22,870 nt of DNA from a virus. The notes beneath the pieces are model-generated. The model worked only from the letters and a program-made list of their open reading frames with translations. It made no database searches and had not been told where the DNA came from. Position numbers and translations under genes: made by a program. Shown one piece after another: positions 1-22,870 of this stretch. The stretch covers positions 1 through 22,870 of IMG/VR virus record IMGVR_UViG_3300026094_000039; one strand, 5' to 3'. Within the stretch, counting starts at the first letter, position 1; each line of letters begins with the position of its first letter.

Positions 1-4
1 CAAC

Positions 5-187
5 ATGGATATAATAGCCAAAATTAAGAAAGAAGCCTTTGAGGCGTATATATTAACGCAGGGAAGCGATAGGGTAACACACAATTATCGAACGCCTTGT
101 AATGTTATGTGTTGGGAGCGTGGATGGGAAGAAGCCAAGCGTAAAGACCCCAATAAATTTCCATTTTTAAATCGGTGTAATGATTAA
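5..187 (+). CDS. small RMF-like protein
   Basis: A 60-residue protein whose C-terminal half carries an aromatic-glycine pattern (W37, G40, W41, A44) after a Tyr-Arg-x-Pro turn. This recalls ribosome modulation factor and the RMF-like small proteins of phages, which have a W-x2-GW-x2-A core after an Asn/Pro turn. RMF itself dimerises 70S ribosomes in stationary phase; whether this protein binds ribosomes is inference. It has three cysteines (C32, C36, C58) and a basic tail region. It is the first complete gene of a plus-strand cassette leading to the lysozyme, and the next gene starts inside its last codons (8-nt overlap). Nothing upstream is visible because the window begins 4 nt before the ATG. 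Confidence 0.6.
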   Translation: MDIIAKIKKEAFEAYILTQGSDRVTHNYRTPCNVMCWERGWEEAKRKDPNKFPFLNRCND

Positions 188-404
188 CGATATATTAGAA
201 GAACGAACAAACATACAAGAACGGCTAATTATAAAAACACATAATGATTTAGATTCTTTTTGCGATTTGAAAACAATAAAATCCCAATTGTCAGATCTTA
301 ATATAAGCATTGGCGATAAAAAAAAGATAAGGGATAATATATATAAGGCTGAGAAAAAAGCAGTATTAATAAAGCAAAGACTAAGAAATTATATAAAGCC
401 ATGA
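180..404 (+). CDS. short charged helical protein, unknown function
   Basis: A 74-residue protein, Lys/Glu/Asp-rich throughout, with heptad-like spacing of Leu and Ile that suggests one or two helices and perhaps a coiled coil. There is no membrane segment or signal peptide, so it is not an obvious holin or inner-membrane spanin despite its place before the lysozyme. It overlaps the upstream gene by 8 nt and the lysozyme start by 4 nt (ATGA), so its translation is probably coupled to both. I do not recognise a family. Confidence 0.6.
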   Translation: MINDILEERTNIQERLIIKTHNDLDSFCDLKTIKSQLSDLNISIGDKKKIRDNIYKAEKKAVLIKQRLRNYIKP

Positions 405-811
405 AACAATTAGTAGAGCAATTAAAACGACACGAAGGATATAGGCAATTCCCCTACAAAGATACCGTAGGAAAACTTACAGTAGGAATAGGGTTAAACC
501 TTGATGATAGAGGGTTGACCGAATGGGAGGCAGAGTTTATTCTTAGGGATCAATTGCTTAACATTGAAGGCAGATTAAATATGTTCTCTTGGTTCAACAT
601 TCAGGATAGAGTCCGCAAAGATGCTATCATTAACATGGCTTTCAATCTTGGAATAGGTGGTCTATTAAATTTTGAGAAGATGATAATGGCATTACAGAAC
701 AAAGACTATGACGAAGCCTACTCGGAAGCCTTAGACTCAAAATGGGCGACTCAGGTAGGTAATAGAGCAAACGAATTAGCAACACAAATCAAAACAGGTA
801 AAAGACAATGA
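401..811 (+). CDS. endolysin, T4-type lysozyme (GH24)
   Basis: A 136-residue glycoside hydrolase family 24 muramidase that cleaves the MurNAc-GlcNAc bond of peptidoglycan at the end of infection. The catalytic triad spacing of T4 lysozyme (E-x8-D-x5-T) is present: E12 in HEGYR, D21 in YKDTVG and T27 in LTVGIG. The C-terminal part has the family pattern of a tryptophan (SKW) followed by NRA and a final TGKR segment. The length is slightly below T4 lysozyme (164 aa). No signal peptide or signal-anchor is seen, so it would need a holin to cross the inner membrane. It overlaps both neighbours by ATGA and is the clearest functional marker of the plus-strand cassette. Confidence 0.95.
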   Translation: MKQLVEQLKRHEGYRQFPYKDTVGKLTVGIGLNLDDRGLTEWEAEFILRDQLLNIEGRLNMFSWFNIQDRVRKDAIINMAFNLGIGGLLNFEKMIMALQNKDYDEAYSEALDSKWATQVGNRANELATQIKTGKRQ

Positions 812-1152
812 AGATAACACCTATTCAAATTATACAAACATGGAACGTACTTGATAACCTTTCCCAAGTCTATGAAGGTAAGAATGAATTTAGCACGTTC
901 ATAAAGCGATTCTTTGCTTATGCACAATCAGAAGTTAAGATATGGAATGATCTAAGCGAAAAGGAAAGGGAAGCTATTAAAGACAAAGAGATTAACCTAC
1001 CTGTTGAAAAAGTTGAACTTCCTAATGACTTACCTAATTATGCTTATGACTTGTTAAAGCCGATTGCTAAAGGTAAGATTGAGAAGCCTAAATCAGAGAT
1101 TGAGAAACTTTTAACGTCCGATAAGGACACAACCAAACCAAAAAAACAATGA
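808..1152 (+). CDS. hypothetical protein between lysozyme and lipoprotein
   Basis: A 114-residue soluble-looking protein. The N-terminal half is probably helical and aromatic-rich, with several Trp, Phe and Tyr between residues 10 and 50. The C-terminal third is a charged Lys/Glu tail ending in a Lys/Pro/Thr-rich stretch. There is no membrane segment or lipobox. It is bounded by ATGA overlaps on both sides, so it is translated with the lysozyme and the lipoprotein. A role in lysis can only be suggested from position; I do not recognise a family. Confidence 0.65.
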   Translation: MKITPIQIIQTWNVLDNLSQVYEGKNEFSTFIKRFFAYAQSEVKIWNDLSEKEREAIKDKEINLPVEKVELPNDLPNYAYDLLKPIAKGKIEKPKSEIEKLLTSDKDTTKPKKQ

Positions 1153-1607
1153 AATACTTAATATTAGCACTGCTTATACTAATAACTTTTGCAGGGTGCA
1201 AATCAAACGATTTATCACTTTGGTCAGAAACATCACAAAATAAATACGAATATGTAGGCGAAATACTTAAAAATAGCAACCCATCTAACAGCGTTAGCGT
1301 TACATTGCTAAAGGAGAACAGAAACTACAAGATTAGCCTTATAGATACTGAATTTAAATCAGATTCTATTTACACACACTCAAACACTATTTTAAGAACA
1401 GCGCACCCAGATATAAATGTTTATGGATCACCATACATTGAATTCGGTGATACGCTTAAATTAACACAATCTTTTTCATATACATGCAACAATTCGCCAG
1501 ATATTAATCCTATATATTTTTCATTCAAAATATATACCGACCTTAAAGTATATAAAGTTGACGGACAGGACTTTATAAGTACATTAAATAAAATGGAGTG
1601 TGATTAA
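1149..1607 (+). CDS. predicted lipoprotein, possible spanin or surface protein
   Basis: A 152-residue protein with a lipoprotein signal peptide: one lysine at position 2, a hydrophobic core LILALLILITF and the lipobox FAGC, predicting lipidation at C17. Residue +2 is Lys and an Asp follows at +5; I do not read this as a clear surface-export signal. The mature part is rich in Ser, Thr, Asn and Tyr with alternating hydrophobics, suggesting beta structure, and has one distal Cys pair (near CNN and at ECD). Position directly after the lysozyme suggests either an outer-membrane spanin-like lysis factor or a superinfection-exclusion lipoprotein. It is longer and more beta-rich than classical o-spanins, and no i-spanin partner with a membrane anchor is seen. 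The stop codon overlaps that of the convergent tail gene. Confidence 0.75.
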   Translation: MKYLILALLILITFAGCKSNDLSLWSETSQNKYEYVGEILKNSNPSNSVSVTLLKENRNYKISLIDTEFKSDSIYTHSNTILRTAHPDINVYGSPYIEFGDTLKLTQSFSYTCNNSPDINPIYFSFKIYTDLKVYKVDGQDFISTLNKMECD

Positions 1608-4600
1608 GCCGTTGGATCAACAGCTTCCGCAGTAAGCGCACAAATAGCGGATATAGATGCGGTTGCTGTACCAGATTCTCCTGTACCTGTAATTATTCTT
1701 GCTCTTAGGGATAATTCTACATAGTGTTCTGTATTATTTGAAAGCCCAGACATATCATACACTAATGTAATTGGATCGCCTGAACCAAATGAGGCCATTG
1801 ACTCTGTGGCTACAACCGACCCGTCAAGGCTCATTTTCAATTCCATCTCATAAGTTGTTGCATCTCCTGATATATCTGAAAGTTGTTGGGAGTAAAAAAC
1901 TAAATAATCTTTGTTTGTTGCCTTTCTAAAAGTTGCTGAAACAAATCTCCTTTCTACTTCATTATCTTGGTTCCCACTTGGGGCTTGCGACTCTACTGTG
2001 TATTCTTCCCCAGAAACAGAGGGTGGTTCACCGCCTCCCGTTATAACACCCGTATCGGCTTCGAATGCAGTACTCCAAATAACCTCGCTTATTGACGGAT
2101 GCTCCCAACTTGTATCTGATATAACCCAATTATCACCTTCTAACTTTCCGCCCGTACCAACTGTTATACTATTTGTTGATGAGTCAATATCAATACCATC
2201 AGAATCGAGTTTAAACGTATCAAGCTGAAAAGCAGTCGTTGACGGTGTTAGTATAATGTGATTCCCACTTAGTGAACTATCGCCAACAGCAAAGCCAAAT
2301 TCGTCTGCACTACCACCAATACCATATTCACCGTCCAACTTACCGTACATAAGACGAATATCGCCATCATCGTTTACATCCGTTACGTTGTCAAATACCG
2401 TTACCGTTGGGGCAGATACACCGCCATTGCCACTAATATCAAATTTAATGTAGTGATCCCTGTCTGTCGTTCCTGCGGTGTTACCTTTCCTTACAACAGA
2501 ATCACCAACGGCAATAGATCCCACATCGCTACCCGTAGTCCAATTTATACCGCTTGTAGTTAGGGTAAAGTTACTACTTCCATCAATGCTTGCTACTTTG
2601 CGATAAATGTTTTTAACGATAGTTCCATTTGTAGCCCCAGTTGTAACTTGGATGTGTAGAATGTCATTAGTTCCGAAGGGTTCTACTTTAGTATCATCCT
2701 CATCAACAAAGGAAACAACCTCTGAACCCGCACCTCCTGACACGCTTCCAACCTTGCCACCCGCACTCATGGCAAAGTCTGTTAATACTTTAGTAGTGTT
2801 TACAACAAATTCATTGGCAAATAACCCTCCCTCTACAAATAAGTTAGATTCAAAGGTTCCGTCTCCTGTAACGCCTAAGGTACTATCAATATCCGTAGCC
2901 CCGCCTGCTCCAACCGTGAAGTCATCGTTTACATTGATACCACCATCGGCTGATAGAAGACTATTAACAAATAGTGCATTTTCAAAAACACTGTCACCAT
3001 AAGACCTCAGAACAATTTTCTGTTCATCTGCATCATTCCTAACCTCTAAAAAACCGCCACCAGCAATGCTATGACCTGCTGAGAAAGCATCTACAGTAGC
3101 ATCATTTAAAATTATTAATCTATAATTGTCTCCATATGCAGTAAAATTATTTTTTTGGATTGCTAATTTATCAACAGAACCTCTTGATATTTTAAAAAAT
3201 GACCCCTTAAAATCCCATTGACCTGACGCTGTTATGTCATATAATGTAGAATTGCTTCCAAGCGGGTCTACACTGATTGATCCTGATGAAGTATTTACTG
3301 ATAAACCGCTAAGTGTTGCAACCCCACTCCCATTCACCGTAGCATCTCCACCACCAATATCAAGTGAATCCCCTGTTATATCTGCAAAGGTTACGTCATC
3401 TGTCTCGCCTAAGCCTAAGTTACTCCGTACAGTTGCAAGGGTTCCGTCTAAGCGGTTAAGCTCAGTAGACGTTGCTGTAAGGCTGTCTGATAAATCCTGA
3501 AGGGTGGAACTTTGTGCCTGCACATCTATCCCTATCTCAACGCCTAAGTTACCCCTTGCTGTGTTTGCTGAATCTAAATCAGATAAGTTATTAGATTGTT
3601 GTAGGTATGTGTTATTAGCTTGGCTTTCTGTTAATCCACCTCCGCCTGTACTTGGTGATGTATTGCCCGTAGTCCCCTCTTCTTCAAACTTGGGGATATT
3701 ATCAAATGTATCGGTTGCTGTTTGTATGTTTATGCGTAGTAACTCAACCGTTGAAACACCTGAATAGCCGTCAAAACTACCGCCTAAGACGTAGAAATAC
3801 TGTGAGTCATAGCTTACTATATCACCAAACGATAGCACGCTTTTAACAGTAGCTGAAATCCTTCGTGTCGTGGTTCGCTGTACGTCTAATACTTCTCTTA
3901 GTAGATTATGAGCAAATGGAAGGTACGTCATCTCACCCCTTCTCGCCCAATCATCTGCCGTTAAATCAGAACCACTTGAATTAGTGGATATAGCAGAACG
4001 AGCATAACTTACGGGGCCATCTCCAAACCAAATATCACTATATTTAACCCGTACTGATTGGCTTGGTGTTTGTGTTAATTCATAATCAATGTAGGTTGAA
4101 TTTTCCTGAGCTACGGCATTTATGATATTAAAGTCTAAATTGTACTCTGTGTTTGTAGCTGTAAAAGCACCCGAACCCGCTTGGAATAGTTGTATCTCTA
4201 TTTCACCATCGGCATCGGCAGGAATGTTATCTGTTAGCTCGGCAAATCCTGTGCGCTCATAAACAAAATTACCACTCCCATCATCTCCTGCTAAATAAGT
4301 TGTAAGCGAAAAGCTACTTGTAGATGTTTGCCAGTCATCACCATCCCACCAATATTCATTAGTTGTTCCTGCTTTAATCCTGATATTAGCCGTTCCTGTC
4401 GGGTTACTACCATCTGATAGCGTTGCCTCAATACTTCCACTTAATCGTATTTGTTGATCGCCATCACTTTGGAAGAACTGCGTATAGGTTGAATCATCAT
4501 CGGGCAGAACTATACTACGCGGGAACTTAATCGTTGACACTTGTGTTCGATGGTCAAATTTAACCCTTGCACTTTTAACGCCCGGGTTAAAATTATTATC

Positions 4601-5419
4601 TGAATAAGTGATTGTACCCGCAGAAGTAACATCATTACCAGTGCTTTCGCTTTGCAGGACACCACTTGAATTATATTCAGCTTGAAATACATCGGTAGGG
4701 TCATCATAAGCCGATAGATGCTGAACTATCCATTTACCATTAGTTTGCTTACACACCAATCCAAAGGATTTTAGTATAGCTTCTAAGGCTTCTAACTTCG
4801 TTATCTGCTCAGGGGATTCATCCCCTGTCCTTGCATATTCCCTCAGTGCAAATTCATCAATGTAAACCTGTCTCAGTATATCGTTTGAATCAGTACCACC
4901 GTCTAATATCCATGATGTTTCAGATATGATATTTAATGCTACTATATCAGATAAAAGGCTTGCCAATATTGTAATTGGTGTTTCCCTGTCATCATCTAAT
5001 GGGTATAAATCACCCTTTAATGTAGAAAAATCTTTAGCTACAATGGTAAGCGAATACGGGTTATCCTTTTCCTGATAGGAGCAAAGATCGGGAAGTATAA
5101 TACCCGTCCATTCGAGCGAACCACCTTTATAGTATTCTAAAGTAAACCGACCTTCATCGGCATCGAATAAATCTGTTAGTAATCCTGATTCATCGTATTC
5201 ACTTGTTTCAATCCATACCGTAACTGTAATAGTACGCTTTTGGATGGGGTTAGATAGTGGCTCCCTTACATCTAATTGTTGTAATTGGTCATTTAACCAA
5301 CCTGCACCGATGTTATCTAATTCTGTGGCAGAACCACCAAAAGAAGAATCAAGTATTTTAATCTCTACTGATTCATTCGTTTCTAATGTAGTATGTCCTG
5401 AGTTATACCTTTCGCTCAT
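1604..5419 (-). CDS. tail-tip hub/fibre fusion protein, probable receptor-binding protein
   Basis: A 1271-residue virion protein and the last gene of the minus-strand module. Residues 1-575 look like a baseplate-hub type tail protein: a beta-rich start with an LEWTGIILPD segment near 102-111, then regions typical of the large tail-tip protein that follows the tape measure in Bacteroidota siphophages. A Gly/Ser/Thr linker at about 582-597 separates a second half with tail-fibre hallmarks: LSDLDSANTARGNLG at 612-626 and TLATVRSNLGLGETDDVTF at about 660-678, the repeated LSDL/ARxNLG motif common in phage fibres, followed by long Gly/Asp/Ser/Thr-rich beta segments. The C-terminus (about 1110-1271) is a separate beta-sandwich-like domain. 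Inferred role: hub plus host-recognition fibre in one chain. No peptidase or chaperone domain was recognised at the C-terminus. It overlaps the tape measure by 4 nt. Confidence 0.85.
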   Translation of the reverse strand: MSERYNSGHTTLETNESVEIKILDSSFGGSATELDNIGAGWLNDQLQQLDVREPLSNPIQKRTITVTVWIETSEYDESGLLTDLFDADEGRFTLEYYKGGSLEWTGIILPDLCSYQEKDNPYSLTIVAKDFSTLKGDLYPLDDDRETPITILASLLSDIVALNIISETSWILDGGTDSNDILRQVYIDEFALREYARTGDESPEQITKLEALEAILKSFGLVCKQTNGKWIVQHLSAYDDPTDVFQAEYNSSGVLQSESTGNDVTSAGTITYSDNNFNPGVKSARVKFDHRTQVSTIKFPRSIVLPDDDSTYTQFFQSDGDQQIRLSGSIEATLSDGSNPTGTANIRIKAGTTNEYWWDGDDWQTSTSSFSLTTYLAGDDGSGNFVYERTGFAELTDNIPADADGEIEIQLFQAGSGAFTATNTEYNLDFNIINAVAQENSTYIDYELTQTPSQSVRVKYSDIWFGDGPVSYARSAISTNSSGSDLTADDWARRGEMTYLPFAHNLLREVLDVQRTTTRRISATVKSVLSFGDIVSYDSQYFYVLGGSFDGYSGVSTVELLRINIQTATDTFDNIPKFEEEGTTGNTSPSTGGGGLTESQANNTYLQQSNNLSDLDSANTARGNLGVEIGIDVQAQSSTLQDLSDSLTATSTELNRLDGTLATVRSNLGLGETDDVTFADITGDSLDIGGGDATVNGSGVATLSGLSVNTSSGSISVDPLGSNSTLYDITASGQWDFKGSFFKISRGSVDKLAIQKNNFTAYGDNYRLIILNDATVDAFSAGHSIAGGGFLEVRNDADEQKIVLRSYGDSVFENALFVNSLLSADGGINVNDDFTVGAGGATDIDSTLGVTGDGTFESNLFVEGGLFANEFVVNTTKVLTDFAMSAGGKVGSVSGGAGSEVVSFVDEDDTKVEPFGTNDILHIQVTTGATNGTIVKNIYRKVASIDGSSNFTLTTSGINWTTGSDVGSIAVGDSVVRKGNTAGTTDRDHYIKFDISGNGGVSAPTVTVFDNVTDVNDDGDIRLMYGKLDGEYGIGGSADEFGFAVGDSSLSGNHIILTPSTTAFQLDTFKLDSDGIDIDSSTNSITVGTGGKLEGDNWVISDTSWEHPSISEVIWSTAFEADTGVITGGGEPPSVSGEEYTVESQAPSGNQDNEVERRFVSATFRKATNKDYLVFYSQQLSDISGDATTYEMELKMSLDGSVVATESMASFGSGDPITLVYDMSGLSNNTEHYVELSLRARIITGTGESGTATASISAICALTAEAVDPTA

Positions 5420-7191
5420 CTATCAAACCTTATATTACCACGACTTCCGCTTACATGAATATCTTCACCTTTCAACACACCCGTTACCTGTACGTTTACT
5501 GTCTTACTCATAGCACCACCAAAGACTTCATTGGGTAATATGGTTCCTTTTGTATTAGGTACAAATAATTCGGGGCCTTGCTCACCTACTACGGAAACCT
5601 TACCCATTGGTGGCTGACCACCACCTGCAAAGAATCCGCCAAATAAAGAAGATGCAAACGCACCAAAAACACCACTTGAACCACCCGTTATAATATTTAA
5701 TATACCGGGAAGTAAAGCCCCTAATACATTCTTAAAGCTTAACGCTTCTTTTTTACCAGCTATCAAGGCACCCACAACACTACCCAATCCTTGACTCATC
5801 ATTTTAAAGGAAGCATCACCTGTTGCCCCTAAGTCGGTTGTAGCATCACTTGCTTCATTGGTAGCGCCTGTAATCTCGTTTATTTTAGCTTGTGTTTTGT
5901 CAATTTGGGCTTGTAATTCGTTATATACATCTGCGTTAGTCGCCCCTTCTTGCGCTCTTTGGAAAGCCCTCACCCGATCATTTAAAGCGCCTATACTGCC
6001 TTCAATATTGCCTAATTCAAATTCAGGCATAACAGGTAGCTTAGGCGGTTTAACAGTGTTAGCTTCTGCTTGGGCATCTTCATCTGATATTTGTGGAAGG
6101 GCATTTATATTAACAGAACCGCTTGCAGTGAAATCAGGTAATTCAACCCCCTCAGTTTCTTTTATAGAGCCAGTTAAATCTTTATAAGCATCTTTAAGGG
6201 CATTAACTTCTACAATTTGCTCTTGTGTTAATTGACCCTCACTTTGTAGGTCGGATATTCTCTGTTGATATTGTTGAGCAAGTCCTACTAAAGCCTGTTG
6301 CGAGCCTTCTGCGCCCGCTGTATAAGCATCTATACTTTGCGCTGTTTTAGCTTGTATATCATCAACACGCTTTGCTACTCGCTCTTGTTCGGTTAATGAA
6401 TTATTATATACATCTAAAGTATTAGTAAGTTCTTTTCTTTTATCTGTAAGTTCTGCAACACTTGTAACTTCAAATCCGAGCCTGTTAATTACATCATCAG
6501 AGGTATCTCTTATATTTCTCTTTTGAACAAGTTCTTTAGCGAGAGCATCACTTAATTCACCGCTTCTATTATTTGCTTCAGCATTTATTTCATTTATACG
6601 CCTTTGCGCCTTTTCCCTTTCCTCAGCAACCCTAATAGCACGATCAATTACTTCTATTTCACGCTCTGTTTCCTGTGTAAGTGATAGCCCAGCCAAACTA
6701 TTAAACTTTTTAGAAAGTTCATCAACAGCACTTGTTGTCGCTTCAAGTTCTTTTTTTGTATCCTTACTTGCCTTACCCGCCCCACGCATTCTTTGACTAA
6801 ACACAATGGCTAATGATGATGCAACAGATACAGCCGTAATTAAAGCTCCCGGCCCTGTAAATGCACTCTTTAATAATGTTGTTAAAGCGGTTGTAGTAGA
6901 ACCTGTTTGAGCTTTCAGACTATTGAAAGACTGAATCATGGGTTCCAAGTTATTAGCCACACCCATAATACCAAATGGAGCATCCTGAACAACACGGTTA
7001 AAGTTAGTAACCGCCATTGTAGTGCCTTTAATTTGGCTCTGTGGCTTCTTAAACCCCTTAGATAGACTACTACCTATCTTCTTAGTGTTACCACCAAACC
7101 CGGCTAAGGCTTTCTCGGCTCTGTTAACCCCACTGATAAGCGGTGTAGGGTTAGCACCTAATTCTACTTGTAACTTTGCTAAGTTAGCCAT
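5416..7191 (-). CDS. tail tape measure protein
   Basis: A 591-residue protein. The N-terminus has a short beta-like start, then NFNRVVQDAPFGIMGVANN around residues 63-81, a motif I associate with tape measures of Bacteroidota phages. Residues about 110-130 (FTGPGALITAVSVASSLAI) and about 470-520 (Gly/Ala/Phe-rich) are hydrophobic segments that could insert in membrane during DNA delivery. The centre (about 135-440) is long, charged, alpha-helical and coiled-coil-like. Near the C-terminus is GEQGPELFVPNTKGTILPN, common in tail-length proteins. At the usual figure of about 1.5 Angstrom per residue it would set a tail near 90 nm. Its start lies 8 nt inside the end of the tail chaperone frameshift product, the standard gene order. 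Confidence 0.92.
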   Translation of the reverse strand: MANLAKLQVELGANPTPLISGVNRAEKALAGFGGNTKKIGSSLSKGFKKPQSQIKGTTMAVTNFNRVVQDAPFGIMGVANNLEPMIQSFNSLKAQTGSTTTALTTLLKSAFTGPGALITAVSVASSLAIVFSQRMRGAGKASKDTKKELEATTSAVDELSKKFNSLAGLSLTQETEREIEVIDRAIRVAEEREKAQRRINEINAEANNRSGELSDALAKELVQKRNIRDTSDDVINRLGFEVTSVAELTDKRKELTNTLDVYNNSLTEQERVAKRVDDIQAKTAQSIDAYTAGAEGSQQALVGLAQQYQQRISDLQSEGQLTQEQIVEVNALKDAYKDLTGSIKETEGVELPDFTASGSVNINALPQISDEDAQAEANTVKPPKLPVMPEFELGNIEGSIGALNDRVRAFQRAQEGATNADVYNELQAQIDKTQAKINEITGATNEASDATTDLGATGDASFKMMSQGLGSVVGALIAGKKEALSFKNVLGALLPGILNIITGGSSGVFGAFASSLFGGFFAGGGQPPMGKVSVVGEQGPELFVPNTKGTILPNEVFGGAMSKTVNVQVTGVLKGEDIHVSGSRGNIRFDR

Positions 7192-7824
7192 CTATGCCCC
7201 TCCTTTTGTTTGAACGGTCAATAATAGCCCTAACTTCTTCTTTGGTAAGCTCTTGTTTATCTGTGTTATCATCAGGCATCGGAAATAATCTTTCAGGTGT
7301 TAATTTTTTATGATGCTTTTTAGGGGCTTGACTACTTATAACTAATGAGGCGTGATTCCGCATAACATTAAAGTCATGCTTCATATTCTCATTCAGACCC
7401 TTGACAGCACATCCAAATTCATACCATGAAAGATTCCAAAAGTCCTCACGGGATAGCCCAATTCGGAAGGATAAAGATAATACTTCATCCCACTCTAAGC
7501 TTTTCCCACTTTTTTTTTGTCAGACTCTCCCATTAAGAGTGAAAGGATATTATCTATTTCTTCCTGCTGTAATTCATCAATCCAATCACCAACATCATAC
7601 TTTGTGAAGTCCACTTCCTTTTTCTGCTTGTAGCAACCCGCCACAAGACCAGACCATATCACATCCCTAATCTGACCAATCGTTACCGTATCAAGGGCAA
7701 ACGATTCGTTATACTTAGACAATGATATGTTGTGTTCTTCACAATAGATAGCAGAGGCATTTGTGCCAAACTTAACAAGGCGTTTCTTACCTCCTATATT
7801 AAACTCTTTCTCTTGTTTAATCAT
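7184..7824 (-). CDS. tail assembly chaperone, -1 frameshift product (GT-like)
   Basis: Predicted fusion of about 213 residues: 105 codons of the upstream chaperone frame, then a -1 slip on an A9 run (7518-7510), then 108 codons of the overlapping frame ending at 7184. I read the -1 frame by hand from the slip site; it stays open and enters as SGKSLEWDEVLSLS, then SREDFWNLSWYEF, and joins the downstream reading frame at EN-MKHDFN. The W/F-rich start and charged, helical C-terminus match the T part of lambda-type G/GT chaperones, which bind the tape measure and recruit tail-tube protein. Position between major tail protein and tape measure is the canonical one. No good independent start is seen for the downstream frame except the internal ATG at 7384, which would remove the conserved W/F region. 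Confidence 0.8.
7495..7824 (-). CDS. tail assembly chaperone, unshifted product (G-like)
   Basis: A 109-residue protein made without frameshifting. It begins with a short beta-type segment (EFNIGGKKRLVKFG), followed by a helical region including CEEHNISLSKY and a Trp/Ile-containing DVIWSGLVAGCY segment, as in tail chaperone N-terminal domains of phages with TP901-1-like tail proteins. It ends GESDKKKVGKA immediately after the slippery A9 run. It starts one nucleotide inside the stop of the major tail protein gene (TAATG). It is expected to coat the tape measure before tube assembly, together with smaller amounts of the frameshifted form. Confidence 0.85.
   Translation of the reverse strand: MIKQEKEFNIGGKKRLVKFGTNASAIYCEEHNISLSKYNESFALDTVTIGQIRDVIWSGLVAGCYKQKKEVDFTKYDVGDWIDELQQEEIDNILSLLMGESDKKKVGKA
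7510..7518 (-). promoter_or_regulatory. programmed -1 frameshift slippery run (A9)
   Basis: On the minus strand the sequence is GAC AAA AAA AAA GTG GGA, nine consecutive A. In the zero frame it supplies the slippery heptamer A AAA AAA (7516-7510). A -1 slip continues as AGT GGG AAA AGC TTA, avoiding the TAG at 7497-7495 and remaining open down to 7184. A downstream pseudoknot or hairpin was not found by eye; long A runs can slip without one. Confidence 0.8.
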
Positions 7825-8243
7825 TAGCTAACTGCCGTTGGTGTTAACGCTCCGTTTCCTGTGAAAGAACCGCTTAGAGTCGCTGTATCTTCGTTAGATG
7901 CCTCAACGGTTACAGAGCTTGTAGAAGCTGTTCCTGTAAATGAGATACCCGCAGAAGTATAAGCCCCTGATTGTGGCTCAAACTCAACATCAACATCTGA
8001 TTCATTAACGATTAAGTCAATAATGGTTTTAACGCCACCAACTGTAGTCGTTTCAAAGTCTGCAAGAGAGTCAAGATCAACACTCCAAGATCGTTGTCCT
8101 TTAATGTGTTCAGCCCAACCACCTGAGCTTTTAGACGAAGCATCGGGAAGATCAACATCTATATTCAATGAGCAAGATGTAGATAGAGCGAAAGCAGTGC
8201 CATCGTCTTTAAGTAGTATAAGTGTTCCGTTTACTGCTGACAT
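7824..8243 (-). CDS. major tail tube protein (TP901-1-like)
   Basis: A 139-residue protein typical of the phage major tail protein TP901-1 family. The N-terminus has an NGTLILL segment, then ALSTSCSLNIDVDLPDASSK and SGGWAEHIKGQRSW (residues about 41-54), which are strongly family-like. The C-terminus has EDTATLSGSFTGNGALTP, the usual closing strand pattern (the added immunoglobulin-like or tube-edge strands vary between phages). It polymerises around the tape measure to form the tail tube. The length is normal for short members. It has its own 78-nt leader, consistent with high expression, and is followed with a 1-nt overlap by the chaperone. Confidence 0.93.
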   Translation of the reverse strand: MSAVNGTLILLKDDGTAFALSTSCSLNIDVDLPDASSKSSGGWAEHIKGQRSWSVDLDSLADFETTTVGGVKTIIDLIVNESDVDVEFEPQSGAYTSAGISFTGTASTSSVTVEASNEDTATLSGSFTGNGALTPTAVS

Positions 8244-8321
8244 AATTTTCTATTTAGTTTGTAAAAGTTTGTTAAATATAAGAAATTAGTTTGACTTTGT
8301 GAATTATTAAATTAGTTAAGG
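8244..8321 (-). promoter_or_regulatory. leader of the major tail protein gene
   Basis: A 78-nt, very AT-rich gap between two minus-strand genes. It contains TATATTTA (minus strand, 8280-8273), one base from the Bacteroidota -7 box TAnnTTTG, about 30 nt before the ATG. I could not find a matching TTTG box at the right distance. At 8312-8325, at and beyond the stop of the upstream gene, lies the imperfect palindrome TTAG-TTAAGG-CTAA, which resembles but does not match the 16-nt repeat seen at 13378 and 19855. A promoter here is plausible because the tube protein is needed in many copies, but the evidence is weak. Confidence 0.3.
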
Positions 8322-8552
8322 CTAATTTTCTTGTCTGTCCTCTTTCTCCCACTTCATATCTCTTAACATTCGGTAACACTTAAAAGCGGTGTAACTAACC
8401 GCAAGAAGTACCAAAATAGAATTACCTGTTGATTGTATAAGTTCATTCATTGCAACGATGTCCATTTTTGATACGCCAACTGTGCCAAAGCTAACACCAT
8501 TAACTATTCCTAAGTCTTTAAAGTCCTGTATATGTTGGGTTATATAACTCAT
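8322..8552 (-). CDS. small single-span membrane protein in the tail module
   Basis: A 76-residue protein with one hydrophobic segment at about residues 42-57 (GNSILVLLAVSYTAF) followed by a strongly charged tail (KCYRMLRDMKWEKEDRQEN). The charge pattern predicts N-out, C-in. It overlaps the tail-completion gene by 4 nt (ATGA). It could be a holin-like or other membrane protein, since no other holin is evident near the lysozyme, but its place between tail-completion and tail-tube genes is not the usual one for lysis genes. No family is recognised. Confidence 0.65.
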   Translation of the reverse strand: MSYITQHIQDFKDLGIVNGVSFGTVGVSKMDIVAMNELIQSTGNSILVLLAVSYTAFKCYRMLRDMKWEKEDRQEN

Positions 8553-8977
8553 GATTGCCTTATTAGATGTCTGAATCTTCCTTCAAGTATTTTATACATG
8601 TATGTTTCTGTTTTCTCTTCACGTGTTACAGCATTGTCAACTACCGTGCTGTTAACGTAAAAATCTGCCATAGTGAAAGCCGTCGGTCTTGCCCGTATAA
8701 TATCTTTAATATCGTTCCATACGGAATATATACCTGCATCACTGCCGAACCTACCTTGAAAACGATCTACAACGGAAATACTAAACGTACACTCATCTGC
8801 AAAATCTCCCTTAGAACTATTATCTGTTTCTGTATAGTCTCCTAACTGTATGTAAGGATAGGTTTCATTGTCAGGCACAACATCATAAACAGGTACAGTG
8901 CTACCGTCATAGGTAATATTGCCATTCAGTAATGAATAATATTGCGTTTGTAATTGTGTTGCTGGGCTTTTAGGCAT
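8549..8977 (-). CDS. tail completion protein (DUF3168-like)
   Basis: A 142-residue protein with the features of the DUF3168 / tail-terminator family: an N-terminal helix ending in a short beta turn, VYDVVPDNETYPYIQLGDY at about residues 30-48 (the PYI.LG motif is typical), then strands and a C-terminal RFRHLIR. Members cap the tail tube at its head-proximal end (compare lambda gpU). Gene order, after the gp10-like gene and before the major tail protein, supports this. It starts one nt inside the stop of the upstream gene. Confidence 0.85.
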   Translation of the reverse strand: MPKSPATQLQTQYYSLLNGNITYDGSTVPVYDVVPDNETYPYIQLGDYTETDNSSKGDFADECTFSISVVDRFQGRFGSDAGIYSVWNDIKDIIRARPTAFTMADFYVNSTVVDNAVTREEKTETYMYKILEGRFRHLIRQS

Positions 8978-9573
8978 TACACAAACTCATAATATTCAGC
9001 CTGAACACCTAATGTGATGTTCCCACCTGAATTATTGGTTATTGTTCTTACGTATGTTGTATTAGGCTTTAAAACAAACCCTACATTGCTCGAAAAAGTC
9101 TCACCTGCATTTTTACCAGTACCCGGTATATATAACGTTTCAATAGCCGTGCCACCGGTTACAACAGCACTATTATCATACCTTTGGAATGTCGCATTTG
9201 ACGTCTTAGAACTGCTTCTTAATTCATTAAATGATGTTAGTGATGTAGGTGTACCACTTATGCTCGCACCTTCTTTTAATATAGCTGTAACACCACCATC
9301 ATCAGGGCTGAATGATACATTTGTAATATATAACTGAGTAGATCCCGTCTGTATTTCAATGTGTTCTGATTCATTATTGGCAAGGTTAGAAATCTTTGCC
9401 CCAAAACGATACATATCTCCATCAAGTGTTCTCTTAACAGAGTTGTCCATTATAACAATTACATTATGATTACCATCCAAATAAACAGAATCTATTATGT
9501 CGGCTAAATTTACATTACGCCCATTGTCTTTAACAAACCTACCTGAACTCGCATGTTGATTCCTAACGGTCAT
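8977..9573 (-). CDS. putative virion protein, beta-rich, unknown function
   Basis: A 198-residue protein. Residues about 1-20 hold a basic start (HASSGRFVKDNGRNVN), then several amphipathic strands, and the C-terminus has a pattern seen in small phage structural proteins: FVLKPNTTYVRTITNNSGGN followed by a final strand with QAEYYE. It lies between head-closure and tail-completion genes with an 11-nt overlap upstream and 1-nt overlap downstream. A neck, collar or decoration role is inferred from position and predicted beta content only. I do not recognise a named family. Confidence 0.75.
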   Translation of the reverse strand: MTVRNQHASSGRFVKDNGRNVNLADIIDSVYLDGNHNVIVIMDNSVKRTLDGDMYRFGAKISNLANNESEHIEIQTGSTQLYITNVSFSPDDGGVTAILKEGASISGTPTSLTSFNELRSSSKTSNATFQRYDNSAVVTGGTAIETLYIPGTGKNAGETFSSNVGFVLKPNTTYVRTITNNSGGNITLGVQAEYYEFV

Positions 9574-10078
9574 TTAGCACCTTCTTTAAGTCTTTTAATA
9601 GTCTTTTGCGTTCTGCCTCAAATGCAGGGAATAGAAACGGCTGTGCGCTCACGCCTTCACGGGCTATACTTATTGAAATAGGATATACTGCATCTTCGGG
9701 AATACCTTTTTTCTTAGCCCAATTCCTAATACTCTTAACTAATTCATCAAAGGAACCACCACCGCCTTTAAACTGCATAGCATAGCCTTCTAATCCTGAC
9801 GGTACACTTACTTTACTCTTAGTTCCAAACTCGACATAAGGGGCATAGCGTGAGTTTACGATAACAGCCCAATTCAAATCCCTGTCTTTTTCAGCACTTA
9901 TAGAGGCTCTCAATCTACCATCGGCTCCAACAGGTGTGTTTTGCTTGGCTTTGGTTTCAATCATCTTAGCAGATTCCCCAATAGCTTGGTCTGCTCGCGC
10001 TTGTATATCCTCAGATTTGTCTTGTAGGGCGTTTATAGCCTTATTAACACCTTCTATCTTAGCACTAAGCTTCATCAC
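9563..10078 (-). CDS. HK97 gp10-like neck/tail-completion protein
   Basis: A 171-residue protein with the HK97 gp10 family signature: a long N-terminal helix (GVNKAINALQDKSEDIQARA), NTPVGADGRLRASI, the motif SRYAPYVEFGTKSK at about residues 77-90, and QPFLFPAFEAER near the C-terminus. Family members sit at the head-tail interface and are needed to complete the tail or joining region. The middle contains an extra Gly-rich loop (FKGGGG). It overlaps the adaptor upstream by 14 nt and the next gene by 11 nt. Confidence 0.9.
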   Translation of the reverse strand: MMKLSAKIEGVNKAINALQDKSEDIQARADQAIGESAKMIETKAKQNTPVGADGRLRASISAEKDRDLNWAVIVNSRYAPYVEFGTKSKVSVPSGLEGYAMQFKGGGGSFDELVKSIRNWAKKKGIPEDAVYPISISIAREGVSAQPFLFPAFEAERKRLLKDLKKVLNDR

Positions 10079-10445
10079 CGACCTCCTGAACTGCTATAAG
10101 CTCGGTATAGGTCTTTTCTTCGCCTTTGTCGATAGCGTATTCAATGTTAAATATCTTACCGTCATATTTTAATCTTAGCAGGTAGTCATACGTTTCTCTG
10201 TTATATCCCGCTGTTACAAAATCATCCCTGTAACGTGTTACAATCTTATACTTGACATTACCCCTTAACGCTCCTGTTTCGAGAGCCTCGCGCCCCGATT
10301 GTGGCTTAACATCCAACCATGCAGAGGCTAACGTAGTCCATGTTTGGGAAGTGCCACCTATACTATCGGTAGTCGTGGTATAATACTCAAACGTACCACG
10401 CTGTTTCATTAATCCGACATTATAAGAGCGATCACGAGTTTTCAA
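10065..10445 (-). CDS. head closure protein (SPP1 gp16-like / head-tail adaptor)
   Basis: A 126-residue protein matching the phage head-tail joining family: MKQRGTFEYYTTTTDSIGG followed by TWTTLASAWLDVKPQSGRE, then a second half with KYKIVTRYRDDF and YDGKIFNIEYAIDKGE. SPP1 gp16 and lambda gpFII homologues plug the connector after packaging. An internal start at M13 would give a 114-residue protein beginning at the conserved segment and is possible; I kept the first ATG because it gives the 4-nt ATGA overlap with the upstream gene. Confidence 0.9.
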   Translation of the reverse strand: MKTRDRSYNVGLMKQRGTFEYYTTTTDSIGGTSQTWTTLASAWLDVKPQSGREALETGALRGNVKYKIVTRYRDDFVTAGYNRETYDYLLRLKYDGKIFNIEYAIDKGEEKTYTELIAVQEVGDEA

Positions 10446-11041
10446 AACTTCCTGTATTTGATTAGTATCTTCTTACTTGAATTTGGTAACATAGAAACAC
10501 TCATTCCACCTACAACATCCTGCCTGTCTTCAAAGTTACTTAGTACAGCCTTCTTTAAAGCCAACCTTATGTCATTAGGTACGCCATCGAAAGCACTTAC
10601 ATAAACCACTTCCAATTTTGTGCGGTTGTAGGGGGATTCATATCCATAAACCTCATCTATAAGCAACCTACTACCTACTAACCGATAATCTTCATCAACG
10701 GTAAGGGTTGTTTCCGTTCCGTCGCTTTCAATCGTTTTAACGGTAGTTATAGAGTCAACTGGCTGAAACGGTAAAGGAACTTCACTACCAAAGTTTTCCC
10801 ATACAGCTGTAACATCTTTGCTTTTAACAGGTATCTGATAGTTGTTCTCAATATCTGCTGTAACCTCATCAATAAGATCCGAAATCAAATCATCTTCATC
10901 AGACGTATCTATTTTAAGCCATGACTTAGCATCTGCCGTGCTTATTAAATCACTTGCGCCATCAGTGTCAGATACAGTAAGCGTAAGAACACCGTTCTGC
11001 CCGTAGTTACCGCTTGATGTTCGTGTTCTATACAGCCCCAT
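10442..11041 (-). CDS. head-tail connector protein (gp6-like)
   Basis: A 199-residue protein with the gp6/gp15-like connector signature: LISTADAKSWLKIDTSDEDDLISDLIDEV at about residues 32-60 (the helical start of the family), then ENNYQIPV, PLPFQPVDSITTVKTI, and a C-terminal helix after DGVPNDIRLALKKAVLSNFEDR. The ring it forms sits under the portal. The family-like region begins at about residue 30; the first 30 residues are Ser/Gly/Thr-rich and may be flexible. It overlaps the upstream small gene by 14 nt and the adaptor by 4 nt. Confidence 0.9.
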   Translation of the reverse strand: MGLYRTRTSSGNYGQNGVLTLTVSDTDGASDLISTADAKSWLKIDTSDEDDLISDLIDEVTADIENNYQIPVKSKDVTAVWENFGSEVPLPFQPVDSITTVKTIESDGTETTLTVDEDYRLVGSRLLIDEVYGYESPYNRTKLEVVYVSAFDGVPNDIRLALKKAVLSNFEDRQDVVGGMSVSMLPNSSKKILIKYRKF

Positions 11042-11306
11042 TTATTTCATCCCTTTTTGTTTCGGCTTCCGCTTTAGTCAATCGGTCTATAACTTGATCG
11101 CCTTTCTTAACAAGAAACATAGGCCCGCCATCATGCTCAATGGTAGCTTTAGCATCGGCATTGTAAGCCCTTTTATCTTCTTTGGTTTCATATATAAGGT
11201 TTTTTCGCTTTAGCTTCTGAACATCTTGCTTGCGAACTTTAATCTTATCGCCTGCTTTTACGTTCTGTCCTTGCATTTTAAACGCTCGTGTTGCTCTGTA
11301 TTCCAT
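11028..11306 (-). CDS. small protein after major capsid, unknown function
   Basis: A 92-residue, Lys-rich protein. The first half looks like a small SH3-like barrel (RAFKMQGQNVKAGDKIKV), and the second half has another short beta pair (GGPMFLVKKGDQVIDRLTKAEAE) ending in a helix. It could be a head-completion or decoration protein by position, just after the major capsid gene and overlapping the connector gene. I do not recognise the family. Confidence 0.7.
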   Translation of the reverse strand: MEYRATRAFKMQGQNVKAGDKIKVRKQDVQKLKRKNLIYETKEDKRAYNADAKATIEHDGGPMFLVKKGDQVIDRLTKAEAETKRDEINGAV

Positions 11307-11327
11307 AAGTATAGATTAAATTAATAG

Positions 11328-11369
11328 AGGAACGGGCGGAGTCGAACCGCCCCAAGTTCCAAAGTTCCT
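11328..11369 (-). other. tRNA-like T-arm/acceptor structure after the capsid gene
   Basis: In the gap between the capsid stop (11379) and the next ATG (11306), the minus strand holds a 6-bp GC stem GGGCGG/CCGCCC with the 7-nt loop TTCGACT, a perfect match to the tRNA T-loop consensus and to the box GGTTCGANTCC. Directly 3' of it, GTTCCT pairs with AGGAAC further 5', giving an acceptor-like extension with an 11-nt bulge (TTTGGAACTTG) where the D and anticodon arms would be. It is followed by CTATTAATTTAAT, not CCA. No complete tRNA could be drawn: a cloverleaf reaching back into the capsid codons has a bulged acceptor and an unpaired anticodon stem. It may be an mRNA processing or stabilising element, a terminator-like hairpin, or a tRNA remnant. 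Confidence 0.6.
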
Positions 11370-11371
11370 TG

Positions 11372-11385
11372 CTCCTGTTTAGGAG
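11372..11385 (-). other. short hairpin spanning the capsid stop codon
   Basis: CTCCT-AAAC-AGGAG, a 5-bp perfect stem with a 4-nt loop, overlapping the TAA of the major capsid gene (11381-11379) and lying 3 nt before the tRNA-like structure. The two together form a compact structured block of about 58 nt between a high-copy gene and a low-copy gene, as expected of an element that separates their expression. No U-tract follows it. Confidence 0.4.
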
Positions 11386-12629
11386 TTACCTGCATTTTGT
11401 ATCGCAGTAGCGAAGTTACCAAATCGACCTGCATCAGGTAGATATGTTGGCAGTGCTAAACGACCTGAAATCTGAACAGTTACCAAGTCTTTGATAACAT
11501 TGTCCTGATCTTGTTCGTAGAATCGAACACTCATTCCTTCTCTATCAAATAGAGTAGTCAACTGTGGGAAGTCAGCGACTAAGAAGTCATTAATGTTACC
11601 GTCTGTGCTGTTAATAGCGTTAGTTGCTACAATAGGAACGCCCATAACTCGTGGCATCTGATTACCGAATACTACTTCCTGTGGGAAAATGTATTGACCG
11701 TCAGCATCCTTGCGCTGAATCATTTCGAAGTATCGTGAAATACTTACCATGATAGCAGAAGGGTTGTAGTTATCGGTTCTGATTTGCTGAATAGCTTGCA
11801 ACAGTACATCATATTCCTGTGCATTAGCATCGCCAGTATAAGCATCTAACGTATAATCGGTTGCAGTGGTGGTCAAACCGTCAAGGTCTGCTCCTGTACC
11901 GCCTCCGTATAGTAACTGAGCATCTTCTTCATTCATGTACTTCTGTGAGCCACGCAATGAGATATGAGAAGCCAACCCCTGTGTGTCATTCAATGCTTCC
12001 TTAGAAACACGGAAATGAGCAGAGATTTTAGTTACGTTTGCATCAGTTGCTGTCAAGTCGAAATCACTTTGACCTGATGCGTTGTTTTCAGAACTTGTAG
12101 CCGTTCCATCAGTATAGTTAGATTCCTGAATATAACGAATCTTATCAGAGCTTGTAGTTCCTTGTGGTAAGAACTGACGTACTCGAACCTGACGCTCTGC
12201 ATTGAACTTAAAGCCAGGTACATAGTCAGCAGGCACTACATCATTAGTGTAAGCATCTGCTTCCGTAATAACGGCTTTAGTCTGCATTGCAAATGGTCTG
12301 CCATGCTCTTTGAAAGCATCCATCTGCTCTTTATTCTCAGATAAAGCATCAATCATTTGGTCTTTAAAACTACGTGGTGTGTTTCCACCGCCACTTAATC
12401 TACCGCCTGCTTTCTCGATAGCATCAATGCGCTCTCGCTCTGCTAATAGCTTTTCTTCAAGGTTCTTATTCTGATTCTTAAGAGTTTCCTCTACTTCGCC
12501 TGTGTTCTTGGCTTGCTCTTCCATTTTGGTTTGCAAGGCTTCAAGATCGGCTTCATATTTTTTGGCCTTTTCCTCGTATGTTGCTTTTACGTCAGACAAA
12601 CCTTCCTGTAATGTTTTTTCAATATCCAT
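11379..12629 (-). CDS. major capsid protein (HK97 fold)
   Basis: A 416-residue protein. Residues 1-75 are a charged coiled coil (EEKAKKYEADLEALQTKMEE and similar), the delta/scaffold domain normally removed by the prohead protease. The Gly-rich RLSGGGN segment near 77-84 marks the end of that domain, and the exact cut may fall between it and about residue 112. The rest has the HK97-fold pattern: VPADYVPGFKFNAERQVRVRQ (E-loop and N-arm region), SAHFRVSKEALNDTQGL, QLLYGGGTGADLDGLTT, and the spine/A-domain close FDREGMSVRFYEQDQDNVIKD. The start overlaps the protease by 11 nt, the usual protease-capsid pair. Confidence 0.95.
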   Translation of the reverse strand: MDIEKTLQEGLSDVKATYEEKAKKYEADLEALQTKMEEQAKNTGEVEETLKNQNKNLEEKLLAERERIDAIEKAGGRLSGGGNTPRSFKDQMIDALSENKEQMDAFKEHGRPFAMQTKAVITEADAYTNDVVPADYVPGFKFNAERQVRVRQFLPQGTTSSDKIRYIQESNYTDGTATSSENNASGQSDFDLTATDANVTKISAHFRVSKEALNDTQGLASHISLRGSQKYMNEEDAQLLYGGGTGADLDGLTTTATDYTLDAYTGDANAQEYDVLLQAIQQIRTDNYNPSAIMVSISRYFEMIQRKDADGQYIFPQEVVFGNQMPRVMGVPIVATNAINSTDGNINDFLVADFPQLTTLFDREGMSVRFYEQDQDNVIKDLVTVQISGRLALPTYLPDAGRFGNFATAIQNAGNS

Positions 12630-13374
12630 TGAATATACCTTTTACTTTATTTTCTAATTTGAATTGCTCAAAGATTGCTTTTATATCGGCTTGGTCTTGT
12701 GAAGTGTCGTCTGACGGCTTTACATTCTTAAGTGATTTTCTAATCCTTGATTCTATGTGTTCCCTTTGTTTTTTGATGATTTGGAACGTGTCATCCGTGT
12801 AATCTCCTTTATACCATGCTTTATTAAGCGTATCATAACGCTCTAATAGTGCATCAAAATCCTTAGCCTTACCCATTCCGCCGACGGCCATTTCATTAGC
12901 CCCCCATGTAACCGTAGAACCTTCCCACATCTTAACTTCTGTAACAATGTTTGCTCTATCTTCATCAGAGTAATCACCCTTTATGATATTAATACCAACA
13001 GAGTGCTCTTTATACACCCCGTCCTTGTATAGTTTAAGGGTATCGGTTCCGTATTGGGTTTCGCTTATCGCTGTGGTAAATTTAAGCCCATAATCATCTT
13101 CATATAATTCCATTGGCTTACCTAATGGCTTGGCAGGGTCATGCTGTAACAAATGCATGATTCTATTCTTCCCTCTTGGCCCCCGTTCTTCAATCGTCTT
13201 AGAGTAGCACCCCCTTTTCAACATATCACCATCAGAATCAACGAAGTCAAATGCAGAGAAGTAACCGCTTACCATACGGCTTTCCATATCTACATCTTTA
13301 ATTGATCCTGAGATCATTTTAGCTTTATAGCCTATATCATAGGATTGGGGGGTGTCGGCTTTTTGCTTATTCAT
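12619..13374 (-). CDS. prohead maturation protease (HK97 family, U35)
   Basis: A 251-residue serine protease that removes the capsid delta domain inside the prohead. The HK97-type catalytic residues are visible: H78 in LLQHDPAKPLGK and S125 in KEHSVGINI, with the third residue probably acidic around 145-155. N-terminal SGYFSAFDFVDSDGD is the usual family start. The C-terminal 80 residues are charged and helical, consistent with a scaffold-like tail that is self-cleaved. It is the first gene of the capsid block and has a promoter-like sequence 30-60 nt upstream. It is separated from the portal/MuF block by the glycan insert, which is unusual because these genes normally adjoin. Confidence 0.93.
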   Translation of the reverse strand: MNKQKADTPQSYDIGYKAKMISGSIKDVDMESRMVSGYFSAFDFVDSDGDMLKRGCYSKTIEERGPRGKNRIMHLLQHDPAKPLGKPMELYEDDYGLKFTTAISETQYGTDTLKLYKDGVYKEHSVGINIIKGDYSDEDRANIVTEVKMWEGSTVTWGANEMAVGGMGKAKDFDALLERYDTLNKAWYKGDYTDDTFQIIKKQREHIESRIRKSLKNVKPSDDTSQDQADIKAIFEQFKLENKVKGIFNGY

Positions 13375-13377
13375 AAG

Positions 13378-13393
13378 TTTAGGCTTGACTAAA
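13378..13393 (-). repeat. 16-nt palindromic repeat, copy 1
   Basis: TTTAGGCTTGACTAAA (plus strand), differing at one base from the copy at 19855-19870. The ends TTTAG and CTAAA are complementary, so it can form a short hairpin or be a dimeric binding site. It begins 3 nt upstream of the protease ATG on the minus strand. It could be an operator or a leader regulatory element. Confidence 0.5.
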
Positions 13394-13405
13394 TAAAGTT
13401 TTAGC

Positions 13406-13437
13406 TAAAGATAAGCTATTTTACATTCTTTTACAAA
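13406..13437 (-). promoter_or_regulatory. Bacteroidota-type promoter of the capsid block
   Basis: On the minus strand TTTG (13437-13434), a 20-nt spacer, then TATCTTTA (13413-13406). The Bacteroidota sigma-ABfr consensus is TTTG, about 19-20 nt, TAnnTTTG; only the last base differs. It would start transcription about 25 nt before the protease ATG, near or inside the palindromic repeat. It lies in a 116-nt divergent intergenic region (13375-13490). A plus-strand promoter for 13491 was not convincing; TGTGTTTG at about 13462-13469 is a weak candidate. Confidence 0.45.
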
Positions 13438-13490
13438 GGTTAGAGAGTTAATTATGTATTTTGTGTTTGACTTTTAACAAAACAGGTATT

Positions 13491-13757
13491 ATGACTTCTA
13501 AACAACAAGAAAAATTAAGCAGATTAATAGATAATTTTCAGAATAATGAAACGGTATTTATAAAAGGGCTGGAGTTCTATATATTAGAAATAAACACATT
13601 TGGCTTACATGAAGATGTTAATATATCTTTACGCCTTAAAAACGAATATGAAAAGCCTGAAAGAAGTATATCAGACTTTGAAACAGCAGAACTTATTAAC
13701 GAATTACAGGGTAGAATTGACAATATAAAAGATGACATGGATAGATATTATGACTGA
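13491..13757 (+). CDS. small protein, first gene of a plus-strand cassette
   Basis: An 88-residue protein from the ATG at 13491; reading on from the upstream TTG adds 10 residues but lacks support. It has an N-terminal helix (TSKQQEKLSRLIDNFQNNE), a beta-type middle (VFIKGLEFYILEINTF, NISLRLKNEY), and a helical acidic C-terminus. It is encoded against the direction of the surrounding head genes, is AT-rich, and overlaps the next plus-strand gene by 8 nt. This is the position of a 'moron', an extra gene added to a structural module. Function unknown. Confidence 0.65.
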   Translation: MTSKQQEKLSRLIDNFQNNETVFIKGLEFYILEINTFGLHEDVNISLRLKNEYEKPERSISDFETAELINELQGRIDNIKDDMDRYYD

Positions 13758-13875
13758 ACAAGAATTAGACCACATTAAGTGGATAGGGGATAGGCTTATT
13801 TATAAGCACGGTGAAAGTAAAAACATTGATTACATTATAAAGCTTAACAATATAATAGAAAAGTATGATAAGTGA
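13750..13875 (+). CDS. 41-residue protein, second gene of the cassette
   Basis: MTEQELDHIKWIGDRLIYKH at the start, then a helical stretch ending NIIEKYDK. It begins 8 nt before the end of the upstream gene and its own end overlaps the next start by 11 nt, which is the best evidence that it is translated. It resembles a small helical protein or a short coupling peptide; no family recognised. Confidence 0.5.
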   Translation: MTEQELDHIKWIGDRLIYKHGESKNIDYIIKLNNIIEKYDK

Positions 13876-14053
13876 AAAAGAATTAGAACGAATCGACAAC
13901 TTACCGCTTATAGAAAGAGCAGAGGAACGGTTAAAGCATAACTTAGCTGTTAGTAAAGAGGATATAAGTTTAATGATTGAGTATTTGAGAGTGTTTAAGA
14001 AGCATCCCACAGATATTGATGTTGATGAATATAATTTTAAGAATAGCCTTTAA
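13865..14053 (+). CDS. 62-residue helical protein, third gene of the cassette
   Basis: A charged, mostly helical protein (ISEKELERIDNLPLIERAEE at the start, then SKEDISLMIEYLRVFKKHPT). It shares the Glu/Leu-rich E-x-ELE/ELD type of start with the 41-residue protein before it (TEQELDHI against SEKELERI), suggesting that the two are related or that one arose by duplication. Its end overlaps the convergent glycosyltransferase gene by 17 nt, so this cassette and that gene read into each other. Function unknown. Confidence 0.6.
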   Translation: MISEKELERIDNLPLIERAEERLKHNLAVSKEDISLMIEYLRVFKKHPTDIDVDEYNFKNSL

Positions 14054-14720
14054 TATCACATATTCCATCTGCAACCTTGTTCTGTTCCTCACAGTTCATC
14101 TTATGCTCTCGATATATAGAATAGTCTGAGTTTGTAATAAGCGATTTAAGCCACCAAATCCGATGCTGAATACATAGTGCCGGTATGCCACGTTTGGCAA
14201 GCTCTAACCCACACATAAGGTCGCTCATCTTGTATTTGTCCCAAGTCAACGGGTCAAAGCGTAGTAATGAAGTATGAAAAGCACTTACACCTGTTCCCGG
14301 TACATCTATCTCCCAATTACCCTTAACAGTGCGATTAAATGCAAACCTCTTATGTCCTGAGTAGTAATCTAACCCCTTGCCATCTAATTTTCTGCCATGA
14401 TACGTGATAAAGTGCTTATTGTACTTCTTTAGATATCTAAGCGTATTCTCTATGTAGTTATCAGGGTATTCAATATCGTCATCGCAAGTAAAGAAGTATT
14501 CATCTTTTGCATAAGGTAAGAATGCAAACTTTCCGTTATCGGTTAGATCACGCCCTGTGTAAACTTTAACTATATCTCTTTCAATATCGGGTAGGTAGTC
14601 ATTAGCATACACCCTAATAACATCGGGCTTTACTGTTTGACCTAACAGGCTCTCTATAACTTTAGGCAGCAACTCCTTACGTCCTGAGAATGTAGCTAAA
14701 TTGACTGATATTTTACTCAT
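14037..14720 (-). CDS. glycosyltransferase, GT-A fold (GT2-like)
   Basis: A 227-residue protein with a family-2-like start (ISVNLATFSGRKELLPKVIESLLGQTVKPD), the nucleotide-sugar metal motif FTCDDDIEYPDNYI (D80-D82), and a later GTGVSAFHTSLL region that may form the acceptor side. The C-terminal half has CGLELAKRGIPALCI, which corresponds to the conserved acidic/hydrophobic block of GT2 enzymes. It lies last in the glycan insert, downstream of the sulfotransferase-like gene with an 8-nt overlap. Substrate unknown. Confidence 0.85.
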   Translation of the reverse strand: MSKISVNLATFSGRKELLPKVIESLLGQTVKPDVIRVYANDYLPDIERDIVKVYTGRDLTDNGKFAFLPYAKDEYFFTCDDDIEYPDNYIENTLRYLKKYNKHFITYHGRKLDGKGLDYYSGHKRFAFNRTVKGNWEIDVPGTGVSAFHTSLLRFDPLTWDKYKMSDLMCGLELAKRGIPALCIQHRIWWLKSLITNSDYSIYREHKMNCEEQNKVADGICDIKGYS

Positions 14721-15201
14721 GGCTTATATGGTTAGCAAATAAGAATGTTTCGTCATCATAACCCTCTTTAGGTGGCTTAATAGCTTCAAATTCTTTCAGT
14801 ACAGCCTCACAATCAATATCTAACCCTAATATGTTCTTAATGGTATAGATACACTCTAACGGCTTATTTACTATTTCATCATAGTGCATGTGTATTGACT
14901 TTCTACGCCACAATTCAAGTTGTTTCCGCATCCATGTAATACTTCGCTTGCTACCACCAAATACACGCTGTAAGCTATTCAATATATCCTTATCGTTTCT
15001 GTCTGTGGTGAATATGTAATCAGCTTTATTGTATAAACTTTTATCGAATGGGTGCATCTTTATTATATTAACCCCATCCTTTATCGTATAGGCTTCACCC
15101 CAAGTATGTACGTCTAAGCCCGCATGTAAACAGCATAACCTAACCATATTGAATTGTGCTGTACTCCCCGAACGCTTTATTCCGCTAATTACAATTATCA
15201 T
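14713..15201 (-). CDS. sulfotransferase-like protein
   Basis: A 162-residue protein with a nucleotide-binding loop GIKRSGST at residues 7-14, matching the 5'-phosphosulfate-binding loop of PAPS sulfotransferases better than a standard P-loop kinase (no GK[ST]). Further matches to that fold are YIFTTDRNDKDILNSLQ, equivalent to the 3'-phosphate-binding Arg/Asp segment, and SIHMHYDEIVNKP...IKNILGL, equivalent to the LRYEDLxxDP...FLGL region near the C-terminus of such enzymes. It is shorter than typical (about 250-300 aa), so the acceptor region must be minimal. A sulfotransferase would transfer sulfate from PAPS to a sugar or tyrosine; the sugar is favoured because of the neighbouring glycosyltransferases. 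It is not certain that it is active. Confidence 0.7.
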   Translation of the reverse strand: MIIVISGIKRSGSTAQFNMVRLCCLHAGLDVHTWGEAYTIKDGVNIIKMHPFDKSLYNKADYIFTTDRNDKDILNSLQRVFGGSKRSITWMRKQLELWRRKSIHMHYDEIVNKPLECIYTIKNILGLDIDCEAVLKEFEAIKPPKEGYDDETFLFANHISHE

Positions 15202-15202
15202 T

Positions 15203-15808
15203 TTAATATCTATATGATTCTCTCATATTTTTTATTATGTGGTGTCTTTTGTTTCTTTGTTCTAAATCATTCCATCTTGATTTTTGTTTTGAATGAATTC
15301 GATAATTATATACAACCTTATCACAATACCCTATTTTAGCACCATTTTTAAGCATATTAAGGTGGAAATCTAATTCTTCACCATAAAGCAATGTTTCATT
15401 GAATTTAACCTTATTAAACCAAGATGTTTTATATAATCCTGTACCACCCCTTATTGTATTCTTATTAATAAGCTCTGTAACTGTGGGTGTTGTGTTTTCA
15501 GACTTTACAATAAATGAATTATCATTAGAAAAGTTTTTACCATGTCCATGTATGAAATCATAACCATTAATAGCTTTTAACCTATTTTCTATACTATCAG
15601 AAGGCAATAAATCATCTTCATGTAAATAACACCAATATTTTGTATCACATTTTTCAATTCCTCTATTTGTATTATATGACAAATTTTTATCTGAATGCGA
15701 TAGTATTAATTTACATTTAATTGTTTGATTTTTTACACTCTGTATAGCTTCGTTTAAAAACCCCCTATCTTTGTTGTAAGGGATTATAACAGTTACACTT
15801 TTAGTCAT
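15203..15808 (-). CDS. glycosyltransferase family 2
   Basis: A 201-residue GT2 enzyme: TVIIPYNKDRGFLNEAIQSV at the start, LSYNTNRGI for nucleotide binding, YLHEDDLLPSDS with the metal-binding Asp residues (63-68), and a GEELDFHLNMLKNGAKIGY block with the catalytic-base-like Glu/Asp, followed by the common YNYRIHSKQKS end. By eye it is more AT-rich than the virion genes, which would fit separate acquisition. It sits 1 nt upstream of the sulfotransferase-like gene on the same strand. Confidence 0.9.
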   Translation of the reverse strand: MTKSVTVIIPYNKDRGFLNEAIQSVKNQTIKCKLILSHSDKNLSYNTNRGIEKCDTKYWCYLHEDDLLPSDSIENRLKAINGYDFIHGHGKNFSNDNSFIVKSENTTPTVTELINKNTIRGGTGLYKTSWFNKVKFNETLLYGEELDFHLNMLKNGAKIGYCDKVVYNYRIHSKQKSRWNDLEQRNKRHHIIKNMRESYRY

Positions 15809-15862
15809 GATTATTATATTTATATCGTTTAGCGTAAAAAAAATCAGGATTATAACTTATTA

Positions 15863-16015
15863 CTATACATCTATGCCTTCATTAATAAGAATATCCAATA
15901 ATTCATCTTCCATTTCTTGCCAGTCATCCAAATTATTATGATTTAAATGACCGCCACCACCTGATCTTAATTCCCAATATAATAGTAGGATAAATTGTTT
16001 TGTTTGCTCTTTCAT
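15863..16015 (-). CDS. 50-residue protein in the glycan insert
   Basis: A short protein with a hydrophobic N-terminal helix (FILLLYWELR), a Gly4-His turn and an acidic helical C-terminus (DDWQEMEDELLDILI). Its ATG overlaps the stop of the upstream glycosyltransferase (ATGA), the main reason to believe it is real. It is followed by a 54-nt AT-rich gap with a T8 run (minus strand) before the next gene. Function unknown. Confidence 0.5.
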   Translation of the reverse strand: MKEQTKQFILLLYWELRSGGGGHLNHNNLDDWQEMEDELLDILINEGIDV

Positions 16016-16641
16016 CGGCTTATTAGTGGGTTTCGTTTCCGTTCTTCGGGATGCATTAAGCTCTTATGATCCCCGTGATAAGCTAAGGATTTTTTAGGAA
16101 TATACATAGGAACATTTGCCTTATAGAATTTCCTTGATTGCTGTTGACCTACCCCCGAACTAATACCATCTACCTTGAACCGCATCGGATTAATCCAATC
16201 CATATCAAAACCCAATACTTCCAATGCTTGGCGGTTGCAGAAATAGTTACAGTCAACATACGATCCGAATATTCTATCATCTTCCTCTCTGTGCTTTATT
16301 GGTGTCCATCCTCTATGCCCGCCTGCGTTGTGTACGTTATAAGCATAATCCCCTTCCATTGATGCATGGATAGTATGTATTCGGTCTAAGTCAACATTGC
16401 TCAAATCATCCTGTAAAAAGATAAACAAGTCATCATCGGACTCTTTACACATCTGCAACGCATAACGCCACGTGAGCCAAAAGAACTCCTTCCCTAAATG
16501 ATGTAATCGGTAATAATCACATCTATCTATAAACGGTGCGGGATCGTACTCAGAACCATCATCCAATACAACACAATGCCCCACTTCATCGAGTAGCTTA
16601 GAGAGCATTTTTGGGCGGTTGTAGCTGAATATAATGGTCAT
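16012..16641 (-). CDS. glycosyltransferase, GT-A fold, divergent
   Basis: A 209-residue protein with the start MTIIFSYNRPKMLSKLLDE and VVLDDGSEYDP, both typical of GT-A nucleotide-sugar binding, and the metal motif IFLQDDLSNVD (D78-D79). The C-terminal part (VDCNYFCNRQALEVLGF, then a YHGDHKS histidine near the end) resembles GT2/GT-A acceptor-side segments. It is the first of three glycosyltransferases in this insert. The 50-residue gene downstream overlaps its stop. Confidence 0.8.
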   Translation of the reverse strand: MTIIFSYNRPKMLSKLLDEVGHCVVLDDGSEYDPAPFIDRCDYYRLHHLGKEFFWLTWRYALQMCKESDDDLFIFLQDDLSNVDLDRIHTIHASMEGDYAYNVHNAGGHRGWTPIKHREEDDRIFGSYVDCNYFCNRQALEVLGFDMDWINPMRFKVDGISSGVGQQQSRKFYKANVPMYIPKKSLAYHGDHKSLMHPEERKRNPLISR

Positions 16642-16644
16642 TTA

Positions 16645-16797
16645 TTAAAACCTATTATAATATTCTTCTAACACAGACATTATTTCTTCCCACTCTTTCT
16701 GTATATCATCAGGAGCATCAGTCTTTAGCTTTGTGATAAGCTCTTCCTCATCAAAATAAGTCCACTCGCCCCACCAATCAGGTTCAGTAAAAGTCAT
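16645..16797 (-). CDS. 50-residue acidic protein directly after the MuF gene
   Basis: Starts immediately after the MuF stop (TAAATG) and ends 3 nt before the first glycosyltransferase. The sequence is Trp- and Glu/Asp-rich (EPDWWGEWTYFDEEELITK, then a helix ending EEYYNRF), strongly acidic, soluble and without cysteines. Being in the slot that immunity or inhibitor genes occupy next to MuF-effector genes, it might be a partner of the zincin domain; this is position-based inference. No family recognised. Confidence 0.5.
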   Translation of the reverse strand: MTFTEPDWWGEWTYFDEEELITKLKTDAPDDIQKEWEEIMSVLEEYYNRF

Positions 16798-18153
16798 TTA
16801 TGCACCTCTATAACGATTATACAAATTGATAATTTCATCATCGTATTTCTTGCCTGTCTTTAGACCACTATAAACTTCTGAAACAAACTCTTTTGGGTTA
16901 ACTCTTGCATATCTACTAACTCTTTCTACTATATCTCTATGACTTAGACTAAAGAAGTTATCCTTTTGAGCGAATTTAAGATGCGCTATTTCATGGTACG
17001 CTATACCTAACGGGTTATCAGATGACCACCAACCATTATCAAACTGCTCTTTCATTGTTTTATTAGGGTCTAAGAAAAACTTACCTCTTTTATTTAAGAA
17101 TATCTTTTTCTGTGATGGTGATGCCATTGCAGGAACCATAGATTTACCCCTACCTAAAGATTGTATAACAACATCATATCCTTCATCTTCAATAACCTTT
17201 TTCATCTTTCTAAGATTATCAGGTCTATTTGTAGTCCATTCCACATTGGGTAAAGGCTTATTACCACTATCAATTATTTCATTACTACCAAGCCTTTCAT
17301 ATATAATCGTACACCTACAATTAATCGTATTACCCGGGCTTGCTTGTGGGTCGCATGGAACATCCATAGCCTCACCTGATACTAAGAACTGACCTTCTAA
17401 GCCCACAAACTGCCCATCGGCATTCACATGGTCATATCTGTCGTTTGGTTGCAATCCCCTAACTCTTGCATCCCTCGAGCTAAGCCAACCTTTCTTTAAG
17501 CTCAATCCCGCCTCTTGTGCCCCTAACAAGCTTCCGTAATTAGATGCTCTTATTATCTCTGTTCTGCCTATAAGCCTCCCTCTATTGCGTGAAAGCCCAT
17601 AATCATTGTCTAACATTCGGGCAAAATCATCAATACTAAGCCCTTCCTGTATTGCTTGCGTTAATACACGGTCAACAGCATTACGTGTTGTGTTTGATAT
17701 GTTCTGTATTAAATCAACAGTATTGCGAGATAGCCAAGCATTTATAACAGATTCCCAATTAATACCTGTCTTAGTAACCTTTATGTCATGTTCTGCTTTT
17801 AATCGTGAAAGGGTATCTTCCCCAAAGTTTTGCATTACCCTTCGGTATAATTGCCGAAATGCGTTCCTTACTGGCGTTTCATCTACATCTAATCGGAAGT
17901 TAAAGTCTTTTGCTTCTAAGGCGGGCTTAGCTTGCTGTCTTATCGCTTTTGTGAATAGATTAGTAGCATATCCTAAATATCCCCATCGTTTAGAGTCTAT
18001 GCTTTTCCATGTCATGCGAGATTTACTCTCATCCCGCCACATCGAGATACAAATAGCAACAGCTTGTTCTCTATCGGTTCCTTCGTTTACTACAACAGGA
18101 ATACAACGGTCTAAGAATTGCGCTCTGTTCTCATTCGGTTTTGGCTTTGGCAT
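16798..18153 (-). CDS. minor head protein (MuF) with C-terminal zincin-like domain
   Basis: A 451-residue protein with three parts. Residues 3-42 are a small Cys-containing module (NENRAQFLDRC, then REQAVAICISMWRDE) often found at the ends of phage portal and head proteins. Residues about 60-286 are the MuF/SPP1 gp7 head-morphogenesis domain: a helical region, GRLIGRTEIIRASNYG, and the Cys/His-type end with DGQF, SPGNTINCRCTI. Residues about 300-451 carry a predicted zinc metallopeptidase domain: an edge-strand region KKIFLNKRGKFFL, the HExxH motif HEIAH at 387-391, and a downstream Glu in SRYARVNPKEFVSEVY (E426) as likely third ligand. MuF proteins are packaged in the head and may be injected. 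The fusion could be an effector, an assembly protease, or a degenerate passenger. Confidence 0.85.
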   Translation of the reverse strand: MPKPKPNENRAQFLDRCIPVVVNEGTDREQAVAICISMWRDESKSRMTWKSIDSKRWGYLGYATNLFTKAIRQQAKPALEAKDFNFRLDVDETPVRNAFRQLYRRVMQNFGEDTLSRLKAEHDIKVTKTGINWESVINAWLSRNTVDLIQNISNTTRNAVDRVLTQAIQEGLSIDDFARMLDNDYGLSRNRGRLIGRTEIIRASNYGSLLGAQEAGLSLKKGWLSSRDARVRGLQPNDRYDHVNADGQFVGLEGQFLVSGEAMDVPCDPQASPGNTINCRCTIIYERLGSNEIIDSGNKPLPNVEWTTNRPDNLRKMKKVIEDEGYDVVIQSLGRGKSMVPAMASPSQKKIFLNKRGKFFLDPNKTMKEQFDNGWWSSDNPLGIAYHEIAHLKFAQKDNFFSLSHRDIVERVSRYARVNPKEFVSEVYSGLKTGKKYDDEIINLYNRYRGA

Positions 18154-18395
18154 TACATTTTATTTACATCCCACGTAATTATTCCTTTTGGCTCATGCCT
18201 TGTAGCAAGAACCTCGTAATATGGGACATCTTCACCCACATATACCCTATCAAAAAGCTCAGAAGCACAAGTATAAACCCAAATATCAAATGTTTTTTGC
18301 TCTATATGTATTGGATTAAAACACTCAAACATTCCTGTTTCATCCATTAAATATTTACGTGATATTTCTATTTTGCCTATTTTATCCTTTATCAT
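18153..18395 (-). CDS. small protein between portal and MuF, unknown
   Basis: An 80-residue protein, mixed alpha/beta by eye, with an aromatic-rich middle (FDIWVYTCASELFDRVYVGEDVPYY). It overlaps the portal stop by 14 nt and the MuF start by 1 nt (TAATG), so it is translated with both. It might be a head accessory protein, but no family is recognised and there are no obvious motifs. Confidence 0.65.
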   Translation of the reverse strand: MIKDKIGKIEISRKYLMDETGMFECFNPIHIEQKTFDIWVYTCASELFDRVYVGEDVPYYEVLATRHEPKGIITWDVNKM

Positions 18396-19794
18396 ATTCT
18401 TCCTTTAATCGTTTTATTTCTTCCTCATTTAACGGAATATTATCCAAAGAGTCAAATGGAATCAGGTTAGCAGGTAGCAGATACTTTGGAAGGCTTTCAT
18501 CCGGTTCATAGCCTAATTCACTTTGCTTTGTTTGCGTGTCAATCCACCAAGCATCTTTCAGCCAATCTACTTTCTCACTGTTATCCTGCTGTATAGCGTG
18601 AATAGCTTGCAGGTCATAATCTATATGATACGTGTATTTATCGTTAAAGTGTGGAGTGATATGCCGGTTCATTTCCGCATAATCACGCTCTAAGGTGGGG
18701 ATGACATTATCTAAGTACAATTGCTTCCTTGCTTGTACGTAGTTACTATACGTTGAGCTATCGCTGTCATTAAGCAATATAGACGGATACCCATACACAT
18801 TGCATAAATCCCTTTGTGATAACTTACCTGCTTCAATAATCTCAAGGTCAACAGGTGGGTGTCCGAATTGCTGATAGCCCATCTTAGTAGTGAAGGTAAG
18901 GAATGATTTAAAGTTATCAGGCCCTTGATTGCGTTTAAGAAAGTTCTGTATCTGTGATTGCTGTTCAGGCGTTATCTCATCATACATCTCATTTTCAGGA
19001 TATAACATGCCCGAAGCACCACCATTATTCAATGATATAGACAAAGCCGTCTTAGCATCGTTACCTAATCGTAATGATCTACGTGCTGACTTCAACGGGC
19101 TCTGACCATATAGATGCGAACCGGGACTATCATAATCAGGATTCCAATACTTCCAATGCATAACCTGTTCAGGGTCTATCTTAGCCCCTAAGTTACCGTA
19201 TAATTCAATTTGATAGCCTTGTATAAGCTCTTGTGTTCCGCCATCAGCCAAAATACGTGTCCATTGTGAAGGCATTACCCACATTTCCCCTATCCTGCCA
19301 TCACTTAACATATTCATATACGTATAAGAATTGCCTGTAAGGTACTGAAATCCCTTCGTATTCTCATACCATTCGGGGAAGGCTTGGAGTGGGTTAGGTC
19401 GTTCTAAGAGCTTATATAGATCATTATCAGGCTCGACTTCTTCAAAGGCTTCTTCCTTGATGTTTATAATCCGATCTACTTGCTTTTCAGTAGCACCTGC
19501 CCGAAGCATAGACTTGTACCGGTTGTACTGCTTTGCCTTTTCTTTATTAACTACCCTATGAACGACAAAAGGAACGGAAGCTCCCGCCCTTGTTAGCCCG
19601 TTTATGATAGAATAAACATCGGGATTAAATTCATAGCCGTCTTGAATGTAAGCATCTGCATCATCATCGAAGTAGATGGGTGAATTAGCAGATATATACC
19701 GCATGATCTGCCTGTTCATTTGAGCGGGTTTCATAGCCTTGCGTAACCCCGATGCAAGTTGTAGGGATTGCTGTCGCTGTTCTTTATGATTCAT
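18382..19794 (-). CDS. portal protein (HK97 type)
   Basis: A 470-residue portal that forms the DNA-entry vertex ring and the packaging motor docking site. HK97-type features: NPDVYSIINGLTRAGASVPFVVHR near residues 57-80, PLQAFPEWYENTKGFQYLTGNSYTYMN, ELIQGYQIELYG with MHWKYWNPD, PLKSARRSLRLGNDAKTALSISLNNGGASGML in the stem/wing, and the late segment KLSQRDLCNVYGYPSILLND. The acidic, Lys/Glu-rich C-terminus is usual. It follows TerL after a 71-nt gap and overlaps the next gene by 14 nt. Confidence 0.95.
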   Translation of the reverse strand: MNHKEQRQQSLQLASGLRKAMKPAQMNRQIMRYISANSPIYFDDDADAYIQDGYEFNPDVYSIINGLTRAGASVPFVVHRVVNKEKAKQYNRYKSMLRAGATEKQVDRIINIKEEAFEEVEPDNDLYKLLERPNPLQAFPEWYENTKGFQYLTGNSYTYMNMLSDGRIGEMWVMPSQWTRILADGGTQELIQGYQIELYGNLGAKIDPEQVMHWKYWNPDYDSPGSHLYGQSPLKSARRSLRLGNDAKTALSISLNNGGASGMLYPENEMYDEITPEQQSQIQNFLKRNQGPDNFKSFLTFTTKMGYQQFGHPPVDLEIIEAGKLSQRDLCNVYGYPSILLNDSDSSTYSNYVQARKQLYLDNVIPTLERDYAEMNRHITPHFNDKYTYHIDYDLQAIHAIQQDNSEKVDWLKDAWWIDTQTKQSELGYEPDESLPKYLLPANLIPFDSLDNIPLNEEEIKRLKEEYDKG

Positions 19795-19865
19795 AAGCCT
19801 TTAGTAAAGTTTCGTTAAAAATACAAACTATTCATAAGAAAGGCTAAAAGTAAATTTAGGCATGA
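19795..19865 (-). promoter_or_regulatory. leader of the portal gene
   Basis: A 71-nt AT-rich gap between TerL and portal. It contains a -7-like TATTTTTA (minus strand, 19823-19816) without a clear upstream TTTG, and an inverted repeat (19796-19802 agccttt against 19839-19845 aaaggct, plus-strand notation) that could fold the start region. A CTTATGAAT-type sequence is found both at the start codon and again about 40 nt upstream, where it opens a 5-codon reading frame that ends at once. The 16-nt palindromic repeat adjoins the gap at the TerL stop. Evidence for a functional promoter is weak. Confidence 0.3.
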
Positions 19866-19870
19866 CTAAA
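19855..19870 (-). repeat. 16-nt palindromic repeat, copy 2
   Basis: TTTAGGCATGACTAAA on the plus strand, one base from the copy at 13378. It spans the TerL stop codon (19868-19866) and lies about 60 nt before the portal ATG. Flanking AGCTAA is also seen near copy 1, so the similar region may be a little longer than 16 nt. Confidence 0.5.
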
Positions 19871-21203
19871 AGCTAAGTATTTGCATTGTTCTGCGCTTTC
19901 TTACAATCTCATTACGCATGGCATTAGCATACACAACAGCATCGCCTTTATCTGGTGATCTACCTAATCGTTTCTTTATATCGTCTTTAGGCTCTACCTG
20001 TATCATCTTCTCACCCTTAATAGCATAACGTGGTGCTGTAAGGTCTGTCATAAGCTCCTCATCACTCATATCTATTCTGATACGCTTATTCTTAACATCT
20101 TCTCTGAATTGCCACCACATTTGGCTTCTAAGGTTCTTAAACTCATAGCTTTCATATTGTGCTGTGGCTTTGGCTCCTGATATAATCTCTACTGCTTTCT
20201 GTCCTTTGGCTTTCATATTATCAAAAACACCCGCCCCTAAACCAACCGTATCAATACCGCAGTTATTAGGTGTTATATTCTCTTTCTGTATAAACTCAAT
20301 AAGCATATCACCAACTTCTACGGTATCCTTACCTTTATGCTCTACAATCTTCTCCAACCAATTTCCATTCATTTTGGCAAACGATGTCTTATCATCACCA
20401 TAACGGGCTATATCAGCACCGACATAATTCATGCCGGGCTTCTTATCAACGTCTTTAAGTGCTATCAAGTCCTCAAAAGTAACAAGGGCATCAGGATCAT
20501 CGGCATATTCCCAATTACCATATTTAAGCCTTTGCTTCTGTGCTTCGTTTACAAGGCTTTCAAGTGTTTCGGCTGTGCCTTCTTCCCTGTATTTATTGTC
20601 TGAGTATAAAGATTGAATAAACGCATAATCATCAGGAAGCTCATTCTGTTTATCGGGCAGGTAAAAAGTAGTATAAAGCCAATTCTTAGCAGGGTTACAC
20701 GTTAAAAGTATCTTTCCAGGATTAATATCATACAAATCGTTCAGATGCTGTCCTATTCTTGTTTTAAGGACATCAAACGCTCCAAAGGGTATTTCACCTG
20801 CCTCTTCTATCCAACCTCCTGTATATTCCGATGAGCCAAAACGCTGAAATAAAGGATCAGATGGGTATTGCTTTAATTCGAGTAAGTCGATACGAGATCC
20901 ATTTGAAAAAGATATGTAATGATCTTGACCGTTATACCTGTAATCATCTTTAGGTATCTCATATTCCGAACACACTTTAAAGAATGTCTGTAAAGTAGTA
21001 TTACGCAATCGCTTTAGTTCTTCACGACCACAAAACCAACGAGTACCGGGATATTCATAACAATTAGAGATAAGCCAAAACCAACCTAACCAGCTTTTAC
21101 CACCCCTTGCTCCACCACCAAATAATAAGAAGCGTTTATCATCACCCCTAAGTATTTTTAGTGCATTACCTTGCTTCCTATGGAGTTTAACATCCTGTAT
21201 CAA
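19866..21203 (-). CDS. terminase large subunit
   Basis: A 445-residue DNA-packaging motor and nuclease. The ATPase is visible: Walker A GGGARGGKS at 29-37, an E-rich Walker B in GGWIEEAGE (E133/E134), and the coupling motif LLTCNPA at 167-173. The RNase H-like nuclease has VGADIARYGDDKTS (D264), NNCGIDTVGLGAG (D318) and PDKGDAVVYA (D418/D421), the expected acidic triad. Length and order are typical. It overlaps TerS by 4 nt. Confidence 0.95.
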   Translation of the reverse strand: MIQDVKLHRKQGNALKILRGDDKRFLLFGGGARGGKSWLGWFWLISNCYEYPGTRWFCGREELKRLRNTTLQTFFKVCSEYEIPKDDYRYNGQDHYISFSNGSRIDLLELKQYPSDPLFQRFGSSEYTGGWIEEAGEIPFGAFDVLKTRIGQHLNDLYDINPGKILLTCNPAKNWLYTTFYLPDKQNELPDDYAFIQSLYSDNKYREEGTAETLESLVNEAQKQRLKYGNWEYADDPDALVTFEDLIALKDVDKKPGMNYVGADIARYGDDKTSFAKMNGNWLEKIVEHKGKDTVEVGDMLIEFIQKENITPNNCGIDTVGLGAGVFDNMKAKGQKAVEIISGAKATAQYESYEFKNLRSQMWWQFREDVKNKRIRIDMSDEELMTDLTAPRYAIKGEKMIQVEPKDDIKKRLGRSPDKGDAVVYANAMRNEIVRKRRTMQILSF

Positions 21204-21466
21204 TCTTCAATACTTACACTAAAACCTGATAACTCATTGCCACCGCTTGTAACATCAACAGTCTTATGTGGCTTACCATAGCGATACTCTAACCAACACT
21301 TAACAGCTTGGGTATCACCTTCATCTACTTTATCGGCTAACTTCTCCCATACTTCTTTAGGTGCTTTGACGGCATCCATAGTCTCTATAAGGCGTACTTC
21401 ATCTGCTTTAGGCGGTCTCCCTGCCCCTTTTCTCTTACCACCATGATTGTTTTTTTTCTTACTCAT
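21200..21466 (-). CDS. terminase small subunit
   Basis: An 88-residue protein with a basic N-terminal GGKRKGAGRPPK stretch (residues 9-20, AT-hook-like), then a helical part and the sequence YRYGKPHKTVDVTSGGNEL at the C-terminus that is common in short TerS proteins of this type. It recognises the packaging start and recruits TerL. It overlaps TerL by ATGA. It is shorter than most TerS proteins (about 140-170 aa). The 31-nt gap upstream contains nothing notable. Confidence 0.85.
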   Translation of the reverse strand: MSKKKNNHGGKRKGAGRPPKADEVRLIETMDAVKAPKEVWEKLADKVDEGDTQAVKCWLEYRYGKPHKTVDVTSGGNELSGFSVSIED

Positions 21467-21497
21467 GATAAAACTTGATTATTCAAGAGGGTAAATT

Positions 21498-21959
21498 TTA
21501 ATAGTCTTTAAATACGTTAGAATATTTGTGTTCAGATATTTTACTAATAGCGTTAACTAACTCTGTATCAGTAATTTTATACCAATCACCTTTATTTATT
21601 CTTTTTAAAAGCGCATGTAAATCATTTTCAATTTCAAAACAATAATCAACCTTGTTTAAATAAGTAAGACTAATATTCATGTTATGCGATTTGTATAAAG
21701 TAAATCTTTGCTTAGGGTTTTTTCGTTGCGTAACGCCTATTTTATAGTATCCTGTATCTACGTCTTTTATTATATATATCCACCCTGATTGCAATGATAA
21801 TTGTTTCGCCTCTTTTAAAGCCTGTTTCTTTATTTCTTCGTCTTCTAATAAATTGTCCATAAAGTCATTAACAGCTTTATTTATTTTATTAGATATTCCA
21901 GTGCCTTTTTTTCGACCTGCGCCTTTTCTTGAACCACCGTTAAATTTTCTTTTATCCAT
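21498..21959 (-). CDS. GIY-YIG (T5orf172/MUG113-like) protein with TerS-like N-terminus
   Basis: A 153-residue protein. Residues 8-19 (GGSRKGAGRKKG) nearly repeat the basic N-terminal motif of TerS, its neighbour. Residues about 58-130 form a GIY-YIG domain of the T5orf172 type: WIYIIKD (60-66), YYKIGVTQ (71-78), the conserved Arg in KQRF (R85), E111 in IENDLHALL, and the KGDWYKI end. The nuclease residues appear present. Such proteins are nicking or homing-like nucleases; HNH enzymes in the same gene slot assist cos cleavage in other phages. Here a cos-nicking helper or a selfish homing gene are both possible. Confidence 0.8.
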   Translation of the reverse strand: MDKRKFNGGSRKGAGRKKGTGISNKINKAVNDFMDNLLEDEEIKKQALKEAKQLSLQSGWIYIIKDVDTGYYKIGVTQRKNPKQRFTLYKSHNMNISLTYLNKVDYCFEIENDLHALLKRINKGDWYKITDTELVNAISKISEHKYSNVFKDY

Positions 21960-21977
21960 ATTTAAGTGTTTTCTCGA

Positions 21978-22184
21978 TCAATCCTTTACTAAGGAGCGTT
22001 TTCTGTGTTCACATCTTGGGTGATGAGCGTTAATTTCTTCCTTATCTGTTAAATCCCAAACACGCGCCCAATTCATACACTTGCAATCAATAGGTGGGTT
22101 TATAGTTTCAAACACCCTATCATAGTTCTCATCGAACCGTTCTTTATCTTCTACTACCCTCTGTTTATAATCAAATTCACTCAT
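21978..22184 (-). CDS. small Cys/His-rich protein, possible zinc binder
   Basis: A 68-residue protein with acidic N-terminus and a Cys/His-rich centre: CKCMNW at residues 34-39, then HHPRCEH at 54-60 (C34, C36, H54, H55, C58, H60). This CxC-NW...HHxxC pattern occurs in many small phage proteins of unknown role and would bind one zinc ion. It overlaps the upstream 41-residue gene by ATGA and ends 18 nt before the GIY-YIG gene. Confidence 0.65.
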   Translation of the reverse strand: MSEFDYKQRVVEDKERFDENYDRVFETINPPIDCKCMNWARVWDLTDKEEINAHHPRCEHRKRSLVKD

Positions 22185-22306
22185 TTCTTAATAACCTTAA
22201 ACTTTTCATCATGTGGAATCAAATATCCTTTCCTGAATATGTATTTATATTCCTTATGGCTCATCTGTATATCAGTAGGTCGGTATGTGTCGCCTTTACC
22301 GTTCAT
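22181..22306 (-). CDS. 41-residue basic protein, unknown
   Basis: A short protein rich in Lys and Tyr (MNGKGDTYRPTDIQMSHKEY at the start, then FRKGYLIPHDEKFKVIKK). Its TGA overlaps the ATG of the zinc-binder gene (ATGA), which supports translation. An upstream in-frame GTG exists, but the ATG is preferred. No family recognised. Confidence 0.45.
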   Translation of the reverse strand: MNGKGDTYRPTDIQMSHKEYKYIFRKGYLIPHDEKFKVIKK

Positions 22307-22368
22307 CTGTCTATGGTTAAAAGTTAATCCCACTACCACCGTTCAAAGTGATAGGGGTATGGAGTAAA

Positions 22369-22386
22369 CCTTACTTAGATGTAAGG
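22369..22386 (-). other. hairpin in the gap 22307-22446
   Basis: CCTTAC-ATCTAA-GTAAGG on the minus strand: a perfect 6-bp stem with a 6-nt loop in the 140-nt gap between two small genes. No U-tract follows, so it is not a standard terminator. The rest of the gap shows no clear gene; a 21-codon frame at 22400-22465 was not accepted. Confidence 0.35.
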
Positions 22387-22446
22387 GATGGGTACAAATT
22401 TAATCGTGTATTACGTCTTTCATTTTAACAGGAGGTATTTCATAAG

Positions 22447-22650
22447 TCAAATCCCATAAATCCATTTAAATTTATCAGTGTTTATTAATTGGTCTTTATC
22501 ACGTGAAATCATAGCGCCAATAAGTTTCATATTATCCTCAGTCCATATATCCCATTCACGTTTAACAAAACTTTCAGCATCTTCCATGCTTTTATGCGTA
22601 GCTGTTAAATGATTGCCTTGTTTATGATATGTTCTCGAATAATATTTCAT
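22447..22650 (-). CDS. 67-residue protein, unknown
   Basis: A small soluble protein with Tyr/His-rich start (KYYSRTYHKQGNHLT), an acidic helix (SMEDAESFVKREWDIW) and a short end (DKFKWIYGI). Its start overlaps a possible membrane peptide by ATGA. I do not recognise a family; small genes like this are common before the terminase in many phages. Confidence 0.55.
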   Translation of the reverse strand: MKYYSRTYHKQGNHLTATHKSMEDAESFVKREWDIWTEDNMKLIGAMISRDKDQLINTDKFKWIYGI

Positions 22651-22769
22651 TTATTTATAGATACCTTATATTCATAAAATGACTTAATAAATACAATTAT
22701 TGCATACAATAAACATACAATGCTTATTTTAAGGATTGCTGTCAGTAAATTAATAATTACTAAATCCAA
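22647..22769 (-). CDS. possible 40-residue membrane peptide (TTG start)
   Basis: An open frame from a TTG codon that would give a peptide with hydrophobic stretches (DLVIINLLTAILKISIVCLLYAIIVFI) interrupted by one Lys, then a short charged end. It ends in an ATGA overlap with the next gene, which is the main support. It overlaps the previous small gene by 20 nt. No ATG is available, so it may be a chance reading frame. Confidence 0.25.
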   Translation of the reverse strand: MDLVIINLLTAILKISIVCLLYAIIVFIKSFYEYKVSINK

Positions 22770-22857
22770 AATTACTTTTACTTATATCGTGTGAATCTGC
22801 TATGCGTTTGTCTTTATTTAATGCATCTTCAAAATAATGACCGAAATATTTATACAT
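22750..22857 (-). CDS. 35-residue protein at the window edge
   Basis: Starts at an ATG 14 nt from the window end (MYKYFGHYFEDALNKDKRIA) and ends FSNY. The frame is open back to the window edge, so the true start could lie outside. It is rich in Tyr, Phe and Lys; no family recognised. The evidence is only the clean start and the run of small genes that follow. Confidence 0.35.
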   Translation of the reverse strand: MYKYFGHYFEDALNKDKRIADSHDISKSNFGFSNY

Positions 22858-22870
22858 GTTTTCTCTTTTA

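Follow-up and report, generated by a model that had tools for sequence, protein, structure and literature searches.

A widespread anticodon-less mini-tRNA in phage operons and its possible function as a boundary mark for host tRNA-processing enzymes

Why should a phage keep a tRNA-like element without an anticodon between its major capsid gene and the gene that follows? This question is raised by a viral record (IMG/VR IMGVR_UViG_3300026094_000039), positions 1 to 22,870 of which were analyzed and are referred to here as the window. The structural genes around the element are all encoded on the minus strand, and the element is therefore read on the minus strand, too. The end of the capsid ORF at 11379 and the next ATG at 11306 delimit the gap of 72 nt that had been described in an earlier note, and within it lies an anticodon-less mini-tRNA of 44 nt (11370-11327), with the 5' to 3' order AAGGAAC, TTTGGAACTTG, GGGCGG, TTCGACT, CCGCCC, and GTTCCTC (Table 1). 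The same note had recognized a tRNA-like T-arm and an acceptor pairing of AGGAAC with GTTCCT, both of which have passed the check for conservation and covariation in relatives that is set out below. Six of the seven acceptor pairs form in the window copy, A1 being opposite C. The linker starts with a mini D-arm, TT-TGG-AA (11363-11357), and continues with CTTG, the first and last bases of which covary. The second hairpin that had been seen over the capsid stop codon is present in the window as well (11385-11372), with the TAA at 11381-11379 inside it. The head-tail connector gene had been thought to come next; it does follow, but only after a gene of 92 aa that lies directly downstream of the element. 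At 14037-16641, also on the minus strand, several ORFs that by sequence resemble glycosyltransferases separate the gene of the minor head protein from the protease-capsid module.

Table 1. The mini-tRNA and its neighbors in the window, listed in the reading direction of the minus strand.
Feature	Positions	Strand	Basis or remark
Major capsid gene, 416 aa, HK97-type, PF05065, phrog_10	11379..12629	-	Gene upstream of element
Stop-codon hairpin CTCCT-AAAC-AGGAG, 1 nt from element	11372..11385	-	RNA fold and clade comparison
Acceptor-like stem, 5' strand AAGGAAC	11364..11370	-	Covariation with 11327-11333, 58 distinct elements
Linker TTTGGAACTTG, exactly 11 nt	11353..11363	-	GG presence and covarying pairs 1-7 and 2-6
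T-stem, 5' strand GGGCGG	11347..11352	-	Alignment and covariation
T-loop TTCGACT	11340..11346	-	Sequence reading and alignment
T-stem, 3' strand CCGCCC	11334..11339	-	Alignment and covariation
Acceptor-like stem, 3' strand GTTCCTC	11327..11333	-	Alignment and covariation
A/T-rich unstructured leader of next gene	11307..11326	-	Capsid-clade relatives also without structure there
Next gene, 92 aa, function unassigned, DUF7210-like below Pfam cut-off	11028..11306	-	ORF and domain search
Head-tail connector gene, PF05135, phrog_442	10442..11041	-	Domain/family search

RNAfold on the window yields as top fold an alternative pairing, that of GGAAC in the linker with GTTCC (z -2.1 and -2.5), and the window copy repeats AGGAAC/GGAAC. 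Which pairing is kept was decided by the comparison of relatives and not by the minimum-energy fold. A search of viral contigs with the capsid protein provided 80 loci. Among 66 close capsid relatives (62-100% identity) the gap is complete in 65, the sequence of the other one (L035) ending too early for a judgement, and the element is present in 65 of these 65. A pattern search places it at 64 loci, plus the window and the window's copy L081; in L043, which recurs as L162, the element is present with a deviating linker. Within this clade acceptor ends interchange with compensation (AAGGATG/CATCCTT, AAGGAAA/TTTCCTT, AAGGAAG/CTTCCTT, and AAGGAAC/GTTCCT(C)), and the T-stems vary in the same compensated manner. 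All 26 of the 26 distinct sequences of the capsid clade retain a hairpin around the stop codon, with varying register and a spacing of 0-2 nt to the element. In L049, L050, L052, L054, L055, and L077, the region of this hairpin is tandem-duplicated (GGTAATTCTTAAAATTGCCC x2) before the element. A chance origin, considered unlikely from the start, is ruled out by the conservation in 65 of 65 relatives together with the covariation.

Pattern scans that constrained linker and T-loop and left the acceptor free identified at least 113 deduplicated contexts, at least 41 of them in the capsid clade and at least 72 elsewhere, 11 of the latter being from bacterial genomes only. Among the matches listed, at least six of the seven acceptor pairs form in 57 of the 72 non-clade contexts (all seven in 46), a count that includes L130 and L171, which are absent from alignment A2; when acceptor strands are re-dealt, a mean of 8.2 is obtained instead of 57. 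The covariation score for 58 distinct elements amounts to 0.921, compared to 0.210 after shuffling and 0.11-0.22 for slid controls. As A2 was chosen by the pattern TTTGGAA-N8-GGTTC[AG]A-N-TCC plus at least 6/7 acceptor pairs, the selection itself dictates the pattern columns and some of the acceptor count, and leaves linker pair 8-11 and the four outer pairs of the T-stem free. In alignment A3, for which mostly perfect stems were demanded, only the mini D-stem and the linker pair are free; A3 took every second TTTGGAA member only, and L129 was dropped. The genes upstream of the element are varied, comprising capsids, SPFH/Band-7 proteins, ArdC-like antirestriction proteins, and small ORFs without assigned function. 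The element does occur behind other capsid genes, where the earlier note had proposed to look for it (the mutual identity of three capsid proteins upstream of it is only 20-26%), but its occurrence after non-capsid genes means that it is not capsid-specific. The acceptor of L207 is identical to that of the window, and this case may reflect common descent. That the mini-tRNA is a real, widespread, and strongly covarying RNA of phage operons is nearly certain.

The earlier note had also suggested a tRNA-gene remnant. A T-arm followed by an acceptor 3' strand is what an att fragment derived from the 3' end of a host tRNA would be expected to look like, and att fragments of tRNAs are described as common (PMC9897764). 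An origin as remnant or att fragment has practically no probability left, as the 57 contexts contain (among the matches listed) 31 different acceptor strands, the partners of which have changed in compensation, the mini D-arm is intact and covarying, some phages hold many copies, and the covariation score contradicts it. A tRNA-derived att site was rejected because of the compensated changes on both sides.

When 84,980 bacterial genomes were scanned once, 12 pattern matches were obtained, of which L196 and L198 carry the element by stem pairing, L202 passes the pairing cut and was set aside as marginal, and nine look like chance. Model R2, run over 395 genomes of one phylum, gave two matches, one being the query genome. 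On this near-absence, bacterial genomes were rejected as the home of the element, which is essentially viral. In a BLAST search of 50,697 phage records with a short composite element, most matches were to the T-arm, and the match to P-GSP1 led to the cyanophage class discussed further below. A match in a Pseudomonas phage was set aside as a tRNA-Arg(ACG)-like sequence; inspected by eye, phage vB_PseuGesM_254 (L218, about 1962-2040) has such a sequence with an encoded CCA, unannotated, in a tRNA cluster. The SPFH neighborhoods of two crAss-like phages contain no element.

Some phages possess about ten tandem copies, one behind each of several small ORFs. Model R2 recognizes thirteen sites in L224 and, in L225, eleven; a number of these sites are partial or have a longer linker. 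L224 has no relative among the phage records; L225 is Mycobacterium phage Fowlmouth (100% identity), the host of which is M. smegmatis mc2 155 and the record of which shows no annotation in the element-bearing gaps. A strict script applied to gaps of 40-700 nt detects elements in 4 of 15 gaps of Fowlmouth and 6 of 15 of Cuke, its 6-bp rule missing copies with shorter acceptors, so that several more are visible by eye. A larger version that has a long additional arm and terminates in ACCA occurs in the Fowlmouth gap after 5933 (L240) and in the Cuke gap after 6027 (L241), between a small ORF and a protein of roughly 380 aa. The best matches of the window's terminase are from phages of Bacteroides, Cellulophaga, Polaribacter, and Flavobacterium, and the hosts of element-bearing phages therefore span at least Mycobacterium and, for the window, to judge from terminase similarity, probably Bacteroidota.

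What kind of fold has been conserved? The earlier reading was right about the length of the linker, 11 nt, but the linker is a shrunken D-arm with GG rather than a mere replacement of the D and anticodon arms. Model R1 turned up copies with other linkers (CTTGGAGC, TATGGTAC, CATGGTGC, AATGGTTC, and CTCGGAG). A linker-free scan for perfect stems plus T-loop, covering 102 loci with capsid-clade loci excluded, yielded 80 distinct elements, many of which entered through the TTTGGAA pattern and the remainder otherwise. All 80 combine a GG in D-loop-like position with a canonical T-loop, compared to a GG frequency of 31% in background 11-mers. In 64 of the 80 elements an NGG triloop is closed by a 2-bp stem with both pairs formed, and among 36 distinct 11-nt linkers pair 1-7 forms in 31 and pair 2-6 in 35, either count being reached by 0 of 2000 shuffles. 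Covariation of linker pair 8-11 (7/2000 shuffles) is not clear once TTTGGAA members are left out (109/2000). The linker is thus a tiny D-arm with a covarying 2-bp stem and an NGG triloop.

In tRNA, two G residues of the D-loop dock onto the T-loop and thereby make the elbow of the molecule. By analogy, the GG of the linker may dock on the T-loop of the element to form a tRNA-like elbow. Exceptions to the GG rule, outside the 80 elements, are one gap of Cuke (L241, after 3082) and its Fowlmouth counterpart (L240, after 3484), where the T-loop is TGCGAGT and the linker is without GG; the same arrays hold GG-bearing copies. More generally, TGCRANT versions of the T-loop, encountered in cyanophages and in one gap each of Fowlmouth and Cuke, go without GG, as opposed to TTCRANT versions. 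It looks as if T-loop base 55 and the GG were lost together, and the TGCRANT versions without GG would fit a docking of GG on the T-loop.

Most elements are located close to the end of a gene. In 69 of the 80, a stop codon on the same strand is close by, the element starting at -8 to +15 nt relative to it, compared to 10 of 80 for antisense and 8 of 80 for random positions; the distance from stop to element is bimodal, 20 elements having -2 and 29 having +6 to +9, and stop codon and element overlap in 28 of the 69 near-stop cases. A site bound by the ribosome or by a protein of phage or host, which would steer translation, re-initiation, or termination between neighboring genes, could explain why the stop codon is in the element or a few nt from it in most cases and why arrays exist behind successive genes in Fowlmouth and L224. 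We consider this rather improbable, as capsids, SPFH proteins, ArdC-like proteins, and small ORFs share the element, so that there is no single product on which regulation could act.

In distant capsid relatives the capsid gene is followed by a hairpin resembling an intrinsic terminator in 14 of 14 loci (four of them identical and others near-identical), and Cellulophaga phage phi10:1 and Flavobacterium phage 11b display such a hairpin downstream of their capsid genes, too; the element was not found after the capsid gene in the 21-31 kb examined of each of phi10:1, 11b, Versailles, and P12002L. Since the element holds the position of the terminators of relatives and its T-arm is a GC hairpin, one might suspect an unusual transcription terminator or attenuator, and a looser terminator script matches 17 of 41 capsid-clade elements, through the T-arm and a pyrimidine-rich tail. 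Such a function is, however, very improbable: T-loop, mini D-arm, and acceptor are conserved beyond the needs of a terminator, the genes that come next mostly start no more than about 50 nt away and belong to one gene string, and terminator calling on the window gives no site at the element, for which reason an intrinsic terminator was rejected.

A stable downstream hairpin is present in 51 of 79 cases from non-clade phages, and 47 of the 51 begin 0-4 nt past the acceptor. The capsid clade is without it (30 of the 41 capsid-clade rows used), suggesting that end protection varies between phages. The base after the acceptor stem is a near-constant C, in 71 of the 80 elements and in 38 of 41 of the capsid clade; to our knowledge, neither RNase Z nor RNase P needs a C after the stem. 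Trailers starting with CC are encountered in 0 of 80 elements and 0 of 41 in the capsid clade, a weak result, as only about 3 of 80 would be expected from composition. With acceptor, T-arm, and no CC after the discriminator, the element has the sequence of a candidate RNase Z substrate, in what is a weak test of a putative cleavage. An encoded NCCA is present in 0 of the 80 elements.

We propose, with a probability of about one half, that the element marks a boundary in the mRNA for recognition by host RNase Z and/or RNase P and is accompanied by end-protecting hairpins. This proposal is based on the exchange with terminators, the flush hairpins, and the conservation of features that RNase P and RNase Z read; recruitment of these enzymes or protection of the 3' end, as envisaged in the earlier note, is still the best reading in the light of the terminators in distant relatives and the flush hairpins. 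Within the polycistronic phage transcript, the mini-tRNA would fold into a tRNA elbow and an acceptor helix and would be recognized by host enzymes acting on tRNA ends. RNase Z would cut just 3' of the acceptor stem and/or RNase P just 5' of it, and the cut would separate the capsid message from the message of the next gene and uncouple their expression. The end of the upstream piece might be shielded by the mini-tRNA or a flush hairpin, and in many other phages a hairpin might shield the downstream piece. For elements whose acceptor is overlapped by the stop codon, the upstream message would stay intact only after a 3' cut, by RNase Z, while in the capsid clade a cut by either RNase P or RNase Z would leave it intact.

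RNase P and RNase Z are described as clamping the tRNA elbow, the D-loop appearing dispensable for RNase P (PMC4919913), and the non-tRNA substrates of RNase P include phage C4 RNA and the T4 gene 32 mRNA (PMC11143913). Cytosines directly after the discriminator are stated to suppress RNase Z, and armless tRNAs to be processed by archaeal RNase Z enzymes, among which the relevant passage does not list the Bacillus enzyme (PMC7479834). That this passage does not show the Bacillus RNase Z accepting armless tRNAs speaks against cutting (PMC7479834), as do the near-constant C after the stem, the 6-bp T-stem, and the alternative fold preferred in the window. The element might also stay uncut and form, within the 3' untranslated region, a compact roadblock against 3' exonucleases that protects the upstream message, or insulate neighboring genes, possibly with a host tRNA-binding protein bound to it. 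Its place directly behind stop codons, where terminators are otherwise found, and its compact, covarying fold would agree with such a role, but a plain hairpin would protect equally well, the retained GG, T-loop, and fixed geometry of acceptor and T-arm point to a reader of tRNA shape, and the flush downstream hairpins suggest a new 5' end, so that we regard an uncut roadblock as unlikely.

The wider proposal would be that an unnamed and widespread mini-tRNA family, whose members would count as some of the smallest tRNA mimics in nature, serves as punctuation in phage operons from Bacteroidota to Mycobacterium, each mark being cut by host RNase Z and/or RNase P, similar to the punctuation of mitochondrial transcripts; we put it forward tentatively as a whole, at somewhat less than even odds. 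If the elements mark cuts, phages would delimit messages without terminators or promoters, via enzymes which their hosts need for their own tRNAs. Unannotated gaps of 80-100 nt in phage operons, including those of cultured mycobacteriophages, would be accounted for, genome annotation would gain a new RNA family, and a tRNA-style punctuation of bacterial-virus mRNA would become open to laboratory test. A very small natural tRNA mimic could also serve as a probe of which parts of a tRNA are read by processing enzymes.

How does the element compare to known RNAs? ARAGORN detects 0 tRNAs in the window and no tRNA at most of the other element sites scanned; an additional site, in L135, received a tRNA label from the script used. 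A canonical tRNA gene was rejected, there being no finder match, a linker of 11 nt only, and no anticodon and D-arms of normal size. The element shares with canonical tRNA the acceptor beside the T-arm, with a TTCRANY T-loop arm directly before the acceptor 3' strand, and the GG in a D-loop-like triloop. It differs in having no anticodon arm, a D-stem of 2 bp, a T-stem of 6 bp instead of 5, and a length of 44 nt, and in its location within mRNA at stop codons. None of 4227 Rfam models comes near its gathering score at the element (window and cyanophage loci searched to E 5, 15 other loci to E 2), and sub-threshold matches to Plastid-ycf2 in L137, L194, and L139 are on the strand opposite to the element. 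In literature searches among open-licence papers, no title or abstract described such phage elements.

The tRNA-like domain of tmRNA is a precedent for the design, consisting of the upper half of a tRNA with acceptor, T-arm, and a reduced D region. Unlike tmRNA, the element is without a tag reading frame and without pseudoknots and occurs in many copies in some genomes. tmRNA was rejected, as the window has no Rfam tmRNA match and other copies show sub-threshold matches of the T-arm only. ARAGORN calls permuted tmRNAs at L130:2976-3383 and L171:1994-2362 (minus strand), in large phage contigs with tRNA clusters; the pattern matches in L130 and L171 overlap these calls, probably represent ends of two-piece tmRNAs, and were set apart.

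In the cyanopodoviruses P-GSP1, P-SSP7, P-SSP2, and P-SSP3 (the P-SSP2 copy being known solely from a BLAST match), a tRNA-like element is located between psbA and the capsid gene. Like the mini-tRNA, it combines T-arm and acceptor and adjoins a capsid gene in a phage operon; it differs by a TGCGANT T-loop, a 5-bp acceptor, and an extra hairpin in place of the mini D-arm, and model R2 scores are low, with 17.9 bits for P-GSP1 and 18.7 bits for MedDCM-OCT-S45-C4. Among the cyanopodovirus loci L217, L223, L243, and L244, the T-loop of L223 is TGCAATT. The extra hairpin is compensated between P-GSP1 and P-SSP7 (ATCAA/TTGAT and ATCGG/CCGAT), and in P-SSP7 a tiny ORF behind a Glutamine-II-like motif terminates inside the tRNA-like element. 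Weinberg et al. reportedly described in 2017, under the name TLS-PhotoRC, a tRNA-like structure by photosynthetic reaction-centre genes in marine and cyanophage sequences, and the psbA-capsid element may be this motif.

The tRNA-like structures at the 3' ends of plant RNA viruses, described as RNase P substrates (PMC11143913), are likewise tRNA mimics on the 3' side of a viral message. In contrast to them, the phage element is internal to operons of DNA phages and has neither an anticodon mimic nor a CCA end. Mitochondrial transcripts carry tRNAs between coding genes, which are excised by RNase P and RNase Z. There, too, tRNA-shaped marks separate coding genes, but the mitochondrial marks are real tRNAs, whereas those of the phages are anticodon-less and phage-encoded, and their cutting is proposed. 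The design of the phage element resembles both the tRNA-like domain of tmRNA and the tRNA punctuation of mitochondria.

Follow-up and report, generated by a model that had tools for sequence, protein, structure and literature searches.

The window analysed here, that is, the whole stretch of 22,870 nucleotides comprising positions 1 to 22,870 of IMGVR_UViG_3300026094_000039, comes from an uncultivated tailed phage and carries a cassette of minus-strand genes for a compact PAPS-sulfotransferase-like protein (ST) and three putative glycosyltransferases (GTa, GTb and GTc) among genes of the head module (Table 1). The interval 14037-16641, to which a preliminary description of this DNA had assigned the cassette, corresponds exactly to the outer ends of the four ORFs, and its placement between the genes for a MuF protein and a prohead protease is borne out by the Pfam matches of both neighbours.

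Table 1. Features of the cassette and its flanks in the window
Feature	Positions	Strand	Basis
GTa, 209-aa GT-A-like protein, first cassette gene	16012..16641	-	FLQDD motif
50-aa ORF	15863..16015	-	ORF only; 4 bp overlap with the end of GTa
GTb, 201-aa GT2-family glycosyltransferase, optional cassette member	15203..15808	-	PF00535 E=7.4e-7; HEDD
ST, 162-aa compact PAPS-sulfotransferase-like protein	14713..15201	-	Family profile and motifs
GTc, 227-aa GT2-family glycosyltransferase, cassette hub elsewhere	14037..14720	-	PF00535 E=5.8e-7; CDDD
MuF head protein, upstream of the cassette	16798..18153	-	PF04233 E=5e-10; phrog_2468 head morphogenesis E=2.7e-37
S78 prohead protease, downstream of the cassette	12619..13374	-	PF04586 E=3e-19
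HK97-type major capsid protein	11379..12629	-	PF05065 E=1e-31

A portal gene (PF04860, E=3e-38) is also found among the flanks, and the 50-aa ORF gave no match in a Pfam search. In the window, three small ORFs on the plus strand (13461-14053) intervene between the protease gene and GTc, so that the cassette is not evidently co-transcribed with the genes for protease and capsid; scans for promoters and terminators returned sites no more numerous than in shuffled sequences. None of the four enzymes contains a transmembrane-like segment, their maximum 19-residue hydropathy being 0.16-1.06.

Three GT-A-like glycosyltransferases had been announced at this locus, an assignment that stands for two of the proteins and is likely for the third. 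GTb and GTc score 29.7 and 30.0 bits, respectively, against the GT2 family PF00535 (cut-off 23.3), and their acidic metal motifs are present as originally quoted, with D80-D82 of GTc invariant across its family; by these similarities both are classed as GT2 glycosyltransferases. GTa, which also carries its quoted motif, gave no Pfam match when searched alone. PF00535 is matched by three of the 11 members of its family (best 2.5e-5), which makes GTa a likely glycosyltransferase of the GT-A-like type; its AlphaFold model is too poor for use (pLDDT 51), its best matches including GT-A enzymes, and kinship between GTa and GTc was not supported by profile-profile comparison. In 12 related contigs GTa occupies the equivalent slot, and it occurs also in the related phages L096/L097 (at 43%), while homologues of GTb, 54-55% identical, were found in L011 and L014 only.

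Searches with ST as a single sequence yielded a best Pfam match of only E=0.1, chance matches only by phmmer against the PDB, and nothing in GenBank phages or in two contig scans. A profile of the ST family that includes diverged relatives reaches human SULT1B1, the closest solved sequence, with E=3.8e-4 in a match spanning two motif regions, and 20 of its 24 PDB matches are PAPS sulfotransferases. HMMER pairs the predicted 5'-phosphosulfate loop of ST (GIKRSGST, residues 7-14), the core of which (G..RSGST) is invariant in six homologues, with the SULT1B1 loop. Equally invariant in the six are K48 and H50 of the catalytic-strand K-x-H (KTH in SULTs), R68 and S76 of the 3'-phosphate segment (TDRNDKDILNS, 66-76), and Y107, I110 and P114 of YDEIVNKP (107-114), whose counterpart in the SULT1B1 alignment is YEDMKENP; the loop, the 3'-phosphate segment and the last motif are those already pointed out in the preliminary description. 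The ordered motif pattern of PAPS sulfotransferases is present in ST and in none of its 200,000 shuffled versions; in a set of 3,234 ORFs from the related loci, only the four viral homologues of ST match it.

Sub-threshold matches to PF13469 or PF00685 are given by five of the six ST family members each, the best being 22.3 bits for PF13469 (the Leisingera domain described below; gathering cut-off 27 bits) and 17.0 bits for PF00685 (L095; cut-off 22 bits). Because these scores lie below the curated cut-offs, ST is filed as a new family within the superfamily, outside PF13469 and PF00685. The family alignment has no SULT-type C-terminal RKGxxGD motif and shows a conserved D..T.L..NH there instead. 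The AlphaFold model of ST is of medium confidence (pLDDT 65.5, pTM 0.67); its best fold matches are sulfotransferases, not significant at E=0.96, and nothing useful was matched in a library of viral folds. A match to dTMP kinase (NCBIfam, E=0.026) was rejected as due to chance, because ST lacks a Walker A GK[ST] and the family profile points to sulfotransferases. All together, family profile and motifs, and weakly the predicted fold, assign ST to the PAPS-sulfotransferase superfamily, in agreement with the earlier proposal for the 162-residue protein.

In this regard, ST shares with the PAPS-dependent sulfotransferases (PF00685, PF13469) the G..RSGST loop, K-x-H, R...S and Y..I...P, in the same order, although the phage proteins measure 162-178 aa compared with about 295 for SULTs. 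A bacterial homologue is found in the C-terminal domain of WP_260033677.1, a plasmid protein of Leisingera caerulea, with 26% identity over 97% of ST and all the motif residues in common. Unlike the phage protein, this domain belongs to a 429-aa polypeptide with a TPR-like N-terminus, encoded in a bacterial surface-polysaccharide cluster together with gmd, GDP-fucose synthase and glycosyltransferase genes. This setting fits a host-type polysaccharide equally well.

ST is rare, being present in five viral contigs besides the window's own, which amount to four lineages in all. Each of its four viral relatives, which represent three diverged lineages, has a GTc homologue within 200 bp or a few genes away, and the two genes occur together in four diverged phages even though the search for ST was made without GTc. 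The clearest order is that of L096/L097, MuF...GTa-ST-GTc-protease-MCP, in which the GTa, ST and GTc genes overlap by 4 bp; in L002, GTa and GTc are fused. The recurrence of the same four-gene set in related phages, an idea of the preliminary description, is thus largely found: a GTa-ST-GTc operon occupies the MuF/protease slot and ST accompanies GTc in two further lineages, the full set including GTb being observed in the window alone. GTc itself has 153 relatives in viral contigs, the best 80 of which were kept, and head or packaging genes lie less than 3 kb from GTc in 27 of 30 non-redundant loci. Its neighbours elsewhere are methyltransferases, GT25, rhamnosyltransferase or a second sulfotransferase family, and GTc forms the centre of a cassette with variable content, which in relatives also contains a 57-aa hydrophobic protein. 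When compared profile to profile, the ST and L079-type families show no more than a weak match, located at the Y...P motif (E=0.02). In the GTc tree, the ST-bearing genes fall in four places, forcing at least three changes; a single clade of them is not rejected (AU p=0.065), with long branches in play.

The model that we favour, to which we give about an even chance, is that the cassette encodes a cytoplasmic pathway building a short glycan, sulfated with host PAPS, on an acceptor that is most likely a virion protein. GTa, GTb and GTc, as soluble enzymes of the GT-A type, would add sugars stepwise from host nucleotide sugars, and ST would sulfate a sugar hydroxyl, with PAPS made by the host as donor. 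The acceptor would most likely be a virion protein encoded in this part of the genome (capsid, MuF, tail tube or tail fibre), the HK97-type major capsid protein being one candidate, and the resulting particles would bear a sulfated, negatively charged glycan. This model is proposed because of the superfamily membership of ST, the GT2 assignments, the co-occurrence of ST with GTc in a head/packaging slot, the sugar enzymes and methyltransferases of other cassettes, the lack of transmembrane segments, the documented glycosylation of phage virions and the position of the bacterial homologue in a surface-polysaccharide locus. The genes, their motifs and family relationships, the fixed slot and the recurrence in diverged phages are seen directly; that the enzymes are active, in which order they work, what they modify and how the phage gains from it are inferences. 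Counting against this model are the rarity of ST, its sub-cut-off Pfam scores, the plus-strand ORFs before the protease gene, the weak AlphaFold support and the setting of the Leisingera homologue.

During infection, the same enzymes might instead modify a surface glycan of the host (LPS, capsule or S-layer glycoprotein), so that the sulfated product would not be on the virion, with benefits such as a block to superinfection or keeping progeny from sticking to debris. Alteration of the host O-antigen by phage glycosyltransferases is well established, and both the Leisingera gene cluster and the 57-aa hydrophobic protein would suit such a role. However, no cassette gene evidently encodes a flippase or a polyprenyl-phosphate transferase, and the four enzymes lack the membrane segments typical of Gtr-type serotype-conversion loci, which rely on a membrane flippase and membrane glycosyltransferases. 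In addition, the slot belongs to the head module and is not a lysogeny or moron position. We regard modification of the host surface as rather unlikely, yet as the most probable of the alternatives. That ST is a degenerate or repurposed P-loop protein, either non-catalytic or a kinase, leaving the glycan of the cassette unsulfated, would be in line with its small size, the sub-threshold Pfam scores, the dTMP-kinase match, the missing RKGxxGD-type motif and the medium-confidence model. This is improbable in our judgement, given the lack of Walker A, a family profile specific for PAPS sulfotransferases, and loop, K-x-H and R...S residues that are invariant across four viral lineages and the bacterial homologue, as expected of an active enzyme.

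Phage glycosyltransferases can also act on DNA, and the cassette could serve to modify the phage genome, the glycosyltransferases decorating a hydroxylated base that ST would modify further. Nucleotide modification in phages based on glycosyltransferases and sulfotransferases is cited as reported in PMC10829341. Against this stand the neighbours of GTc elsewhere, which are sugar enzymes (GT25, rhamnosyltransferase), and the location of the bacterial homologue among polysaccharide genes. A base hydroxymethylase of the thymidylate-synthase family (PF00303) was detected in none of ten records, all of them fragments, and no other base-modifying gene was recognised in the window. DNA as the substrate appears very improbable.

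The particles of phages are mostly regarded as naked protein. The presence of the cassette beside head and DNA-packaging genes in this phage and in at least three diverged relatives suggests, from gene content and position, a sulfated-sugar coat on the particle or on the host surface. More tentatively, and at somewhat less than an even chance, several lineages of tailed phages may produce particles of sulfated glycoprotein, relying on soluble glycosyltransferases of their own and on a new, compact family of PAPS sulfotransferases; the GTc cassette in the head module would then be an exchangeable glycan-coat locus that swaps sulfation, methylation and sugars. Flavobacteriia or Rhodothermota-type bacteria are our likeliest guess for hosts of phages with this cassette. 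A widespread head-linked cassette with such variable tailoring by sugar, methyl and sulfate would imply that numerous environmental phages specify the glycans of their particles themselves. The ST family, which is absent from PHROGs, adds a phage branch to the PAPS-sulfotransferase superfamily, and the cassette would provide a testable role for phage sulfotransferase genes, the function of which is stated to be unclear in PMC10580990.

Virion glycosylation by phage enzymes is already known, and sulfation is the new element here; our literature search found no report of phages coating their particles (or the host surface) with a sulfated sugar. Chlorovirus-type large DNA viruses differ in being eukaryotic viruses with unrelated genes, and we know of no sulfation in their glycosylation. 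These viruses are described in PMC4691112 as glycosylating their own proteins autonomously by virus-encoded machinery. Like ST, the Sulfotransfer_3 genes of marine OM43 phages and of Synechococcus phage S-SRM01 are sulfotransferase-superfamily genes in phage genomes; they are recognised as PF13469, and the passage concerned mentions no link to a head-module glycosyltransferase cassette (PMC10580990). Closer in concept are the mycobacteriophages Che8, Corndog and Myrna, whose virion glycosylation was shown by experiment (Freeman et al. 2023, cited in PMC12363180), whereas the present cassette is known from its genes. There, too, the virion proteins of the phage are the presumed targets of phage-encoded glycosyltransferases, in an account that, as excerpted, mentions no sulfotransferase (PMC12363180). 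The related F1 phage Maravista has its glycosyltransferase genes close to the 3' end of its genome, outside the head module (PMC11256854).

The 162-aa sulfotransferase-like protein of the window (P0001, hereafter ST) is encoded in a cassette with a 50-aa ORF and three glycosyltransferase or glycosyltransferase-like genes, GTa, GTb and GTc (209, 201 and 227 aa). Taken by itself, ST matches PF13469 at E=0.1, a single-sequence search of the PDB gave no useful match, and neither a PHROG nor a match among GenBank phages was found. Homologues are present in four viral contigs, namely L002 (54% identity), L095 (39%), and L096 and L097 (42%), two of which are near-copies of one another; with the window they represent four lineages. 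The one bacterial homologue is a domain at the C-terminus of a 429-aa protein from a plasmid of Leisingera caerulea (L093); it is 26% identical to ST across 97% of the query and was found at E=1e-4 in a 7.3-Gb collection. In the alignment of these six sequences, G7, R10-S11-G12-S13-T14, N18, K48, H50, R68, S76, Y107, I110, P114, D149, N157 and H158 are invariant, and by their order and spacing we take them to be the 5'-phosphosulfate loop, the KTH-type catalytic strand, the 3'-phosphate segment and the YED..P motif of PAPS sulfotransferases. The six-member profile matches SULT1B1 in the PDB at E=3.8e-4, with the loop and Y..P regions aligned by HMMER, and 20 of its 24 matches are PAPS sulfotransferases, among them SULT1A/1B/1C, TEG12 and Teg14; when the bacterial member is left out, SULT1B1 is again the top match, but at E=0.059. 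PF13469 and PF00685 are each matched by five of the six members, every score being under the curated cut-off. The AlphaFold model, built from two sequences (pLDDT 65.5, pTM 0.67), has SULT4A1 and other sulfotransferases as its best PDB fold matches (15 of the 50 listed, none significant). On these profiles and motifs, we assign ST to a compact new family within the sulfotransferase superfamily, outside the curated Pfam families.

As for the glycosyltransferases, GTb and GTc score above the GT2 cut-off of Pfam. GTa itself has no Pfam match; 3 of 11 relatives match GT2 (best 2.5e-5), the acidic DD motif is mostly kept in the family, and several of the best fold matches of its poor model are GT-A enzymes. 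The preliminary description, which proposed a glycan-sulfation locus within the head module at 14037-16641, was correct in its coordinates and motifs, which match the ORFs found, and its enzyme assignments are supported by the ST family profile, the invariant motifs and the GT2 matches. In L002, a single 431-aa protein corresponds to GTa fused to GTc (34% identity to each), which argues for a joint action of the two predicted enzymes.

The cassette belongs to a tailed-phage module running from packaging to head-to-tail genes on the minus strand of the 22.9-kb IMG/VR record. A single base pair separates GTb from ST, which in turn overlaps GTc by 8 bp. Since portal, MuF and cassette form a same-strand run, late expression together with the capsid is plausible, although in the window three plus-strand ORFs intervene between GTc and the protease. 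Among GenBank matches of the portal, the best come from Cellulophaga phages (about 29-31% identity) and the most frequent from Salinibacter phages, which leads us to guess a Bacteroidota/Rhodothermota-type host.

Coordinates of features in the window and in contigs (L numbers) carrying relatives of cassette genes
Feature	Record	Coordinates	Strand	Remark
GTa	window	16012-16641	-	between MuF and protease
50-aa ORF	window	15863-16015	-	between MuF and protease
GTb	window	15203-15808	-	between MuF and protease
ST	window	14713-15201	-	between MuF and protease
GTc	window	14037-14720	-	between MuF and protease
Terminase large subunit, portal, S78 protease, HK97-type capsid	window		-	module
Head-tail connector, head completion protein, HK97-gp10-like protein, tail tube, tail genes	window		-	module, continued
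MuF	window	16798-18153	-	module
Three small overlapping ORFs	window	13461-14053	+	98, 47, 62 aa; between GTc and protease
T5orf172 (GIY-YIG-like) protein	window	21498-21959	-	153 aa
Small-terminase-like ORF	window	21200-21466
Phage lysozyme	window	left end	+
57-58-aa hydrophobic protein	L003	10642-10815		before GTc
57-58-aa hydrophobic protein	L014	11231-11407		before GTc
57-58-aa hydrophobic protein	L011	4494-4667		before GTc
Sulfotransferase-like protein	L079	4795-5388		197 aa
Asparagine-synthase-like ORF	L062	2-1525		507 aa, 5' truncated
TPR-like N-terminus plus ST domain	L093	11311-12600		429 aa

Much of the proposed set also recurs in related phages. A GTc-family gene accompanies every viral ST recovered, in searches for ST made without GTc. 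ST and GTc adjoin or are separated by no more than 200 bp in L095, L096 and L097; in L002 they are two genes apart. L096 and L097, diverged from the window in all genes (MuF 32%, protease 41%, capsid 37%, portal 38-40%), have the order MuF...GTa-ST-GTc-protease, followed by the capsid in L097, with 4-bp overlaps at GTa/ST and ST/GTc. L095, whose capsid is unrelated (PF20036), carries a MuF-like gene, GTc, a small ORF, ST, two more putative glycosyltransferases, a scaffold-like gene and the capsid; the names used here for the MuF-like, scaffold-like and two additional glycosyltransferase genes reflect position and appearance, not Pfam matches. L002 shows, in succession, terminase, small ORFs, the GTa/GTc fusion, GT2, a methyltransferase, ST and connector-type genes. 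ST is absent from all twelve viral contigs with a 49-53% identical GTa, which read, to the contig ends, MuF-GTa-[57-aa hydrophobic protein, or GTb plus that protein]-GTc-protease-capsid. The conserved hydrophobic protein immediately before GTc in ST-less relatives (L003, L014, L011 and others) occupies the position that ST has in the window and L096/L097, and may serve the cassette as a membrane anchor or adaptor.

Between the window and L002, ST is 54% identical and GTa and GTc 34-37%, a difference that hints at separate transfer of ST. ST-bearing members occupy four positions in the GTc tree, and the supported branches force at least three changes; the AU test (p=0.065) does not formally reject a single ST-bearing clade.

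The cassette enzymes lack transmembrane-like segments and the cassette contains no flippase, which, together with its position in the head module, suggests that it builds a sulfated glycan directly on a cytoplasmic protein. The soluble glycosyltransferases would move sugars from host nucleotide sugars onto this acceptor, most simply a virion protein, and ST would sulfate with host PAPS, after or interleaved with sugar addition; no APS kinase gene was found in ten records tested, all fragments. Head or packaging genes lie less than 3 kb from GTc in 27 of 30 non-redundant loci (best 80 of 153 viral relatives kept). Given the same features, we regard it as rather unlikely that the enzymes modify a host surface glycan and not the virion. 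A role in DNA modification is judged more improbable still. Glycosylation of capsid and tail-tube proteins by phage enzymes is documented for mycobacteriophages (PMC12363180, citing Freeman et al. 2023), and sulfotransferase genes are recorded in phages, with function given as unclear (PMC10580990). The literature searched, which covers few subscription journals, contains no description of a sulfated phage glycan or of such a cassette.

Other neighbours of GTc include an FkbM methyltransferase (L037), GT25 (L058), a rhamnosyltransferase (L089), SAM methyltransferases (L087, L002) and, in L079, a second sulfotransferase-like family (PF00685, E=0.0017). The L079 protein (GERNSCNNYL...KNPYSWLLSL) is encoded in a head module, next to GTc and a GT2 gene, and means that a sulfotransferase entered the GTc slot on another, separate occasion; its homologue on an Aureimonas plasmid adjoins cysC, an APS kinase gene. 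The L062 ORF, immediately before GTc and next to the terminase, may amidate an acidic sugar. The gene of the Leisingera caerulea protein lies inside a surface-polysaccharide cluster, and its product is possibly an unannotated glycan sulfotransferase.

The three small plus-strand ORFs between GTc and the protease are opposite in orientation to all neighbours and have no counterpart in the relatives examined, the first being without a Pfam match. The window MuF is ~150 residues longer than most close relatives (about 260-307 aa); its C-terminal extension (about residues 290-451) contains AYHEIAHL, an HExxH zinc-metallopeptidase-like motif, and is similar to those found at the C-termini of MuF effector proteins. 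The T5orf172 protein and the small-terminase-like ORF next door have similar basic starts, KRKFNGGSRKGAGRKKG in the former.
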